The position numbers and the translations under genes were made by a program. From Secundilactobacillus folii (GTDB taxonomy: Bacteria > Bacillota > Bacilli > Lactobacillales > Lactobacillaceae): DNA of 64,000 bases. The stretch lies in NCBI RefSeq assembly GCF_009720675.1, contig NZ_WNJO01000008.1, forward strand, positions 1 to 64,000. Reading direction: 5' to 3'. Below, one piece after another: positions 1-64,000 of this stretch. Below the pieces are notes generated by a model. It did not search any database, was not told the DNA's origin, and worked only from the letters and a program-made list of their open reading frames with translations. The first letter of the stretch is position 1. Each line of letters opens with the position of its first letter.

Positions 1-599
1 AAAAATTAATAAATTAGTTCCCCTAAACTAATCTATCTATAGAATCATCACATAACAGTCTTATATATACAACCGTAAATTACACATTTTAATTTTTTCG
101 TCACACGAGGTATTGAAACGATCTGGTAAGAAAACCGAGTCATCAGCCTAAAACGGTTTTTTTCCACAAAATTGAATCTATTTGACGAAAAATGTGTAAA
201 AGCGGCATCGTTAGCGACTGAAGACTGTTTAACGCTCAAAAATAGTGCTGATTAAACTGACTTATGATTTCAAATAACATTTTTTTAAGCCTTTGAAATC
301 TAGTGATGCAATTAATTTCTGTCTGAAAATTTAGTTAGCATAAGCAGTTATTGATTCAAAGGTTACCAGAATTATAGAAGCAGAAGGGTAACTATCAAAA
401 TGCTATAGAGGTTCAAAAATGCATCATAGTTTACAGTCTTACTATTGCCGTGAAAGCCTGCAATGTACTTGGAAGTGCGAAATTTGAGTGGCGAGATGAT
501 CATCAAACGACGCGATGCATTTAAGACGAATAGAGTGGTGAAGATCAGTTTACGGCAACCACTTTAAAATTTTGGAATATGAAGTAAATAGCTAATAAA
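1..599. other. AT-rich stretch without a supported gene
   Basis: I see no convincing gene here. Short open frames exist but lack a ribosome binding site and have no recognisable protein character. A 9-bp inverted repeat (GATTTCAAA at 266-274 and TTTGAAATC at 292-300) has its T-run in the loop, so it is not a standard terminator. The upstream end of whatever lies to the left is outside the window. Confidence 0.5.
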
Positions 600-640
600 A
601 AGGCCATCCGCCCTCGAATATTAGAGTAACGAATGGCCTT
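597..640 (-). terminator. Rho-independent terminator of the small secreted protein gene
   Basis: Inverted repeat AAGGCCAT (600-607) / ATGGCCTT (633-640). Read on the minus strand it is followed by a T-run, and it lies 34 bases past the stop codon of the minus-strand gene. Confidence 0.75.
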
Positions 641-673
641 AAATAAGAACGATTTTCCATTGTAGTAATCTGT

Positions 674-1237
674 CTAGTACTTCGAACCAGCTTTATACCA
701 GTTGCCCTTAGTGGACAACTTATAAATGTTAGCTAAATTTGATTTTGAGCCTGCGTACATCCAGTACCATGGTAAATGCTTATTAAAGTGGCTGCCTTTT
801 TTGAGCATCACATAGCTAGCATTATTTGGTTTAGCAAACGAAATTAACTTCTTGCCACTGCGCCAAGTATTAAAACGGTAAAATTTAACGTCCTTGAGGT
901 TGACATAGTAAACATGCCCCTTGTATTTAAAATCATACACACCCTTATAAGTGGTGTTCTTGCGGGCATAGTAGGTCTTATTACGATAAATATCGCTAAA
1001 GTTATAAACAAATCCAGCGACGTTTTCGGTGCTTGCCGTGCGAGCACTAGAGTACAAATTAGCGAAATCATCATGACGTCCCCGATACATATAAGCACGA
1101 TTGAACTTCTTAGTCGAAAAGGCGTTCGAAGAAGTCGTCTTATAGTGCCATGATTTAGCTTGAGCGGTGTTCCCAGCACCAATTGCACCCAAACTTAAGC
1201 CGATTAAAGTAGCGGCAATTGCAGTTCTAATTTTCAT
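674..1237 (-). CDS. small secreted protein, unknown function
   Basis: A 187-residue protein that I do not recognise. The N-terminus is a clear Sec signal peptide: Lys-Ile-Arg, then a hydrophobic Ala/Leu/Ile core, ending in NTAQA near residue 27. The mature part is rich in Tyr, Lys, Phe and Trp (strongly basic, with repeated YY and YK pairs), a composition common in small secreted lactobacillus proteins. The ATG at 1237 is preceded by TCCTCC on the + strand (GGAGGA in the mRNA, 1244-1249) at good spacing; a longer in-frame start at 1291 has no such support. Monocistronic, with its own terminator, and divergent from the pga operon. No wall anchor motif is visible, so release or loose wall association is inferred. 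Confidence 0.85.
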   Translation of the reverse strand: MKIRTAIAATLIGLSLGAIGAGNTAQAKSWHYKTTSSNAFSTKKFNRAYMYRGRHDDFANLYSSARTASTENVAGFVYNFSDIYRNKTYYARKNTTYKGVYDFKYKGHVYYVNLKDVKFYRFNTWRSGKKLISFAKPNNASYVMLKKGSHFNKHLPWYWMYAGSKSNLANIYKLSTKGNWYKAGSKY

Positions 1238-1738
1238 TGTAAATCCTCCAAAATAGATTTTTACTCCTCTGTTGCGTTCCCATGGTATCAAAAAGAGATA
1301 GTTTTGTCTGCAACAATTTTTGGTGCGAAATATTATATCTTTATTAATATTAGATGAAAGTTTATAAAGCGGTTTTTGTTGGCTTTATTTGTGAACTATT
1401 GAGACTCGTTTTCTATCATCAAAGCAATCAGACGGTACGCTAATAATTTTTTAAAATGAAAATTTGCTAAAATTTTTGAAACATTTATATATTTATGTTT
1501 TAATAATCCGCATTCTTTTAAAATTTAAGAAAACTTAAGTTATCGGTTTTGCGTCTTCTGTGAGCGGTTTCATCCGTGATATAAGTTACTTTGTAGTTTT
1601 TATGATATCATTAACAATCCGAATGTCTACTTGACGACCCAGAAGTCTATCAGTAGAATGAGCTGTTGTTCAACAGACACTTACATATTGTTTAGTGGGA
1701 TAGTTTTAGGTTTAGGGTCATTTTTAAGGGAGATTACA
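1238..1738. other. divergent intergenic region between the secreted protein and the pga operon
   Basis: About 500 bases, very AT-rich, carrying the promoters of the two divergent units. A possible -10 (TATGAT) lies at 1601-1606 for the pga operon, but no good -35 is seen. No gene is supported. An in-frame TTG at 1631 could extend pgaC, but it lacks a ribosome binding site. Confidence 0.45.
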
Positions 1739-2953
1739 ATGTTTTTATTAAGCGGTTTTGTTATTTTGTATCCACTGATTGTTTCCATCGTTTGGATAAT
1801 GGGAGCAATTTTTTTCGGTATTTTACAGCGTCAGTTACCTCTTCGACGACCTAGTAAAAGTGACGCAGAACCATTAGTGTCAGTTCTGATTCCAGCTCAT
1901 AATGAAGAAGCAACCTTAGATCAAGTGGTGGCCTCAATCAGTGACATGACCTACCGGAACGTTGAGTTGATTTTGATTGATGACGGAAGTGACGATCAGA
2001 CTTTGACCGTCATGCGAACGTTGCAGCATCAATATCAGTCTCAACTGACTGTAAAAGTGGTGCCAATTGTGCAAAATGGTGGTAAGGCCAACGCGCTCAA
2101 CGTTGGTTTGAAGTCAGCTAAAGGTGAGTTCCTGCTATGTGTTGATTCGGATTCGTACATTGATAAAAATGCCCTTGATCAGATGATGCTGCGGTTTTAT
2201 AACGATCCTAAAACTGGGGCAGTAGCCGGCCGTCCCGTCGTTCGTAACCGAACTACGCTATTAGGGCGTCTGCAACTACTGGAATACATTGGAATCATCG
2301 ATATTATTAAGCGTGGACAAGCGTTTATTACCGGGCACATTACCACGGTTTCCGGCGTGATCGTTGTTTACCGCAAACAAGCGGTTGAAGAAGTCGGCGG
2401 CTGGACCGTCGAAGCGTTAACCGAAGACATTGATATGACCTGGCAATTATATACCAAGCACTGGCACGTTGAATACTGCCCGCAAGCGGTCTCTTGGATC
2501 CTGGTGCCAGAGCACATGCGAGCTTTAATTCGTCAGCGTCGTCGATGGGCGCGGGGCGGTTTGGAAGTCCTCGTCCGTAACCGGCGCTTGATCTTTACCG
2601 GTAATTTGGCCGAGCAGTGGCTTTTAGTCGATATGATCGTCAGTAATTTCTGGGCCTTGTGCTGTACCTTTGGTGTTTTGATGTACTTCTTAACAATGCT
2701 ATTTGCTCACGCTGTGATTTTAGACGGCGGGATCCTCTTTGTGCTTACTTTGATCAGCATCGTGCAGTTCATCATTGGTTTTACCAGTTCACAACGACAA
2801 GGATACGTTGATTGGCAAGATCTATTGCTGTTGCCGATGTACTTTATCTTCTATTGGGTCGTCAATCTCATCAGCTGCATAACGGCTCTTGGGTCATTTT
2901 TCATCGATCCTAAACGTCGCGGCGTCTGGTCCAGTCCGGATAGGGGGGTGTAG
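1739..2953 (+). CDS. pgaC: poly-N-acetylglucosamine synthase (processive GT2 glycosyltransferase, PgaC/IcaA-like)
   Basis: Membrane glycosyltransferase that polymerises UDP-GlcNAc into beta-1,6-linked poly-N-acetylglucosamine, a biofilm exopolysaccharide. One N-terminal membrane helix, then a cytoplasmic GT-A domain with the processive GT2 signature: DDGSDD near residues 81-86, DSDS near 136-139, TEDID near 228-232 and QRRRW at 266-270, followed by C-terminal membrane helices. The length of 404 residues matches IcaA (about 410). Start chosen at ATG 1739 because AAGGGAG sits just upstream; an upstream TTG at 1631 is not supported. Stop is followed after three bases by pgaD, so this is a pgaC-pgaD-pgaB operon. 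A related cellulose- or hyaluronan-type synthase is the alternative, but the neighbours favour PNAG. Confidence 0.9.
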   Translation: MFLLSGFVILYPLIVSIVWIMGAIFFGILQRQLPLRRPSKSDAEPLVSVLIPAHNEEATLDQVVASISDMTYRNVELILIDDGSDDQTLTVMRTLQHQYQSQLTVKVVPIVQNGGKANALNVGLKSAKGEFLLCVDSDSYIDKNALDQMMLRFYNDPKTGAVAGRPVVRNRTTLLGRLQLLEYIGIIDIIKRGQAFITGHITTVSGVIVVYRKQAVEEVGGWTVEALTEDIDMTWQLYTKHWHVEYCPQAVSWILVPEHMRALIRQRRRWARGGLEVLVRNRRLIFTGNLAEQWLLVDMIVSNFWALCCTFGVLMYFLTMLFAHAVILDGGILFVLTLISIVQFIIGFTSSQRQGYVDWQDLLLLPMYFIFYWVVNLISCITALGSFFIDPKRRGVWSSPDRGV

Positions 2954-2956
2954 ACA

Positions 2957-3250
2957 ATGGATAAAGATCAATTAGTGATTCGCAAGAAAACTTCGTTGGG
3001 CTCTCGAATTCGACGGTTTGTTCTGTTGGTACTGCTGTGGGTAGTGGCGATTTATATTATTGCCGTGAACCTGTGCTTTATTTTTGGCATCTACAGTGAT
3101 GGCCTAGTGGTTAATTATTCATTGTTTAACCTTTCTTTTCACATCTATAAACTGCTAGGGATACTAATTGTTGGTATTGGTGCCCTCATCACCATTTATG
3201 GGGTCATTCACCTTCGGAATTTAAAGCGAAAGGTGGCCCATCATGAGTAA
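2957..3250 (+). CDS. small two-helix membrane partner of PgaC (PgaD/IcaD-like)
   Basis: A 97-residue membrane protein with a basic cytoplasmic N-terminus (KKTSLGSRIRR) and two hydrophobic helices near residues 20-45 and 62-85. The position directly after the synthase, the size (IcaD is 101 residues) and the two-helix topology fit the accessory subunit that is needed with PgaC/IcaA for full polymerase activity. Sequence similarity is too weak to name by eye, so the assignment rests on context. It overlaps the next gene by 8 bases, which suggests translational coupling. Confidence 0.75.
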   Translation: MDKDQLVIRKKTSLGSRIRRFVLLVLLWVVAIYIIAVNLCFIFGIYSDGLVVNYSLFNLSFHIYKLLGILIVGIGALITIYGVIHLRNLKRKVAHHE

Positions 3251-4130
3251 AACAACCCGTAAATGGATTTTGGGAGTCCTGATCGTCGTGTTCCTTGGTG
3301 TTCTGTCCTACACCGTGCGCAAGAGTATCAAGTTTGAAGTGGGGAATCACGAAAACTACGCATTAGCCGCTAAGGACATGAAAATTAAGAACGGTATCAT
3401 GGTCTTTTGCTACCACCGAATTTTAAACGATGATGCCACCGTTAAAACGGTAGAAGCTTTGACCCCAAACAATCAGCTTCATGTTTATAACGTGAACGTG
3501 TCAGCCTTTAAAGCCCAAATGAAATTTCTGTCAAAACACCATATTCGAGTGATTTCAACCTCACAAATGGTGGCGATGCTCCATAGTCATCAGCCAATTC
3601 GTGGCAAATACGTCGTGCTCACGTTTGATGACGTTGACCGGACGTTGACCGAAAACGCGGCACCCGTCATGAAACACTATGGTTATCCTTATACAGCCTC
3701 GATCATTACTGGGGCTACTGGCCGCTACATTGGGGGTGAGCAATTGGCTACATGGCCACAAGTCATGAAAACTTACCGAAATGCTCATGGCAAAATGGAA
3801 CTGGGAGTTCATACCAATGACATGCACTACCTTGTTAAGGGGACGCCAGTGTTTAACCTGCGGAAAAATTACAGCAAGTTCAAGACTGATTATGCAACTA
3901 GCCAAAAAGTTATGGCAACTAAACTTGGTCATGCCTCATCCATCTTCACGTATCCGTATGGAAGTGGAACGCCACAGGTTGAGAATTTTCTAACGGCGCA
4001 ACCAACTTTAAATGTGATTTATACCTTAAACAACGGTATCGTAACGTCGGTGAACGATTTACGGCTCACACCACGGATGATTGTGACCCAGGATAGCTGG
4101 CCGAGTATTTCACGTTGGTTATCGAGGTAG
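3243..4130 (+). CDS. pgaB: membrane-anchored poly-GlcNAc N-deacetylase (PgaB/IcaB-like)
   Basis: Polysaccharide deacetylase (NodB homology, carbohydrate esterase family 4) predicted to remove some acetyl groups from PNAG at the cell surface. A single N-terminal membrane helix (residues 6-24) anchors it outside. Metal/catalytic residues are visible: Asp129-Asp130 in TFDD, His190 and His195 in HTNDMH, and FTYPYG further on. The D-D and H-x4-H spacing is the same as in PgaB/IcaB rather than in peptidoglycan deacetylases. The 295-residue length matches IcaB (about 289), and the hydrolase domain of Gram-negative PgaB is absent. Last gene of the operon; no icaC-like export/O-modification gene follows. 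Confidence 0.9.
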   Translation: MSKTTRKWILGVLIVVFLGVLSYTVRKSIKFEVGNHENYALAAKDMKIKNGIMVFCYHRILNDDATVKTVEALTPNNQLHVYNVNVSAFKAQMKFLSKHHIRVISTSQMVAMLHSHQPIRGKYVVLTFDDVDRTLTENAAPVMKHYGYPYTASIITGATGRYIGGEQLATWPQVMKTYRNAHGKMELGVHTNDMHYLVKGTPVFNLRKNYSKFKTDYATSQKVMATKLGHASSIFTYPYGSGTPQVENFLTAQPTLNVIYTLNNGIVTSVNDLRLTPRMIVTQDSWPSISRWLSR

Positions 4131-4277
4131 TTTGTGACTTTGATTGTGTGATACAAAAACTATCTTAACCACCAAATTCGCTGATTATTCTGATTTTAAA
4201 AGGACCTTTTAGATTCTGACTCTTGCTAAAACTAATTAGATGTAATATACAATTATCGCTTTAATTATCCCTTACTT

Positions 4278-4308
4278 GTGCCGTCAATTCGATTTGGTGG
4301 CACTTTTT
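4278..4308 (+). terminator. likely terminator of the pga operon
   Basis: GTGCC (4278-4282) pairs with GGCAC (4299-4303), with extra CAA/TTG pairing inside the loop, followed by TTTTT. It lies about 150 bases past the pgaB stop. Confidence 0.6.
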
Positions 4309-4503
4309 GTTTTGATTAAGGGCAATCTTGATTAAAACCATCCCGTTTAGGCCACTTATTTTAAGTACCTTGTGGCCTCACTTTGGTGCTAACTCATGAG
4401 TGACAGCAAATTTGCCGTGCATTTCGTTCATAGCTGCTGCAAATGATCAGATTCAAACAGAAATATAAAAATGTTTAATTTTAATTTCAATAAGTCAAGT
4501 TAA

Positions 4504-4545
4504 TTGATATTCCGAGGTAATCAAATTATTATGAAAGCGCTTTAA
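4504..4545 (+). promoter_or_regulatory. pyruvate oxidase promoter with CcpA (cre) site
   Basis: Promoter TTGATA (4504-4509), 17-base spacer, TATTAT (4527-4532). Starting at the last base of the -10 is TGAAAGCGCTTTAA (4532-4545), matching the cre consensus TGWAANCGNTNWCA at all but one fixed position. A cre on the transcription start predicts repression by CcpA when preferred sugars are present, which agrees with known control of lactobacillus pox genes. Confidence 0.8.
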
Positions 4546-4576
4546 ATAACTGACAGTATTTGGAGGAGGAATTGAC

Positions 4577-6331
4577 ATGGCTGAGATGATTAATTCGGGT
4601 GTTGCCGCCCTTAAAACATTGGAAAGTTGGGGTGTTGATCACATCTACGGTATCCCAGGTGGAACGATCAACAATCTTATGTATGCTTTACATCAGGAGA
4701 AGGATAAGATCACTTATGTACACGTTCGACATGAAGAGGTCGGTGCCCTAGCCGCTGTGGCCGACAGTAAATTGACCGGCCATATTGGGGTTGCATTTGG
4801 TTCGGCTGGACCTGGAGCTACTCATCTATTCCAAGGAGGCTACGACGCGATGGCAGATAAAGTGCCAGCGTTATTCATCGTCGGCCAAAATCCACAAGCG
4901 TTGATGAATCAAGACTTTTTCCAAGAATTCGATGAGGATCCCTGGTTTGATAATCCCGGTGTATACGCTCGCACCGTAACCACCGCTGAAAGCCTGCCAC
5001 ACGTGTTAGATGAAGCCATTCGGCGGGCGTTTGCACAACACGGTCCTGCGTTTGTGACGATTCCTAACGACTTAGCTAACAAGCCGATCCCTGCTGATGG
5101 CTATTACAGCGCGGCCGCTAACTTTGCTAAACCGGTCTTGGCAGCGCCAGATGACAGTCAGATCAACGCGTTATTGAAATTATTAGGTGAGGCTAAGAAA
5201 CCGCTGATTTACGTTGGACAAGGGACGATCGGTGCGCCAAACGAAGTGATGCAGTTTGCTAAGAAGTTCCAAGTGCCAGTAATCACGACCGCACTGGGCA
5301 AGCAAATTATTCCTTACGATTTTGAAGCGCTGTTAGGCTCAGCTGGCCGTGTGGCTTCAAAACCAGCCAACGAGGCGCTTCAAGAAACCGATTTTATCCT
5401 GTTTGTCGGTTCCAACTATCCGTTTGCCGAAACCATGTTTAAACCGGGCATTAAATTTGCCCAAATCGATGCTAACCCGCAGGTATTGGGCAAACGGCAC
5501 AAGACTGATGTGGCTATCCTAGGGGATGCTAAGCAGGTTCTGCAACGGTTGCTCACGCTTGGCACGACCGCTGACCCATCACACTGGTATATGGCTAATG
5601 TGGAAAACGTAGCCAATTGGCACGACTACAACGATGATATGATGGCAGGTACCGAAGGAAAGTTGCGCTTTGAGCCAGCATTTAGGGAAATTAACCGAAT
5701 CGCTACGGAAGATGCAGTCTTCTCAATCGATGTCGGTGACGTGACGCAAAATGCCGTTCGGTTGCTGAAAGTAAATGGCAAGCAGCCGTGGATCACTTCC
5801 GGTCTGTTTGCAACCATGGGGGTTGGTTTACCAGGTGCCATTGCCGCTGCCTTAAGCTACCCAGGTCGGCAGGTATTTAACCTCACTGGTGACGGTGCGG
5901 CTGCGATGGTGATGCAGGACTTAGCTACAGAGGTTACTTACGGTCTGCCAATCATCAACGTGGTCTTCTCAAATGAAGCTCTGGGCTATATTGAAGACGA
6001 GCAAGAAGATGATGGCCAAGAGTGGTTTGGCATTAGTCTGCCGCCGACTGATTTTGCGAAAGTTGCGGAGGCTCAAGGACTCACAGGTATTTCAGTATCC
6101 CGAATCGAAGAAGTAAAATTAGCCTTCGATAGAGCTCTGGAGATCAGTCAGTCTGGCAAGCCGGTTCTGATTGACGTGAAGATGTCAAACGAACGGCCGA
6201 TTCCAGTTGAGAAACTCGAACTGGATCCAGATAAGTTCAATGGCCAAGAGATTGCCGACTTCAAGACTCGTTACTACGCCGACAAACTGGTTCCTCTTAG
6301 CGCCTTTTTAGAAAAGCACGGCGTTAACTAA
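4577..6331 (+). CDS. pox: pyruvate oxidase (phosphate-dependent, ThDP/FAD)
   Basis: Converts pyruvate, phosphate and O2 to acetyl phosphate, CO2 and H2O2 in the cytoplasm, giving extra ATP under aerobic conditions. Three-domain ThDP enzyme of 584 residues (L. plantarum Pox is about 600). Visible are YGIPGG near residue 26, the catalytic Glu in RHEEVGA near 53, the FGSAGPG loop, and the ThDP/Mg motif starting GDGAAA near 438 and ending about 28 residues later in SNE. Strong AGGAGGA binding site before ATG 4577. The 3' end overlaps the convergent MerR gene by 8 bases. Acetolactate synthase is the nearest alternative, but the N-terminal sequence follows Pox closely. Confidence 0.93.
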   Translation: MAEMINSGVAALKTLESWGVDHIYGIPGGTINNLMYALHQEKDKITYVHVRHEEVGALAAVADSKLTGHIGVAFGSAGPGATHLFQGGYDAMADKVPALFIVGQNPQALMNQDFFQEFDEDPWFDNPGVYARTVTTAESLPHVLDEAIRRAFAQHGPAFVTIPNDLANKPIPADGYYSAAANFAKPVLAAPDDSQINALLKLLGEAKKPLIYVGQGTIGAPNEVMQFAKKFQVPVITTALGKQIIPYDFEALLGSAGRVASKPANEALQETDFILFVGSNYPFAETMFKPGIKFAQIDANPQVLGKRHKTDVAILGDAKQVLQRLLTLGTTADPSHWYMANVENVANWHDYNDDMMAGTEGKLRFEPAFREINRIATEDAVFSIDVGDVTQNAVRLLKVNGKQPWITSGLFATMGVGLPGAIAAALSYPGRQVFNLTGDGAAAMVMQDLATEVTYGLPIINVVFSNEALGYIEDEQEDDGQEWFGISLPPTDFAKVAEAQGLTGISVSRIEEVKLAFDRALEISQSGKPVLIDVKMSNERPIPVEKLELDPDKFNGQEIADFKTRYYADKLVPLSAFLEKHGVN

Positions 6332-6773
6332 AAGTATCTCTTAGTCCGTGGGCGCGCTTTTCATTTGATGCAAATTGTAGTTCGGCACTGACAAAGGCGG
6401 CCGCATCTGGCGCGTTGTAACGGTCTAACTTATAATCGATTTCCTGCAGGTCATGCATGATTTTGGCCTGCTTTTTGAGTACCCGGGATTTGTGAGACTG
6501 AAGCAGGGCTTTGCGCAATGGAATACTTTTTGGGCCTGCCATGCAGTAGTTGATATATTGCCGAATGTCTCTTAATGGCATTTCGGTATTTCGCAGGCAA
6601 ACGATTGTTCTGATCAAATGCAGGTCAGCGGTCGTAAATTCCCGGTAGCCAGCCTGATTTTTAGCCACAAACGGCAGCAATCCCTGTTTGTCATAGTAGC
6701 GGATGGTAGAGATCGGCAAGTTAAAGCGTTCTGCGACGTCCTTGATCGTATACGTGTTATCGATTTTTATCAC
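6324..6773 (-). CDS. MerR-family transcriptional regulator
   Basis: 149 residues. An N-terminal MerR helix-turn-helix (YTIKDVAERFNLPISTIRYYD, then GLLP and GYREF) is followed by a dimerisation helix and a short C-terminal region without cysteines, so a small-molecule/stress sensor of the TipA/BltR/aldehyde type rather than a metal sensor. Divergent from a dehydrogenase whose promoter has the long spacer and dyad typical of MerR targets (6788-6818). Start is unclear: GTG at 6773 directly abuts its GAGGA, with no ATG nearby, so translation may be weak or use another codon. Overlaps the end of pox by 8 bases. Confidence 0.85.
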   Translation of the reverse strand: MIKIDNTYTIKDVAERFNLPISTIRYYDKQGLLPFVAKNQAGYREFTTADLHLIRTIVCLRNTEMPLRDIRQYINYCMAGPKSIPLRKALLQSHKSRVLKKQAKIMHDLQEIDYKLDRYNAPDAAAFVSAELQFASNEKRAHGLRDTFS

Positions 6774-6787
6774 TCCTCAAAATAATC

Positions 6788-6818
6788 TTGCCCTAAACTA
6801 TGGTTCAGGGTTTATGCT
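6788..6818 (+). promoter_or_regulatory. MerR-type promoter/operator for the dehydrogenase genes
   Basis: TTGCCC (6788-6793) and TATGCT (6813-6818) are separated by 19 bases. Between them lies the imperfect 20-bp dyad CCCTAAACTATGGTTCAGGG (6791-6810), with 8 of 10 positions symmetric. A 19-20 bp spacer with a dyad between -35 and -10 is the hallmark of promoters that MerR proteins activate by untwisting DNA. Confidence 0.75.
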
Positions 6819-6867
6819 GTCCATATTGTAAGTGAAAATAGGTTGCAAGACAAGAGGAGCTAAAAAA

Positions 6868-7605
6868 TTGAAAAGAGTATTAATTACGGGTGCAAATAAA
6901 GGAATTGGTTTCGCGTTGGCTCAAGCAATTGGTCTGGCTGGGGTCAAAGTGTTGCTAGGAGTTCGCAGCGAAGAACGGGGGGCACAGGCGGCCCAAAAAT
7001 TGCGGGCAGCAGGTGTGAAAGCAGTGGATGTGGTTCGAATTGATCTTAATCAGCCGGCAACCATTGAACAAGCTGTTACAACCGTCAAAGCGCAGTATAC
7101 CGATCTTGATGTACTGATCAATAATGCCGGAATATCCGGTCGTGACGTGGCTAATAATCAGTTGACAGTGGCTGACCTGCGTGCAACGTTACAAGTGAAC
7201 TTTTTGGGCGTCTACCAATTGACAATGGGACTGTTGCGACTGTTATCAGTAAACCACGGTCAAGTTGTTAATATTACGATCCCCACAGACCCTAATCCGC
7301 TGTGGAATCCGCTGGCTTATAAGTCATCCAAGGCGGCCTTAAACGTCTTTACTGACAGTTTGGCCCTTGATATGAAGCAGCAAAAACAGCCGGTGACTGT
7401 TTACGGTATCCACCCTGGCCCAACCACGACTGATTTGAATGACAATGCCCATTATCCGGGATTCCATACACCGGCAAAAGTTGCATCGAAGATTTTACCG
7501 ATTTTGGCAAAGGGAAAACGCAATCATGGCAAATTCATCGAAATTTATCACCAGATATCTGCTGGTCCATTTTCTGGGCTAATTGCTAAGGTGATGCATA
7601 ACTAA
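6868..7605 (+). CDS. short-chain dehydrogenase/reductase (SDR), MerR-controlled
   Basis: NAD(P)-dependent oxidoreductase, 245 residues, cytoplasmic. Classical SDR motifs: TGANKGIG nucleotide-binding loop near residue 8, NNAG near 85, and catalytic YKSSK. The usual SDR serine position (INITIP region) is degenerate, so the substrate and activity are uncertain. Resembles the carbonyl-reductase-like branch (TGANKGIGF). Start chosen at TTG 6868, which has GAGGAG at 6854-6859, rather than an upstream GTG without a binding site. It is probably the direct target of the divergent MerR protein, in line with detoxification of a reactive carbonyl. Confidence 0.85.
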   Translation: MKRVLITGANKGIGFALAQAIGLAGVKVLLGVRSEERGAQAAQKLRAAGVKAVDVVRIDLNQPATIEQAVTTVKAQYTDLDVLINNAGISGRDVANNQLTVADLRATLQVNFLGVYQLTMGLLRLLSVNHGQVVNITIPTDPNPLWNPLAYKSSKAALNVFTDSLALDMKQQKQPVTVYGIHPGPTTTDLNDNAHYPGFHTPAKVASKILPILAKGKRNHGKFIEIYHQISAGPFSGLIAKVMHN

Positions 7606-7663
7606 ACTAACTTGACTTTCTGATGGCTTCCCTCAAAATGAACAGCAAAGGGGTGGATGCAAA

Positions 7664-8440
7664 ATGGCAGCAACATTCAGTACGGAACGGTTTCGATTAG
7701 ATGGTCAAGTGGCAATTATAACGGGTGGCGCCTCAGGCTTAGGGGCCTATTATACCCAGGCGTTCTTGTTGTCCGGCGCAAAGGTTTTGGTGGTTAGTGC
7801 TAGTCAGAATCACTGGGATGAAACCAAGCAATTTGCGGCAGAACATAGTGGCACAGTCGGCTTTTATCAGATCGATATCACAAGTGAAGGCGCAGCCGCA
7901 AAAATTGTGGTAGCTGATATGGAACAGTTTGGTAAAATTGACATTCTCGTGAATAACGCGGGCATTCAGATTCGCAATGAGTGGCGGGAATATAAGGATG
8001 AAGATTGGCGTCGCGTAATTGACACTAATTTGAATGCTCTGTATTTTCTGTCCCACGAATCTGCCAAACAGATGGCCACTCAAGGCGGCGGTAAAATTAT
8101 TAACATTGCCTCGATGCAGTCGTATCGAGCCGGTAAATTCATTTTTCCCTACGCCGCTAGCAAGCACGGTGTTGTCGGCTTAACCAAGGCCTACGCAGAT
8201 GCTCTTGCACCCGACAATATTCAGGTCAATGCATTGGCGCCTGGTTACATCGATACGCCAATGACCAAGGCACTGCAAAATGATCAGTCTCGCAATGAAG
8301 AGATTTTGGCCCATATTCCCGCTGGCCACTGGGCGGATCCATCCGAATTAATGGGTGCCATCGTCTTTTTAGCTAGTCCAGCCGCCAACTATATTACTGG
8401 GGTGACATTGCCAGTAGATGGTGGGTATTTGCTACGATAA
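7664..8440 (+). CDS. SDR oxidoreductase of the KduD / gluconate dehydrogenase type
   Basis: 258 residues with a complete SDR set: TGGASGLG near residue 20, NNAG near 95, Ser in INIASMQS, and catalytic YAASK near 160. The C-terminal half (EEILAHIPAGHWADPSELMGAI region and VDGGYLLR end) follows 2-deoxy-D-gluconate 3-dehydrogenase (KduD) closely, so a sugar-acid or related hydroxy substrate is likely. It lies 58 bases after the preceding SDR gene, with its own AAGGGGTGG binding site, and may be cotranscribed from the MerR promoter. No other hexuronate genes are nearby, so the physiological substrate is open. Confidence 0.85.
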   Translation: MAATFSTERFRLDGQVAIITGGASGLGAYYTQAFLLSGAKVLVVSASQNHWDETKQFAAEHSGTVGFYQIDITSEGAAAKIVVADMEQFGKIDILVNNAGIQIRNEWREYKDEDWRRVIDTNLNALYFLSHESAKQMATQGGGKIINIASMQSYRAGKFIFPYAASKHGVVGLTKAYADALAPDNIQVNALAPGYIDTPMTKALQNDQSRNEEILAHIPAGHWADPSELMGAIVFLASPAANYITGVTLPVDGGYLLR

Positions 8441-8526
8441 ACTTGGTTTTTGTCACAGCAATAGTTTCCATAAAAACGCCATAAAAGATTGTAAATATCA
8501 ACTAAATATGTCATGATGTTGACACA

Positions 8527-8607
8527 AGCTAGGGGTGCTCGTTTGGAGCTGAGATGGTGCATACCAGACCCTTTGAACCTGAGAGTTAATACTCACGTAG
8601 GAAAGCA
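8527..8607 (+). promoter_or_regulatory. TPP riboswitch (THI element)
   Basis: Conserved THI-box pieces appear in the right order: AGGGGTGC (P2 strand), GAGCTGAGATGG, then ACCCTTTGAACCTGA, and TAATACTCACGTAGGAAAGCA. These are the nearly invariant pyrimidine-sensing and pyrophosphate-sensing helices of the thiamine pyrophosphate aptamer. It lies in the leader of the M20 hydrolase / YkoE transporter genes. Confidence 0.95.
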
Positions 8608-8619
8608 AACATCGTGTGC

Positions 8620-8652
8620 AAACTCTTGGAGTGGATCTTCAGGAGTTTTTTT
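8620..8652 (+). terminator. riboswitch-controlled terminator
   Basis: AAACTCTTGGAG (8620-8631) and CTTCAGGAGTTT (8637-8648) form a 12-bp stem (two G-U pairs) with a 5-base loop, and the stem runs into TTTTTTTATT. It sits just after the TPP aptamer and before the coding region, so TPP binding should end transcription early. Confidence 0.88.
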
Positions 8653-8703
8653 ATTGGCTTGGCGTGGTTCATAGCTGAGTAAATCACGGAGGAATTGAGA
8701 AGA

Positions 8704-9978
8704 ATGGAAGATTTAAGGGCTTTACTGATGGCAGCGATTGAGGAGCGTCAGTCACTGTTAATAAACGATTTATCGCAGTTGGTGAAGTTTAAGACAGTCT
8801 CACCGCCGGCTCGAAATACGGTTGGTATTCAGGATTTCCTTGAAGAGGCCTTGCAGACAGTTGGGTTTGAGGTCAAGCAACAACCCTTTTATAAACGGGA
8901 TCGGTTGCTGTCAGCTAGGTTACCTGGTTATGATTCAATGACACATCGTAGCTTACTACTGAACGGTCACGTTGATGTGGCTGCTTTAACGGAAATGGGG
9001 CGTTGGCAAACCGATCCGTTTGAGCTGGTTGAACGTGGTGGACGGCTATATGGCCGCGGCGTCAGCGATATGAAGGGTGCCGTTGCCTGTTATTTGTATC
9101 TCTTTCAACTGCTGCAGGATTTAAATTTGCATCTGCCTGGAGACTTACTATTCCAATCAGTTGTGGGTGAAGAAGCAGGTGAAGCCGGAACGAAAACCCT
9201 GTTGAAACAGGGGGAAAGGGCTGACTTTGCAATTGTTGGTGATACTAGCGATATGGCATTTCAAGGCCAGGGTGGCGTGGTTACTGGGTGGATTACTTTA
9301 AAAAGTGCCCATACTTATCACGACGGCAATCGGGTCAATATGCTACGCGCAGGTGGCGGCATTAAGGCAGCCAGTATGGTCGAAAAATTGCCAGTAATTC
9401 TGGAAGCGTTGAGCAAATTAGAGCACCTGTGGGCGGTCATAAAGCAGTATCCAGGATTTTTACCAGGCACGAACACCATTAATCCGGCCTACGTTGAAGG
9501 GGGTATTCACCCAGCTTTTGTCGCCGATGAATGCCGATTATGGATCACCGTGCATTTCTATCCGGACGAAACCATTCAACAGGTGACTCAAGAAATTGAA
9601 GCGCAGGTTCGAGCAGCAGTTGTTGCTGATCCATGGTTATCAGATACCACGTTAACTTTTTCTTGGGGTGGGGAGTCGATGCTGGTAGATAAAGGTGAAG
9701 TCTTTCCACCGTTAGCAATCGATGAAGATTCACTGGCCGTTTCAACGTTAAAGGCCAGCCACGTGAAGGTGCTGGGGCAGGAACCTCAAATCAATATGTC
9801 AACTTCTGTTTCTGATGGTGGCTGGTTTGATTACTATCACATACCAGCAGTGGTCTACGGACCGGGAGAATTGGCTCAGGCGCACAGTGATAATGAGTCG
9901 GTTGAGCTACAGCAATTACTGGATTATACAAAAATCATTGCGGATTTTGTGTTGAACTGGTGCTCACAGGTTAAATAA
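8704..9978 (+). CDS. M20-family metallohydrolase, thiamine-salvage type (YlmB-like formylaminopyrimidine deformylase candidate)
   Basis: Dinuclear zinc hydrolase of the ArgE/DapE/YlmB group, 424 residues. Metal-ligand motifs: GHVDV, GRGVSDMKGA, GEEAGEAGT with the catalytic Glu, and a C-terminal His in AQAHSDN. Regulation by the upstream TPP riboswitch and the adjacent pyrimidine transporter gene point to salvage of the thiamine pyrimidine, the role of Bacillus YlmB (deformylation of N-formyl-4-amino-5-aminomethyl-2-methylpyrimidine). Start at ATG 8704, with GGAGG at 8688-8692; a TTG at 8695 is too close to the binding site. Deacylase or dipeptidase activity is the alternative from sequence alone. 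Confidence 0.82.
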   Translation: MEDLRALLMAAIEERQSLLINDLSQLVKFKTVSPPARNTVGIQDFLEEALQTVGFEVKQQPFYKRDRLLSARLPGYDSMTHRSLLLNGHVDVAALTEMGRWQTDPFELVERGGRLYGRGVSDMKGAVACYLYLFQLLQDLNLHLPGDLLFQSVVGEEAGEAGTKTLLKQGERADFAIVGDTSDMAFQGQGGVVTGWITLKSAHTYHDGNRVNMLRAGGGIKAASMVEKLPVILEALSKLEHLWAVIKQYPGFLPGTNTINPAYVEGGIHPAFVADECRLWITVHFYPDETIQQVTQEIEAQVRAAVVADPWLSDTTLTFSWGGESMLVDKGEVFPPLAIDEDSLAVSTLKASHVKVLGQEPQINMSTSVSDGGWFDYYHIPAVVYGPGELAQAHSDNESVELQQLLDYTKIIADFVLNWCSQVK

Positions 9979-9995
9979 CGAGAGGAATTAAGAGA

Positions 9996-10553
9996 ATGAA
10001 TAAAAAATTTCATCTACAAGATATCATTTTGATTACGATGATTGCCTTGATCTTCGGTGCTATTTTCGTGGGGACGGATTACATCTATAATATTTTGTCG
10101 ATTTTGGTCGGTCCATTTGCAAATGAGATTTTGTTTGGTTTGTGGATCATGGCTGGCCCACTGGCGATATACCTCACTCGAATTCCTGGTGCAGCTATCT
10201 TGGGGGAAGTTCTGGGAGCGGCGGCTGAAGTCATTTTTGGTGGCACATTTGGCGTGTCTGCGCTGCTTTCCGGCATCGTACAGGGTGTGGGAAGTGAAGC
10301 GGGATTTGCAATCTGGCGGTATCACAACTGGGGCTGGAAAAGTCTATTGACATCCTCGTTCACTACTACCGTCGTGGCATTTACTTACGAACTATTTCGG
10401 CTCGGCTACGTTAAATTTTCAATCGGTATGATCATTGCGCTGTTTGTTGTCCGGTTAATTTCGGTCTGCTTCTTTGGTGCAGTACTGGTTCACGGGGTAT
10501 TTTCTCTTCTTGCCCGTGCCCACGCACTGCGGCATTTAGACTCAGAGAAATAG
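9996..10553 (+). CDS. ykoE: YkoE-family ECF transporter substrate-binding membrane subunit (thiamine pyrimidine)
   Basis: 185 residues, about five to six membrane helices. Hallmarks of YkoE, the S component for hydroxymethylpyrimidine/thiamine precursors: GPFANEILFGLW, LTRIPGAAILGEVLGAAAE, and SGIVQGVGSEAGFAIWRY. The second gene of the TPP-riboswitch operon, 17 bases after the hydrolase. In Bacillus the partners YkoD (ATPase) and YkoC (membrane coupling protein) are encoded next to YkoE. Neither follows here, so the subunit may use the shared EcfA-EcfA'-EcfT module, or partner genes elsewhere. Confidence 0.88.
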   Translation: MNKKFHLQDIILITMIALIFGAIFVGTDYIYNILSILVGPFANEILFGLWIMAGPLAIYLTRIPGAAILGEVLGAAAEVIFGGTFGVSALLSGIVQGVGSEAGFAIWRYHNWGWKSLLTSSFTTTVVAFTYELFRLGYVKFSIGMIIALFVVRLISVCFFGAVLVHGVFSLLARAHALRHLDSEK

Positions 10554-10645
10554 TGAGACGAGTTAGTTGCACATCCACCAAAAAGCCGGTATTTTCTAAG
10601 TGTAATCAATCTCTTAACAGACCTACCTTGGAGGAGGAAAAGACC

Positions 10646-11005
10646 ATGCTGGATATTAAAAATTCAATTGAACGTTTGCAGTGGAATACAGAACATCATT
10701 TTTTACACATTCAAGCACAACACGAGTTCATGCGTGCCTTGGCGATTCAGTTTGAGTTGGGGTACACCGATTTCCGGGTGATTCAAATGACGTTACAGAT
10801 GGGCACGTCGCAGCATTCAGATATTTTAAAGCGTTTCACATCCGCGTATGAACAGATTTATCAATACGAATACGCCTTTGTTGCTGGCGGTTTAGAAGGC
10901 TTTAATGAGCAGTTTGGCAATCAAATGACAGCCTATGAAAAGGCCGAAAAGGAGATGCTAGCAGTCTTGGCTGAGGTTCAGGCTTTAGACCAGGCTGATC
11001 AGTAG
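10646..11005 (+). CDS. conserved-looking small protein of unknown function
   Basis: A 119-residue soluble, mostly helical acidic protein with no signal peptide or membrane segment and no motif I recognise. Start chosen at ATG 10646 because GGAGGAGG (10630-10637) precedes it; a longer in-frame start at 10553 overlaps the ykoE stop and encodes a Cys/Lys-rich stretch of non-protein character. It lies 92 bases after ykoE and ahead of a strong terminator, so it is probably the last gene of the TPP-regulated unit. The EHHF/AQHEF histidine cluster near residues 17-28 could bind metal, but that is a guess. Confidence 0.7.
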   Translation: MLDIKNSIERLQWNTEHHFLHIQAQHEFMRALAIQFELGYTDFRVIQMTLQMGTSQHSDILKRFTSAYEQIYQYEYAFVAGGLEGFNEQFGNQMTAYEKAEKEMLAVLAEVQALDQADQ

Positions 11006-11027
11006 GGGTGATAGTCAATATAGCTAT

Positions 11028-11074
11028 AAAAAGCCAGTTCAAGGCGGCGCCATTTAAACCTGTGCTGGCTTTTT
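11028..11074 (+). terminator. terminator of the TPP-regulated operon
   Basis: AAAAAGCCAG (11028-11037) pairs with CTGGCTTTTT (11065-11074). A-run and T-run flanks make it usable in both directions. Confidence 0.8.
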
Positions 11075-11508
11075 GAAATGGTTCTGCAGAGCCACCTCAA
11101 TTGAGCAGGTAAAAGGTTTGATCAGGTCTTTATGCTGTGTTGGAAGGAATCTTCATTGCTTATAAATCGTTTTTTATAGTTGCAGCATGATTTTAATGGC
11201 ATCACCTTGCACAAGGAGACGATAAATACGATTCAATTATGGTTAAGCTTAAATTGATCAATAATTTACAAATAGTCAAAAAATTAACTTGAGACTCAAA
11301 ATTAAATCGAATTATTGGCTGCCAAATATGTTATGATTTAGGTTAAAAGTGGTCGTTGTCAGTGATCGTACGGTATGTAATCAATTTGGTCATAGTCGAT
11401 TTTATAGTTTGTATAGCTGTGAAATGACGAATAAGCATTATTATATAAATATAAAACGGTAAAAGGGTATTTAAGAGTTAACTTTAAGTTAGTCTGGAGG
11501 TCAGAAGC
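11075..11508. other. intergenic region upstream of the SufT-like gene
   Basis: About 430 AT-rich bases with no supported gene. The last 100 bases contain TATAAAT-like stretches (for example near 11442-11456) that could serve as a -10 for the following gene, but no clear -35 is seen. Confidence 0.4.
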
Positions 11509-11841
11509 ATGGCAGAAGAAACTGACACACAATTATCACCACTGGAAAATGACGTTATGGACGCCTTAGAGAACGTTATCGATCCAGAACTGGGCATCGA
11601 TTTGGTTAATCTTGGACTGATCTATGGGATCAAAGTTGACGATGCAGGCAAGTGTGTTGTCACAATGACGTTAACAACTATGGGTTGCCCAATTGGGAAT
11701 TTGCTGGCTGATTCAATCACTGACGCCGTGAAGTCCGTTGCTGGTGTTACTGATTGTGATATCAACCTTGTCTGGGAGCCGGCCTGGACGATGGATCGGA
11801 TGAGTCGTTTTGCCAAAGTTGCTTTAGGGATTCATGGCTAG
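11509..11841 (+). CDS. MIP18/DUF59 family protein, SufT-like iron-sulfur assembly factor
   Basis: 110 residues. The family core is present: NVIDPELGIDLVNLGLIYGI, then TMTLTTMGCPI with its conserved Cys, and WEPAWTMDRMS. These proteins (PaaD/SufT/CIA2 group) help deliver Fe-S clusters to apoproteins in the cytoplasm. Strong CTGGAGG binding site before the ATG. The gene is separate from any suf operon and is followed after 27 bases by an Rgg-like regulator, which may be only a chance neighbour. Confidence 0.88.
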   Translation: MAEETDTQLSPLENDVMDALENVIDPELGIDLVNLGLIYGIKVDDAGKCVVTMTLTTMGCPIGNLLADSITDAVKSVAGVTDCDINLVWEPAWTMDRMSRFAKVALGIHG

Positions 11842-11868
11842 ATAAGAAAAAGATGGGATCGATGACAT

Positions 11869-12777
11869 ATGGATATCGATAAATTTGTTGCAAAGCGTAA
11901 AGCAACGCACATCTCACAAGTTAAAATGTGCGATGGCATTTGCACACAATCAACACTCAGCAAGTTCGAAAGTGGCGGTCATGTGCCCTCATTGTCGATC
12001 CTAAGTCAGTTATGCGCTCGGATCGGACTCACCATTGATGATTTAAGCGATTCCGATGGGATAACTGCCAATCAGATGCAGAGTAAGCTAGATGATCTTG
12101 AAGAACAAATAGCCTTGGAAGACTACCCCGAAGTACTGGCTGGCCTTAAAGAGATCAATGACGAGCAGCTGGAGTCAAGTCGGTTGCAAATGCAGTTTTA
12201 CTACCTACGTGGGTTTCTTGGGGCCGTGATCAACCAGCCCGCCGAAAAAGTACTGTATGACTTTTCACAAATTCTAAACGAGTTGGATGAATCTCACCAA
12301 ACCATTTTTACTCAGTTGGTTTTCATCGGTTCTGGCGTGCTGTATAACCGACGCAAACAGACGGATCGAGCAAATTTTTTCTTTCAAAAAGTTGAGACCT
12401 TTATCCGTCGTGTACAAGGGGCTCATAGGCAGCCTTTTGCGCATACGGACGTCAATTATCTGCGCTTGTTAACGCTGGTATTCTTCACTGCCGGTTACAA
12501 CAATAGTTGTCGTAGATTCGAACGGAGCGACCAATTAGTTAATCTTGGTATTAATATTTGCGCTCAGTATCACGTCACTTATTTTCTGCCAAGACTGAAA
12601 TTTTTGGCGGCGGAAAATGCGATTGAAGAAAAACAAGATGCTGCGGTTGTGGAACGGCTGATCAACGAAGTTCTGGCGTTTGCGCGCATCAATAACAGTC
12701 AGTTGATTCAGTTGAAAGCAGCAGCTTTGAATCTTCGGTATAAAAAGCGAGAACCCTTAGTGAATCTGATTGCTTAA
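11869..12777 (+). CDS. Rgg/RNPP-like transcriptional regulator (XRE helix-turn-helix plus helical repeats)
   Basis: 302 residues. Residues 1-60 form an XRE-type helix-turn-helix (STLSKFESGGHVPSLSILSQL), while the remainder is an all-helical domain with TPR-like periodicity, as in Rgg/PlcR/MutR regulators that bind short peptides or other ligands. No cognate short secreted peptide gene is seen next to it, so it could be an orphan receptor. Cytoplasmic. It ends just before a strong terminator and may be cotranscribed with the SufT-like gene 27 bases upstream. Confidence 0.8.
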   Translation: MDIDKFVAKRKATHISQVKMCDGICTQSTLSKFESGGHVPSLSILSQLCARIGLTIDDLSDSDGITANQMQSKLDDLEEQIALEDYPEVLAGLKEINDEQLESSRLQMQFYYLRGFLGAVINQPAEKVLYDFSQILNELDESHQTIFTQLVFIGSGVLYNRRKQTDRANFFFQKVETFIRRVQGAHRQPFAHTDVNYLRLLTLVFFTAGYNNSCRRFERSDQLVNLGINICAQYHVTYFLPRLKFLAAENAIEEKQDAAVVERLINEVLAFARINNSQLIQLKAAALNLRYKKREPLVNLIA

Positions 12778-12792
12778 TCATGGATTTTATCA

Positions 12793-12817
12793 GCGTACGT
12801 TGAGCGTGCGCTTTTTT
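12793..12817 (+). terminator. Rho-independent terminator
   Basis: GCGTACG (12793-12799) with CGTGCGC (12805-12811), loop of five bases, then TTTTTT. Confidence 0.85.
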
Positions 12818-12938
12818 GATGCACCAAAGCAATCTTGAAATGAATTTGATTAAATGATTGACAGCGGGTTAAATCGCTTGCAGGCCAGTATAAAATAAGC
12901 TATTCTCACTGTAATTAAAGCAATTAGGAGGCAACATT

Positions 12939-13160
12939 ATGGAATTAACTGAGACAGACTACACGATTTTAGATGCTATTGAATCTGGCAAGGTGGAACC
13001 CGGTACCAGTCCCCGGCACTTTGTTGATTATTGCGATAACAGTATCGGTGGTGACCCGCAACCCCTTATCGATAACGGTTATATTGATGCCGACCACTAC
13101 ATTAATGGTCTGACGGAAAAGGGTAAACAAGCACTTGCCGAACACAAACGTCAAAATTGA
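12939..13160 (+). CDS. small winged-helix-like protein, unknown function
   Basis: 73 residues, acidic, cytoplasmic. The segment LIDNGYIDADHYINGLTEKGKQAL reads like the third helix and wing of a winged-helix domain, so DNA binding or protein contact is possible. A good AGGAGG binding site precedes ATG 12939. First of three closely packed small genes; it overlaps the next by 26 bases. I do not recognise the family. Confidence 0.7.
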   Translation: MELTETDYTILDAIESGKVEPGTSPRHFVDYCDNSIGGDPQPLIDNGYIDADHYINGLTEKGKQALAEHKRQN

Positions 13161-13527
13161 TTTTAGTCATTTCGAAGGTGCTAAACGGCAGATCTTGATT
13201 CAACTTGAGCAATGGCACTGGCAAATTGCAATCGTGGAAAATAAGGTTCGAGAACAGCAGGATTTTGATACGGTCACTGCGGAGAGTCACCGCTTGCGGG
13301 AGGCGATTCGAGACCGATATCAAGCTAATGAAAAGCTGTCTAGGCGTGAACCGATGGCGGCACAGCGCCTGCACCGACGATATCTACAAGTGCTTTTAGA
13401 CTTATCAGCGGAGATTGTTTCCGTTCCCAGTCGGTCAATGGCCTATTATGATTTAGTCAGTTTTAAGGACCATTTACTTCGTGATATTGAATATATTCGC
13501 AGTACTGGTATGGAAAGGGAGAAGTAA
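13135..13527 (+). CDS. small helical protein, unknown function
   Basis: 130 residues, charged, predicted mostly helical with heptad-like stretches (REQQDFDTVTAESHRLREAI), soluble. TTG start at 13135 lies inside the end of the preceding gene, with AAGGG about ten bases upstream; this is the only plausible start. The overlap and the 2-base gap to the following gene indicate translational coupling. No family recognised. Confidence 0.65.
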   Translation: MPNTNVKIDFSHFEGAKRQILIQLEQWHWQIAIVENKVREQQDFDTVTAESHRLREAIRDRYQANEKLSRREPMAAQRLHRRYLQVLLDLSAEIVSVPSRSMAYYDLVSFKDHLLRDIEYIRSTGMEREK

Positions 13528-13529
13528 AG

Positions 13530-13796
13530 GTGCAGCTATTGATCAGTGATGTGTCGGAGTTGAAAATGCCCTCACGAGGACCAGAAATCAACGCTTTTTT
13601 AACGATGATCGGTTATCGTATTTGTGCGAAGGGTGAGGAGCTTCTATTAGCTAGCGATTATGGCCAATGGAACATAACGACGCCAGCCATCTTCATTCGC
13701 TATGATCGAGACCATTTTTTGAGTGTGCGTTTTGATTCCCGGAACATGGATCTGCCGTATTTAAAAAAGCTCAGGCAGCCGGGCTTGAGACATTAG
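13530..13796 (+). CDS. small protein, unknown function
   Basis: 88 residues, no signal peptide or membrane segment; the C-terminal end is basic. GTG start, two bases after the previous stop, with GGGAGAAG upstream. Alternating hydrophobic residues suggest a small beta-rich fold. Third member of a three-gene block between two terminator-bounded units; function unknown. Confidence 0.6.
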   Translation: MQLLISDVSELKMPSRGPEINAFLTMIGYRICAKGEELLLASDYGQWNITTPAIFIRYDRDHFLSVRFDSRNMDLPYLKKLRQPGLRH

Positions 13797-13882
13797 TAAT
13801 TAACCAAATGTATTAGGTTCAATAAATCTGAATCTCATTTTCTGCAGACCAACAGCCATTAATTTGAAGGAGTATGACAACA

Positions 13883-15751
13883 ATGGACATCACCATCATT
13901 GGCGCCGGCCCCCGAGGCATCATGACACTTGGCCGATTGATTGCTTGGCATGCCCAGGCACAAGTAAACATTAACGTGATCATTGTGGATCCGTTTCCCG
14001 TTGGTGGTCACGTTTGGCGCACTGATCAGCCACCGGAGCTGCTCATGAACACGCCCGCACAGCAAATCACGATTTATGCAGATGATTCTGTCCGGATGGC
14101 GGGCGCTAATTCCGTAACCGGTCCAAACTTAGCTGAATGGAGTGATTACTCCGACACGCCAGCGTTCATTAAAGCGCGGCACTTTTCAAATCAGGACTTT
14201 TTCTTAGCTCAAGTCAAAGCGCTTCAAGCTAACGATTATGCACCCAGAAACGTGTATGGAGTCTATCTGCAGTGGGCCTATGAAGATTTACTTAGTAAAC
14301 TACCGTCGTCATTTCAAGTTACTTTTAAACGGACTGAGGTGACGGCAATTAACCGGACTGCTAATGGTTATACTGTGCAGGCTGGAGAACAAAACTGGCC
14401 GGCTGACCAAGTGGTACTCACGATTGGCCACTATGTCATGCGGCCGACTGAAGAGGAACAGAAATTTCAGCGGACGGCGGCTGAAAACGGTGGTTTCTAC
14501 CTACCGCCTATCCTGCCTGGCGACGCTAATTTCAGTGCAATTGATGCAGGTGAGACCGTGTTGATGCGTGGTGTCGGACTGAGCTTTTACGATTACGTGG
14601 CAATGTTAACGGCCGGTCGTGGTGGCCAGTTTAGCCGCGCTGCAAATGGTCAGTTGGTTTACACACCCTCTGGCAATGAGCCGCGAGTCATTGCTGGTTC
14701 ACGTCGCGGCTTTCCGTACTATCCAAAAGGCTATAATCAAAAGGGATACGGTGAACAGGTGATGCCAGCCTTCTTAACTGATCAGCGAATGGTTGATCTG
14801 GCGGCTGATGGTGGCATCAGTGGTCAAAGCTTTTTTGACTTGTTGAAACGAGACGTTGAGTTGATCTATTATACTCGGCTGATCAAAGCCACTTATCCGC
14901 ATCTGGATGTTAAGGTGTTCGAAAAGGCGTTTACAACTGAGAGGGATCCGGAATCAGTCATCGCCCAGGCTGGTTTCAAACCTGAAGATCGGTTGAACTG
15001 GAATCGCTTGGTTGATCCTTTTTCTGATGTTATTCGTAATCAGCCAAAAATGATTCCTGATTGGCTTAAGCTACTAGTTACGGATGCGAAGCTAGGAACA
15101 AAGACTGGTCCGTTGACAAGTGGTCTTGAAGTTTTACGGGACCTTCGTGACCAGGTTCGGTTTGCAGTGGAACATAACCTGTTCAAACCGGATGATTATT
15201 TAAACTTTTTGCTGCGTTGGTACACACCGACTCAGGACTTTATGGCAGTCGGTCCGCCAGTGATTCGACTGGAACAATTGCAGGCACTAATGGCGGCTGG
15301 AATCGTTGAGTTTATGAAGCCCAATATGTCAGTGCGCGTCTCAAACGGTCGGTTTGTGGCTCAATCAGCTAATGATGAAACGATTTATTCTGCGCGGGTA
15401 CTGATTGAAGCACGGACTCCAGGAGTGGATGCGGCTCACAACGCTGATCCGGTACTTGAATCTCTGCTGGCTGCTGGATTAGCAGTTCCAGATCAACGAC
15501 GTCTGACGAATGGTAGTCAGTTTTTTACGCACGCAGTTAGCCTTGATCCTAAGACTGATCAATTAATGGATCACAATGGTCAGTCAGTAGTGGGACTTTA
15601 CCTGTTTGGCATTCCCAGCGAGGGGCTGCACTGGATGACGACTGCTAGTCCACGACCGGGTGTCAACGATGGCAACCTCATTGCAGCTGATCGGATTGCC
15701 CAACAAATCGTGACCGGAAGACACAATTTTGATGATCACTTGAACCAATGA
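13883..15751 (+). CDS. large FAD/NAD(P)-binding protein (NAD_binding_9-type)
   Basis: 622 residues. N-terminal dinucleotide fold IIGAGPRGIMTLGRL, then a FAD-contact region (GGHVWRTDQPPELLMNTPAQQ) and a second nucleotide site around VVLTIGHY. The C-terminal half contains a large insertion found in the FAD-NAD(P)-binding family of Lactobacillales and some actinobacteria, whose substrates are unknown. Related proteins include ornithine N-monooxygenase-like enzymes. Start taken at ATG 13883, with AAGGAG at 13867-13872; the ATG at 13874 is too close to that site. Stands alone, ending at its own terminator. Cytoplasmic oxidoreductase is as far as the sequence goes. Confidence 0.82.
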   Translation: MDITIIGAGPRGIMTLGRLIAWHAQAQVNINVIIVDPFPVGGHVWRTDQPPELLMNTPAQQITIYADDSVRMAGANSVTGPNLAEWSDYSDTPAFIKARHFSNQDFFLAQVKALQANDYAPRNVYGVYLQWAYEDLLSKLPSSFQVTFKRTEVTAINRTANGYTVQAGEQNWPADQVVLTIGHYVMRPTEEEQKFQRTAAENGGFYLPPILPGDANFSAIDAGETVLMRGVGLSFYDYVAMLTAGRGGQFSRAANGQLVYTPSGNEPRVIAGSRRGFPYYPKGYNQKGYGEQVMPAFLTDQRMVDLAADGGISGQSFFDLLKRDVELIYYTRLIKATYPHLDVKVFEKAFTTERDPESVIAQAGFKPEDRLNWNRLVDPFSDVIRNQPKMIPDWLKLLVTDAKLGTKTGPLTSGLEVLRDLRDQVRFAVEHNLFKPDDYLNFLLRWYTPTQDFMAVGPPVIRLEQLQALMAAGIVEFMKPNMSVRVSNGRFVAQSANDETIYSARVLIEARTPGVDAAHNADPVLESLLAAGLAVPDQRRLTNGSQFFTHAVSLDPKTDQLMDHNGQSVVGLYLFGIPSEGLHWMTTASPRPGVNDGNLIAADRIAQQIVTGRHNFDDHLNQ

Positions 15752-15810
15752 GGAAGATTAGAGCCATTTGTGAGAAAAAGTTCTTACTTAATTGAATTAA
15801 AAATACAAAT

Positions 15811-15854
15811 AGCACACCAACAAATTCGTAATGAATCAATCGGTGTGCTTTTTT
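15811..15854 (+). terminator. Rho-independent terminator
   Basis: AGCACACC (15811-15818) with GGTGTGCT (15842-15849), then TTTTTT. It overlaps the 3' end of the minus-strand reading frame that stops at 15836 and may serve both strands. Confidence 0.8.
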
Positions 15855-16063
15855 AAGTAGTTATTTAGGACTTGTTTCCAGTAGAAATCACATTTTATTT
15901 TGCCGTGGTTAGCTTCAGAATCGAGAGAATTTAAACTGAATGACACCCGGTAGAAGGGATCGTTAAAAGTTGATAAGGTCTCCATCCAAGCGAGCCCTTG
16001 ATCGGGGCTTAAAGATTTAAAGCTTTTTCGATACCTTATACGGTTTTTCTGGGCCAGCTTCAT
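15836..16063 (-). CDS. hypothetical protein, downstream half of an overlapping pair
   Basis: 75 residues starting with MKLAQKNRIRYRKSF, basic at the N-terminus and containing an aromatic-rich segment (FYRVSF). It overlaps the end of the upstream gene by 47 bases in the +1 frame and has no clear binding site. The upstream frame ends right after an A-run (T-run 16023-16027 on the + strand). A one-base change in that run would join both into one protein of about 138 residues, so this may be the displaced C-terminal half of one gene. Function unknown. Confidence 0.45.
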   Translation of the reverse strand: MKLAQKNRIRYRKSFKSLSPDQGLAWMETLSTFNDPFYRVSFSLNSLDSEANHGKIKCDFYWKQVLNNYLKKHTD

Positions 16064-16253
16064 TAGCGTGCGTAATTTCGTTGTCTGATAGGAAAATATC
16101 AAACTGCGTCTTACTGTCCATTCCCTTAACGACTAGCACGTGACCATCTTGAAGATGATTCTCCCGATAAATTTGGGCAGTTCGCACGGCTTCATCATAG
16201 TCGTGAAAGTTTGCGATTGAATCGCCTGGGTTGAAGAAAATTAAATTGTCCAT
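16017..16253 (-). CDS. small hypothetical protein
   Basis: 78 residues beginning MDNLIFFNPGDSIANF, acidic, with no membrane segment. ATG 16253 is preceded by AGAGGTGATTTC in the mRNA. The sequence looks like real coding DNA (FHDYDEAVRTAQIY region), but no family is recognised. Divergent from asnB. See the overlapping frame at 15836-16063, which may be its C-terminal continuation after a frameshift. Confidence 0.55.
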   Translation of the reverse strand: MDNLIFFNPGDSIANFHDYDEAVRTAQIYRENHLQDGHVLVVKGMDSKTQFDIFLSDNEITHANEAGPEKPYKVSKKL

Positions 16254-16390
16254 TGAAATCACCTCTATTCATGGTTTGGATACATTATACCGCAATCGCT
16301 TTCATTTTCCGAGTTTAAAGAAAACCTTACATGCTGTGACGTTTCCTAGTATTACAGCGTTTTTTTTGCTAAAATAAGTCTTGTTTTAAA

Positions 16391-16431
16391 TTGTCGTGAA
16401 AAGGATCAGAGAAACGATCCATTAACGACAA
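16391..16431 (+). promoter_or_regulatory. structured RNA leader of asnB
   Basis: TTGTCGT (16391-16397) pairs exactly with ACGACAA (16425-16431), and inside it GGATC (16403-16407) pairs with GATCC (16416-16420) across small internal loops. The hairpin sits about 65 bases before the asnB start and just after a TAAAAT -10-like element at 16370-16375. No T-run follows and no T-box motif is seen, so its role (stability, protein site, or none) is unknown. Confidence 0.5.
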
Positions 16432-16494
16432 TATCGACGTCGAATTTTGACGCTCGAGAAACCGTAAATAAATGGAATAAAGGGGATAAACTAC

Positions 16495-18399
16495 ATGTGT
16501 GGATTTGTTGGTTACGTCAACCAGTCTGATGTTCCTAGCGATACGATCGTCAAGATGGCAAACCGCATTCGTCACCGTGGACCTGATGACGAAGCATATT
16601 TCAACGACGACAAGGTTACAATGGGCTTTCGTCGTTTATCAATCATTGACCTGGCGCACGGTAAACAACCAATGTACAACCAGGATCAAACAAAAGTATT
16701 AACTTTTAACGGTGAAATTTATAATTATCAAGATATTCGTAAAGAACTCCAAAACCTCGGTTACCAATTTCGGACTGATGTTGATTCAGAAGTTTTGATT
16801 CACGGTTATGATGCATGGGGTCCAGACCTGCTGCAACACTTGCGCGGGATGTTTGCCTTTGCCATCTACGATTCTAAAACTGGTGAAGTTTTTGGCGCCC
16901 GTGATCATTTCGGTATCAAACCCCTGTACTATTACGATGATGGCCAAACCTTCCTTTGGGCCTCTGAGATTAAGGCTTTTTTGGAGCACCCAAACTTCAA
17001 AAAAGAATTTAACGAGGATCTGCTGGCGATTCACCTCAGCTTTGAGTTTATTCCTTCAAAGGATACCATGTTCAAAAACGTCTTCAAGTTATTGCCCGGC
17101 CACTACTTCATTCACAAGGCGGATGGTCACACTGAGACGCACGAATACTACAAATTTAACTACGATAATATCGACCCTAATCAAACCATTGAAGGCGATG
17201 CAAAGAAGATTCGTAAGCTCGTTGACGAATCGGTTGATGCCCATATGATCGCTGATGTGGAAGTGGGTAGTTTTCTTTCCAGTGGGATCGATTCCAGTTA
17301 CGTGCTCAACGAGGCTGCTAAGTTAAAGCCAATTCAATCGTTTTCGTTGGGGTTCAATCATTCTAAATACAGTGAGTTGAGCTGGTCAACGGAATTCGCC
17401 AAGGAAATCAAGCAGGACAATACACCGATCACGATGACCGGTGACGACTACTTTGATATCTTGCCAACCATTATGTATTACATGGACGAACCGCTCTCAA
17501 ATCCTTCAGCGATGCAGCTTTACTACCTATCGAAGGGAACTCGCAAACACGTCAAAGTTGCCTTGTCTGGTGAGGGGGCTGACGAATTCTTTGGTGGTTA
17601 CAATACCTACTTGGAAGCCAAGCCGTTTGAAACGTATCAAAAATACGTACCAAAGTTTGTCCGCAAGGGACTGGCAAAGGCTGTCGTTAACCTACCGCGT
17701 TTCCACGGTCGCCGTTTTCTGGTTCGTGGCGCTCAACCGCTAAGCGAACGTTACTACCGGGTCAATTACGTCTTTGACTACCATGATCGTGAACGGATCT
17801 TAAAGAACCCAGATTTAAACCGGGATGCTGGTGAATACACTAAGCATATCTTTGATGATGTTAAGGGCAAAGATGAAATGACTCAGATGCAGTATTTTGA
17901 CATTAACACCTGGTTGCCGTACGACATTTTGCATAAGGCCGACCGGATGAGCATGTGCAATTCGCTGGAAGTCAGAACACCATTAGTGGACAAAGAAGTT
18001 GCTAAATTTGCGGCTACGATGCCTATTAAAACGCGAATTCGCGGAACCGAAACGAAAGTCTCTCTGCGGACTGCAGCGATGGCTGAACTGCCTGAAAAAA
18101 TTGCCAAGAAAGAAAAGCTTGGTTTCCCATCTCCAATTGCCAGCTGGATCAAGCAGGACAAGTACCGCAAGCGAATTGAAGAAGCTTTCACATCTGACGT
18201 TGCCAAGAAGTTCTTCAATACGGATGCCTTGTTAGACATTCTCCAAGAACACATTAACGGTAAGTCATCGATGCAAAAGATCTTTACCATTTATACCTTC
18301 ATTTTGTGGTACGAAGTTTACTTCCCAGAAGACACCACGGCAGATACGATCAAGAAGGTTCACCGGACGGATATCGATAAGATTCCCGTTGCTAACTAA
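16495..18399 (+). CDS. asnB: asparagine-synthase-type glutamine amidotransferase (AsnB/AsnH-like)
   Basis: 634 residues. The class II glutaminase begins with Cys right after Met (MCGFVGYV), with RRLSIIDL, NGEIYNY and HFGIKPLYYY following. The C-terminal synthetase domain carries the pyrophosphate loop FLSSGIDSS near residue 262 and SGEGADEFFGGY. The enzyme uses glutamine and ATP to amidate a carboxylate. Free aspartate is the classical substrate, but the next three genes build a D-Asp cross-bridge. In Lactococcus, AsnH, a paralogue of this size, amidates that D-Asp, so a cell-wall role is a serious alternative. A terminator separates it from murE. Confidence 0.88.
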   Translation: MCGFVGYVNQSDVPSDTIVKMANRIRHRGPDDEAYFNDDKVTMGFRRLSIIDLAHGKQPMYNQDQTKVLTFNGEIYNYQDIRKELQNLGYQFRTDVDSEVLIHGYDAWGPDLLQHLRGMFAFAIYDSKTGEVFGARDHFGIKPLYYYDDGQTFLWASEIKAFLEHPNFKKEFNEDLLAIHLSFEFIPSKDTMFKNVFKLLPGHYFIHKADGHTETHEYYKFNYDNIDPNQTIEGDAKKIRKLVDESVDAHMIADVEVGSFLSSGIDSSYVLNEAAKLKPIQSFSLGFNHSKYSELSWSTEFAKEIKQDNTPITMTGDDYFDILPTIMYYMDEPLSNPSAMQLYYLSKGTRKHVKVALSGEGADEFFGGYNTYLEAKPFETYQKYVPKFVRKGLAKAVVNLPRFHGRRFLVRGAQPLSERYYRVNYVFDYHDRERILKNPDLNRDAGEYTKHIFDDVKGKDEMTQMQYFDINTWLPYDILHKADRMSMCNSLEVRTPLVDKEVAKFAATMPIKTRIRGTETKVSLRTAAMAELPEKIAKKEKLGFPSPIASWIKQDKYRKRIEEAFTSDVAKKFFNTDALLDILQEHINGKSSMQKIFTIYTFILWYEVYFPEDTTADTIKKVHRTDIDKIPVAN

Positions 18400-18416
18400 A
18401 CTGCATTTATCAAACT

Positions 18417-18446
18417 GAAACCGGCTGGAAATGTCGGTTTCTTTTT
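18417..18446 (+). terminator. asnB terminator
   Basis: GAAACCG (18417-18423) with CGGTTTC (18435-18441), then TTTTT. Confidence 0.85.
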
Positions 18447-18503
18447 GCATGAAAATGTGAAACAATAGAATTTAGGACTCAATTAATTGGAGATGAACAA
18501 GCC

Positions 18504-20039
18504 ATGTCACTTGATATTACCCAAGTGGTGACTTTATTACGAGAACACGATTTATTAACGACTGTGAATACTGCAGTGGCGCAGCAGACTTTTCAACACG
18601 TGAGCTATAATTCGAAAACGGTGCAGCCAGCGACCCTGTTTTTTTGCAAGGGCAACTTTAAGCCAGCTTACTTAACTGACGCCAAAACGGCCGGCGCGAC
18701 CGCCTACGTTTCAGAGACCCAGTATGATGAGGGTAATGGCATGACCAGCATCATCGTGACCAATATTCAAAAGGCGATGTCATTACTGGGTGCTGCGTTC
18801 TACGATTATCCGCAAAACGACTTATTTATCATTGCGTTTACGGGGACAAAGGGGAAGACCACTTCTTCTTATTTCACCTATGGTATTGAACGAACCCATA
18901 CACACGACCGGGTGGCGCTATTTTCGACCATCGACCGCATCGTTGGGAATGCCCCTGAAGACCGGTTTAAATCGGATCTGACGACACCGGAATCGCTGGA
19001 CCTTTTTCATGACATGCGGCACGCAGTGAATAATGGGATGACTCATCTTGTAATGGAAGTATCTTCCCAAGCTTATAAAAAGGACCGAGTTTACGGGTTG
19101 CACTATAATGTGGGTATCTTTTTGAATATCACCCCCGACCATATTGGTGAAAATGAACACCCCACGTTTGCGGATTACCTGCACTGTAAGGAACAGTTGC
19201 TGGTGAATGCTGACAAATGTATTATTAACGCGGAGACTGACCATTTAGCTGACATTTATTACGCGGCTAAAACGACGACTCAGCCGGAGGATATTTACCT
19301 GTATGCGCGTGAGGGTGCGGATGTTTCCATGCCGTTGAAGCTGGATGTAACCTTTAAAAATACCAACGAAACCCTGCATCAAAGCGATTTTCAGGTGACA
19401 GGTCTTTCCCCTAAGGGTCGGGCCTTAAAAGTGGATGGCAGCTACGAACTGCACGTTCCCGGCGACTTCAATGAAAGCAATGCGGTGAGTGCCATCATGG
19501 CCAGCGCACTGTCTGGCACCAGTTACGACGATGCCAGAACCGCTCTGACGACCGTTCACGTTCCTGGTCGAATGGAAATGGTGACTAGCCAAGATCACGG
19601 TACGATTTATATTGATTACGCCCATAATTATGCCAGCCTGAAAGCGTTGCTGAGCTTTTTACGCACTCAAACGGATGCCGGTCGAGTCATTGTGGTGGTT
19701 GGCAGTACTGGCAACAAAGGAGTATCTCGTCGGCAAGGTTTCGGGAAGGCGCTGAGTGAAGAAGCCGACGTTGCCATTTTGACAACCGATGATCCAGCCT
19801 TTGAAGACCCAAAGAAAATTGCCGAAGAGATCGATGCTCATATCGACCATTCACGGGTCAAGGTTCAATACGTGATGGATCGAAAGACGGCGATTCAGAC
19901 CGCAATTAAAATGAGCGATCCTGACGACATCGTTGTGTTAGCTGGCAAGGGTGAGGACGCTTACCAGAAGATCAAGGGTGTGAATACGCCGTACGCGACG
20001 GATGTCACGATTGCAAAACAAACAGTGGAGGAATTGTAA
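18504..20039 (+). CDS. murE: UDP-MurNAc-tripeptide synthetase MurE, L-lysine type
   Basis: Adds the third stem-peptide residue to UDP-MurNAc-L-Ala-D-Glu using ATP, cytoplasmic. 511 residues with the Mur ligase plan: N-terminal UDP-binding domain, central ATPase loop GTKGKTTS (residues 114-121), HIGENEH-containing central region, and a C-terminal domain with DDPA at 429-432. mDAP-adding MurE enzymes have DNPR at this place; DDPA/DDPN types add L-Lys, and the downstream D-Asp ligase requires Lys. Binding site GGAG lies upstream of ATG 18504. First of three tightly linked cell-wall genes. Confidence 0.92.
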   Translation: MSLDITQVVTLLREHDLLTTVNTAVAQQTFQHVSYNSKTVQPATLFFCKGNFKPAYLTDAKTAGATAYVSETQYDEGNGMTSIIVTNIQKAMSLLGAAFYDYPQNDLFIIAFTGTKGKTTSSYFTYGIERTHTHDRVALFSTIDRIVGNAPEDRFKSDLTTPESLDLFHDMRHAVNNGMTHLVMEVSSQAYKKDRVYGLHYNVGIFLNITPDHIGENEHPTFADYLHCKEQLLVNADKCIINAETDHLADIYYAAKTTTQPEDIYLYAREGADVSMPLKLDVTFKNTNETLHQSDFQVTGLSPKGRALKVDGSYELHVPGDFNESNAVSAIMASALSGTSYDDARTALTTVHVPGRMEMVTSQDHGTIYIDYAHNYASLKALLSFLRTQTDAGRVIVVVGSTGNKGVSRRQGFGKALSEEADVAILTTDDPAFEDPKKIAEEIDAHIDHSRVKVQYVMDRKTAIQTAIKMSDPDDIVVLAGKGEDAYQKIKGVNTPYATDVTIAKQTVEEL

Positions 20040-20041
20040 GG

Positions 20042-21295
20042 ATGCAACAAACACCAGAATTTACCCCAATATTATTAGGCAGTGATTTTAACGTTTACGG
20101 GATGGCACGCTCACTCTATGCGCTGTACCATCAGCCCGTAAAGGCGATTGCTTCGATTCAGTTAGCGCCAACCCGGTTTACTAAGATCGTTGATTTGGAA
20201 CTGATTCCCGGATTCGACGAAGACCCAGTGTGGATCGAATCGATGCGAAAAATCAAGGAACGTTACCGTGATCATGATGAACCAGTGATTCTGATCGGTT
20301 GTGGTGATGGCTATGCAGAGCTGATTGCCAAGCACAAGGCGGAATTGGAAGACGTCTTCATTTGTCCGTATATTGATTATGATCTGCTTAAACAACTAAA
20401 TAACAAGGAGAACTTTTACAAAGTTTGTGACCGCTATAATTTACCGTATCCCGCAACCAGAACGATTTCTAAAGCGGAACATGACAGTTCGGCGAAGGTG
20501 GAGCAGCCGTTTGATTACCCCGTAGCCCTGAAGCCGGCAAATAGCGTGGAATGGCTCGACGTGCATTTTGAAGGTCGTAAAAAAGCCTTTCGAATTCAGT
20601 CCCGTGAAGAATTCGACCGCGTACTGGACGCCGCCTACGCTAATGGTTACAAGTCCGATTTTATCCTGCAGGACTTCGTACCCGGTGACGATAGCAATAT
20701 GCGGGTATTAAACGCTTACGTGGACCAGCACCATCACGTGAAGATGATGTGTCTGGGACACCCGTTATTAGAGGATCCAGCCCCCAGTGCGATTGGCAAC
20801 TATGTCGCAATTCTGCCAGAATACAACGAGGCCATTTACAAGCAGATTCAAGGCTTTCTAGAGCAAATTGAATTTACTGGTTACGCGAATTTTGATATGA
20901 AATACGACGTGCGCGATGACACTTTCAAACTGTTTGAAATTAATTTACGTCAGGGGCGCAGCAGTTTCTTCGTCACTCTGAACGGCTACAACCTTGCTGA
21001 CTGGGTCGTTAAGGATTACGTCAAGCAGGACTTAGTGGATCAGCCAACCGTTTACGGCAATAAAGATGAGAGTAAGCACGCTGTTTGGCTGGGAGTTCCG
21101 GTGCACGTTTTTAAGAAATACGCGCGTGAAAACGCCGATAAGGATCGGGCTTTGGAATTGATTCGAGCTGGTCGCTACGGCACCACTTATCAATATTCAG
21201 CAGATATGAACCTGAAGCGTTGGGCGCTGATCAAATGGATGAATCATAATTATACGAAGAATTTTGACCGTTATTTCGCTGAAAACAAGGGGTAA
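20042..21295 (+). CDS. aslA: D-aspartate ligase (ATP-grasp), cross-bridge formation
   Basis: Activates D-aspartate with ATP and attaches it to the epsilon-amino group of Lys in the UDP-MurNAc pentapeptide, forming the D-Asp/D-Asn bridge. 417 residues. The sequence follows Enterococcus faecium Aslfm along its length, for example ILLGSDFNVYGMARS, FDYPVALKPANSVEWLDV, PGDDSNMRVLNAYVD and FEINLRQGRSSFFVTLNG. The ATP-grasp metal ligands are in the last segment. It starts two bases after murE, with AAGG in the murE tail, and is followed by an aspartate racemase supplying the substrate. Cytoplasmic. Confidence 0.95.
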   Translation: MQQTPEFTPILLGSDFNVYGMARSLYALYHQPVKAIASIQLAPTRFTKIVDLELIPGFDEDPVWIESMRKIKERYRDHDEPVILIGCGDGYAELIAKHKAELEDVFICPYIDYDLLKQLNNKENFYKVCDRYNLPYPATRTISKAEHDSSAKVEQPFDYPVALKPANSVEWLDVHFEGRKKAFRIQSREEFDRVLDAAYANGYKSDFILQDFVPGDDSNMRVLNAYVDQHHHVKMMCLGHPLLEDPAPSAIGNYVAILPEYNEAIYKQIQGFLEQIEFTGYANFDMKYDVRDDTFKLFEINLRQGRSSFFVTLNGYNLADWVVKDYVKQDLVDQPTVYGNKDESKHAVWLGVPVHVFKKYARENADKDRALELIRAGRYGTTYQYSADMNLKRWALIKWMNHNYTKNFDRYFAENKG

Positions 21296-21300
21296 TTTTG

Positions 21301-22011
21301 ATGAAGCATTTCTTTACGATCATTGGTGGAATGGGTACTGAAGCGACTGAGACTTATATTCATCAGTTAAATGAGCGGACGCCAGCCAACAGTGATCAGG
21401 ATTATTTGGATTATATTCTGGTCAATCACGCCACGGTTCCTGATCGAACAGCGTACATCAAGGATCACACTCAGGCCAGTCCACTGAAACCGTTAGTGGA
21501 AGATATCAAAGTTCAGAGTCAGTTAAAGCCTGATTTCTTTGCGTTACCATGTAATACCGCTCATTACTTTTTTGATGAGATGCAAGCGGCGACCGATATC
21601 CCGATCCTGCACATGCCACGTGAAGCCGTGAAGGAAATTGGGCAAAAGTATCCTCGCGCTAAACGGATCGGATTAATTGCGACTGAAGGCACGATATATG
21701 ATCATATTTATGACCATGAGATTCAGGAAGCTGGCTATCAGTTTCTTGCGCCTAGTCAATCCGTTCAAGAGCAGACCAATCGGCTGATTTATGACAACAT
21801 CAAGGACAATAATTATGTCGATCCTGAGCTGTATCACGGGTTAGTGCAACAGATGTTTGATGAGACTCACTGTGACGCCTTGGTCTTGGGCTGTACTGAA
21901 TTATCGCTGGCTCAAGATCGTGAACCAGTGGCCGATAAGCCGATCATTGACAGCCAATCGATTCTTGTTGACCGGACTTTGGAACTGGCATTGAAACAGC
22001 AGAAGCACTAA
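21301..22011 (+). CDS. racD: aspartate racemase
   Basis: Converts L-Asp to D-Asp for the preceding ligase; PLP-independent two-cysteine racemase of the Asp/Glu family. 236 residues. GGMGTEAT at the N-terminus, first catalytic Cys in LPCNTAHYFF, second in LGCTELSL. Start at ATG 21301, with AAGGGG at 21287-21292, six bases after the aslA stop; a TTG directly before it is in frame but less likely. The last gene of murE-aslA-racD, followed by a strong terminator. Confidence 0.93.
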   Translation: MKHFFTIIGGMGTEATETYIHQLNERTPANSDQDYLDYILVNHATVPDRTAYIKDHTQASPLKPLVEDIKVQSQLKPDFFALPCNTAHYFFDEMQAATDIPILHMPREAVKEIGQKYPRAKRIGLIATEGTIYDHIYDHEIQEAGYQFLAPSQSVQEQTNRLIYDNIKDNNYVDPELYHGLVQQMFDETHCDALVLGCTELSLAQDREPVADKPIIDSQSILVDRTLELALKQQKH

Positions 22012-22048
22012 ATTCTATCCGAATCAAAGAGCACTTAATTTTAAGAGC

Positions 22049-22100
22049 AAAAAAGCGTTGGTAAACTTCGGTATTTTCCCGAAATTCATCAACGCTTTTT
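22049..22100. terminator. bidirectional terminator between racD and the membrane protein gene
   Basis: AAAAAAGCGTTG (22049-22060) with CAACGCTTTTT (22090-22100); further pairing of AACTTCGG with CCGAAATT lengthens the stem. A- and T-runs on both sides fit convergent genes. Confidence 0.85.
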
Positions 22101-22134
22101 AGCTGTGCCAGACTTTTAAATTGAAGTAGCTGGT

Positions 22135-22482
22135 TTAATGGCCATAAACTAACCAGAGGCCGAGGCATGCTGTGACAATGATAACAATTGCCAAGCACCA
22201 AGCGAGGATCGGTGATAGTTTTCGTTCCTGTTTGCGCGCAAAAGCAATTTCAATCAGGGCGATTACTGCTAACCCGAGCAACCCCTTAATGGTCATAATC
22301 ACAGGGGCGTACTTGAATGCCCCAAAAATCAACACACCACCGCTGATCAGAATCAAAATGTACAGTACCCGGTCGGCCATCAACCACGGCACAATTTGTT
22401 TCTTATTGTGCCGAGTCAGCCCAATTAGCGTGACCAACGCTAGCAAAATAAATGAAATTAAATGAATAAGTAGCCACATCAT
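22135..22482 (-). CDS. DUF1516 (YisL-like) membrane protein
   Basis: About 115 residues with four hydrophobic helices, an inner-membrane protein of unknown role. The pattern MMWLLIHLISFI at the start, a conserved DRVLYI..I in helix two and KGLLGL..IALIEIAFARKQ in helix three are typical of the YisL/DUF1516 family. Start at ATG 22482 or the adjacent ATG at 22479; GGAGG precedes both, while an ATG at 22494 overlaps the binding site. A paralogue is encoded at 23708-24055. Confidence 0.78.
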   Translation of the reverse strand: MMWLLIHLISFILLALVTLIGLTRHNKKQIVPWLMADRVLYILILISGGVLIFGAFKYAPVIMTIKGLLGLAVIALIEIAFARKQERKLSPILAWCLAIVIIVTACLGLWLVYGH

Positions 22483-22679
22483 TAACGCCTCCAAGAAATT
22501 TAAAGCAAAGTTTGCTTAGTTACTTACTAATTATAACTTAATTTCATGAAAAATGTCGTCTTGGTTTTAACAGTAACGGTTAAATCTATTATCTATTCTG
22601 AATTCGTTTAGTTAATGAGGTACAATAATCAAGGTATTTTTAAAATTTGAGAATGTCAGGCTCAGAGGGAGAGATTATT

Positions 22680-23456
22680 TTGGGAACGGTTTTATTTTTA
22701 TTTGGGGCAGGCGTGGTTGCCGGTCTATTAGCATCAACAGCTGGTTTGGCTTCCTTAGTATCCTATCCAGCATTACTAGCAGTCGGGTTGCCACCAGTCA
22801 TCGCCAACGTGACGAATACGACTGCACTGATTTTTTCTGGTGTTGGTGCGACCGTTTCGTCATTGAAAGAGCTGCGTGGCCATTTCCATCAGCTGGTCAT
22901 GTTTGTCATATTGTCTCTGATTGGTAGCATTGGTGGCAGTACATTGCTGCTGATCGCGCCAGCTGGCTCATTTGAAAAGGTGGTGCCGTTTTTCATTTTA
23001 GCGGCAGCCATCATGCTATTTGTGTCTGGGAGACAGACGGATAATACAACGGAACGGTTGAAGGCAGCGCAAGCCCACCCTGTGAAGCGCATCTTAATTC
23101 GCGTGGCCAGTTATCTTGGCATTATATTGGTAGGTGCTTATACCGGGTATTTTGGCGCGGCAGGCGGTGTGATCTTTTTGGCACTGCTGTCAATCATTTT
23201 GAACGAAGACTTCGCCGTCATTAACGCAATGAAAAACGTGATTGCTTTCGTTGGTAATTTGGTAGCTACGATCATCTTTATTTTTAGATCAAAAATTAAC
23301 TGGCACTTCGCTATCCTGATGGGCATCGGGTTATTCATTGGTGGCTACATTGGCCCCATCATTGTGCGTCACGTCAATATTAAATTGCTGCGAGCATTGA
23401 TTGCGATTGCGGCGGTTGGATTAGCAATTGATTTGTTTGTGACGGCTTACTTTTGA
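22680..23456 (+). CDS. TauE/SafE family membrane transporter
   Basis: 258 residues, about eight membrane helices arranged as two repeats. Features of the TauE/SafE (sulfite/sulfoacetate exporter) family are a glycine-rich first helix (GAGVVAGLLASTAGLASLVSYPAL) and the matching region of the second half (GAYTGYFGAAGGVIFLALLSI). Likely exports or imports an organosulfur or other small anion; the substrate cannot be read from the sequence. TTG 22680 has GAGGGAGAG upstream; an in-frame start at 22647 has no binding site. Single gene, bounded by a strong terminator. Confidence 0.85.
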   Translation: MGTVLFLFGAGVVAGLLASTAGLASLVSYPALLAVGLPPVIANVTNTTALIFSGVGATVSSLKELRGHFHQLVMFVILSLIGSIGGSTLLLIAPAGSFEKVVPFFILAAAIMLFVSGRQTDNTTERLKAAQAHPVKRILIRVASYLGIILVGAYTGYFGAAGGVIFLALLSIILNEDFAVINAMKNVIAFVGNLVATIIFIFRSKINWHFAILMGIGLFIGGYIGPIIVRHVNIKLLRALIAIAAVGLAIDLFVTAYF

Positions 23457-23611
23457 TTGAAAGTGAAAATGATAACTGGTTAGTCTAGACATACCGTCAG
23501 AGGATGAGGCGTAAAAGCGACGCTATTCGTGAAGTTGTGACGATTTTCTTGATTCAAATATCCTGATTAAGTGGCAACATAATCAGCTATGCCAGTTTTA
23601 AAGCAAAAAAT

Positions 23612-23657
23612 AGCCACTAAAGCGATTTTTTTAATCTGAGGAATCGTTTTAGTGGCT
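23612..23657. terminator. long bidirectional terminator
   Basis: Two 16-base arms (23612-23627 and 23642-23657, AGCCACTAAAGCGATT type, one G-U position) enclose a T-rich loop. It separates the convergent TauE-like and DUF1516 genes. Confidence 0.65.
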
Positions 23658-23707
23658 ATCTGATTAACGTTTAAAGGGGATCATCACACGCTTGTCACTT
23701 TTGAAAG

Positions 23708-24055
23708 TTAAATAGAGTGAAGGGTCAGGACAATGTCGACGGCTGCGGTAATCAGAATGAAAAGGGTGATGCCAATGCTCCAAGCAATTGACAGGCTGTG
23801 CTCCTGCTTTCGCCCGAACGCTATCTCAATGATGACAATGACTAACACGCCAAGCAGGAATTTCAGTGAAACCAGCCACGGCGCATGCATGAAGGTTCGA
23901 ATCATCAAGACAATCATTGCAGTGGCCATGATGAGGTAAACGATGCGATCGAGGATCAGAAATTGAGCGATTCGTTTTTCCGATGTTCGGTTGAGGCCAA
24001 TAATGGTTACAGGTATCAACAGGATCAAGCTGACAAAGTAAATACTAAGCCACAT
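23708..24055 (-). CDS. DUF1516 (YisL-like) membrane protein, paralogue
   Basis: About 115 residues, four membrane helices, with the same plan as the protein at 22135-22482: MWLSIYFVSLI start, LDRIVYLI, and LKFLLGVLVIVIIEIAFGRKQE. Start taken at ATG 24055, with AAGGA about ten bases upstream; an in-frame TTG at 24073 would overlap that site. The two copies flank the TauE-like gene in the same orientation and look like an old duplication. Function unknown. Confidence 0.78.
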   Translation of the reverse strand: MWLSIYFVSLILLIPVTIIGLNRTSEKRIAQFLILDRIVYLIMATAMIVLMIRTFMHAPWLVSLKFLLGVLVIVIIEIAFGRKQEHSLSIAWSIGITLFILITAAVDIVLTLHSI

Positions 24056-24280
24056 GAGGGTCACGTCCTTCAATAAAATAGTTGCAGGTTGTTAGTACCT
24101 TCGTTTTAAATTATCACTTCAAGTTTACCACGAAGCCATTGTGAAACTTACTTTCATTTAAAAAGTTTAATGCTTCATTAAGTTTTCGAAAGTTTTGCAG
24201 AAAATGAAATTCTCCCTTGTATTTCATCTTAAATTTTGATATTATCTTTCTCATCATGCGAAGTGGAGGAAATATCCTAA

Positions 24281-24496
24281 ATGGCTGAACATAAAATTGG
24301 TGAATACGTGAAGGGTAAAAAGTATGGCTCTTTTGAGCACGATTTTGAAGGTGAAATCGAGAAAGTTTACGAAAACTCGGTTTTAATTCATATCCTTCGT
24401 TATAATGATGAAGATCGGATCTTAGTTGGTGAGTTAAATAACCGGGCCATCGTCCGAAAAGGCGATGCCAAAGCGGTTAAAGTGAAGGCGGAATAA
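24281..24496 (+). CDS. DUF2187 family small cytoplasmic protein
   Basis: 71 residues. A GEYVKGKKYGSFEHDFEGEIEKVYENSVLIHI core with KOW/SH3-like beta strands is typical of the DUF2187 (YkvS-like) proteins of Firmicutes. The function is unknown. Strong GTGGAGGA binding site upstream. Lies ahead of a tRNA gene; no terminator is evident between them. Confidence 0.8.
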   Translation: MAEHKIGEYVKGKKYGSFEHDFEGEIEKVYENSVLIHILRYNDEDRILVGELNNRAIVRKGDAKAVKVKAE

Positions 24497-24588
24497 ATCA
24501 AATAAAGGTAACTATTTCATGAGGACTCATTTTTATGCAGATTTGGCTGACAAAATGAACCGAATATGATAAGATAGTTACTGTTATT

Positions 24589-24659
24589 GCGGGTATAGTT
24601 TAGTGGTAAAATTCAAGCTTCCCAAGCTTGCGTCGCGGGTCCGATTCCCGTTACCCGCT
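24589..24659 (+). tRNA. tRNA-Gly (anticodon CCC)
   Basis: 71 nt. Acceptor stem GCGGGTA/TACCCGC, D-arm with AGTGGTAAAA, anticodon stem CAAGC/GCTTG with loop TTCCCAA (anticodon CCC, reading GGG), T-arm GCGGG-TCCGATT-CCCGT and discriminator T. CCA is not encoded. A possible promoter is TTGGCT (24543-24548), 16 bases, TATGAT (24565-24570). Confidence 0.95.
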
Positions 24660-24686
24660 TAAGTGAATCATTCTTGTTTTGAAGAG

Positions 24687-24800
24687 AGTGAGACAAAACT
24701 CGGTTAGATCCCAGAATGCAAGTTAAGAGCGCCGTGGATTCCTGATTTTGGAATCTACGGCGCTCTTGGCTTGCATGGCCGGGATCTGAGTTTTGACGCA
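24687..24800. repeat. palindromic intergenic repeat, copy 1
   Basis: One long hairpin: 27-base inner arms at 24716-24742 and 24750-24776 (few mismatches) around a 7-base loop, and outer arms built on GACAAAACTC (left) and GAGTTTTGAC (right). It is clearly homologous to the element at 51189-51297, which lies in the opposite orientation; outer blocks ACAAAACTCGGTT and GGATCTGAG match best. No coding capacity. Probably a non-autonomous repeat (MITE/REP-like). Confidence 0.8.
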
Positions 24801-25219
24801 CGTTTAGACCATGTTCAGTCTCGAGGTTGAGTAACATGTTTAACTACTTCAGCGTTAAGAAACCAATTAGATATTTACCAATATTAACTTTTGTCACAGC
24901 CTCTTTTTTATTTACGCGAATTCAGGGCCTAATAAGAAATTTTTATGTATCGGTATTCTTTTGAAGTGAATCTAGTATGTGTTAAATATAAAATTGGTGT
25001 TCCAATAACAGAAAACTCGTAATTTGTTTGGGTGTTAGATAATTTACTCGAACTGTTTTTTCCTGAATTTATAGGAGATTCGTCGCACATTTTGATTGAT
25101 ATTAGTGGCCAGGGTCGCGTGATTTTGAGTTTTGAAAACGTTCATGATTGACAGCTCAAAAAATAGTAAACGCATCGCCCTAAAAAGAGTAAACTATGAA
25201 TTGTTAGGGAGGGAAAAAC

Positions 25220-25612
25220 ATGAAAAAATCGATTTTAGTCACTATAGCAGTTGCTGCTGGATTAGCTGGGGGTGCGGTTACTACTGGTACTTCAGCTCAG
25301 GCGGCAACTTGGCATCAGGGCATGCCCAAGGCTTTGCGGGGAGTTTGGCATACCAAGAAGATTAAATTCTTTGGTGGTGTGAGATTTACAATACGCATTG
25401 GCAAGAATTATAGTCATGCAGCAGTTACTGATCCGGATGTTTTGAACCACACTCGTTATCGCTACTTAGGCCATCATGATTATAAAGTTAATGGCTATGA
25501 GCCAATTTACTCTAAAAAGCGGACGAATCGGTACTTCAAGTGGGTCTCTAAGCACCATATTGTCTATTCGGACTTTTTAAAGAAGGGGTATGGAGCCAGC
25601 TTTTATCGTTAA
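25220..25612 (+). CDS. small secreted protein, unknown function
   Basis: 130 residues. Signal peptide MKKSILVTIAVAAGLAGG... ends near residue 28 (SAQAA). The mature part is basic and rich in Lys, Tyr, His and Trp, similar in style to the secreted protein at 674-1237, but not obviously homologous. GGGAGGG binding site before ATG 25220. Its own strong terminator follows. No anchor motif; secretion to the medium or charge-based wall association is inferred. Confidence 0.85.
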   Translation: MKKSILVTIAVAAGLAGGAVTTGTSAQAATWHQGMPKALRGVWHTKKIKFFGGVRFTIRIGKNYSHAAVTDPDVLNHTRYRYLGHHDYKVNGYEPIYSKKRTNRYFKWVSKHHIVYSDFLKKGYGASFYR

Positions 25613-25654
25613 AAAAGCGGCACTTTTGTTAACATTTTTTAAATTGGCTTCCTT

Positions 25655-25685
25655 GGTATTGATGACCTTCATCAATACCTTTTTT
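25655..25685 (+). terminator. Rho-independent terminator
   Basis: GGTATTGATG (25655-25664) and CATCAATACC (25670-25679) form a perfect 10-bp stem, followed by TTTTTT. Confidence 0.9.
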
Positions 25686-25867
25686 GATGGGGAATCGCGT
25701 ATCATGGTTGAGTTGATAAGCATCTAAGATGGCATGTGTGAAAGTGTTTGAATTTAGATTAGTCCTTACTAATTGAAGCGGAGAGAGCCTAACTTTTATC
25801 CATGGAATTTTTATAAACAGAGTGGAACATTGAACTTAATAAAAAACGACTGAAAGGACGGGTTCAA

Positions 25868-26875
25868 ATGGAGTATACAAAACTAGGTCACACGGATATT
25901 GAGATTGCCAAACTTTGTCTCGGCTGTATGAGCTTTGGTAAAGCGGGGACGATGCATGACTGGACTTTGGACGAATCACAAACTGAAGAGGTGGTTGCTC
26001 ACGCTTTAGACCTTGGGTTTAATTTCTTTGACACTGCTAACGTTTATTCTAAAGGTACCAGTGAAGAATACCTTGGCAAAGCGCTGAAGAAAAATGTTTC
26101 CCGAGATAAAGTGGTGATTGCCTCTAAAGTGTATTTTAATGAAGGCCGCTTATCACGGGCAGCTATTAATCGTGAAATCGACGGGACTTTGAAGCGTCTT
26201 GGGACCGATTATCTTGATTTGTATATTATTCATCGTTTTGATTACAACACCCCGATTGAAGAAACAATGTCAGCTTTGAATGATTTAGTGAAGGCCGGAA
26301 AAGTTCGCGCTTTAGGGGCCTCTGCCATGTATGGTTATCAATTCTATAATATGCAGCTAGCTGCCCGCGACAATCATTGGACGCCCTTCTCCGCAATGGA
26401 AGACCACTATAATTTGGTTTACCGCGAAGACGAACACGAACTGATTCCGATTTGCAAACAGATGGGCGTTTCGTTGATGCCATATAGTGTTCTGGCCTCG
26501 GGGCGTTTGGCTCGTCCAAACTGGAAGAGTGATACCCTGCGAAGTCAGACTGACAAAGTGGCCATGGGTAAGTACGATCATACAGAGAAGACTGATGTGG
26601 CAATTGCCGAGAGGGTTCATGAGCTGGCGGAAAAGCATGGTGTGAAAATGGCCCAGGTCTCACTGGCATGGCAATGGGCTAAGGGCGTTTCATCACCAAT
26701 CGTTGGGGCCACCAAGAGTAAGTATCTAGACGATGCCGCCAAGGCGTTTGATCTGCACCTCAGTGATTCTGAAATTCAATATCTTGAAGAACCCTATGTT
26801 CCGCACAAAATTGTCGGCGCAATTGACCATAATCCTGCTGAAGGTGTTGTCCTGTTAGATAAAGATCCGAAATGA
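25868..26875 (+). CDS. aldo/keto reductase
   Basis: 335-residue NADPH-dependent carbonyl reductase with a TIM-barrel fold, cytoplasmic. Catalytic tetrad visible: Asp in FFDTANVYS, Tyr in the same segment, Lys in VIASKV and His in IIHRFDY. C-terminal cofactor region SPIVGATKSKYLDDA. It resembles the AKR11/YhdN-like general reductases that detoxify aldehydes. GAAAGGAC precedes ATG 25868. Monocistronic; no clear terminator is seen. Confidence 0.9.
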   Translation: MEYTKLGHTDIEIAKLCLGCMSFGKAGTMHDWTLDESQTEEVVAHALDLGFNFFDTANVYSKGTSEEYLGKALKKNVSRDKVVIASKVYFNEGRLSRAAINREIDGTLKRLGTDYLDLYIIHRFDYNTPIEETMSALNDLVKAGKVRALGASAMYGYQFYNMQLAARDNHWTPFSAMEDHYNLVYREDEHELIPICKQMGVSLMPYSVLASGRLARPNWKSDTLRSQTDKVAMGKYDHTEKTDVAIAERVHELAEKHGVKMAQVSLAWQWAKGVSSPIVGATKSKYLDDAAKAFDLHLSDSEIQYLEEPYVPHKIVGAIDHNPAEGVVLLDKDPK

Positions 26876-27094
26876 TAATCTAATGAGTAAATTATGTGAA
26901 TAAGAATGGTATATTTTTAAATATATAAAAGCAGAATATTTTCGACCAGTAGTAGACTCAACAAATCCCAGTGGGACAGTAATAATTAACAATATTCCTA
27001 AATATTTTAATTAAAAATAAATTAAAAAATATCTTGTAAAGTCTCATTTTAAATGCTACTGTAAAACTATTAAATCAAAGGGAGGTACGAACTT

Positions 27095-27166
27095 ATGACA
27101 ACAGTCGCGTATAATGGCAACCAATCGAATAACTTTGTAACCTCCTTATTAGCCTTATTACTATAA
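27095..27166 (+). CDS. 23-residue putative leader peptide
   Basis: Very short frame with an unusually strong binding site (AAAGGGAGGT at 27077-27086, 8 bases from ATG). The peptide starts MTTVAYNGNQSN and ends in SLLALLL just before TAA. The ACCTCC inside its codons (27140-27145) can pair with its own binding site. The stop is followed by a 9-bp bulged hairpin (27171-27197) and an antiterminator/terminator pair, so it is probably read to control transcription downstream rather than to make a stable protein. A membrane-active micropeptide is the alternative. Confidence 0.55.
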   Translation: MTTVAYNGNQSNNFVTSLLALLL

Positions 27167-27208
27167 CTTAGGACTCTGACAATTAATCGTCGAGTCCATT
27201 TTGCGTTA

Positions 27209-27264
27209 TAGAAATGAGGCTCGGCGCACAAGCACCTCATTTCTAGTAAATGAGGTGCTTTTTT
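27209..27264 (+). promoter_or_regulatory. transcription attenuator with mutually exclusive hairpins
   Basis: Segment 1 TAGAAATGAGG (27209-27219) is an exact 11-base partner of segment 2 CCTCATTTCTA (27235-27245). Segment 2, as GCACCTCATTT (27232-27242), is also an exact partner of segment 3 AAATGAGGTGC (27248-27258), which is followed by TTTTTT. So 1:2 excludes the 2:3 terminator. It follows the leader peptide by about 40 bases and precedes the MFS gene by about 250. Confidence 0.75.
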
Positions 27265-27518
27265 GATTTTAAATTCCGCTGAGAGAAGGGATTGATTTGG
27301 ATGTCGTCAATGACTACTGGCAGTTATGGCCCACAGTAGGTCATTTTTGCTAGAAATTCTAGTTGATTAATCACACATATTTGACCGGGGATCCACGTTG
27401 GACGTTCCGGCACACATACCAACATAGTTCAAAAATGTTTTTGACTGAGATTGATCAGACTCAGCCCACATAACTTGTTTACCAGTTACAGGGTCACACA
27501 CATAAGGAGATGCGTTAC

Positions 27519-28814
27519 ATGGAACTTCAGAATTTAAGTTTGCAGGATCGACTCGATCAGACGCGAGAGTCGCCACTTTTTTATAAGATTTTTGCTTTGG
27601 TTGCCGGAGGCATGTTTTTGGACGCCGCAGATGTTTACATGGCCAGTTCCGTTGCTAGTTATACGTTGAAAACTGGCTGGTCTACCGTTCAGATGAATTC
27701 GTACTTTCTTTCTAGCGGATTCTTAGGTTTGTTCATCGGTTCACTGATTTCAGGCTTTATTGGTGACTTAAAGGGCCGCCGGGTGGCCTATCAGATCAAC
27801 CTGCTGCTGTTTGGTGGTTTTACATTTGCCGCTGCATTTGCCCCCAACATGGCGGTTTTGATTTTTTGTCGATTGATGGCTGCCGTTGGCCTCGGGTCTG
27901 AGATCGTTACTGGCTATTCAATGGTCAATGAATTTTCACCCGTTCACAACCGTGGCAAATGGTGTGCTGCCGTTTCACTAGTTGCTAATTGCGGGGCGCC
28001 CATTACGATGCTGGTCTGCACGATCGTGTTGCCACGCTTTGGCTGGCGGGCACTGTTTGCGATGATCGGAGTGATTGCTGCCATTCTGTGGTACTTGCGT
28101 CGAGACATTCCAGAATCACCGCGATGGCTAATTGCCCATGGACGTAAAAATGAAGCTGAAGCCATTATTGAACAGTTGGAAGTGAACGGCAGTCGTCATG
28201 AAGACGTCGATGCTGATTCACAGACCCATCCGCGTGTTCACCATTCATTAGGAATCAGCTTGTTTGTGGCAATCGTGGCCGTTTCAGCCACCATTATCTG
28301 CCAATACGCCTTTACCTCATGGGTGCCAACCCTTCTGTTGCAGCGTGGAATCAATATTTCTAACTCACTTGGCGTTTCAACTATCATGATGCTTGGGGCA
28401 CCTGTTGGCTGTGCAATCGGTGCCACCATGATTGATCGAATCGGTCGCAAACGCACCATCGTCCCAGCCTTTCTGCTAACTGCCGTCTTTGGTATGATGT
28501 ACGCGCATCAAGATAGCATGGTCATGGTGGTGTTTGTTGGCTTCTTACTGACCACCTGCTTCTATGTGCTAATGGCCAGTGTCGTTGCCGTTTACGTATC
28601 TGAGCTATTTCCGACCGAGTACCGTTTTCGTGGTTCAGGTGTCGCCAATGGAATTGCTAAACTGATGACGGTTGCCATGCCAATCGTCGTTGCTTGGATG
28701 TTAAAGGTCGCATCGGTGAACGTGGCCTTCTGGTCAATCAGTGGGATCGCTCTCTTTGCTGGACTGGTCGTTTGGATCTTTGGTGATGAGACTAACCAGA
28801 AATCAATTGGATAA
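27519..28814 (+). CDS. MFS transporter (sugar/organic-acid porter type)
   Basis: 431 residues, 12 predicted membrane helices. Major facilitator motifs: DLKGRR in the loop after helix 2, RDIPESPRWL at the central loop and DRIGRKR in the second half, plus SELFPTEYRFRGSG near helix 11. The closest types are metabolite:H+ symporters for aromatic or other organic acids (AAHS/SP-like) rather than drug pumps. ATG 27519 has AAGGAG nine bases upstream; an ATG at 27510 abuts the binding site. It lies downstream of an attenuator and convergent with a truncated LysR gene that may once have controlled it. Confidence 0.85.
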   Translation: MELQNLSLQDRLDQTRESPLFYKIFALVAGGMFLDAADVYMASSVASYTLKTGWSTVQMNSYFLSSGFLGLFIGSLISGFIGDLKGRRVAYQINLLLFGGFTFAAAFAPNMAVLIFCRLMAAVGLGSEIVTGYSMVNEFSPVHNRGKWCAAVSLVANCGAPITMLVCTIVLPRFGWRALFAMIGVIAAILWYLRRDIPESPRWLIAHGRKNEAEAIIEQLEVNGSRHEDVDADSQTHPRVHHSLGISLFVAIVAVSATIICQYAFTSWVPTLLLQRGINISNSLGVSTIMMLGAPVGCAIGATMIDRIGRKRTIVPAFLLTAVFGMMYAHQDSMVMVVFVGFLLTTCFYVLMASVVAVYVSELFPTEYRFRGSGVANGIAKLMTVAMPIVVAWMLKVASVNVAFWSISGIALFAGLVVWIFGDETNQKSIG

Positions 28815-28833
28815 TTTGAATAATAATCAAAAC

Positions 28834-28871
28834 AATGCTTGAAATCACGATATTAAATGATTTCGAGCATT
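28834..28871. terminator. hairpin after the MFS gene
   Basis: AATGCTTGAAATCA (28834-28847) pairs with TGATTTCGAGCATT (28858-28871). The T-run is poor (TATTTG), so efficiency is uncertain; it lies between convergent frames. Confidence 0.55.
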
Positions 28872-28891
28872 ATTTGATTACCAGCACTTGA

Positions 28892-29158
28892 TCAAATATC
28901 ACGCAGAATTTGCTGTTTATTAGGGTCAATCGCAAAAACGGACTGAGAGATGCTCAGTAATGCACTCATTTCGGGGGTGTTAACCTTGAAATCGCGGTGC
29001 GCCATAATGAGCGTGTAGCGTAGGTCAGATATTGGAATTGGGACAGTTTTAATGCCTGGGGCATGACGACTTATTTGGTAATTGGGAAGAATCGTCCAAC
29101 ATTCTGTTTGATGAAGCATTGCTAAAAATTGGTATACTGAATTTATTAGCCTATTCAA
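28892..29158 (-). pseudogene. C-terminal remnant of a LysR-family regulator
   Basis: 88 codons that read like the end of a LysR effector domain: a QFLAMLHQTECWTILPNYQ segment, a GIKTVPIP turn, and LRYTLIMAHRDF. A whole LysR protein is about 290-300 residues; the DNA-binding domain and the first part of the effector domain are missing, and only about 120 bases separate it from the next gene. It was therefore cut by a deletion or insertion of the neighbouring region. Not expected to be functional. Confidence 0.65.
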
Positions 29159-29276
29159 GTCGTGAATTTAATTTTCAAAATACAATCTCAGCCTTTGTTC
29201 TCTACTAAAGGCAGTCCTAAACTTCACAATAAAAGTGGTACAATAATCGTTAAATGATTAGGGAAGATGATGAGAA

Positions 29277-30512
29277 ATGACCACTTTTGATGGTGAACCA
29301 CTTAATATTTTACATACAATCGGACTAGATACTTTGTACCCAGTTGTTCGAATTGAGATTAATTTTCAAAAGTCGCTAGACCGAACTAGATTTGAGGCTG
29401 CCCTTTCGGCAGTTTGTGGTGTTGTGCCAGCACTGTGCTGTCGTTACGAACTGAGTACCAACCAGTGGGTATCGGTAACTGATGATCCTCGGACACTGAT
29501 TCATGACCAGGTTACTGATGTGGATACCGACGCACAGAAGTGGGATCTCATGAAGGATCCACAGCTGCAGATCTATTGGAATGAAGAAAACGGCGGTCTT
29601 CGTTTAACGCTTTACATTAGCCATATTTTAACGGATGGTGCCGGTAGTAAGCAGTTACTGTATTTACTCGCGAAAGCCTATACTCAGGGGCCAGAAGCGC
29701 TTAAGAACGTGCACAATAGTCAAGATATTGGCTGGCTCGAAGAACTTGTCGCTCAGCATCAGCAGACACCAGGTCGCAAGACTGACCACCCAGATGAACC
29801 GCTATTGTTGCCGCACTTGGAAAAGCAGGGGTCACGCACATATCGTGTGGGGCATGTCACCTTCTCAAATGGCGCGACCAAGCAGTTGATTGCGGCTACT
29901 CATCAAGCTGAAATTACCGTTAATGATGTGGTGATGGCAGCCTTTGGTCGCGTCATGCAAAACTTTGCGGGTACGCATTCTATCGCGCTTGCTTGTCCAA
30001 CCGATATGCGGCAGTTCACAACTGTACCAGAGGAAACGACACAGATTGCTAACATGACTTCCCGCTATAATTTAAATATTGATACTGAAATGACCGAACC
30101 ATTATTGAAGTTGATCGAGCGGTTCCATAAAGAAATGACCAGCCTTAAGGATCAGCGGCAGTGTTTTGACTCTGTTGCCGGGCTGCTTAATAATTACCAC
30201 ACTAAAACGTTACCAGAACTTCAAAAGACGGTGGAAGATAACTATCACGTCCGGGAAGTTGCTTACACCAACTTTGGTATCATTGATGACCAGAAAGCGA
30301 AGTTTGGCGATGTTGCAATCAATAGTTTGATCGTGACAGGCGGTTTCCGTGAGGCACCGATGTTTCAGATTGCGGCGGGGACCTTTAACGGGCAGTTAAC
30401 ACTGGCCTTTAACATGCAAGGTACGGACGAAGAATTTAAATTTGGGGTGGCATTAGCTAATGACGTCGCCAATCTGATCCAGCAAATTTCATTGGCTGAA
30501 CTTGTCCATTAA
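29277..30512 (+). CDS. free-standing condensation/acyltransferase-like protein
   Basis: 411 residues, soluble. The fold-defining motif of the condensation-domain/alcohol acetyltransferase/CAT superfamily is present as SHILTDG at residues 115-121: the catalytic second His and the structural Asp are kept, while the first His of HHxxxDG is Ser, as in many stand-alone acyltransferases. Two-lobed layout with a DVVMAAFGRVM stretch typical of the second lobe. No carrier protein or adenylation domain is nearby, so it probably transfers an acyl group from CoA to a small alcohol, amine or glycolipid. ATG 29277, GGGAAGATGATG upstream. Own terminator. Confidence 0.75.
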   Translation: MTTFDGEPLNILHTIGLDTLYPVVRIEINFQKSLDRTRFEAALSAVCGVVPALCCRYELSTNQWVSVTDDPRTLIHDQVTDVDTDAQKWDLMKDPQLQIYWNEENGGLRLTLYISHILTDGAGSKQLLYLLAKAYTQGPEALKNVHNSQDIGWLEELVAQHQQTPGRKTDHPDEPLLLPHLEKQGSRTYRVGHVTFSNGATKQLIAATHQAEITVNDVVMAAFGRVMQNFAGTHSIALACPTDMRQFTTVPEETTQIANMTSRYNLNIDTEMTEPLLKLIERFHKEMTSLKDQRQCFDSVAGLLNNYHTKTLPELQKTVEDNYHVREVAYTNFGIIDDQKAKFGDVAINSLIVTGGFREAPMFQIAAGTFNGQLTLAFNMQGTDEEFKFGVALANDVANLIQQISLAELVH

Positions 30513-30532
30513 TACTTTTATTCATGAAGAAA

Positions 30533-30564
30533 TGACGTTATCCGCAAGTGATAACGCCATTTTT
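30533..30564 (+). terminator. Rho-independent terminator
   Basis: CGTTATC (30536-30542) with GATAACG (30550-30556), loop of seven, then TTTTT at 30560. Confidence 0.8.
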
Positions 30565-30772
30565 GCGTTTAAAATTAAATACTTAATGAGCGGGGCTCAG
30601 TATGCCCGAAGAAGGAATAACCATTGATGAACTGAAACTGTTTCGGAACTTTTTCGAAATGAATTTCCCCGTGGGACACATTCCGGTCACAATTTAATTC
30701 ACGAGGTTATCATTGGCGTTTTAGTCCCGGGTCCGGCATAATAAGGTCATACAAAGCAAAGGGGATGTTGTT

Positions 30773-31060
30773 ATGAAAGTCATCAACGTTAAATTAGCCG
30801 TGAAGCCAGGTCAACAAGCAGAATATGAAGCCTTTATTGACAAATTGGTTCAGGGTTCCCGTGCTGAAGCGGGAAATGTCAGTTACGATCATTTCAAAAA
30901 ATTAGGCAGCGACACCGACTATGAAATTATTGAGCACTGGAAAGACGCCGCCGCAGTGGATTTCCATAACGAAACGCCGCACTTCAAAGCTTTTTTAGCT
31001 GGTGTCGGTGATTATCTGACAGCTGATCCTGTGATCTACCGAATGACTTATGGAGAATAG
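30773..31060 (+). CDS. antibiotic biosynthesis monooxygenase (ABM) family protein, YgiN-like
   Basis: 95-residue dimeric ferredoxin-like fold protein: INVKLAVKPGQQAEYEAFIDKLVQGSRAEAG at the N-terminus, YDHFKK, and a WKDAAAVDFHNETPHFKAF helix near residue 62-80. Members act as quinol monooxygenases or heme/aldehyde-related enzymes; the exact substrate is unknown. Binding site AAAGGGGATG before ATG 30773. Monocistronic. A weak hairpin (31133-31140 with 31159-31166) lies downstream. Confidence 0.88.
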   Translation: MKVINVKLAVKPGQQAEYEAFIDKLVQGSRAEAGNVSYDHFKKLGSDTDYEIIEHWKDAAAVDFHNETPHFKAFLAGVGDYLTADPVIYRMTYGE

Positions 31061-31610
31061 TTGAATTTTTCGTTTGAATCATGTGTGAGTTAAACCGTTT
31101 TAACATTATTAATTGATGATAAACTAAAACTTGCCCTGATGGTTGTTGATTGACAGCTATCGGGGCTATTTGCGTTGCAACAATTAAAACAGTCCAGATA
31201 GGCATGTCTACCTGGACTGCGAAACATATCATCTCAGCCAGCAAGCTGATAAAACACGTTCCGGTCTCGGCTCCAAACTGGGACAGTAGTTTGTGAACGT
31301 CGACTAGTATTTTATTGCGTTGGATAACAGTTAGAATGTTAGAGGACACTGCATGGGGTTCCAACGCAATCCGCGAAAAACGGTAAGGGAAGCAGCAGAA
31401 ACCTACTGTTGCCTGTAACCAACTCTTCTGAATTGATTACGGTGGCATTTTAGCAAGTCGGTTCGAAAATGGCAACTATATACACTTGAGATTTTCAAGC
31501 TAAACCGTGGACTTTCCGGTAAAAGCAAGTAAAATACCATTTGCCAGAGAGATTTTGGCTCATCAGAAGAACGATGCTGCGCTCATGCACAAGAGAGAGA
31601 ATGTGAGAAC
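31061..31610. other. intergenic region with hairpins, no gene seen
   Basis: A weak hairpin GCCCTGAT/ATCGGGGC (31133-31140, 31159-31166) may end the ABM transcript. A separate 12-base inverted repeat, CAGTCCAGATAG (31190-31201) and CTACCTGGACTG (31208-31219), has one mismatch and a 6-base loop but no T-run. Its role is unknown. The rest is unassigned; minus-strand open frames here have no binding site. Confidence 0.45.
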
Positions 31611-32286
31611 ATGCGAAAAAAACTGAGTATCATTCTAGTCGTTTTAATCTTGTCACTAATTAATATCGCGCCGGTCGCCCACGCGGCCTACCCCTGTTAA
31701 TCCATGGCGCTTTGAAACTGCTCAAGCAACCGTCCAAATTAAAACTGGGGCGTATTACACGTCGGTTTGGGAACGGGCAATTAACGTCTGGAATTCGAAA
31801 CGGGTCTTTAAATTCACGATCGTTAAAGGACCCGCTCAAATTACGATTGTGCCTGCGCAAAGTGACGAGAATTCGCTGATTGCAAAAGATTACGTAGGGG
31901 TGGCCTACGTGGACCACGATGCCACTAAACGAATTATCAGTGTTCGGTTGCATCTTGTGCACACTTTGCTTAAGAAATACGCTTATACCACTAGTCAGCG
32001 GGTCAACGTAGCGGAGCACGAACTTGGCCATGCCATGGGGTTGGCGCATAATCCAATCAAACAAAGTGTGATGTATAAATCCACGCGCTATGTAAGTGTT
32101 CAGCCGGTTGATGTTGCCAATGTACGTTACCTCTATAGTCTGCCACCAGCTCAATACTTTATTAACACCGCCCAAACTTCTAGCACGGTTAATGCCAATA
32201 AGGATATTGTGACTGATTCGTGGATGAAAGTTATTTTTAATTCCCATGAAAGGGAGTCTGAACGAGTTGCTGGCACCGTGCATTAA
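31611..32286 (+). pseudogene. secreted matrixin-like zinc metalloprotease, frameshifted
   Basis: The first frame encodes a signal peptide (MRKKLSIILVV core, ending VAHAAY) and stops at TAA 31698-31700. The +1 frame from about 31690 continues TPVNPWRFETAQATVQIK through to 32286 with no break. The second part holds the metzincin zinc site AEHELGHAMGLAHN and a Met-turn (SVMYKS), as in M10-type matrixins. One base gained or lost in GGCCTACCCCTG near 31686-31694 explains the break. If real, the protein is not secreted as made; a sequencing error would restore a protein of about 225 residues. Confidence 0.8.
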
Positions 32287-32362
32287 ACCGAAAATATTAG
32301 TCTAAAGGTGAATTTGTCGTCAGAATTTCAAGCGTTGCAACAGCATAAGAGGGGCGAGGAAA

Positions 32363-35300
32363 ATGGTTAAATATCAAAGGGGCGCTAAACCCGTCAAACC
32401 AAGTCATGTCTTGATAGCTTCAGCATTATTCTCTAGTAGCCTATTATTCGGTTCGTTGTTGGTTAGCACTAAAGCTCATGCGGAAAATACGAATCTAGGT
32501 ACCTCGACAAATGTGGATATGACACAGGACGTAGCCGGTATTCAAACCTCTGAGAAAGTCGCAACTGCTGGAGCTGGCTCTCAGAACAGTGCTGCTACAC
32601 AAACTAATAGTACAGAACAGGCAAACGTTAGCTCATCTGCTGACGGTTCAGCTAGCAATAAATCGTCAATTTCGGACACCGCATTAACAACTGTCTCTCA
32701 TTCAACTGAGACTAATGCACAGCAGCTTGAAAATGATCAATCAACTCCGGAACAGGTTCAAACACCGACTCCCAATTCGAATTCCACTCAGAATCAAACG
32801 ACAGCTCAAAGTCAAAAGACGACGCAGCCCGAAGACCAAAGTGGCACCAGCCCAAACGCCAATGAAGTTGAGGCTAACTCAGCACCTGAAACTGCCAACA
32901 AGCAGGTCAACTCTTCAACTGACAATCAGTTAGCTACTGAAAGTGGGCAGCCAATTGAGAGCCAAGATACCGCTGCAAATCAGTCAACAACGAGTTCAGC
33001 ACTTGATGATAGTACTATTCAAAATGCTGCGCAGTTTGCGTCTGATCCAGAGCAAATTGCTGCTGTGGCAGCTCAGACTTTAGCAGCGGTTGAAACAACT
33101 GCGCCAGCGCCATTAAGTGAAAACGTGATTCAAAAAGTAACGCTGAACGTACCGGTACCGGCAGATGGCACCAATGCGATTAAAGCTACGAATGCTTTCA
33201 ACATTTCTACTTCTACTAATTTTTCGTACGTCAACGTGCATCCCAAAATGACGAGTGTCAGCCAGGGTAAGTGGCAGGGCTACGACTATGCAGCGGCAAT
33301 TCCAGACGATGCCATTGGTACCGATCCAACGACCAAAGCCGCATACATCGACGAGTGGATGCCCGATACGGCGTTACAGTATCTGTTGTACACAACGGAT
33401 TACGCGACTCAGTACAGTTCTTTTGCGACTTTTAGAAGCAATTTTAGCAAATCCAGTTTGAGTACCTTAACTGACTTTACCACCTTGAAGAATTTGCAAG
33501 AAACTGATCCCGTCAGTCACAACGCGACCACCTACTGGGCTCAGTTGATGCTTTACCTCCAAACGCTGGAAGGACTACAGTACGCTACTAATTTGCAGAC
33601 CATCAATTTATCTGATGATAGTGACGTTACGCAAAAAGTTTACCAAGGCGCAACACATCACGGATACCTATGGGATATTACCGCGCTGGCAAACTTGCAC
33701 AATCTCACGTCAGTTCAAATCGTTGATCAGATGGTTCAAGATGCCAGTCCTTTAAAGTCAATGAGCTTGAATAATTTTAATCTCAGCTTTAATGCCATTA
33801 GTGATGGGACCGGCGTTCAGGTGGCCTCGCCAAGTTCGCCAATGGGTGGCCTGCGCTATCAATACATTCCAGTAACACCATTGGTTTTACCCACTGGTAC
33901 GACCAGCGTTCAGATTGACTACAACGTTTTTGGAGCAAATGGCCAGCCACGGGTAACGAAACCGTATAATGGCACGGCTTATCCGGGTGATAATGGTTAT
34001 GCCGTCATTGCCAGTACGGCGGATGGGGCGAATGTGGGTGTGAACTCAGTTGTCTTTAGCAACCTCCTTAAACCACCGGCTGGGAAAATGGGCGTCCTGA
34101 CCGTTTATGCCCCGTTTTTCGGGTACGATTCCGATGCGCCAAATGCTACACCTGATAGCTTTGAGGCTTATGTATTGATTCCGTACTACTTTGCTGATGG
34201 ATACGGAAACGTGAATGTAAATTATCAGTTTCTGCAGGCTGACGGCCTACAGAAGGTGATTGGACCAACGGAAACGCTCGCCAATCCGGTGGGTACGACT
34301 TATGACTTAAATAACAACACCTATACCAATTACCCAATGAGCTACTTGACTGACCGATTAAATGGCAGGTATATCGTGTTAGATGGAACGGGAAAATACA
34401 GTGATTACGTTGCCCAAAACGGCTTAGCAAACTTAGTTCCGTCTACTGGCATAACTGCAGCAGGTGAGACAAATTTGACGGTACTTTTTGCAGATACAAT
34501 TCCCGCCAGAGTGGCTTACGGGTATCAGGATGGCACGAATCTTGTTCCGATCAGTGAAGATAGTAGTGTGGATAACGACATCAATAGTGCCACTTTATTA
34601 ACTAGCCTTGTGAAGACGATTCCCCACTATTCATTTGCCAGCATTAATATGGTTGACGCAAATGGCAATGTCACGCCGTTAAGTAGTACGACGTTACCAT
34701 ATCTAGTGGCAGGAAGCTACCTGCAAGTTGTTTATACAGCTGACAACATTACGATTCCGGTCAGCTACGTTGGACCAGATGGACAGACTATTCAAGCAAA
34801 TGGTGAACTGACAGGTTTGTATAATCAAACCGTCACATCAAAACAGCTTCAGACTCAACAGATTGATATTTTCAATTACCGTTTTGACCACTTTGCGACG
34901 TCTGATGGGACACCAATTACTGGTCCAGTAACTTTTGCCGAGGTCGAGGGCGGCCTTCAAGCCGTTTACCGGAGTGGGCAGGTTAATTTACCAGTACGAT
35001 ATGTCAATGTTGACGGCGAATCAATTGCCACTGACGGGAAATTGTCAGGCGACTATAAGACGCCATTAACAGCAGATGAGTTAACTGGACTTCAAATCGA
35101 TATTCCAAATTATCGCTTCGACCACTTTGCTGCGGCTGATGGGACACCGATCACATCGGCGGCTACCTTTGCGGATGTCGAAAATAATGGCATTCAGGCC
35201 GTTTACCGCAGCGGTCAGGTTAACTTGACGGTTAAATACACCACCGCGGATGGTCAAACCATTGCTGCGGACGGACAATTGTCAGGTGATTATAAGACGC

Positions 35301-36817
35301 CATTAACAGCAGATGAGTTAGCTGGACTTCAAATCGATATTCCGAATTATCGCTTCGACCACTTTGCGACTACTGATGGGACACCGATCACATTGGCGGT
35401 TACCTTTGCAGATGTCGAAAATAATGGCATTCAGGCAGTTTACCGCAGCGGTCTTGTCAATTTACCCGTGAAATACACCAATGTCGACGGTGAATCAATT
35501 GCACCAGATGGGCAATTGGACGGAATTTATAACTCAGTGGTTTCGGGAACTGCATTAATAGCACAGCAAATTGAAATCCCAGGTTATCGGTTTGATCATT
35601 TTACGACGGCGGATGGTTCACTAATCGTCGGTGACGTCACCTATGAAGATTTGCAGACAGGCTTGGTTGCCGTTTACAGAAGCAGTGATGTCACGGTTAC
35701 CATTAAATTTATCGATCAGATCGGTAATCCAATTGCACCGGATATGACTTGGACTGGGAGCGATACAGACGTGGTTAATCAAACTGCATTTAATACCCAA
35801 GCTCAACCAATCAACGGCTATACCTTTAGAGAAGTTAGAAATACGAGTGGCACACAAATTACTATTCCGACGACCTTTGAACAACTGCCGACGACTCTGG
35901 TGTTCTTGTATAGTCGAAATATCGTGTCACCTGGGAATCCAAATACACTACCAATCGGCGGTAATTTCCCTGGTGATGATTCCTCCAATCCAGGGTCACC
36001 AGACACTGGCTCTCCGGATATGGGTTCACCAAGCACCGGTACTCCAGATACGGGATCACCAAGTAATCCTGTAACCTTCCCAACTAATCCTGCGACTAAC
36101 CCGCCAGTAGTAGTTGAAAAGCCCGCACTGATGGGGCAGGTGATTTATGCCCTGAATTCACTTAAATTGTATAACGGCCCGGATTTTGAAACGAGTCAGG
36201 TCCTGACTAGTTACGAGAAGAAACCACGTATCTACCGGCCGCGATTTAAGGTCATCGGTTGGGCGTTGGACACACACCACCAACTTCGTTTTCAAGTTCG
36301 AGATATCAATGAAGAAAGTAGTACGTTTGGCTTAGTTGGATACGTCACGGCTGATCCATTGTTTGTCCGTGGTGCTTACTACCAAAGTGCCCCGGCTAAG
36401 ATCACAGTCATTAATCCGGCGGGCATCAATGCATACTCATCGGTCAATCTGAGGGGTAAGCTCGTCCATTATCGACAGGGAACAGTCTTGCAGGTTAAAC
36501 GCGTCATCATTGGACGCACAGCGACTCGGTTCGTTTTGCAAGACGGCAGTTACGTGACCGCTAATAAAACCTTGGTAAAAATGGGTAGCATTGAGATGCC
36601 ACATTTCGCAGTGAAGACGCAGGCGTTGAACCGTTACGATGATCTGCAACTAACTAAGCCTAACCGGCACTATAAAACGATTGCGCCACAAACCTTCCGC
36701 ATTAAGGGCTGGGATTACTCTGACGGTTACAACTATCACGTTAAATCGCTCAAACGGTATCTGGTGAGTGGCGGCTATATCACAGCATATTCGGTATTAG
36801 TTAAAGCCAAGTTTTAG
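32363..36817 (+). CDS. large secreted adhesin with MucBP-like repeats and DUF5776-type C-terminus
   Basis: 1484 residues. Signal peptide to about residue 40 (STKAHA). A Ser/Thr/Gln/Asn-rich linker (41-240) is followed by a folded N-terminal region (about 250-790) with an LRR-like part (LANLHNLTSVQIVD). Next come four repeats of about 79 residues (795-1108) and a fifth, divergent one (1109-1180) of MucBP type, a Pro/Gly/Ser/Thr/Asp-rich spacer (1185-1255), and two or three DUF5776-type units to the end (GYVTADPLFV, YVTANKTLV). No LPXTG is present, so wall binding through the DUF5776 units is inferred. Mucus or host-surface adhesion is the likely role. GGGGCGAGG binding site. Convergent with a Mga-like regulator. 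Confidence 0.88.
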   Translation: MVKYQRGAKPVKPSHVLIASALFSSSLLFGSLLVSTKAHAENTNLGTSTNVDMTQDVAGIQTSEKVATAGAGSQNSAATQTNSTEQANVSSSADGSASNKSSISDTALTTVSHSTETNAQQLENDQSTPEQVQTPTPNSNSTQNQTTAQSQKTTQPEDQSGTSPNANEVEANSAPETANKQVNSSTDNQLATESGQPIESQDTAANQSTTSSALDDSTIQNAAQFASDPEQIAAVAAQTLAAVETTAPAPLSENVIQKVTLNVPVPADGTNAIKATNAFNISTSTNFSYVNVHPKMTSVSQGKWQGYDYAAAIPDDAIGTDPTTKAAYIDEWMPDTALQYLLYTTDYATQYSSFATFRSNFSKSSLSTLTDFTTLKNLQETDPVSHNATTYWAQLMLYLQTLEGLQYATNLQTINLSDDSDVTQKVYQGATHHGYLWDITALANLHNLTSVQIVDQMVQDASPLKSMSLNNFNLSFNAISDGTGVQVASPSSPMGGLRYQYIPVTPLVLPTGTTSVQIDYNVFGANGQPRVTKPYNGTAYPGDNGYAVIASTADGANVGVNSVVFSNLLKPPAGKMGVLTVYAPFFGYDSDAPNATPDSFEAYVLIPYYFADGYGNVNVNYQFLQADGLQKVIGPTETLANPVGTTYDLNNNTYTNYPMSYLTDRLNGRYIVLDGTGKYSDYVAQNGLANLVPSTGITAAGETNLTVLFADTIPARVAYGYQDGTNLVPISEDSSVDNDINSATLLTSLVKTIPHYSFASINMVDANGNVTPLSSTTLPYLVAGSYLQVVYTADNITIPVSYVGPDGQTIQANGELTGLYNQTVTSKQLQTQQIDIFNYRFDHFATSDGTPITGPVTFAEVEGGLQAVYRSGQVNLPVRYVNVDGESIATDGKLSGDYKTPLTADELTGLQIDIPNYRFDHFAAADGTPITSAATFADVENNGIQAVYRSGQVNLTVKYTTADGQTIAADGQLSGDYKTPLTADELAGLQIDIPNYRFDHFATTDGTPITLAVTFADVENNGIQAVYRSGLVNLPVKYTNVDGESIAPDGQLDGIYNSVVSGTALIAQQIEIPGYRFDHFTTADGSLIVGDVTYEDLQTGLVAVYRSSDVTVTIKFIDQIGNPIAPDMTWTGSDTDVVNQTAFNTQAQPINGYTFREVRNTSGTQITIPTTFEQLPTTLVFLYSRNIVSPGNPNTLPIGGNFPGDDSSNPGSPDTGSPDMGSPSTGTPDTGSPSNPVTFPTNPATNPPVVVEKPALMGQVIYALNSLKLYNGPDFETSQVLTSYEKKPRIYRPRFKVIGWALDTHHQLRFQVRDINEESSTFGLVGYVTADPLFVRGAYYQSAPAKITVINPAGINAYSSVNLRGKLVHYRQGTVLQVKRVIIGRTATRFVLQDGSYVTANKTLVKMGSIEMPHFAVKTQALNRYDDLQLTKPNRHYKTIAPQTFRIKGWDYSDGYNYHVKSLKRYLVSGGYITAYSVLVKAKF
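34741..35920 (+). repeat. tandem MucBP-like repeats within the adhesin gene
   Basis: Units start near 34741, 34979, 35216, 35454 and 35686, about 237 bases each. The second and third units are nearly identical in DNA (for example around 35041-35125 and 35278-35362), differing by scattered single bases; the fifth is diverged. This points to recent unequal exchange and a copy number that may vary between strains. Confidence 0.85.
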
Positions 36818-36846
36818 CGTTATCTGAGGTTATCACTATCAAAAAT

Positions 36847-36887
36847 AACCCCTGGCAGGTCATCGTAAATGATGCCTACCAGGGGTT
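36847..36887. terminator. bidirectional terminator between the adhesin and regulator genes
   Basis: AACCCCTGGCAGG (36847-36859) and CCTACCAGGGGTT (36875-36887) with further TCAT/ATGA pairing inside, flanked by A- and T-runs. It serves the convergent genes. Confidence 0.85.
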
Positions 36888-36926
36888 TTGCTGATACTTT
36901 TATTAAATAATTTAGAATTGGCGTGG

Positions 36927-38384
36927 CTAGTTCTTGTTACACCGATGTCTGCGCTGCCGTATTTTAAGAATTAAATCAGCAATTTTCGCCCAATCAGTTG
37001 CCGTCGGTGGATTCGCCCAAATGACCTGTGGTAGTTTAATCTGTCGTGTGTAAAGGTCCGAGACATAAATATCAGTCTGGGATGTTAACCGGTTATCAAC
37101 GGTTAATTGGGTACTATTAAAAGTCTTGAGCGAATCGATAACATAGTCGGTGTAAAGTGCACCCTGAGAGAAATCAACGCAAATATGAATCGGTTTTTCA
37201 TTGAACGCTTGCGAAACCGAGTCAATCAGTGCAAACATGTAACTAAAATACAGGTTAGTTTTTGTTAATTCATTAAGTTCAATAACGCCATTCTTTTGTA
37301 AATCAGCGATCATTTGTGTCACTGTGCGATTAAATATCGGGTAAAGTTCAGCTAAAAATTTGGTTTTTCGTGAATCCGAGAAGGTTGGCCATTCAATGAA
37401 GAAGGTGACAAGCCTCAAGTGAATGGCCTGCAAGCGTGGTTTTAACTGAGTCATATCAACTGTAAATTGCTGATCTTCATTGACTTTTAAATGTCTGATA
37501 AACTGATCGGACAATTTGCCGATAGTTGGGAAATTATTCGCCGTTTTGACCATCTCAGCTTGACCGCAAAATCCCTGCGAGACTAAGAATAAGTAGAAGT
37601 AGTTAAATTCGGTATCACTGAATTCTTTCTTATCAGGTAAAATCGGTTTCAGTTGTGCCAGCAAACGTTGCCGGTTTGGTGAATCCGTAACTGCTGTAAT
37701 CAGTCCCGCTGGCAACGCGTTACCATTGTTCATGCGTAGAAGCCAAATACGGGTGAAAGTAGCGAGCTTTGTGATTTCTGTCGGGCGCAAACCATTTTTC
37801 ACGTGTGACTGAACCGCGTCAATAATGCTATTGACCTGGTCAGTCAATTCGTTAAAGGGTTGTTCACCCGTGCTATACATTGCATTATAGAATTGAAATA
37901 AACGGAGCCGGGTTATAAATTCAGCCTCATTAGGTTTCATATTTACCGGAAGGAAATGATTCTGGGTGAGGGCGCCATCGAGCTGATCCAAAGTGCGGTA
38001 AAACACCGAAGTACTCATATAGTTGGCGTCGATGTACTGCCGTTTTGTGAACTGATTGTCGTAGAAAAAGTGAAATTTAAAACCGGTATAGAGTGGTGCC
38101 CGGTGTAAATACAGGAGGGCGACTTTTTGCAGCACATAATCGTTCAGATTCTGTGCGTGCCAAGTCAGTTCTTCCGTTTCGACAATTTTAGACTTGTGTT
38201 GACCACTAACTTGTAATAGGTCTGCATTGATCAGTTCATAATGCTTATGTAGTTGGTAATTTGTAAAGTGGTTGGTCTTAGCAATTTGTCGCTTACTGAT
38301 CACGTGGTCATCCCGGTGATTGAACGCTGTAAGAATATGGTAATTGATGGCGTCATTTTTTGTGAATAAGTAGCTATAGTCCAT
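36927..38384 (-). CDS. Mga-like transcriptional regulator
   Basis: 485 residues. The N-terminal third carries helix-turn-helix-like segments (SKRQIAKTNHFTNYQLHKHYELIN), the centre is all-helical and PRD-like, and the C-terminal 80 residues (HICVDFSQGALYTDYVIDSL, then TQTDIYVSD) resemble the EIIB-like end of Mga/AtxA virulence regulators. The length matches Mga (about 500-530). Such proteins control surface-protein genes in response to sugar status via PTS phosphorylation; the neighbouring adhesin is the natural target. Start at 38384, with GGGGGGATC upstream; a longer frame to 38465 has no binding site. Confidence 0.7.
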   Translation of the reverse strand: MDYSYLFTKNDAINYHILTAFNHRDDHVISKRQIAKTNHFTNYQLHKHYELINADLLQVSGQHKSKIVETEELTWHAQNLNDYVLQKVALLYLHRAPLYTGFKFHFFYDNQFTKRQYIDANYMSTSVFYRTLDQLDGALTQNHFLPVNMKPNEAEFITRLRLFQFYNAMYSTGEQPFNELTDQVNSIIDAVQSHVKNGLRPTEITKLATFTRIWLLRMNNGNALPAGLITAVTDSPNRQRLLAQLKPILPDKKEFSDTEFNYFYLFLVSQGFCGQAEMVKTANNFPTIGKLSDQFIRHLKVNEDQQFTVDMTQLKPRLQAIHLRLVTFFIEWPTFSDSRKTKFLAELYPIFNRTVTQMIADLQKNGVIELNELTKTNLYFSYMFALIDSVSQAFNEKPIHICVDFSQGALYTDYVIDSLKTFNSTQLTVDNRLTSQTDIYVSDLYTRQIKLPQVIWANPPTATDWAKIADLILKIRQRRHRCNKN

Positions 38385-38712
38385 GTTGTTAGATCCCCCC
38401 ACAAGTCTTACTAGTCGATTATAACTGAATTTCAAAGAAAATTGGTTGAAAACCAGAAATCTCAAGGCTTTTGGGTGTGTCGTTTTTTTGCCGTGGGCTT
38501 AAAATCGGGGGAAAAATCACTCTCTAGAGACCCCTTTAGAAAGGGATATAACACTGCTATCACGAGATTAATAAGAGCTGTCAGCTTTTGAAAATTATTT
38601 TTTCCGGAATATTTAACGTTAGTGGAAAAATAAGACAAACTTAAACTATTGAAACAAAAAATAAACTTTATATAATTTAAGTAATTATTTTACTAGTGGA
38701 GGTTTCCTCAAA

Positions 38713-39231
38713 TTGCCCGGAATTAACCATCCTAAACAACATTCATCAAGATTAATTGATTTGACTGGCAAACGATTTGGCCGGTTGGTCGTGATCAAGA
38801 AGGCGCCGTCTTCAGCTAAAAACGGCAACGCTCGCTGGCTGTGTCGATGTGACTGTGGTAATCAAATCATTGTTGATAGCCAGAGTTTGAGACGCAAATC
38901 GACTCGAAGCTGCGGCTGTTTAAGACGAGAAATCAACCATCAACGAATGTTGAACAATAAAGTGTTTGATAAATATCAGGGTAACGCAAGCTCACTGAAG
39001 GATGGGCACGGCGTATTTTACTCTTCAATTCGGAAAACCAAACGCAACCATACCGGGGTGATTGGCGTTTCTTACGATTCCCATTACCATCGTTACGTTG
39101 CACGATTACGGTTTCATGGTAAGTACGTCTTGAATAAAACCTCAAATAATTTAGAGGAAGCCATTCAGATGCGATTGGCAGCCGAGCAAAAGTATTTTAA
39201 ACGCCAAGTTCAACAAGTTCATTTTAATTAA
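38713..39231 (+). CDS. AP2-like DNA-binding protein with zinc-ribbon-like N-terminus
   Basis: 172 residues, very basic. The N-terminal half has DLTGKRFGRLVVI followed by WLCRCDCGNQI and STRSCGCLRRE, a cysteine array (CxCxC...CxC) typical of phage and mobile-element HNH/AP2 proteins. The C-terminal half, HTGVIGVSYDSHYHRYVARLRFHGKYV...EEAIQMRLAAE, is an AP2/ERF-like domain. TTG start with GGAGG nine bases upstream. The family is common in prophages and ICEs as regulators or homing-type proteins, so it may be of mobile origin, though no phage genes adjoin it here. Confidence 0.8.
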   Translation: MPGINHPKQHSSRLIDLTGKRFGRLVVIKKAPSSAKNGNARWLCRCDCGNQIIVDSQSLRRKSTRSCGCLRREINHQRMLNNKVFDKYQGNASSLKDGHGVFYSSIRKTKRNHTGVIGVSYDSHYHRYVARLRFHGKYVLNKTSNNLEEAIQMRLAAEQKYFKRQVQQVHFN

Positions 39232-39277
39232 GAATTGTTATTAACCCTTTTTGGGATTTGAATTTTTAGCTTGACAG

Positions 39278-39320
39278 CCGGGTAAGTTCGGGAACTTTAC
39301 GAACTTATCCGGTTTTATTT
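39278..39320 (+). terminator. strong Rho-independent terminator
   Basis: CCGGGTAAGTTCG (39278-39290) with CGAACTTATCCGG (39300-39312), one G-U pair, then TTTTATTT. Confidence 0.9.
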
Positions 39321-39429
39321 GTGTTCAATATTTAATGTGGTTTTTTGAGTGGCGTTGGAATTTACTGGTGCGAAAACGAGCTTTGTTTCGATTCCACTTC
39401 CGCTAAATTATTTGGCCTTGAATCTCTAC

Positions 39430-40413
39430 TTATCTTCTAATTAATTGAACAGAAAGACGGCGAACTTTTGCCTGCCGCGTGGGGTCTTCGATGCGTTTAA
39501 CTAACGCCTCTACCGCGTCGTGCCCGATTTTTTCAGTGGGTTGCTTAACGGAAATCACCGGCTGTTTAAAATAGTTAAACCAGGCGGTATTATCAAAGGT
39601 CGCAACTTTAATATCAGTTCGGTTCAATAGCTTTAATTCATCCAAAACAACTTTTAGCAACGAAACATCGGCGGCAAAAATGGCATCACACTTTTGATCG
39701 ATTAGCAATTTTCGCACGTAAGGCATTGCCTTAACTTGCTGAACGTCACTAATATAGAGCAAGTGGTTATCAACCGGAATTTGATACTCTGCTAGCGCTT
39801 GTTTGTAGCCTGTTACCCGCTCTGGACCAGAAGTTCGCACCCCACTAGCAATCATGCCAATTTTTGAGCTACCTTGACGAATCAATTCTTCAACGGCTAG
39901 TTTTGCGCCAAACTCATTATTGACCAACAGCGTATCAAACTGCGGCCTGTCTGAAGACGGTGCGCGGTCGAAAAAAACGGTTGGGGTGTTACCAAGTAAT
40001 TTCTGATAATCCATCGTTTCATCGGTACTGGCAATTATCAGGCCGGCCACGTTATAGTTTCGAAGCATTTTAATGGCGTTTCGCTCCTTAAAAGGGTCTT
40101 CGTCCGAGTTCATGATGAGAACCGTATAATCATTTTGGGTAGCCTGATCCTGAATGGCACGAGTGATATCTTTAAAGTAATCATTGGCGGCGTCTGAAAC
40201 AATCACCCCAATCATTTTAGCTTGCTGGGAACGCATGTTGCGAGCAAACATGCTTGGCCGGTAACCTGAACGGGTAACGATTCGCTGAATCCGTTCCTTA
40301 GTTTGACGACTGATGCCTGGACGATCGTTAAGAGCCCGCGAGACGGTTGCAATGGACACCCCGGCAAGTTTGGCGATTTGCTGGATCGTGAGATGGTCGT
40401 TTTCTTCATTCAT
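39430..40413 (-). CDS. LacI-family transcriptional repressor
   Basis: 327 residues. Helix-turn-helix TIQQIAKLAGVSIATVSRALNDRPGISRQT at the N-terminus with the YRPSMFARNMRS hinge, then a periplasmic-binding-protein-like sugar-sensing domain (IGVIVSDAAND, DTLLVNNEFGA, KVATFDNTAWF). Divergent from the ROK kinase operon, with a LacI-type palindrome between them, so it probably represses that operon until a sugar or sugar phosphate binds. It may also repress itself. Confidence 0.92.
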   Translation of the reverse strand: MNEENDHLTIQQIAKLAGVSIATVSRALNDRPGISRQTKERIQRIVTRSGYRPSMFARNMRSQQAKMIGVIVSDAANDYFKDITRAIQDQATQNDYTVLIMNSDEDPFKERNAIKMLRNYNVAGLIIASTDETMDYQKLLGNTPTVFFDRAPSSDRPQFDTLLVNNEFGAKLAVEELIRQGSSKIGMIASGVRTSGPERVTGYKQALAEYQIPVDNHLLYISDVQQVKAMPYVRKLLIDQKCDAIFAADVSLLKVVLDELKLLNRTDIKVATFDNTAWFNYFKQPVISVKQPTEKIGHDAVEALVKRIEDPTRQAKVRRLSVQLIRR

Positions 40414-40544
40414 AATTAATCTGACCTTCTTTCATGCAATGAATATTTTGGTTGCTACTTACTCGCTTTTAACGCGATTAAATTAACTTTCAAGTCCTAT
40501 TCCATTCTTATTTTAAATCAAATCTTGTGAAGATGGTAAAATTT

Positions 40545-40558
40545 CGGAAACGTTTACG
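40545..40558 (+). promoter_or_regulatory. LacI-type operator between repressor and operon
   Basis: CGGAAACGTTTACG centred on the palindrome AAACGTTT (40548-40555). The CG-centred half-sites are typical for GalR/LacI regulators. It differs from the cre consensus at three fixed positions, so the local repressor is the more likely binder. Confidence 0.6.
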
Positions 40559-40640
40559 TAGCTTACGAACGGTGTCGTCATAAGCAAAGCTGTATTTTCT
40601 GAAAAAAGAAGGTTTGTGAAATGGTATTCAATTTTCGATT

Positions 40641-40684
40641 TTGAGGGTTGCATCATGATAATCTATTACTTGAAAACGATTACA
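40641..40684 (+). promoter_or_regulatory. ROK kinase operon promoter with perfect cre site
   Basis: TGAAAACGATTACA (40671-40684) matches the CcpA consensus TGWAANCGNTNWCA at every fixed position. It lies just after a plausible promoter TTGAGG (40641-40646), 17 bases, TATTAC (40664-40669), so CcpA binding would block transcription in the presence of glucose. Confidence 0.8.
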
Positions 40685-40712
40685 GCAAATACTTTGAAGA
40701 GTGGTGAAAAAC

Positions 40713-41588
40713 ATGCTATTAGGAAGCATTGAGGCTGGTGGGACGAAGTTTGTCTGCGCGGTTGGTAATGAAGATTATCGCGTTCAGCGTAAGATTCAAT
40801 ATCCAACCACTAACCCCAAGGATACGGTTCAGCAGGCAATTGACTTTTTTAAGCAATTTCCAGATTTAAAAGCTATCTCAATTGCTTCGTTTGGACCAAT
40901 TGAAATCCGGAAGCACGCCAAGTACTACGGATACATTACTGATACACCCAAGCCAGGTTGGGCGCAGTTTAATTTCTTAGGAATGTTGAAGGACGCTTTT
41001 GATCTGCCAATCTATTGGACGACTGACGTTAACGGTTCAGCTTACGGTGAATACGTGATGTCGACACTGTTCAACGAAAAGATCGATGCCTTGACCTACT
41101 ATACAATTGGCACGGGTGTCGGTGCTGGGACGGTTGTTGACGGTAAATTCATTGGCACACTGGGCCATCCCGAAATGGGGCACGTCAGGTTGAAACGCCA
41201 TCCGGACGATTTGGACTTTAAAGGTATCTGTCCATATCATGGTGACTGCCTAGAAGGGTTGGTTTCTGGGCCAACCTTTGAAGCCCGGACCGGTAAGAAG
41301 GGTAAGGATGTCCCGTTGACCGATCATGTTTGGGATATCATGGCCTATTACGTTGGTCAGGCTGCCCTGCAAACAACGCTGGCAATTCGACCGCAAAAGA
41401 TTGTTTTTGGTGGCGGGGTCGTCAGTGAGGCCTTCTTGAAAAAGGTTCGCCAACAATTTGATCAACTGATGAACGGTTATCAAAACGTTGGTAAACTAGA
41501 AGATTACATCACTATGCCACTGGCAAAGAATAATGGTTCAGCTACGATTGGCAATTTTGCATTAGCCTATCGCGAATCTAATAAATAA
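40713..41588 (+). CDS. ROK-family sugar kinase (fructokinase type)
   Basis: 291 residues. Phosphorylates a hexose, most likely fructose or mannose, with ATP. GSIEAGGTKFVCAVG ATP-loop, SFGPIEI, VNGSAYGEY, the catalytic region YYTIGTGVGAGTV and the ROK zinc site in HPEMGHVRLKRH...CPYHGDCLEGL, as in B. subtilis YdhR/GmuE-type fructokinases. Start at ATG 40713, with GAGTGGTG upstream; GTG starts at 40701 and 40704 have poorer spacing. First of four genes under the LacI/cre promoter; the neighbouring dehydrogenase suggests a polyol that is oxidised to fructose and then phosphorylated. Confidence 0.9.
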   Translation: MLLGSIEAGGTKFVCAVGNEDYRVQRKIQYPTTNPKDTVQQAIDFFKQFPDLKAISIASFGPIEIRKHAKYYGYITDTPKPGWAQFNFLGMLKDAFDLPIYWTTDVNGSAYGEYVMSTLFNEKIDALTYYTIGTGVGAGTVVDGKFIGTLGHPEMGHVRLKRHPDDLDFKGICPYHGDCLEGLVSGPTFEARTGKKGKDVPLTDHVWDIMAYYVGQAALQTTLAIRPQKIVFGGGVVSEAFLKKVRQQFDQLMNGYQNVGKLEDYITMPLAKNNGSATIGNFALAYRESNK

Positions 41589-41607
41589 TTAAGAGGAGTT
41601 TTTAAAT

Positions 41608-42606
41608 ATGAAGAGTTTAGTATTAACTGCAACAAAACACATGGAAATCCAAGACGCTGAAAAGCCAACCCCTAAAGCTGACGAGATCCTAGTCAACACT
41701 AAGTATGCCGGCATCTGTGGTACTGACCACGCTTTATATAACGGCTTGCCTGGTTCGGCTAACGCCGTGCCACCAATCGTGTTAGGCCACGAAAACTCAG
41801 GTATCGTGGCGGCTGTTGGTGCCGACGTTGAAGGTTTCAAGGAAGGCGACCGTGTCACTGTTGACCCTAATATCTACTGTGGTAAGTGCTTCTATTGCCG
41901 CACGGGTCGTCCAGAGCTTTGTGACAACCTGTCAGCCGTTGGTGTGACTCGTAATGGTGGTCTGGAAAACTATTTCACTGCCCCAGCAAAAGTCGTTTAC
42001 CATTTGCCTGACAACGTTTCATTGAAAGCTGGCGCCACTACTGAACCAATTTCATGCGCTGTTCATGGTGTTCAACTACTAAAGTTGACGCCGTATCAAA
42101 AGGCATTAGTAATCGGTGATGGCTTTATGGGCCAGTTATTCGTTCAAATCTTACAAGCCTATGGTGTTCACCAAGTTGACTTAGCTGGAATCGTTGATTC
42201 AAAGCTGAAGTTAAACAAGGACAAGTTTGGTGTCACTAACATCTTCAACACGACCCGTGATGAGTTACCTTCAGGCTATGATGTTGTGATCGAAGCCGTT
42301 GGTTTGCCATCGACTCAAGAACAAGCCATTGAAGCAACTCGTAAGGGTGCTCAAGTTTTGATGTTTGGTGTCGGTAAACCAGATCAACACTTCTCAATGA
42401 ACACCTACGAAGTTTATCAAAAGCAACTGACCATCCAAGGTTCATTTATCAATCCGAATGCTTTTGAAGACTCGATCGCACTGCTTGAAAGCGGCAAAGT
42501 CAACGTTGAACCATTGATTAGCCACGAACTCGATTTGTCACAAGTTGCTGACGTACTCGAAGGTAAGGTCAAGGATGTTTCGAAGGCGGTTGTCAAGGTC
42601 GATTAA
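41608..42606 (+). CDS. zinc-dependent alcohol dehydrogenase (polyol dehydrogenase-like)
   Basis: 332-residue MDR-family enzyme. Catalytic zinc ligands in ICGTDH and GHENSG, structural zinc site of four Cys (CGKCFYCRTGRPELC), Rossmann segment VIGDGFMGQLFVQIL. Oxidises a polyol such as sorbitol, arabitol or mannitol, or reduces the matching ketose, using NAD(H). AAGAGGAG binding site 20 bases after the kinase. Sequence cannot fix the substrate; context favours a polyol feeding the fructokinase. Confidence 0.88.
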   Translation: MKSLVLTATKHMEIQDAEKPTPKADEILVNTKYAGICGTDHALYNGLPGSANAVPPIVLGHENSGIVAAVGADVEGFKEGDRVTVDPNIYCGKCFYCRTGRPELCDNLSAVGVTRNGGLENYFTAPAKVVYHLPDNVSLKAGATTEPISCAVHGVQLLKLTPYQKALVIGDGFMGQLFVQILQAYGVHQVDLAGIVDSKLKLNKDKFGVTNIFNTTRDELPSGYDVVIEAVGLPSTQEQAIEATRKGAQVLMFGVGKPDQHFSMNTYEVYQKQLTIQGSFINPNAFEDSIALLESGKVNVEPLISHELDLSQVADVLEGKVKDVSKAVVKVD

Positions 42607-42619
42607 GGAGTGAAACAGC

Positions 42620-43015
42620 ATGAAATTAACTGATTATGTAGATGGTATTCAACACGTGGGGATTCCAGCCGTTGATCTGGATGAAACAATGGCTTTTTAC
42701 CAGAAATTAGGTTTTGATGTTGCAGGCCTGTTCCACAATGGTGAAAACCGCTGTGCGTTCATGCACCTGGGTAACTTGATTATCGAAACTTGGGAGGGTG
42801 ACCCAACTGCTAAAGTGGACGGCGCAATCAACCATATCTCGTTAAATACAACCGATATTGAATCCGCCTTTAAGGCGGTTAAAGAACTTGGCGTTAAGAT
42901 GTTGGATGATGAGATCCAATCCATTCCAACGTTTTGGAGTCACGGTATTCGGTTCTTCAATATTCAGGGACCGAACCACGAAAAGATTGAATTTTGTGAG
43001 AAGTTGACGGCATAG
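42620..43015 (+). CDS. VOC-superfamily protein (glyoxalase/dioxygenase fold)
   Basis: 131 residues, two beta-alpha-beta-beta-beta modules: HVGIPAVDLDETMAFYQKLGF and INHISLNTTDIESAFKAVKELG. Candidate metal ligands are His near 12, Glu in IIETWE, His in INHISL and Glu in HEKIEFCE, so a lyase, isomerase or epimerase is possible. It lies 13 bases after the dehydrogenase and ahead of a membrane protein in the same operon; it may act on an intermediate or a by-product of the pathway. Confidence 0.85.
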   Translation: MKLTDYVDGIQHVGIPAVDLDETMAFYQKLGFDVAGLFHNGENRCAFMHLGNLIIETWEGDPTAKVDGAINHISLNTTDIESAFKAVKELGVKMLDDEIQSIPTFWSHGIRFFNIQGPNHEKIEFCEKLTA

Positions 43016-43038
43016 TGAAGAAGGAGTCTGAAGAAAAA

Positions 43039-43776
43039 ATGAAGATTGCTGAGGAACCGGCAACAACCTCCAAACGTACGATTAGTATGACGTCCTCGTT
43101 AGTGTACTTCGTCATTTCGCTGGTTTTCAACTCGTTTGGTAATGTCTTGACACTAGTGACTAGTAGCCATATCCACCCACAATTTTTGGGATCGGCTTAC
43201 TGGACGGCGGCGGAAGCCAACTTAGGCCACGCCATTTTGGGTAATAATTCGACGGCGTTATTTTGGGCCTTCCTGGTACTAGGAATGATGATTTCGTTTT
43301 TAAACGCGATCTTAATGCACGAATTAGACTGGCATCGAATCTTTGGTAATTTTCTATTCCTGTTACCATTTTCCATCTTTATCCAATGGTTCTCGAATAT
43401 TTTTAACCAAATTATGCCAGATGCGACAACCACACCCATGGTAGTCATCTATATTCTGATCAACTTCATTGGCGTGATTTTTATTGGAACTGCCATCTCC
43501 ATTTACCAACGCGTAAACTTGGTCTTGCATCCAGCTGATGATCTAACTCAAATTTTGCGTTTTCGATACTTCCATGGTAATGCCACCATTGCCATGTGGG
43601 TTTCGTACGTGCCACCGACAATCATGGCACTGATTGCAGTGCTCATGACTGGCACAATCACCAACTTCGGTCTTGGGACTTTATTTGCCTTCCTATTCCA
43701 AGGCAGTGTCACTGGGATCGCCGACCGCATCGTATTCCCTAAACTAAAACACGAAGCGTTGGATGTTGGTCGTTAA
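43039..43776 (+). CDS. YczE/YitT-like integral membrane protein, possible sugar/polyol transporter
   Basis: 245 residues with about six membrane helices: SSLVYFVISLVFNSFGNVLTLV, then FWAFLVLGMMISFL, and so on. Resembles the YczE/YyaS/YitT (DUF6198-like) family of unknown function. Start at ATG 43039, with AAGGAG at 43021-43026 (spacing 12 is a little long); GTG 43015 is an alternative that overlaps the previous stop. No classical transporter is encoded in the operon, so this protein is the candidate for substrate uptake, an inference only. Confidence 0.7.
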   Translation: MKIAEEPATTSKRTISMTSSLVYFVISLVFNSFGNVLTLVTSSHIHPQFLGSAYWTAAEANLGHAILGNNSTALFWAFLVLGMMISFLNAILMHELDWHRIFGNFLFLLPFSIFIQWFSNIFNQIMPDATTTPMVVIYILINFIGVIFIGTAISIYQRVNLVLHPADDLTQILRFRYFHGNATIAMWVSYVPPTIMALIAVLMTGTITNFGLGTLFAFLFQGSVTGIADRIVFPKLKHEALDVGR

Positions 43777-43789
43777 TCGATAGTTTTTC

Positions 43790-43837
43790 AACCCAAAGAG
43801 ACTCACCAGTTCAATAACTGATGGGTCTTTTTGGGTT
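43790..43837 (+). terminator. operon terminator
   Basis: AACCCAAA (43790-43797) with TTTGGGTT (43830-43837), and internal pairs GACTCA..TGGGTC and AGTT/AACT. The stem is long and the T-rich part lies inside the 3' arm. Confidence 0.6.
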
Positions 43838-43939
43838 TGAAGTGACCTTCTTCAAAGGCGTCAATTTTGATTGAATAGTTCGATTCCTTCAGTTGTGCTA
43901 TACTGAGGCTCAATAAAATAGTTAAAGGGGCACAAATAA

Positions 43940-44182
43940 ATGGCACAAAAAGCATTATCAGAATACCAAGCCGATATTCCGGCGGTCAGTCAATTGTTGG
44001 CGGATGAGGAATCAATGCAGCAATTCTTTGATGACCTCACACCGGGCTATCAACGTGAATGGGCCAGGTTTATTTTTGGGGCTAAGGCAGAAGCGACAAA
44101 GCAACGCCACATTGAAGTTATGAAGACTGTATTTAAGGCGGGGTTTAAGTCGAAACGAGCTTATGATTCCAGGCAAAAGTAA
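43940..44182 (+). CDS. YdeI/OmdA C-terminal family protein
   Basis: 80 residues. The segment FFDDLTPGYQREWARFIFGAKAEATKQRHIEVM matches the short C-terminal module of the YdeI/OmpD-associated (OmdA) family, often linked to protection against cell-envelope stress and bacteriocins. The N-terminal domain found in longer family members is absent. AAAGGGG binding site. Isolated gene, followed by a terminator. Confidence 0.75.
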   Translation: MAQKALSEYQADIPAVSQLLADEESMQQFFDDLTPGYQREWARFIFGAKAEATKQRHIEVMKTVFKAGFKSKRAYDSRQK

Positions 44183-44308
44183 TGTGAGAGCGGAGTGCGA
44201 TTTGCCAACTTGACGGTCTGTTTGCATGATTACGATAACCCGTGATCAAAAACTTAATATCAAATTCAGGTGAGCCTTTTTCTAATCAATTTCATCTATT
44301 TATAATTT

Positions 44309-44338
44309 ATACTACCATTTAAAGATGGTAGTATTTTT
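44309..44338 (+). terminator. Rho-independent terminator
   Basis: Perfect ATACTACCAT (44309-44318) / ATGGTAGTAT (44325-44334), then TTTTTG. It is about 130 bases past the YdeI-like gene; the rest of the gap before 44511 shows no gene. Confidence 0.85.
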
Positions 44339-44510
44339 GATTAAACGCTAACATTATTGAAACAGGGGATTATAATCATTAATAAATAGGTAGAAATCTT
44401 TAAAAATTTAATCATCCTTTCCTTGAGATTGATCAATAAGTTTTGGTAGACTTTACATAAGCTATTTGTAAATATATCAGATCAGTCAATTTTGTTTGGA
44501 GGACGACAAA

Positions 44511-45944
44511 ATGAAGACGAAAAAGTTGACGTTACACTTGGTTGTAAGCGGATTCTTGATGGGGACAGCCTTGACAGCAGGCATATTTTTGCGGCCATTC
44601 AATGAGGAAGTGATTCAGGCTGCGACGCAGGAGATAGCGCCAACCATAACCCTAGATGCTAGCAATGCCGAGGTGGATGATAGTGGGGTGCTATCTTTAA
44701 AAGAGCCACAGACAATTATGGATGAATTCAAAAACGGCGGATGTCTGGTTATTCCAGCACGTTTAGACAGGCGAATAGTGAAGACGATTGGTCAGCGAAC
44801 ATTTTTAAATGCCAATACTTTAAAATGTCCCGGGATTGAAAAGGTTATATTGCCAGACACTGTCACAACGATTGGGGATGGTGCCTTTGCATTTAACCAA
44901 ATTCGTCAAATCGATTTAGCACACGTTGCCACTATTGGGTATCAGGCCTTTTCACAAAATAAGTTAGAACAAATCGACCTGACTAGTGTTCAGCAAGTTG
45001 GGGCCTTTGCCTTTACCGATAATCGAATCACTTCAATTCATTTCCCAACTGATATGACTACGGTTTCGGTGGGGGAGAACGCTTTTGGGTTTCAGTTTTT
45101 CGATAAGCCTTCAGATACTTCGACAGCTAAGATGATCCAGGTGAACTATACGGATAATTTAAAGTTTGCAACCGTTGTGCAGGGTGTCGGGTTAACCATT
45201 ACCTCAGGAACTACATCATTAGTTAGTGATGATGACTTCATTTTCAGTCATGAATTCACGCCAGCAGATAACGTAGTGGCCAACGCTCAACTGGGCCAAT
45301 TTGAAGGGATGACTGATGGGGTTGCCTTTTACAGAACCATGTTGACCTCCAAAGCAAACCTTGGAAATTACACCATTTTACTTGGCATCCTACCAGTTAA
45401 AGAAGTCCCACCGGTGATCGTGCCACCTGAGGAAAATGGTGGTGACCCGCAGTTGCCCGATCCGAACCCGGGTCCCAAGCCAGACCCGAATCAGCCAGAT
45501 ACTCAGATCAAAGTGAAGTATCCTTACGCCGTTTATGCCAAGCGAGCCATGCGACTGCACGGCAACGTCAACCTCACTAAACCGCTGCACTCATACAAAC
45601 AGCAGCCACGGACTAAAGCCCCAAGTTTCAAAGTTTTGGGGGTTGATTACTCTAAGCACGGCACAAAACGGTACCGAGTCAAGGGTGGTTACATTACGGC
45701 TAACCCGAAGTTCGTGACGAATCTGTATTATCAATCTAATACCAAGAACATCTTGCCCCTGGTGAAAAAGATATTTGGTTACCCTAGGAGTAAATTAACG
45801 AAGAGTCAAAGAATGGGTAGCTACAAGAAGGGTCAAGTTCTCCGTGTGCGCAGACTCGTGACCCGTGGAAAAATCACCCGATATCAGCTAACTAACGGTC
45901 AATATGTCACTGCCAATAAGCAGTTGGTCGGCTGGACGAAGTAA
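44511..45944 (+). CDS. secreted surface protein with BspA-type leucine-rich repeats and DUF5776-type C-terminus
   Basis: 477 residues. Signal peptide to about residue 37 (VIQAATQ). Residues 90-200 hold BspA/LRR_5-type repeats (IEKVILPDTVTTIGDGAFAF, IGYQAFSQNKLEQIDLT, VGAFAFTDNRITSIHFP), a fold used by bacterial adhesins. After a Pro-rich spacer (around 310-335) two DUF5776-type units follow (YPYAVYAKRAMRLH... KGGYITANPKFV and RYQLTNGQYVTANKQLVG), the same end as in the adhesin at 32363-36817. No LPXTG. ATG 44511 has GGAGGA upstream. Expected location is the cell wall; ligand unknown. Confidence 0.87.
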   Translation: MKTKKLTLHLVVSGFLMGTALTAGIFLRPFNEEVIQAATQEIAPTITLDASNAEVDDSGVLSLKEPQTIMDEFKNGGCLVIPARLDRRIVKTIGQRTFLNANTLKCPGIEKVILPDTVTTIGDGAFAFNQIRQIDLAHVATIGYQAFSQNKLEQIDLTSVQQVGAFAFTDNRITSIHFPTDMTTVSVGENAFGFQFFDKPSDTSTAKMIQVNYTDNLKFATVVQGVGLTITSGTTSLVSDDDFIFSHEFTPADNVVANAQLGQFEGMTDGVAFYRTMLTSKANLGNYTILLGILPVKEVPPVIVPPEENGGDPQLPDPNPGPKPDPNQPDTQIKVKYPYAVYAKRAMRLHGNVNLTKPLHSYKQQPRTKAPSFKVLGVDYSKHGTKRYRVKGGYITANPKFVTNLYYQSNTKNILPLVKKIFGYPRSKLTKSQRMGSYKKGQVLRVRRLVTRGKITRYQLTNGQYVTANKQLVGWTK

Positions 45945-45956
45945 TAAATACTTTAA

Positions 45957-46007
45957 AAAATAACCCCACAAGGATGTTTGCTGCATTCAAATGGGGTTAT
46001 TTTTTTG
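45957..46007 (+). terminator. Rho-independent terminator
   Basis: AAAATAACCCCA (45957-45968) with TGGGGTTATTTT (45992-46003), then T-run to 46006. Confidence 0.88.
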
Positions 46008-46016
46008 AAATTAGCG

Positions 46017-46068
46017 TTGACGGATCGAAAAAGTGAGTATATACTCACTAGTGAGTAATCAATCACTT
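46017..46068 (+). promoter_or_regulatory. ABC exporter promoter with TetR operators
   Basis: TTGACG (46017-46022), 17 bases, TATACT (46040-46045): an almost ideal promoter. The perfect 18-bp palindrome AGTGAGTATATACTCACT (46032-46049) covers the -10. A second, imperfect copy follows directly, AGTGA...TCACT (46050-46068). Binding of the TetR protein encoded at the end of this operon would block RNA polymerase and give self-regulation. Confidence 0.88.
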
Positions 46069-46093
46069 ACCTAAATTGAATGGAGGGATTCAA

Positions 46094-46819
46094 ATGACAA
46101 ACGCAATTATTGATTTAACCCATTTAGTAAAAAAATTCGGCAAGCAAACCGTTTTAAAAGATATCAACTTACAGGTGATGTCCGGCGAAATCGTTGGACT
46201 GATCGGACCATCTGGTGCCGGGAAATCAACCGTAATCAAAACGGCGCTTGGTATGGAGTTAGCTGATGGCGGCAGCGCCACGGTATTTGGCAAAGTCATG
46301 CCAAATCGTCAGTTGCTTGCTCGAATTGGTTATATGGCACAGACGGATGCTTTGTATGAAACGCTTTCTGGCCGCGAAAACTTAAAGTTTTATGCGCAAA
46401 TGAAGGGGATTCACAAATCTGAAATCAGCGATTCAATCTCTCATGTGGCTGACGTGGTTAACCTGGCCGACGATCTGGATAAACGAGTCAGTGGTTATTC
46501 TGGTGGGATGATGCGGCGTTTGTCGTTAGCAATTGCGTTACTGGGTAATCCCGAATTATTAATTTTAGACGAACCAACGGTGGGCATCGATCCAGCGTTA
46601 AGACGTCAAATTTGGAAGGAATTAAATGCCATTCGTGATGAAGAGCGCAGTATTCTGATCACGACGCACGTCATGGATGAAGCGGAACTCTGTGATAAAG
46701 TAGCCCTGCTACTGGGCGGAAAAGTGATTGCATTTGACGAACCAGTCGTCCTTAAGATGCAATACAAAGTGGATTCAATTGAAGAAGTATTTTTGAAGGC
46801 GGAAGGTGAATTCAAATGA
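46094..46819 (+). CDS. ABC transporter ATP-binding protein (ABC-2 exporter type)
   Basis: 241 residues. Walker A GPSGAGKST, Q-loop YMAQTDALYETLSG, signature SGGMMRR, Walker B LLILDEPTVGID, H-loop TTHVMDEAE. Powers export of a drug or lipid through the next gene's permease. ATG 46094 with TGGAGGG; an in-frame ATG at 46076 lies before this binding site. Overlaps the permease by four bases (ATGA). Confidence 0.92.
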   Translation: MTNAIIDLTHLVKKFGKQTVLKDINLQVMSGEIVGLIGPSGAGKSTVIKTALGMELADGGSATVFGKVMPNRQLLARIGYMAQTDALYETLSGRENLKFYAQMKGIHKSEISDSISHVADVVNLADDLDKRVSGYSGGMMRRLSLAIALLGNPELLILDEPTVGIDPALRRQIWKELNAIRDEERSILITTHVMDEAELCDKVALLLGGKVIAFDEPVVLKMQYKVDSIEEVFLKAEGEFK

Positions 46820-47973
46820 GAACGATTGCGATAATGAACCGGGTCATTAAAGAATTACTACGTGACAAACGGACCCTGGCACTGATGTTTTTGGCACCGA
46901 TCTTAATTCTCTGGCTGATGAGTGTGATTTTTACGGCCAATTCGACCACCAATGTGAACGTTGGAACGGTCGCTATTTCAAGTAGTGTTTCGACGAATTT
47001 AAATCAGGTTAAGCACGTGAATGTGAAGCATTATCAGTCCACAAAAACTGCTCGTAAGGCGCTAAAAGATGATAAAATAGATGCCATCATTCACAAATCT
47101 GGAAATGATTACACAATCACTCACGCCAACACTGACTCGAGCAAAACCTCCGCGGTTAAGATGGCCTTTAGGAGCGCTTTAGTTGCCGCCAACGTGAAGA
47201 CCATGAAGACTCAACTCGGAGCTGCAAAGGCGACGATCAACAAGCTGCAAAAGATGCTGCCAGTCCAAGCACAGCAAAAATTGCGCGCTCAATCTCAGGG
47301 ACAGGTCTCAGCATCAAAGCAAAGTGCATCGCCTAAAATTACTAACCATTACGTTTATGGGGATTCAAGTACCGGGTTCTTTGATAAAATGTTGCCAATT
47401 CTAATGGGCTTCTTCGTGTTCTTCTTTGTTTTCCTGATTTCTGGCATGGCGCTTCTGAAGGAACGAACCAGTGGCACCCTTTCACGGCTGCTTGCCACGC
47501 CAGTTAAGCGCTCAGAGATCGTTTTCGGTTACATGGCTAGCTACGGGATCTTGGCAGTTTTTCAAACTATTTTGATTGTTGTGGCGACAATTTGGTTGCT
47601 CGGTGTAGAAGTGGTCGGCAGTGTATTTAACATCATTATCATCAATTTGATACTAGCTTTGGTTGCACTGGCCTTTGGTATCTTACTTTCAACCTTCGCT
47701 AATTCCGAGTTCCAGATGATGCAATTTATTCCACTGGTTGTTATTCCGCAAGTCTTTTTCTCAGGAATCATTCCAATGGATTCAATGGCCAGTTGGATCA
47801 AGGATATTTCCTATGTCATTCCAATTAAATATTCTGGGGATGCCGTAACCGGGATCATGATGCAGGGTAAAAATTTGACCTCGTTTGGGCTGGACATTGG
47901 CGTGTTACTGATTTTCCTTGTTGTCTTGACCATTTTAAACGTGGTCGGTCTCAAACGTTATCGTAAAGTATAG
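46816..47973 (+). CDS. ABC-2 type permease
   Basis: 385 residues. One N-terminal membrane helix (LALMFLAPILILWLMSVIF), an extracytoplasmic domain of about 160 residues with a basic helical stretch, and a C-terminal block of five helices (KMLPILMGFFVFFFVFLISG through LLIFLVVLTILNVVG) with the ABC-2 coupling segment ERTSGTLSRLLATPV. Typical of YhgE/DrrB-like drug or lipid exporters. Start overlaps the ATPase stop; the two form one exporter. Confidence 0.9.
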   Translation: MRTIAIMNRVIKELLRDKRTLALMFLAPILILWLMSVIFTANSTTNVNVGTVAISSSVSTNLNQVKHVNVKHYQSTKTARKALKDDKIDAIIHKSGNDYTITHANTDSSKTSAVKMAFRSALVAANVKTMKTQLGAAKATINKLQKMLPVQAQQKLRAQSQGQVSASKQSASPKITNHYVYGDSSTGFFDKMLPILMGFFVFFFVFLISGMALLKERTSGTLSRLLATPVKRSEIVFGYMASYGILAVFQTILIVVATIWLLGVEVVGSVFNIIIINLILALVALAFGILLSTFANSEFQMMQFIPLVVIPQVFFSGIIPMDSMASWIKDISYVIPIKYSGDAVTGIMMQGKNLTSFGLDIGVLLIFLVVLTILNVVGLKRYRKV

Positions 47974-47985
47974 GGGGGTGTAAAA

Positions 47986-48636
47986 ATGGAACCGGAAATT
48001 TCTGTTAGTTATTCTGAATGGTTAGATGGGCAAAAGATGCCAGCTGGTAAGCGTTCAGCAATGAAATCCGCGCTGGAATTATTTGCCAAGCAGGGTTTTG
48101 ACGGCACTTCAACCATGGCAATTGCGAAAAATGCTGGCATTAGTCAGGCGACGATCTTTAAGTATTTTAAAACAAAGGATGATCTGTTGCAGGCCATTTT
48201 AGAGCCCCTTTTAGGGCATTTATTTCCCAATTACCGTGACGAGTTCTTGGGCCATTTTCCGAAGTTACAAACACTGCGCGATGAGATTCACTATTTTATT
48301 CGTAACCGATTCGATTTTGTAGAAGAAAATTCTCAAGTGACCATGATATTGATCAGTCAGGTCATGACCAATAAAGAGATGCTCAGTCATTTTTATGATC
48401 TGCTCTCAGCCAGTTCTCCACAGTTTTTGACGCAAATTTACAGTCGGCTAAAAAAAACGGGTGGCTTGCGAGAAGATGCGTCACCATTGGTTGTCTTTCG
48501 CACTATGGTCAGTTTAGTACTCGGTTACTTTTTACAACGTAATTTACTGGCCCCAGATCTAACAATTGATGAAGATGCCGATTTGCAGCAAATTGAAGAT
48601 ATCATCATGCGGGCCATCGGCAAACCGGGTCAATGA
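47986..48636 (+). CDS. TetR-family repressor of the ABC exporter
   Basis: 216 residues. N-terminal helix-turn-helix SALELFAKQGFDGTSTMAIAKNAGISQATIFKYFKTKDDLL; the C-terminal helical domain should bind the inducer. It is the third gene of the operon whose promoter carries a palindromic operator, which fits an autoregulated drug-responsive circuit. GGGGGGTG binding site, 12 bases after the permease. Confidence 0.92.
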   Translation: MEPEISVSYSEWLDGQKMPAGKRSAMKSALELFAKQGFDGTSTMAIAKNAGISQATIFKYFKTKDDLLQAILEPLLGHLFPNYRDEFLGHFPKLQTLRDEIHYFIRNRFDFVEENSQVTMILISQVMTNKEMLSHFYDLLSASSPQFLTQIYSRLKKTGGLREDASPLVVFRTMVSLVLGYFLQRNLLAPDLTIDEDADLQQIEDIIMRAIGKPGQ

Positions 48637-48707
48637 ACTGATTAGCTATTAATTTTTTAACGAGATAAGAATAGACTGGATGCGAGTTTTCCCAGTTGAA
48701 AATAAAT

Positions 48708-48743
48708 GATTTTAGCCGATTCAGGGTTAAAATCGTTTTTTAT
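48708..48743 (+). terminator. terminator of the ABC/TetR operon
   Basis: GATTTTA (48708-48714) with TAAAATC (48728-48734), then GTTTTTTATT. The following 250 bases, very AT-rich, show no gene. Confidence 0.75.
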
Positions 48744-48995
48744 TCTAACGGTATTATAAAGGAGAAATTAGGTTAAAATTCCAATAGTATATATTAAAAT
48801 TTTTAAAAAATGAATTTTTTTAGTGTTTTACCTCTTATTCTTGTCGGTTTAGTGTTAAAATGTTTCAGAAAGAAAGAGGTATAGTACTATTTGTGGATTT
48901 ATTCACATAGAGCTATATAATTGAATTGGAATGCGCATAAGTAATTGATACCTGACGATCCTGTTTAGATAATTAACGGAAGGGTGGACCAACCA

Positions 48996-49625
48996 ATGAA
49001 AAAATTCGTTGCACTTGTGGGGACTAATACCTCCAAATCAACCAATCGGAAGTTGTTAAAGTATATGAAGAGAAGGTACGCTGACGAAGCTGACATCGAA
49101 GTCGTTGAGCTAAAGGGCTTGCCGATTTTTAAGAAGTCAACTGAGGCATTCGTGCCGCAGCAAGCGCGTGATATTGCTGATAAAATTGACGCTTCGGATG
49201 GTGTCATTATTGGGACTCCTGAATATGACCACTCCATTCCAGCGCTGTTATCGAGCGCATTAGCTTGGTTATCGTATGGTATCCATCCACTGATGGATAA
49301 GCCCGTTATGATCGTTGGTACTTCATATGGGACTTTAGGTGCTTCCCGAGCTCAAGCGCAACTGCGTCAGATTTTGGATTCACCAGAGTTGAAAGCGACC
49401 GTGTTACCAAGCTCAGAATTTTTGCTGGGGCACTCGCTGCAAGCCTTCGATGATAATGGTGATCTGAAGTCAGCTACGGAAGCTCAAAAACTTGACGGCT
49501 TATTTGATGATTTTCTGGAATTTGTTGACTTGACTAGTCAGCTGGATAATTCCAAGAAGTTGCACGAACAAGAAGCTGCAACGGCCTTTACATGGGACAA
49601 TGGTTTAACGGGAGATGAACAATAA
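48996..49625 (+). CDS. NADPH-dependent FMN reductase family protein
   Basis: 209 residues, flavodoxin-like fold. FMN-binding signature near the N-terminus (VGTNTSKSTNRKLL), TPEYDHSIPALLSSALAWLS and GTSYGTLGASRAQAQLRQIL as in the FMN_red family. Transfers electrons from NAD(P)H to flavin or quinone-like acceptors. ATG 48996 with GGAAGGG; an in-frame GTG at 48984 sits in the binding site. Its stop overlaps the next start by one base, and the next gene is a paralogue, so they are cotranscribed and translationally coupled and may form a hetero-oligomer. Confidence 0.88.
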   Translation: MKKFVALVGTNTSKSTNRKLLKYMKRRYADEADIEVVELKGLPIFKKSTEAFVPQQARDIADKIDASDGVIIGTPEYDHSIPALLSSALAWLSYGIHPLMDKPVMIVGTSYGTLGASRAQAQLRQILDSPELKATVLPSSEFLLGHSLQAFDDNGDLKSATEAQKLDGLFDDFLEFVDLTSQLDNSKKLHEQEAATAFTWDNGLTGDEQ

Positions 49626-51076
49626 TGGTGAAATTAGTTGCAATTGCCGGTTCAATCGGTGAACAATCATATAATCGCATGCTACTGGAGTTTATGCGCA
49701 AACACTTTAAGAAGACTGTTGATATTGAAATTTTAAATATCAATAACGTGCCAATGTTTAATGAGGATGAAGATCACAATGATAATGCTGATGTTCATGC
49801 GATTGCACGTAAAATTGCCGGTGCAAACGGCGTGATCTTAGCCACTCCTGAACATAACCATACTGTTCCAGCGGCCATGAAGAACGTGATCGAATGGCTG
49901 TCGAATAACGTGCATCCTTTAGATGGCAAAGCCGTTTGGATCGTGGGCGCTTCATATCACATTCAAGGGTCGTCACGCGCCCAACTGCATTTAAAACAAA
50001 TTCTTGAATCACCAGGTGTGAATGCCATTGTGATGCCCGGAAATGAATTTCTCTTGAGCCAGGCTAAAGAGGCCTTTGATGAAGATGGTAATTTAAAGGA
50101 TCCACGGACAGTTGCATTTCTAGATTCAGTACTGAAGAAGTTTTTGACGTTTATGAAGGTGATCGAATTGATGGACGCACCAGATCCAAAGAGTGCTACG
50201 GAAGAAGATATGGACTCTAAACATGCCGTCAATACCACTGTTGAAGACGTCGACATGACTGATCCAGAATGGGTTGAAAAAGCAGCTGAAAAGACCCACG
50301 CTGCAAGCGGTGGTGACTACGTTAAACTTGACCGCGGGCTATTGACCGTTAACCAGTTGAACTACTTCTTGAATTCCATGGCTGGTGAGTTAACGTATGC
50401 AGATGATAATAACCAGTTTATTTACTACAATAAGAATGCTGATGCAGCTCACATGCTGGCACCACGAACCCCTGATCAAGTTGGTGATCCATTAGCAGCG
50501 GTTCACCCGGACCGAGTGATCGAACACGTCAAGCAAGTTCTATATGCGTTAAGAACCGGTGAATCAGACGTGGTTTCGATGCCTGCTCAAACGGGGCCTA
50601 ATCAGCATGTGATGCATTATTACCGTGCAATGCGCGATGAGAATCGCCGTTACCGTGGGGTTAACGAATTAGTGATCGATATTATGCCGATTTTGAAATA
50701 CTACTTGGCTGCCACCGGCCAAAAGCTGGTTAAGGATTTCGATGCTGTACCGATCTCACCAATTACGGGCTTGGATGCGGTTACCGCTGCTTCAAAGGGT
50801 CATTCCCGTGGCCAAGCTGACGCCACAACTGGTGCCAGTGAGAAGGCTGCTGGTGAAGCTGCAGCTGCTACCGCAACGGATGCGACAACGGGTGCTTCAG
50901 ATGCTGGCGCCACTCAGCTGGCACCGGAACCTGAAGAAAAGGTTGATCCTGATGCGCTGACCGGAGCCTCAGAAGAAACGCCAGCTAAGCCATATGATGC
51001 AGAGAGCGAAAAAGCAGACGCAAAGCCAACTCCGGAACCAGAAACGGACGCCACAACTGGCGCCTCAGAGAACTAA
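49625..51076 (+). CDS. FMN reductase–PAS-like fusion with a multi-flavinylation tail
   Basis: 483 residues, no signal peptide or membrane helix. (1) FMN_red domain, 1-190 (IAGSIGEQSYNRML, TPEHNHTVPAAMKN, GASYHIQGSSRAQLHLKQIL). (2) Residues about 235-370 resemble the DUF438-type PAS domain (GELTYADDNNQFIYYNKNAD, HPDRVIEHVKQVL, HYYRAMRDENRRYRGV). (3) An Ala/Glu/Thr-rich tail with four DxxTGAS motifs at 399-405, 419-425, 443-449 and 475-481, plus a degenerate DAVTAAS at 384-390. DxxTGAS/T is the sequence at which ApbE-type transferases bind FMN to Thr/Ser. It is thus probably a cytoplasmic electron-transfer protein with several covalent FMN groups; no apbE gene is in this window. Confidence 0.85.
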   Translation: MVKLVAIAGSIGEQSYNRMLLEFMRKHFKKTVDIEILNINNVPMFNEDEDHNDNADVHAIARKIAGANGVILATPEHNHTVPAAMKNVIEWLSNNVHPLDGKAVWIVGASYHIQGSSRAQLHLKQILESPGVNAIVMPGNEFLLSQAKEAFDEDGNLKDPRTVAFLDSVLKKFLTFMKVIELMDAPDPKSATEEDMDSKHAVNTTVEDVDMTDPEWVEKAAEKTHAASGGDYVKLDRGLLTVNQLNYFLNSMAGELTYADDNNQFIYYNKNADAAHMLAPRTPDQVGDPLAAVHPDRVIEHVKQVLYALRTGESDVVSMPAQTGPNQHVMHYYRAMRDENRRYRGVNELVIDIMPILKYYLAATGQKLVKDFDAVPISPITGLDAVTAASKGHSRGQADATTGASEKAAGEAAAATATDATTGASDAGATQLAPEPEEKVDPDALTGASEETPAKPYDAESEKADAKPTPEPETDATTGASEN

Positions 51077-51188
51077 AAATTGAATCGTTTTAGGGTTTTG
51101 AATAAGAGAGTGGAGGGTAAAAGTTAATATTGTTAAGTATCAAACCAATTTCCTAGCGCAGAGTTAGTTAAAAATGTGCCTCAATCTT

Positions 51189-51297
51189 CAGGACTCAGAT
51201 TCCAGCCATATATGCAAAGAGCGTCGCAGATTCCTGTTTGGAATCTGCGACGCTCTTTGCATATATTTTGGAATTAAACCGAGTTTGTCCGTCTCTC
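51189..51297. repeat. palindromic intergenic repeat, copy 2
   Basis: Perfect 27-base arms (51208-51234 and 51240-51266) around a 5-base loop. The outer sides GGACTCAGATTCCAGCC and AACCGAGTTTGTCC correspond, in reverse orientation, to those of the element at 24687-24800. Both sit in intergenic DNA just past the end of a gene or tRNA. Confidence 0.82.
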
Positions 51298-51492
51298 TTT
51301 TTTGATGTGGAAATCTGCTCTCGTTTTGAGTAAAACTGATTTATCAAAAGCCAATCTATTCAGCTGTAGCTGTTGCCATCGTGTGGCTTACTTTTCGTGT
51401 CAGTTTCTAATAATTGTTTAATATCATTGTATTTATTAAATAAAAGCGCTAATATAAATTGTGTACAATTAAAGAAGAGAAGAGGCTATGAT

Positions 51493-51966
51493 ATGAGTGA
51501 TATTTATCAATTTCAAGAAACTGAAATGAGTGGCCAAAAAATTGACTTTGCTGATTACCGCGGAAAGGTCGTTCTGATTGTCAATACCGCTAGTAAGTGT
51601 GGCTTAGCACCACAATTGGAAGGAATCGAAAAGCTCTACAAACAGTATCATGATCAGGGCTTCGAAGTTTTGGGCTTGCCATCCAACCAATTTCATCAGG
51701 AATTAGGATCTGATGAAGAGACAAGCGAGTACTGCCAGATGCATTATGGCGTCACTTTTCCAATGACTAAGCAGATCCGGGTTAACGGTGATGATGAGGA
51801 TCCACTATTTACGTATTTAAAAGAAACTGCAGGGCATGGCCGAATCAAATGGAATTTTACTAAATTTTTGATTGGGCGGGATGGCCAGATAATTGACCGT
51901 TACGCGCCAGTTTTCAAACCGGAAAAGATTGAACCAGCCATCGTGGCTGCTTTGGCTAAGAAATGA
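51493..51966 (+). CDS. gpo: glutathione peroxidase family thiol peroxidase
   Basis: 157 residues, the usual length. Reduces hydroperoxides with a thiol donor, likely thioredoxin in this lineage. Active-site Cys in NTASKCGLAPQ, with SNQF(H) and KWNFTKFL giving the Gln/Trp/Asn partners; Cys replaces selenocysteine. ATG 51493 with GAAGAGG upstream; a much longer in-frame start at 51373 runs through non-coding AT-rich sequence. Together with pyruvate oxidase, an H2O2 producer, it fits oxidative-stress handling. Confidence 0.93.
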   Translation: MSDIYQFQETEMSGQKIDFADYRGKVVLIVNTASKCGLAPQLEGIEKLYKQYHDQGFEVLGLPSNQFHQELGSDEETSEYCQMHYGVTFPMTKQIRVNGDDEDPLFTYLKETAGHGRIKWNFTKFLIGRDGQIIDRYAPVFKPEKIEPAIVAALAKK

Positions 51967-51986
51967 ATATATTCAAATTAATTTTA

Positions 51987-52034
51987 AAAACCGCCTGAAA
52001 GGGAGCTTTCAATACTCCTTTTCAAGCGGTTTTT
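51987..52034. terminator. bidirectional terminator
   Basis: AAAAACCGCCTGAAAGG on the left pairs with CTTTTCAAGCGGTTTTT on the right; A- and T-runs flank it between convergent genes. Confidence 0.8.
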
Positions 52035-52083
52035 GCTTGTTTGTGAGTTGATTTTGAACTTACTTGAGTTGCTGCATTGCAGT

Positions 52084-52884
52084 CTATTCGACTTCAACGT
52101 GTTCAACTAACACGTGTCGTTGAAGAAAGTCAACGGTCTGATTGAATACGTCATCGAGATACCCTTTGGCGTGTCGAGTACCAGGGACCATGTTCAGCTC
52201 AAATGGTACTTCAGCCTCAGTTAGCGCGTTGGCCATTGCTAACACACCACTGGTTGGTACAAATTCATTTAGTGAGTTTGCCAGATACATAGCGCCAGTC
52301 CGACTATTAACTCGGTGAACAGGAGTGGCGGCCTCTAGTTCATCCGTTCGCTGATTGAAGTAATTCATGACGAACCACTTATAGAATGCGTCATTAGCAC
52401 CAGATTGGTTGATCGTTGCACTGGCCTTTTGATTAAAGGCACTGGTATCGCCTTCAGCTGCGACCACATCTTGGTGCTTAGCTAACCAATCGTCGATGTC
52501 GAGAATACCAGACAGCGAAACGGCAGGAATTCCATAACGAATTGCCATTTCAACAGCCATATTTCCTCCCGCTGAGGAGCCAACGACTCCAATTGGCATT
52601 TGATTATACTCACTGCGGTTGATCCACACCATTAAACTGTTCATGTCTGACAACGGTTCTGGATAATAAACGTCGGGAGTCATTTGGTAGTTTGGCACCA
52701 AAACCATGTAGCCAAGTTCGGCTAACCGGGTTGCCCAGTCCTCGTCCTTGGCTTTATCCCCACGGAACCAGCCACCCCCATGAATATCAATAATTAGACC
52801 TAAGTAGGGCTTATTTTCCTCATGGTAAGCGTCCAGCGTTAAATGTCTGTTTTCATCATAAATAATATCGCGCTTAACTTGCAT
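52084..52884 (-). CDS. alpha/beta-hydrolase, HSL-like esterase
   Basis: 266 residues. Oxyanion motif DIHGGGWF near residue 37, nucleophile elbow GSSAGG, and a His in GTRHAKGYLDD near the C-terminus complete an esterase of the hormone-sensitive-lipase group acting on short acyl esters. Cytoplasmic, no signal. ATG 52884 with GGAGG eight bases upstream (a TTG at 52899 lies inside the binding region). Monocistronic. Confidence 0.88.
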   Translation of the reverse strand: MQVKRDIIYDENRHLTLDAYHEENKPYLGLIIDIHGGGWFRGDKAKDEDWATRLAELGYMVLVPNYQMTPDVYYPEPLSDMNSLMVWINRSEYNQMPIGVVGSSAGGNMAVEMAIRYGIPAVSLSGILDIDDWLAKHQDVVAAEGDTSAFNQKASATINQSGANDAFYKWFVMNYFNQRTDELEAATPVHRVNSRTGAMYLANSLNEFVPTSGVLAMANALTEAEVPFELNMVPGTRHAKGYLDDVFNQTVDFLQRHVLVEHVEVE

Positions 52885-53041
52885 CTTACCCACCTCCAAA
52901 GAATAATTTCATGGTGAGTATGCCAAAATCCGTCGATAAGGTCAAGCAATTGGCTTTGTTAAGCGAAGGAAAGCGCTTAAAGTAGTCTTTACATTATAAA
53001 GGTTTCACGAGCCATTTTATCCTTCAGAACTTGCTTACGGC

Positions 53042-53998
53042 TTATCTTTGCTGAGATTGTTCCTGATCCGTTTTAAGCATTTTAAGGAGGGCTGCATCAC
53101 GTTTTTTAACGGTCGTCTGACCAGTGTTACCAGACCAGTCAAAGAAACCTTTACCAGTTTTAAAACCTAAGTGACCTTCATCAACCTTCTTTTTAAGGTT
53201 CGGATCAACGCCCGCAGTATTGGCTAAATCAGCATACAAGTAAGCACTGATGTTTTTAAATACATCAAGGCCACCCAAATCAGCGCTAGCGATTGGGCCC
53301 ACTAAACTTTAGCGACGGCCCAAACTGTATTTGACAATATCATCCACCGCTTCAGGAGTAGCGATTCCTTCATTAACAATGTTAAAAGCCTCTCTTAAAA
53401 CTGCTAATTGGATACGATTCCCAACAAATCCCAGTGCAGCTTTCTTCAGCGGCACTGCGTGTTTACCAACCTTATTCATCAGGTTGACAACTCGATCAAC
53501 GGTGGTCTGAGCTGTCTTTTTGCCGGGAACAACTTCAACTAGTGGCATTAGTTGTGCTGGGTTCCAAAAATGAGCCACCACAAATCGTTTCGGATGTTGC
53601 AAAACGGACTGCATGTCAGAGGGATCTAAACCTGAAGTATTTGTAGCGAGGATCACATCTTCATCGACGAATTGCTCAACGGTTTGCCAAACTTGCTTTT
53701 TGATCTGCATATTCTCAATAACCGATTCAATGACAAAATTAGCATCCTTGAGTGCCAGTTTATAACTGGTAAACGGATGGATCTGATTTAAAATATTGAC
53801 TGTCGAATCGCTGAGTAAACCGGCCTGATTGAAGGTCTCCAGATCTTCTTTAATGCGTTGCATACCTTGTTTTAAGGCTGCCTCATTACTGTCCAATAAA
53901 TTAACTGAAAAGCCATTGATTACAAATTGCAGCGTGATAGCGTGTCCCATCGTACCTGCTCCAATGTTAGTGATGGTTTTAATTTGTGATTCAGTCAT
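53042..53998 (-). pseudogene. 3-hydroxyacyl-CoA dehydrogenase with an in-frame stop codon
   Basis: Reads as one enzyme of about 318 codons: NAD-binding start NIGAGTMGHAITLQF, catalytic region VAHFWNPAQLMPLVEVVPGKKT, VGNRIQLAVLREA, and a C-terminal domain GPIASADLGGLDVF...GHLGFKTGKGFFDW. A TAA at 53309-53311 in the same frame interrupts it just after YSLGRR; relatives usually have a Tyr or similar codon there, one base from TAA. The two halves are otherwise intact, so the nonsense change is recent. ATG 53998 chosen, with AAGGGAG eight bases upstream. Without readthrough the enzyme lacks its dimerisation domain. Confidence 0.85.
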
Positions 53999-54121
53999 CG
54001 TCATTGCTCCCTTTAAATGTATTTTCTCTTAATTTTAGCACACTGTATACGCTGACAATCTTTTGCTAGTTGTTAGTCTACAGCTTCCAGTCTATAATGA
54101 AGCGCAAAGGGGGGCTGGTTG

Positions 54122-54439
54122 ATGATTCAAATCATTCATGACGATGAATATGCAAAGAAAACGGCTACCGGATTGGTTGTTGTCGACTTTCGAAAAGATT
54201 GGTGCCCACCATGCAGCCAGATGGATGCGGTCTTAGACCAATTGGATACTCAAATTGGGGATGAAGTCAAGATTCTGGCCATTACCATTAATCGTGATCC
54301 CTACGTTGCTCAAGCGATTGGCGTAAAGAGTGCGCCCACATTGGTCATTAAACAAGAAGGTCAAATTGCTGATGTTGTTTTTGGAACGATTACTGGGAAA
54401 GTACTAAGACTTAAATTGGAAAAGTTGATGGCAGTCTAA
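54122..54439 (+). CDS. thioredoxin-like protein
   Basis: 105 residues. Thioredoxin fold with active site DWCPPC near residues 27-32 (classical thioredoxin has WCGPC) and the cis-Pro region SAPTLVI. Cytoplasmic thiol-disulfide exchange, perhaps for peroxidases or stress. GGGGGG binding site before ATG 54122. Pro-Pro in the active site should shift the redox potential compared with Trx. Divergent from the broken hydroxyacyl-CoA dehydrogenase gene. Confidence 0.88.
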   Translation: MIQIIHDDEYAKKTATGLVVVDFRKDWCPPCSQMDAVLDQLDTQIGDEVKILAITINRDPYVAQAIGVKSAPTLVIKQEGQIADVVFGTITGKVLRLKLEKLMAV

Positions 54440-54580
54440 TATACCCACGACATCGTTGTAAATATGGTCAAAAGAAATGAAGCATATTTAGATTTAGCAG
54501 CAGTCCTATTTAAAGTTATGGTAGGTAGTTCCTTTAACATTAAATGTACATACTACTGTTTAAATTTTGGCTAATTAAAA

Positions 54581-54630
54581 CGGTACTAGATACTTCCTGA
54601 ATTAGGTGAGTTATCTGGTACCGCTTTTTT
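54581..54630 (+). terminator. Rho-independent terminator
   Basis: CGGTACTAGATA (54581-54592) with TATCTGGTACCG (54612-54623), one mismatch, then CTTTTTT. It lies 140 bases past the thioredoxin-like gene; nothing else is seen in that stretch. Confidence 0.85.
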
Positions 54631-54669
54631 GATATTTTAATGCTTAGTGATCCGCCTCATTTCTTATAA

Positions 54670-55164
54670 CTAATAAAGTGGGTGGAACTGATATAAAACA
54701 ATTCCGGCAATAACCGCTAAGGCGATAATGTTGCTTAGGATATTATAGTGGCTAGCAAGTGCCATTTGATTTTCAAAATGAGCTGTTAGATCCGTTAGGG
54801 GGGCTGAATTCTTGATCATGTCTGCGTGCTCCTTATATAATTTGGCAAATTGCGGACTTAGCTCTTGGTATTTGATATCCCGTGCCCAAAATAACCATGA
54901 AGCAGCAAACGATACGACCATTACAATGATCAGAAAGATTTGAAATGGATCCGTCAAAAAACGTTGCAGTTCAAAGCTGATATTTTTTTGTTGAGAAAGT
55001 GGTTCAATTGCTGATGTTCCCATCGCTGAAACTAACAGTAACACTAGGCAGATCAACTGGGAAAAAGTTGCCCGTTTATGTTGAGAGGCCTGCTTATCAA
55101 GAGAAATGAGTTCTTGGGAAACATCAGTTTGAATCTGGGTCAAGAAATGCTCGTTACTGATCAT
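54670..55164 (-). CDS. membrane protein of unknown function, three helices
   Basis: 164 residues. A charged N-terminal helix (residues 1-30) is followed by membrane helices near 33-53, 75-95 and 140-160, with a soluble helical loop between the last two. No recognisable family motif. The pattern of a cytoplasmic helix plus membrane hairpin vaguely recalls small effector membrane proteins, but there is no partner nucleotide cyclase or other defence gene nearby. AAGGGA binding site. Upstream of a LOG-family gene in the same direction, separated by a terminator. Confidence 0.65.
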   Translation of the reverse strand: MISNEHFLTQIQTDVSQELISLDKQASQHKRATFSQLICLVLLLVSAMGTSAIEPLSQQKNISFELQRFLTDPFQIFLIIVMVVSFAASWLFWARDIKYQELSPQFAKLYKEHADMIKNSAPLTDLTAHFENQMALASHYNILSNIIALAVIAGIVLYQFHPLY

Positions 55165-55233
55165 GGCAAGTCAGTCCCTTCGGTGTCTTATTTACTTATT
55201 ATTTTACCCAACATTTCCACAAATTGAAAATAT

Positions 55234-55266
55234 AAAGCCTTTGCTCTTTTCTTGAGCAAAGGCTTT
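55234..55266. terminator. bidirectional terminator
   Basis: AAAGCCTTTGCTC (55234-55246) pairs perfectly with GAGCAAAGGCTTT (55254-55266) around a 7-base loop. It lies directly beyond the stop of the LOG-family gene on the minus strand. Confidence 0.88.
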
Positions 55267-55269
55267 TAA

Positions 55270-55845
55270 TCAATGTTCATAGTTAGTGCGGATCGTTGGT
55301 GCAGTGTAAGTTTCCATGAACTTAAAAATCGAGTTGAGGTTGTCTGAAAATAATAATTTGCTGCGGTGTTCCGCTGTTAGGAATCCCTGTGCCACCATCT
55401 GATCAAAAAAGGTAGCTAGTGGGTCAAAATAATGATTGACATTAAAGAGTGCACAGGGATTAACGTTATCGCCAATTCTCGCCCAAGAAAAAGCTTCCGA
55501 GATTTCTTCTAACGTTCCTGGTCCCCCAGGGATGGCTAAGCAACCGTCGGCTAGATTCATCATGAGTCGTTTACGTTCAGACATATTATCGACGATTGTC
55601 AGTTTCGTTAGGTGATGATCACTAGCGCCTCGAGCAGCTAGTTCCTTTGGCATAATGCCATGAACGACACCACCATCACCGATTACAGTTTGAGCAAGCA
55701 CACCCATCAAACCAACTCCACCACCGCCGTAAACTAATTCAAAATTATGGGCAGCTAGGAAATGACCTAATTTAATTGTCGACCGTTGATAGATTACCTG
55801 ATTCCCAGTTGAAGCACCGCAATAGGCAGCAATTCTTTTTAACAT
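55270..55845 (-). CDS. LOG family protein (nucleoside 5'-monophosphate phosphoribohydrolase-like)
   Basis: 191 residues, Rossmann-like. GGGGVGLMGVLA near residue 40 and the hallmark PGGPGTLEE near 108, with MSERKRLM before it, mark the TIGR00730/LOG family, which cleaves ribose 5-phosphate from AMP or cytokinin nucleotides. Bacterial members often have AMP/IMP hydrolase activity. AAAGGAG binding site before ATG 55845. The gene is often mislabelled lysine decarboxylase. Confidence 0.9.
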   Translation of the reverse strand: MLKRIAAYCGASTGNQVIYQRSTIKLGHFLAAHNFELVYGGGGVGLMGVLAQTVIGDGGVVHGIMPKELAARGASDHHLTKLTIVDNMSERKRLMMNLADGCLAIPGGPGTLEEISEAFSWARIGDNVNPCALFNVNHYFDPLATFFDQMVAQGFLTAEHRSKLLFSDNLNSIFKFMETYTAPTIRTNYEH

Positions 55846-55910
55846 AGATGAGCTCCTTTAGAATCCCTAGATAGAGACAATTTGTATTATACATTGTACA
55901 TAGCAATCAG

Positions 55911-56411
55911 TTATTTGGAAGTGGTTTCGAAAGTCAAAAGAGCTTTTTTTCTATCAAGTCCACCAGCATAACCAGTAAGGCTGCCATCGCTGCCAACCAC
56001 TCGGTGACAGGGGATAATAATCGAAATCGGATTATGACTGACTGCTCCACCGACTGATCGGGCGGAGCCGGTTGGCCGACCGTTAACGACTGTTAATCGT
56101 TGCCTAATTTGCTGATAGGTCATTGTTTTGCCGTAAGGAATAGTCATTAAAACCTTATAGACTTGGTTTCGGAAGTCGGTTTCTCGTGGTGCAAGTGGTA
56201 AATCGGAAATGGCTGGTTGATGACCAGCAAAATAATCGTTCAACCATTGACTTGTGCACTGAAGAATAGGTGAGACACCAACTTTAATATTGTTCAAGTC
56301 ATAGTGGGAGCCTTCATATTTTTGCCCTTTGAACCAGACGCCCAGCAGGTAGTGTTCATCTGCTAGTAAAATTAATTTTCCTATTGGTGAATGATAAGTA
56401 GTTCGTAACAT
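55911..56411 (-). CDS. ogt: methylated-DNA--protein-cysteine methyltransferase
   Basis: 166 residues. Transfers methyl from O6-methylguanine or O4-methylthymine to its own Cys in the motif IIIPCHRVVG; helix-turn-helix region FRNQVYKVLMTIPYGKTMTYQQI precedes it, and TGYAGGLDRKKALL follows. Ogt-type length, without the Ada regulatory domain. GAAGGTGG binding site before ATG 56411. Single gene. Confidence 0.95.
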   Translation of the reverse strand: MLRTTYHSPIGKLILLADEHYLLGVWFKGQKYEGSHYDLNNIKVGVSPILQCTSQWLNDYFAGHQPAISDLPLAPRETDFRNQVYKVLMTIPYGKTMTYQQIRQRLTVVNGRPTGSARSVGGAVSHNPISIIIPCHRVVGSDGSLTGYAGGLDRKKALLTFETTSK

Positions 56412-56606
56412 GATTCCACCTTCTAAAAGATTATTTACCAGTAGCCTAATCTATTTTGCAAGAGTTGGCAAACAACTAATCAAGTCATTCTTTTCTAGAA
56501 CTTTACACGTTTGATACCTAACCTATGCAGAAACGATACGAACAGTCGATACAATGCAAGTGTAGTGAGAAATCACTGCCAAATTAAAATGAGCAGGTGA
56601 AAGTCA

Positions 56607-57713
56607 TTGACAATTACGTTAAAGCAATTGGCAAAAAAGTACGATGAAAGTTCACAGCCGGTTTTGAAGGATGTTTCAGTTCAAATTAACGACGGTGAAT
56701 TTTTCGTTATCGTTGGCCCCTCTGGTTGCGGCAAGAGTACGCTACTTCGTATGATTGCGGGTTTAACTTCGATTACGGCTGGGCAATTGACCATCAATGG
56801 TCAGCTGGCAAATGATATGCCACCGAAAGACCGCGCGTTATCGATGGTTTTTCAGAGTTACGCACTGTTTCCTTTTATGACAGTGGCCGAAAACGTTGGC
56901 TTCGGTCTTAAATCAAGAAAGTTGCCAGCTGCTGAGATTGAGAATCGCGTTAAGGATGCTCTTGCAATGGTTAACTTAACTGAATTTCGGCTCCGCAAGC
57001 CCAAGGCACTCTCTGGTGGCCAACGTCAACGGGTAGCCTTAGCACGTGCCATCGCCAGTGATGCCAAAATTTGTTTAATGGATGAACCGCTGTCTAACCT
57101 CGATGCACAACTCCGAGCCAAAATGCGGATCGAATTAAAACAACTTCAACGTAATCTAGGTCTAACTGTCATTTATGTGACGCATGATCAGGTTGAAGCA
57201 ATGACAATGGCAGACCGTGTTCTAGTTTTAAACGACCGAAAAGTCCAGCAGGTCGATACACCAGTTAACCTATATCAACACCCCCAAAATGCCTTTGTTG
57301 CTCAATTTTTCGGTACCCCGCAGATTAACTTATTATCCGCGGATGTTTTGGGCAACGAATTGGTCGTCGATAGTACGCTGCATTTGAAGCTGAACGGCAA
57401 TCTAAATGTTGACAATAAAGTATTAGTCGGAATCCGTCCGTCTGATATTCAAATTGAAATTGGTCCTAAAAATGCCAATGCCAGAGTTACAACCGTTTCT
57501 TATTTAGGTGATCAGTCCGTCATATCGGCCGTTTTAAATGACACTCAGACAATTCGAATCTTGGCTGATAGTACCATATCAGTAGTGGTTGATGACCTGA
57601 TTAAAATCACAGCTATTGAAGGCTTTGATGTTTTTGATGCTCATTCCAAGGAATTCATTACAAGACAAAAGGGGGATTTACAGCATGCTAGAATCACTTC
57701 CCAAGCATACTAA
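56607..57713 (+). CDS. ugpC: ABC transporter ATP-binding protein, UgpC/MalK type
   Basis: 368 residues. Walker A GPSGCGKST, Q-loop VFQSYALFPFMTVAEN, signature LSGGQRQRVALARA, Walker B ICLMDEPLSNLDA, and a C-terminal TOBE/regulatory domain (VGIRPSDIQIEIG). MalK/UgpC-like ATPases energise uptake of sugars or glycerol phosphates. TTG 56607 with AGGTGAAAG upstream. First of five genes (C-A-E-B-Q). Promoter elements upstream are not clear to me. Confidence 0.9.
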   Translation: MTITLKQLAKKYDESSQPVLKDVSVQINDGEFFVIVGPSGCGKSTLLRMIAGLTSITAGQLTINGQLANDMPPKDRALSMVFQSYALFPFMTVAENVGFGLKSRKLPAAEIENRVKDALAMVNLTEFRLRKPKALSGGQRQRVALARAIASDAKICLMDEPLSNLDAQLRAKMRIELKQLQRNLGLTVIYVTHDQVEAMTMADRVLVLNDRKVQQVDTPVNLYQHPQNAFVAQFFGTPQINLLSADVLGNELVVDSTLHLKLNGNLNVDNKVLVGIRPSDIQIEIGPKNANARVTTVSYLGDQSVISAVLNDTQTIRILADSTISVVVDDLIKITAIEGFDVFDAHSKEFITRQKGDLQHARITSQAY

Positions 57714-58635
57714 CCCAGAAGAACCAAGTAAAGAACTAGTTCCAGTTGGGCTGAACTCAGCAACAGAATGGCGAAAGGACCGTTTGTACGTTGCCTTATT
57801 TTTGGGCCCGTCCTTGCTGATCCTATCAGTGTTTGTCTTCTGGCCAATGCTGAAGACGATGTACCTAAGCCTGTTTCTAACTGATAATTTTGGTCATGCC
57901 AGTGTATTCGTTGGCTTTAGTAACTATCTGAATTTATTTAAGAATCCAGCCTATTTATCTAGTTTAGGTGCCACGTTCGTTTATGTCATTGCCGTCTCCA
58001 TTCTTACGATTATTTTAGGAATGGTTTTAGCAGTCGTAGCCCAACAACATTTGAAGGGCATTCGCTTTTTTCGGACTCTATTTTCGTCAACTATGGGTAT
58101 TTCAGTATCGGTTGCTGCAATCTTTTGGTTATTTGCCTTCAATCCATCGGTAGGGGTTTTTGCTCAGATTTCTCAAGCACTCCATTTACCGGAGATCAAC
58201 TGGCTGGCTGATCCTCACTTTGCGCTATTAGCGATCATCATGACCACGGTTTGGATGAACTTAGGCTTTACCTTTTTGATTTTATTTGGTGCTTTGCAAC
58301 AGTTACCCAGCAGTTTATTTGAAGCCGCTGAAATTGCAGGCGTTAGCAAAACAGCTCAATTCTTTAAGATCTCACTACCACTCATTTCACCCACTTTATT
58401 TTTTGTCTTGATTGTCACCTTAATTGAAGCCTTTAAGAGTTTTGGCTTAATTGATCTGATGACGGTTGGTGGGCCAAACAATGCGACTAATCTTCTGGTT
58501 TACCGGGTTTATCAAGATGCCTTCTTAAATGGTAATTATGGTCTTGCTAGTACTGAGTCAGTTATTTTGACAGCCATTATCGCAGCGATTACGCTGATTC
58601 AATTTAAATTATTAGGGAAGCGGGTGTCTTACTGA
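57685..58635 (+). CDS. ugpA: ABC transporter permease, UgpA type
   Basis: 316 residues, six membrane helices plus an N-terminal cytoplasmic tail. The permease EAA loop is EAAEIAGVSKTAQFFKISLPLI; it pairs with UgpE. ATG 57685 has GGGGGATT upstream and overlaps the end of ugpC by 29 bases; a longer frame from 57616 lies inside ugpC and is unlikely. End overlaps ugpE (TGATG). Confidence 0.9.
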   Translation: MLESLPKHTNPEEPSKELVPVGLNSATEWRKDRLYVALFLGPSLLILSVFVFWPMLKTMYLSLFLTDNFGHASVFVGFSNYLNLFKNPAYLSSLGATFVYVIAVSILTIILGMVLAVVAQQHLKGIRFFRTLFSSTMGISVSVAAIFWLFAFNPSVGVFAQISQALHLPEINWLADPHFALLAIIMTTVWMNLGFTFLILFGALQQLPSSLFEAAEIAGVSKTAQFFKISLPLISPTLFFVLIVTLIEAFKSFGLIDLMTVGGPNNATNLLVYRVYQDAFLNGNYGLASTESVILTAIIAAITLIQFKLLGKRVSY

Positions 58636-59483
58636 TGGAAATGAATCGGCCAGTTACTTCTGAAACAAACCATGGCAATTTGAAGCGCTGGGGGCAATAC
58701 GCACTTTTACTGGTGCTAACAGTGATTGTTTTGGGACCATTTCTGTTGGGCCTATGGACTAGCGTAATGCCGACAGCCGAGATTTCTAAAGGGGCCCTTT
58801 GGAGTACCCACATTTCCTTAGATAATTACATCACTGCGATAACCACGACGCCAATATTGAGATACCTGCTGAACAGCCTTGTCATTTCAACCGTCACCAT
58901 GCTGTTTCAGGTTTTACTTTGCTCAATGTCAGCCTATGCGTTCGTCTTTTTAAAGTTTCGCTATCGAAAGCAGCTTTTTATGGTTTTTCTGATCACAATG
59001 ATGCTGCCATTTGAAGCTGAAGTAATTCCTAACTTTAGTACCGTGCGAAATATGGGGCTCTTGAATCACTATGCTGCCATGATCATACCGTTTTTAACCG
59101 CTGCATTTGGCACCTTTATGCTTCGGCAAACCTTTATGCAAATGCCAGTTGAATTAAAAGAAGCTGCTGATATTGAAGGCCTATCTCACTGGCAATTTTA
59201 CTCTCAATTGGCGGTGCCATATGCCAAGATCAGTCTGATGACCTTAGCTGCATACAGCTTTTTGAGTAGCTGGAATCAATATCTTTGGCCGATGCTGACA
59301 ACTTTTAGTGATAATTTTCGACCAGTCCAAGATGGTCTTCGTCAGCTTCAAGGTCAAGAAAGTTTTAATAACTGGGGCATGATTCAAGCCAGTGCAGCAA
59401 TTGTTGTGATTCCAACGTTAATTATTCTGTTTATTGGTCAGCATTACTTCAAGGCGGGGTTAAATGAGGGGGCAGTAAAATAA
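58635..59483 (+). CDS. ugpE: ABC transporter permease, UgpE type
   Basis: 282 residues, six membrane helices, EAA loop ELKEAADIEGLSHWQFYSQLAVP. Second permease of the importer; start ATG shares a base with the ugpA stop, and its last base is shared with ugpB's start (58635 and 59483). The tight packing indicates obligate coupling. Confidence 0.92.
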   Translation: MEMNRPVTSETNHGNLKRWGQYALLLVLTVIVLGPFLLGLWTSVMPTAEISKGALWSTHISLDNYITAITTTPILRYLLNSLVISTVTMLFQVLLCSMSAYAFVFLKFRYRKQLFMVFLITMMLPFEAEVIPNFSTVRNMGLLNHYAAMIIPFLTAAFGTFMLRQTFMQMPVELKEAADIEGLSHWQFYSQLAVPYAKISLMTLAAYSFLSSWNQYLWPMLTTFSDNFRPVQDGLRQLQGQESFNNWGMIQASAAIVVIPTLIILFIGQHYFKAGLNEGAVK

Positions 59484-60820
59484 TGAAAATCAGATATCAA
59501 CGTTGGTGGCTTGGTTTAGCATTGTTACTGATTGTCTTACCACTCGGCGCGTGTGCTCGAACTCAGGCTGCCAGCCGGACTCAAATTGTATTTTGGCACG
59601 AAATGACGGGTCCTGGTCAAGATCAATTGAAACAGTTTGCTAAGGAATTTAATGCCAGTCAAGATAAATATCAAGTTGTGCCCCAGTATGAAGGTTCATA
59701 TAACGAGGCAGTGCAGAAAATTTTGCATACCCACGGTACTTCAGCTTCACCAGCCGTCTTTCAGTCGATGGATGTTTCAACCAGTCAGCTGTATCACGCG
59801 CACGTTGCAACTCCAATGCAAAAGTTTATTGATAAAGATAACTTTGATGTGAATCAAATTTCCCCAGTGGCTCGGGCATTTTACTCTCAGGGTGGAAAGC
59901 AGATCTCAATGCCATTTAATACGTCACAACCGGTGCTTTATTACAATGCCTCTGTACTGAAACGTCTAGGCATCAAGGCACCACCAGTTGATCCTTCCTA
60001 CAGTGATATTACTCGTGTCGCCAAGGCAATTTCTACCAAATCTCACGGAAAGATCAAGGGACTGACGGTTGAAGAGTATGGCTGGTTATTCGAGCAATTC
60101 ATGGCTAATAGCGATGAACATCTGGCTAATCATGAAGATGGACGTACCGGCATTCCCACAAAAGTGCATCTGAATACACCTGGCACCCAAGAAGCAATGA
60201 AGTGGGTCAAATCAAATATCAAGTCTGGTGATTTCATCGATTACGGTGCTGGAGGTCAGGCCGAATCCAATGAAATCGCGGCGTTCTTAGCAGGCAAACT
60301 TGGTATCTTCATTCAATCGTCCGCTTATATTAGTCAGTTGTTGGCTGGTACTAAGGATCAGCTCGGCATTACCTATTATCCTCATCGGAATGGCAAACCA
60401 GCTAATGGGGTTGCCATTGGGGGCGCCTCACTTTGGATCGGCAACGATAAGCCAAAGGATGTTCAACAAGGAGCATGGAAATTCGTTCAATTTGTCATGT
60501 CTGCTAAAGCGCAGGCGCAGTGGCAAGCCGCCACGGGATATTTAGCGCTTAATAAGGATTCTCAAGCGCAGCCAATCCTTCAAAAGCTCTATCAAAAATA
60601 TCCGGCTGCACAAGTTCCCAGTCAACAATTAGCACGAATCAAAGCCAATACCGCTAACTCAGGGGTCTTCATGGAAGGCGTTATCCAGGAACGAAATCTT
60701 ACGCAAACCGCGATGGCACAGATTTACAACGGTACTCCGATTGATAAAGCGCTAGCCATTGCGGAAAAGGGATTAAACGATGCGGTTGCGAATACTAATC
60801 GAGCTAACCATTACAAATAG
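59483..60820 (+). CDS. ugpB: extracellular solute-binding lipoprotein, UgpB type
   Basis: 445 residues. Lipoprotein signal peptide with lipobox LPLGAC (Cys24), then a family 1 solute-binding domain: IVFWHEMTGPGQDQLKQFAKEFN, and SAYISQLLAGTKDQLGITYYPH. Anchored outside the membrane, it captures a glycerophosphodiester or glycerol-3-phosphate-like ligand for the UgpAE-C importer. The identity of the ligand is supported by the phosphodiesterase gene that follows. Confidence 0.9.
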   Translation: MKIRYQRWWLGLALLLIVLPLGACARTQAASRTQIVFWHEMTGPGQDQLKQFAKEFNASQDKYQVVPQYEGSYNEAVQKILHTHGTSASPAVFQSMDVSTSQLYHAHVATPMQKFIDKDNFDVNQISPVARAFYSQGGKQISMPFNTSQPVLYYNASVLKRLGIKAPPVDPSYSDITRVAKAISTKSHGKIKGLTVEEYGWLFEQFMANSDEHLANHEDGRTGIPTKVHLNTPGTQEAMKWVKSNIKSGDFIDYGAGGQAESNEIAAFLAGKLGIFIQSSAYISQLLAGTKDQLGITYYPHRNGKPANGVAIGGASLWIGNDKPKDVQQGAWKFVQFVMSAKAQAQWQAATGYLALNKDSQAQPILQKLYQKYPAAQVPSQQLARIKANTANSGVFMEGVIQERNLTQTAMAQIYNGTPIDKALAIAEKGLNDAVANTNRANHYK

Positions 60821-60832
60821 GGGGATTTTGTC

Positions 60833-61522
60833 ATGTCGACTTTAATTTTTGGTCACCGTGGTATTCCGGTTAAGTTTCCTGAAAATTCACTGCAAGGTTT
60901 TCGGTATGCTATTGAACACAATGTGGAAGGTCTCGAGTTTGACGTTCACTTAACTCGTGATCAGGTGCCTGTAATTATCCATGATGAGAAAATTAATCGA
61001 ACCACAAATGGAAAGGGTCGGGTTTGTGATTTTGATTACGAAGAGCTGGCAACATTTAGTCTGAGTAACGGTGAGTCAGTTCCCAAATTGGACGACTTCT
61101 TAACGTTGGTGGGGAAGGCTGATATCATTTTAAATTTAGAATTCAAAACGGATCAGATCCATTATCCTGGAATTGAGCAGATTGTCTTGGCCCAGGTTAG
61201 TCGGTTTAATCTTCGTCATCCGGTTATTTATTCCTCGTTTAACTTGGAAAGTCTGCGTATTTGTCAACTAATCGATGATAGTCAGAACTATTGTTACTTA
61301 GCTGACCATTCAATTCGCCACCCGTTGCAGTTTTTGCAAGAAGAACATCTCAATGGCTTGCACCTTCATCGCGCTCAAAATGAAGATGGTCTGGTTGAAC
61401 GTATTTGGACCGTGAATAATGAAAAAAGAATGCTCAAACTATTCTCCCGAAAAGTTGACGGTATCTTTACAGATGATTTTGAAAAGGCAATGATGACACG
61501 TGATCAATTGATGGTTATTTAG
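60833..61522 (+). CDS. ugpQ: cytoplasmic glycerophosphodiester phosphodiesterase
   Basis: 229 residues. Hydrolyses glycerophosphodiesters to sn-glycerol-3-phosphate and an alcohol, in the cytoplasm. GDPD motifs: GHRGIPVKFPENSLQGFRYAI, EFDVHLTRDQVPVIIHDEK (metal ligands Glu, Asp, His), and EFKTD near residue 103. No signal peptide, unlike secreted GlpQ. AGGGGG binding site 12 bases after ugpB. With the importer it forms a pathway for salvage of deacylated phospholipids or teichoic-acid parts. Confidence 0.92.
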   Translation: MSTLIFGHRGIPVKFPENSLQGFRYAIEHNVEGLEFDVHLTRDQVPVIIHDEKINRTTNGKGRVCDFDYEELATFSLSNGESVPKLDDFLTLVGKADIILNLEFKTDQIHYPGIEQIVLAQVSRFNLRHPVIYSSFNLESLRICQLIDDSQNYCYLADHSIRHPLQFLQEEHLNGLHLHRAQNEDGLVERIWTVNNEKRMLKLFSRKVDGIFTDDFEKAMMTRDQLMVI

Positions 61523-61548
61523 AGAAGTTTTATCTGAATAAAACACAA

Positions 61549-61586
61549 GCACGACTAATTCCAGTGGCGGAAATTAGTCGTGTTTG
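61549..61586 (+). terminator. ugp operon terminator
   Basis: CACGACTAATT (61550-61560) with AATTAGTCGTG (61572-61582), perfect 11-bp stem, followed by TTTGG. Confidence 0.8.
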
Positions 61587-61712
61587 GTATTCATTTAATC
61601 AGTTAGGAAGAAAAAACTGAATAAATCGAAAATATGTTCCCCTAAAGACTATCGAAGTGAGCATAATTTTGGTAAACTATTATCAATACTTTTGGAACGG
61701 AGATCGATTATT

Positions 61713-62855
61713 TTGAAATTACTACATACAGCTGACTGGCACATCGGCAGACGACTTCACGGATTTGATTTAACAGATGAACAAGGAAATGCCTTCGAAC
61801 AAATTGAAGCTATTGCCAAGAAAGAACAGGTTGATGGCATTATTATTGCGGGTGATTTGTACGATCGGCGGCTTCCGGCTGAATCCTCAGTGGCCATGGT
61901 CAACCAGATGCTGCAACGATTAAACTTAACCGATCACTTTCCCGTTTATGCGATTTCAGGCAACCATGATAGCGCCACACGATTGGCGACTGGTACGCCA
62001 TGGTTTAAGCAGACAGACCTGTTTTTACATACGGCTCTCAGTCAGGCGTTTAAACCCGTGGAGTTAGCGGACACTCAGATTTTTCTCTGTCCATACTTTG
62101 AACCTTTTGATGCTCAGCAATATTTCGATGACGATAGTTTACAGCATCTTGACCAAGCATTTGCGAGAGTCGTCGATGAAATGAAGAAAGCATTTGATCC
62201 AAGCAAAAAGCATTTATTAGCCGCACATTTCTTTGCAGCGGGCAGTTCCACAACGGACTCGGAGACCAACTTAACAGTTGGCGGTCTTGCAGCAGTACCA
62301 ACGGATCTTCTAGCCGATTTTGATTACGTTGCGTTGGGTCATTTGCATGGTAAGAATGCCTTACATATGCGCCAAGCAAGATATAGTGGTTCACCAGTCA
62401 AGTTTTCGCTTTCAGAAGCGGCACAGGAAAAAGGGGTTTGGATCGTGGATACTGATCAAACGCCAGTAAAACTGACTTTTAAAACGCTGACCCCAATTCA
62501 TGATGTGAAGTTGCTTACAGACAGTTTTGATCACTTGATTCATTCCACGGACGATCCTGCCATCGATCATGATGATTATTTTGGCATCACGTTAACCGAT
62601 ACTCAGCCGATTCCAAATGTAATGGCACGTTTACGAGAAGTTTTTCCGAAAATTGTCACGCTAAGCCGTCAAGATGGTTTTTCGACCCAAGTACGGTACC
62701 AAGGCGAAAGTGGTCAGCAAATTAGGCAAAAAGCGCCCATGACGCTTCTTAAGGACTTTTACGAGCAAGTGGCTAAGGAGCCACTCACACCACAACAAGA
62801 AAAATGGGCTAAAACAACTCTCAAACAAGCGAGTGAAGGAGGTCAGCCATCTTGA
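61713..62855 (+). CDS. sbcD: exonuclease SbcD (Mre11-like nuclease subunit)
   Basis: 380 residues. Mn-dependent nuclease of the SbcCD complex that cuts hairpins and protein-blocked DNA ends. Metal motifs: HTADWHIGRR, AGDLYDRR, SGNHDSATR, LLAAHFFAAGSS and LGHLHGK. TTG 61713 with ACGGAG at 61697-61702; an upstream start at 61692 would add a short, unneeded stretch. The stop overlaps the sbcC start (TTGA). Confidence 0.93.
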   Translation: MKLLHTADWHIGRRLHGFDLTDEQGNAFEQIEAIAKKEQVDGIIIAGDLYDRRLPAESSVAMVNQMLQRLNLTDHFPVYAISGNHDSATRLATGTPWFKQTDLFLHTALSQAFKPVELADTQIFLCPYFEPFDAQQYFDDDSLQHLDQAFARVVDEMKKAFDPSKKHLLAAHFFAAGSSTTDSETNLTVGGLAAVPTDLLADFDYVALGHLHGKNALHMRQARYSGSPVKFSLSEAAQEKGVWIVDTDQTPVKLTFKTLTPIHDVKLLTDSFDHLIHSTDDPAIDHDDYFGITLTDTQPIPNVMARLREVFPKIVTLSRQDGFSTQVRYQGESGQQIRQKAPMTLLKDFYEQVAKEPLTPQQEKWAKTTLKQASEGGQPS

Positions 62856-64000
62856 AACCAATTAAATTAACCATGAATAACTTTGGCCCCTATAGTCAAC
62901 AGACAGTTGATTTTACACTACTTAAAGATGCTTCAATTTTTTTGATTTCAGGGCCAACTGGCAGTGGCAAAACCACCTTGTTTGATGCCATGACCTTCGC
63001 ATTGTACGGCGAAAGTGCCAGTGAAGATCGGGATCCAGCATCATTTCGTTCAGACTTTGCTGCACCGGATGAACCAACTGAAGTTACACTTAGATTTGAA
63101 CACCAAGGTGTCGAATACGAGATTACTCGACGACCAAAACAAACTTTAAATAAAAAACGCGGTTCAGGTACTCGGGAATACACAAGTAGTGGACGATTGA
63201 AAATTTTTCAGGCCGGTGAAAAAGTTGATGAAGTAACCCGCCTTCAAGAAATTAACCTTAAATTATCGGATGTTCTTCAAATCAGTCGGAAGCAGTTTGT
63301 TCAGATCGTGTTACTTCCACAAGGCGAATTTCGTCGTTTTCTTGTTTCAGACAGTGCAGCAAAGGAAACCATCTTACGGAAGGTATTCGGCACTCAGCTT
63401 TTCCAAAAATGGGCTAACGCACTGAAGGTGGAGTTAAACCAACAACGAGATAAGGTAAAATCTTGGCAATCAGTAATCGATAACGGCTTAAAACGAGTGC
63501 GCTGGATTGATGAAAATGGTAATCACGATATTGCACAGCTTGAGGAACAACAGGGCATCGCTGAGAGAAAGTTGATGGTGGCTAAGAAGGCTTTCACCCA
63601 AGCACAGCAAAGGGTCACCGCGACACAGCATAAACTGGATTTGGATCAAAAAATGAACCAAAACATTAAAGATTTAACCGAAAAGAAGCACTTAGTGACT
63701 CAACTGCAAGGTGAGTCGCCTAAAATTAAAAAACTGCAAGAACAACTTGAAACGCTAAATTGGGTTCGAGAAGAGCGGGCAACCTACCAAAGATTGCAAG
63801 AGCTAAAAGCACAAACTGACCAGTTAGAAAAGCAAAAAGTTACTTTAACTCACAACCTCAACAATCAAAAACAAGCAGCTAAGAAAATTGAGAACGCTAA
63901 ACTTAATCTGGAAGCGCAGGCATCCACAATCGACCAGATCCAGTCCAAAGTTACTTTATTGACTGCACAGCGACCGTTATTTGAACAAGTTAACCATTTA
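62852..64000 (+). CDS. sbcC: exonuclease SbcC (Rad50-like ATPase subunit), cut by the window end
   Basis: First 383 codons of an SMC-like ATPase. TTG start at 62852 overlaps the sbcD stop, with AAGGAGG at 62836-62842. Walker A GPTGSGKTT at about residues 35-43, an IVLLPQGEFRRFL Q-loop near 150-162, then the start of a long coiled coil (Gln/Lys/Leu-rich) running off the end. Frame stays open to 64000. Partner of SbcD. The protein should be about 1000 residues in full. Confidence 0.92.
   Translation, partial: MKPIKLTMNNFGPYSQQTVDFTLLKDASIFLISGPTGSGKTTLFDAMTFALYGESASEDRDPASFRSDFAAPDEPTEVTLRFEHQGVEYEITRRPKQTLNKKRGSGTREYTSSGRLKIFQAGEKVDEVTRLQEINLKLSDVLQISRKQFVQIVLLPQGEFRRFLVSDSAAKETILRKVFGTQLFQKWANALKVELNQQRDKVKSWQSVIDNGLKRVRWIDENGNHDIAQLEEQQGIAERKLMVAKKAFTQAQQRVTATQHKLDLDQKMNQNIKDLTEKKHLVTQLQGESPKIKKLQEQLETLNWVREERATYQRLQELKAQTDQLEKQKVTLTHNLNNQKQAAKKIENAKLNLEAQASTIDQIQSKVTLLTAQRPLFEQVNHL

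Follow-up and report, generated by a model that had tools for sequence, protein, structure and literature searches.

The window analysed here (the whole stretch of 64,000 nucleotides, part of a genome of 2.68 Mb) carries on its + strand two adjoining genes which code for paralogous FMN reductases being 39% identical to each other. Among named organisms the genome is closest to Secundilactobacillus, its best segment being 84% identical to S. yichangensis. The upstream gene (48996..49625) encodes a FRedA-like partner FMN reductase of 209 amino acids with a clear match to PF03358 (1.8e-35). The ATG at 48996, which is preceded by a purine-rich stretch and was chosen by eye, is its likelier start; the alternative GTG at 48984 would yield an ORF of 213 amino acids (48984-49625). 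The downstream gene (49625..51076), whose start overlaps the stop of the partner gene, encodes a FRedB-PAS-tail fusion of 483 amino acids. This fusion consists of an FMN_red domain (residues 3-148; 49631..50068; PF03358, 1.1e-35), a PAS_10 domain (residues 245-353; 50357..50683; PF13596, 4.2e-26 / 5e-27) and a C-terminal tail (residues 382-483; 50768..51073). The two-gene unit is preceded by a promoter-like site (TTGATA-17-GATAAT, 48945..48973, + strand) scoring 10/12 in a consensus scan; this is weak evidence since the scan returned 8 sites in the region compared with a shuffle mean of 5.2. Downstream there is a terminator-like hairpin with a stem of 20 pairs (51214..51260, + strand), the longest stem of the 6 sites returned by the respective consensus scan (shuffle mean 2.9). 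The upstream partner gene, as well as a second PAS_10 protein of the genome, had gone unnoticed in the sequence-only reading of this locus.

An AlphaFold model of the fusion protein (mean pLDDT 76.2, pTM 0.52, 51 sequences) is confident for both domains, whereas the tail is disordered with a pLDDT below 50 throughout. The alignment A2 comprised 50 of the 80 related loci, the truncated fusions L313, L317 and L329 being left out. A Foldseek search assigned the FMN_red part to the ChrR/FerB class and gave as top match of the PAS part a structure from Streptococcus mutans, 2qkp (C-terminal domain of SMU_1151c, 35% identical). In the model the FMN_red fold opens with a strand beginning at residue 2 and there is hence no sign of a signal peptide, as had been claimed for this protein; here and for ApbE below, the absence of a signal peptide was judged from the model or the open frame.

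The tail had been described as carrying four ApbE-type flavinylation motifs and a decayed fifth one. Translation and a script returned each of the positions given: DATTGAS at residue 399 (50819..50839), DATTGAS at residue 419 (50879..50899), DALTGAS at residue 443 (50951..50971) and DATTGAS at residue 475 (51047..51067), with FMN predicted on S405, S425, S449 and S481, respectively, the last of these lying two residues before the C-terminus, and further DAVTAAS at residue 384 (50774..50794; S390). In 200,000 shuffles of the 116-residue tail one motif was obtained 1,642 times, two motifs once, and three or more motifs never. The motif copies in the window tail differ in their codons. The description of DAVTAAS as decayed did not stand. 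In eight congeners (L035-L042) the site is kept, six times as DAVTGAS and twice as DAVTSAS, and a review reports that the exchange of Gly to Ala in another ApbE target leaves about 50% of the flavinylation (PMC12052999). These two observations rule out mere decay, and DAVTAAS may be a weak fifth flavinylation site.

We then turned to Lactobacillales genomes and compared the tails of their PAS ORFs, 156 distinct ones being available (137 fusions and 19 ORFs without FMN_red). The canonical motif D..[ST]GA[ST] occurs 348 times in 9,150 residues of tail, and only 3 times in the remaining 54,854 residues of the same proteins; 300 rounds of shuffling the tails gave a mean of 0.8 and a maximum of 4 motifs. 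Of the 156 proteins, 131 have one or more canonical motifs and 25 have none, so that the conservation expected for the TGAS motifs in homologues is borne out. When the motif is relaxed to D..[ST][GS]A[ST] the number rises to 149, and with D...[GSAN]A[ST] it rises to 155, the exception being L257 with a tail of different reading. The distance from the final motif to the C-terminus is 0-5 residues in 154 of the 155 proteins that have a loose motif. The 348 canonical motifs correspond to 325 different 21-mers but to only 59 peptides. This points to selection at the protein level and rules out a young DNA repeat as the origin of the motifs. One could also regard the tail as a low-complexity linker which is not flavinylated at all, and the tails are indeed rich in A, P, E, T and S. 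Against this stand the roughly 400-fold excess of motifs over the shuffled tails, the selection just mentioned, the presence of apbE beside these genes in many relatives (see below) and the reported flavinylation of related tails (PMC11334425), which together leave the linker explanation with a negligible probability.

A search of the genome for a cytoplasmic ApbE had been suggested, and we found a single ApbE above the cut-off (PF02424). Its frame of 316 codons has no space for a signal peptide, so that the enzyme is cytoplasmic-looking, and it could be aligned with FmnB (7esa) over 308 residues. The TSG serine, the His and the Asp, which are given as the catalytic residues of ApbE in a review (PMC12052999), are all in place. 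No apbE is present among the ORFs of 44000-56500; the sole copy of the genome lies on contig 12 and the window on contig 57. Among the matches listed for 301 genomes of the family, ApbE occurs in 97 of the 98 genomes with a PAS match and in 84 of the 203 others; these counts were compiled by hand from lists without weak PAS matches, are uncorrected for kinship and are lower bounds. The only PAS genome without ApbE (G261) has an assembly which is 76% complete.

The gene neighborhood in the relatives points in the same direction. An apbE gene is found upstream and on the same strand in at least 76 of the 137 distinct fusions and downstream only in 2, a lower bound owing to short flanks (for 82 of the 137 the upstream flank exceeds 1,500 bases). 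Named genomes, partly of the same species, contributed 78 distinct fusions, of which 31 have apbE upstream and 5 have it downstream only. Of the 136 distinct relatives having at least 500 bases upstream, 134 have the small FMN_red gene directly 5′ of the fusion; the same holds for 77 of 77 fusions of named genomes, and the common operon order in the relatives is apbE, small FMN_red, FMN_red-PAS-tail. This conserved pairing with a reductase also argues against a flavin reservoir, i.e., a tail which stores FMN where riboflavin is short and whose redox use is secondary. The several sites and the disordered simple linkers would suit a store, but reversal of the FMN link is not known in these bacteria, and we consider a reservoir very improbable. 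The apbE gene of Streptococcus agalactiae and two genes for FMN reductases are neighbors by number (SaSA53_0930-0932); it has been reported that their transcripts change by -2.09, -2.11 and -2.12, that all three are marked CYT and that SaSA53_0932 appears at 3.55 in the proteome table (PMC6224512).

The sequence-only reading had named a coupled neighbor as a possible loader of the tail, and the gene pair matches the arrangement of a known heterodimer. It has been shown that FRedA and FRedB of Lactobacillus johnsonii are each inactive alone and active as a heterodimer, which has two FMN sites, passes the electrons of NADH to free FMN (Km 20 uM) and yields H2O2, the latter without the need for a flavinylated PAS protein in vitro (PMC4500961). 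The report also cites lj0548/lj0549 (Hertzberger 2014) and describes homologues of the PAS protein LjPAS fused to an FMN reductase in other lactobacilli, the text naming L. plantarum and figure 1 Lp2732 and EF1227. The terms flavinyl, ApbE and covalent are absent from the text of PMC4500961. We found that both published LjPAS primers match the locus L242 exactly, which identifies L242 as L. johnsonii or a very close relative. The encoded protein has 244 amino acids, a PAS_10 domain and the three motifs DATTGAT, DTATGAS and DTSSGAS, which are described here for the first time for the LjPAS gene; as far as can be told from its sequence LjPAS is a probable ApbE substrate. The LjPAS of the published assays was made in E. 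coli, ApbE not being mentioned, and was probably unmodified.

This bears on the proposal of Valladares et al. (2015) that the PAS protein is a regulator which slows the assembly of the heterodimer in response to a redox or ligand signal; a tail flavin, if any, would then sense the redox state. In its favor, preincubation of LjPAS with FRedB reportedly more than halves the initial rate, whereas the effect on the preformed heterodimer with FMN is not significant (PMC4500961). The protein assayed was, however, probably bare, a fused PAS domain cannot be titrated against FRedB, and multiple conserved sites are more than one sensor needs. We therefore regard regulation as the main role as very improbable. 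PMC4500961 is moreover at odds with itself on LjPAS, the abstract and discussion speaking of repression at low oxygen and the results of a 3-fold drop of the transcript at high oxygen, and this contradiction bears on the question of an aerobic versus an anaerobic role of the PAS protein.

Which part of the protein the tail belongs to could be seen from the same loci. The motif D..[ST][GS]A[ST] is present in 226 of 236 PAS ORFs and in 0 of 220 PAS-less FMN_red ORFs, drawn from two overlapping sets of loci which were picked via the fusion and not at random. The tail goes with the PAS domain and not with FMN_red, which is new as far as we searched. Of the 19 PAS ORFs without FMN_red, 18 have at least a loose motif; L257 has none, and L256 is cut by the contig end. 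The window genome itself has two PAS_10 matches in all (E <= 0.001), the second one being a protein of 193 amino acids with two DATTGAS motifs and no reductase domain.

These findings are difficult to reconcile with the model of Huang et al. (2024) in its pure form. There the tail is a tether: its FMN fills the reductase's own site and is thereby guarded against loss, the extra motifs being spare. Weak flavin binding by FRedA/FRedB (KD for FMN 1.96 uM, 0.58 FMN per dimer as purified; PMC4500961) would make such a tether useful, in a model of the L. lactis protein the tail lies close to the flavin site, which was read as the flavin occupying the protein's own site (PMC11334425), and in our model the disordered tail could reach the flavin site as well. 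However, the reductase-less PAS proteins, among them the second one of the window genome, keep the motifs, and the PAS-less reductases of these loci, chosen though they were through the fusion, have none. Furthermore, each chain offers four or five sites where a heterodimer has two at its interface, and this excess argues against a tether in the pure sense. We consider this model unlikely, though the least unlikely of the alternatives.

Possible takers of electrons are encoded elsewhere in the genome. There are two enzymes with FMN_bind and FAD_binding_2 domains (C58 and C3), and one of them has the same reductase front as the window locus, its FMN_red domain being 58% and its small partner 53% identical to those of the window. 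In Companilactobacillus an FMN_bind/FAD_binding_2 gene is often found beside the operon in divergent orientation, and in the one such gene that was read (L281) the linker contains a motif like those of the tail.

Taken together, we consider it probable that the ApbE-flavinylated tail is the local FMN pool of a cytoplasmic oxidoreductase of the FRedA/FRedB type. The two genes would encode an NADH:FMN oxidoreductase whose larger subunit bears the PAS_10 domain and the disordered tail. The single, apparently cytoplasmic ApbE would put FMN on S405, S425, S449 and S481 and perhaps on S390; that the tail of the window protein is flavinylated is, judged from the sequence, very probable. NADH would reduce FMN at the FRedA-FRedB interface, and the tethered tail flavins would accept the electrons in situ, as a local pool. 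From there the electrons could pass to O2, giving H2O2, or to flavoprotein reductases of the FMN_bind/FAD_binding_2 type. We infer such a relay via the tail flavins with a little less assurance than the pool as a whole, while still holding it to be probable. The PAS domain, with which the tail is constantly paired, probably serves as a docking site for a tail flavin, for the reductase pair or for the acceptor. Against this explanation count the position of apbE on another contig, the formation of H2O2 by FRedA/FRedB in vitro with no flavinylated PAS protein present, and a two-hybrid test in which LjPAS showed no effect (PMC4500961). The earlier picture is thereby partly supported: the cytoplasmic-looking ApbE, the conserved motifs and the coupled neighbor are borne out, while an internal electron wire, sensing or gating by the PAS part and the identity of the final acceptor are conjecture.

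If this is right, two separate reports are joined, namely that on the H2O2-making FRedA/FRedB-LjPAS system and that on ApbE-flavinylated FMN_red tails. The published assays would probably have used unmodified LjPAS, and the need for free FMN as acceptor would become understandable. Covalent flavins would moreover be of broad use in the cytoplasm of lactobacilli and related bacteria, beyond their extracytosolic use.

The non-canonical tails were analyzed with respect to the kind of deviation. The repeats of L102 read DANASAS/DASASAS/DADASAS/DADASAS and those of L100 AAVASAS/DAVASAS/DGVASAS, and apbE is present in the locus for 10 of 13 examined proteins without a canonical motif. Since the repeats are alike within one protein and apbE is retained, random decay of these tails is ruled out. 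The motifs inside one tail drift in concert, a feature which is new as far as we searched. Some of the 25 proteins without a canonical motif have repeats of the DANASAS or DGVASAS type, which are candidate sites only, and this counts against the flavin-pool explanation. In a tree of the ApbE sequences (quick method, 94 rows, several long branches) at least 5 changes at motif position 4 and at least 10 at position 5 are required. The tree alone proves nothing, because linked genes are co-inherited.

We also looked at substrates in trans, on the premise that an ApbE should also serve the FMN_bind domains elsewhere in its genome. From 100 FMN_bind loci we obtained 82 D-initial motifs in 68 de-duplicated genomes with tail sequence; loci without a D-initial motif (L167, L168, L170) were left out, and in many control genomes the FMN_bind matches were read in part. 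Over all 68 genomes, 15 have at least one tail motif with Ala at position 4, and 5 of these show Ala-4 in the FMN_bind motif as well, compared with 1 of the 53 others (Fisher p 0.0015, uncorrected for kinship). When only the genomes with a single ApbE are considered (n = 24), an unlinked FMN_bind domain has Ala at position 4 in 3 of 3 genomes with Ala-4 tails compared with 0 of 21 others. The three are G005 (2/2 motifs), G154 (1/1) and G088 (1/1); G005 and G154 are of the same genus, and a 164-residue ORF of G154 with NQVSGAT was excluded by the D-initial filter. For tails with at least half of the motifs having Ala-4 (10 genomes) the FMN_bind domains agree in 5 and disagree in 5 (L295, G209, G152, L303, L312), G209 and G152 having three ApbEs each. 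No such covariation is seen at position 5 (Gly to Ser), where 82 of 82 FMN_bind motifs retain Gly. The shift at position 4 which tail and unlinked ApbE substrate appear to share in three single-ApbE genomes is new and suggestive.

Possibly all this reflects a conserved cytoplasmic flavin relay of the Lactobacillales, in which the FMN_red pair charges the FMNs of the PAS-tail proteins, and these in turn serve soluble ene-reductase flavoproteins anaerobically and O2 aerobically, with H2O2 formation as the uncoupled form; ApbE and its substrates would drift together, position 4 being a movable specificity code. We put this wider proposal forward tentatively and would not be surprised if it failed. 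The coordinated motif drift is a natural data set on how ApbE reads its substrates, which should be useful for flavin-tagging.

How does the locus compare with known systems? In Lactococcus, FMN_red proteins with an unstructured C-terminal extension bearing one or two motifs are encoded near apbE, and two of these tails have been reported to be flavinylated in E. coli by the cognate ApbE, the modification being lost on exchange of Ser/Thr to Ala (PMC11334425). As in these proteins, the extension behind PF03358 in the window protein bears D-x-x-[ST]-G-A-[ST], but there are four or five motifs instead of one or two, and apbE is on another contig instead of next door. The phrase "PAS domain" has 0 occurrences in the text of PMC11334425. 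In a genus of the Streptococcaceae (g98), which may be Lactococcus, its name being inferred, FMN_red-PAS fusions are among the matches listed, and the three that were read have two or three motifs, with apbE in front of two. The window fusion and the flavinylated Lactococcus proteins thus probably belong to the same family, and we infer a PAS domain in the latter. We do not file the window copy as a proven member of the ApbE-flavinylated FMN reductases; it would work like one.

As in the FRedA/FRedB-LjPAS system, the window locus has two FMN_red paralogues side by side and encodes a PAS_10 homologue of LjPAS, with the difference that the PAS protein is a separate gene in L. johnsonii and is fused to FMN_red in the window. 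The hydroxycinnamate reductase HcrA/HcrB (PMC10295242) is alike in combining a small FMN_red protein with a larger one which shares its front domain and has an output module carrying flavin; the output is FMN_bind plus FAD_binding_2 in HcrB and PAS plus tail in the window fusion, behind whose FMN_red domain a Pfam search found neither FMN_bind nor FAD_binding_2. The window genome has an HcrA/HcrB-like pair as well, as tested by its domains. Extracytosolic multi-flavinylated proteins carry several covalent FMN per chain, for which longer electron transfer has been proposed (PMC8238504). They are secreted and have repeated FMN_bind domains, whereas the window fusion, which by translation and Pfam has neither a signal peptide nor multiple FMN_bind domains, bears bare peptide motifs in a cytoplasmic tail. 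The solved domain 2qkp resembles the window PAS and covers this domain alone; under the locus name SMU_1151c we found no paper. A search for papers tying natural PAS proteins to ApbE, with subscription journals largely outside its reach, found none; an engineering paper (PMC10722498) contains both PAS and a flavinylation term. The architecture is not new, because flavinylated FMN_red tails of Lactococcus (PMC11334425) and an FMN_red-PAS fusion of the Lactobacillaceae (PMC4500961) have been published. To sum up, the family has been known in two halves, and the union of the two, the bond between tail and PAS domain and the drift of the motifs are new as far as we searched.

The genome of the window encodes a second PAS_10 protein, a stand-alone product of 193 aa (L029:4330-4911, contig 12, minus strand) which carries two DATTGAS motifs and one DAITSAS and whose PAS part is 26% identical to that of the window fusion. 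Among relatives, an 882-aa ORF (L238:1497-4145, minus strand) with four canonical motifs seems to be an FMN_red-PAS-tail protein continuing into a second PAS-tail, and in another locus a separate PAS-tail gene (L241:6473-7165, minus strand) adjoins a complete fusion operon. In a genome near L. johnsonii the tail of the PAS protein (L257:2434-3117, minus strand) contains no motif; the two primers published for the stand-alone L. johnsonii protein LjPAS together show 7 mismatches to this genome.

On whether the LjPAS transcript drops with or without oxygen, the abstract and the results of the LjPAS paper contradict each other (PMC4500961). In the window a glutathione-peroxidase-like gene (51373-51966, plus strand, PF00255 match) lies 3′ of a terminator-like hairpin, fitting an oxidative-stress neighbourhood.

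The operon is also present in Scardovia wiggsiae (L327), a member of the Bifidobacteriaceae, and was perhaps acquired by transfer. Its tail motifs are DAASSAS and DAGSSAS, and it has an FMN_bind motif, DKVAGAS, with alanine at position 4. In Companilactobacillus, a flavoprotein with an FMN_bind-like C-terminal part (L281:488-2428, minus strand) adjoins the operon and bears in its linker an extra tail-like DAKSSAS, which linker motifs at L410-L413 and L415 resemble.

The window's genome itself encodes a 633-aa FMN_bind-FAD_binding_2 flavoprotein with DAVTGAS (L031:4693-6594, contig 3, plus strand) and, next to an ORF resembling a LysR regulator on visual inspection, an HcrA/HcrB-like pair (L030:4091-7127, contig 58, minus strand) consisting of a 199-aa FMN_red and an 826-aa FMN_red-FMN_bind-FAD_binding_2 protein containing DVVSGAS.
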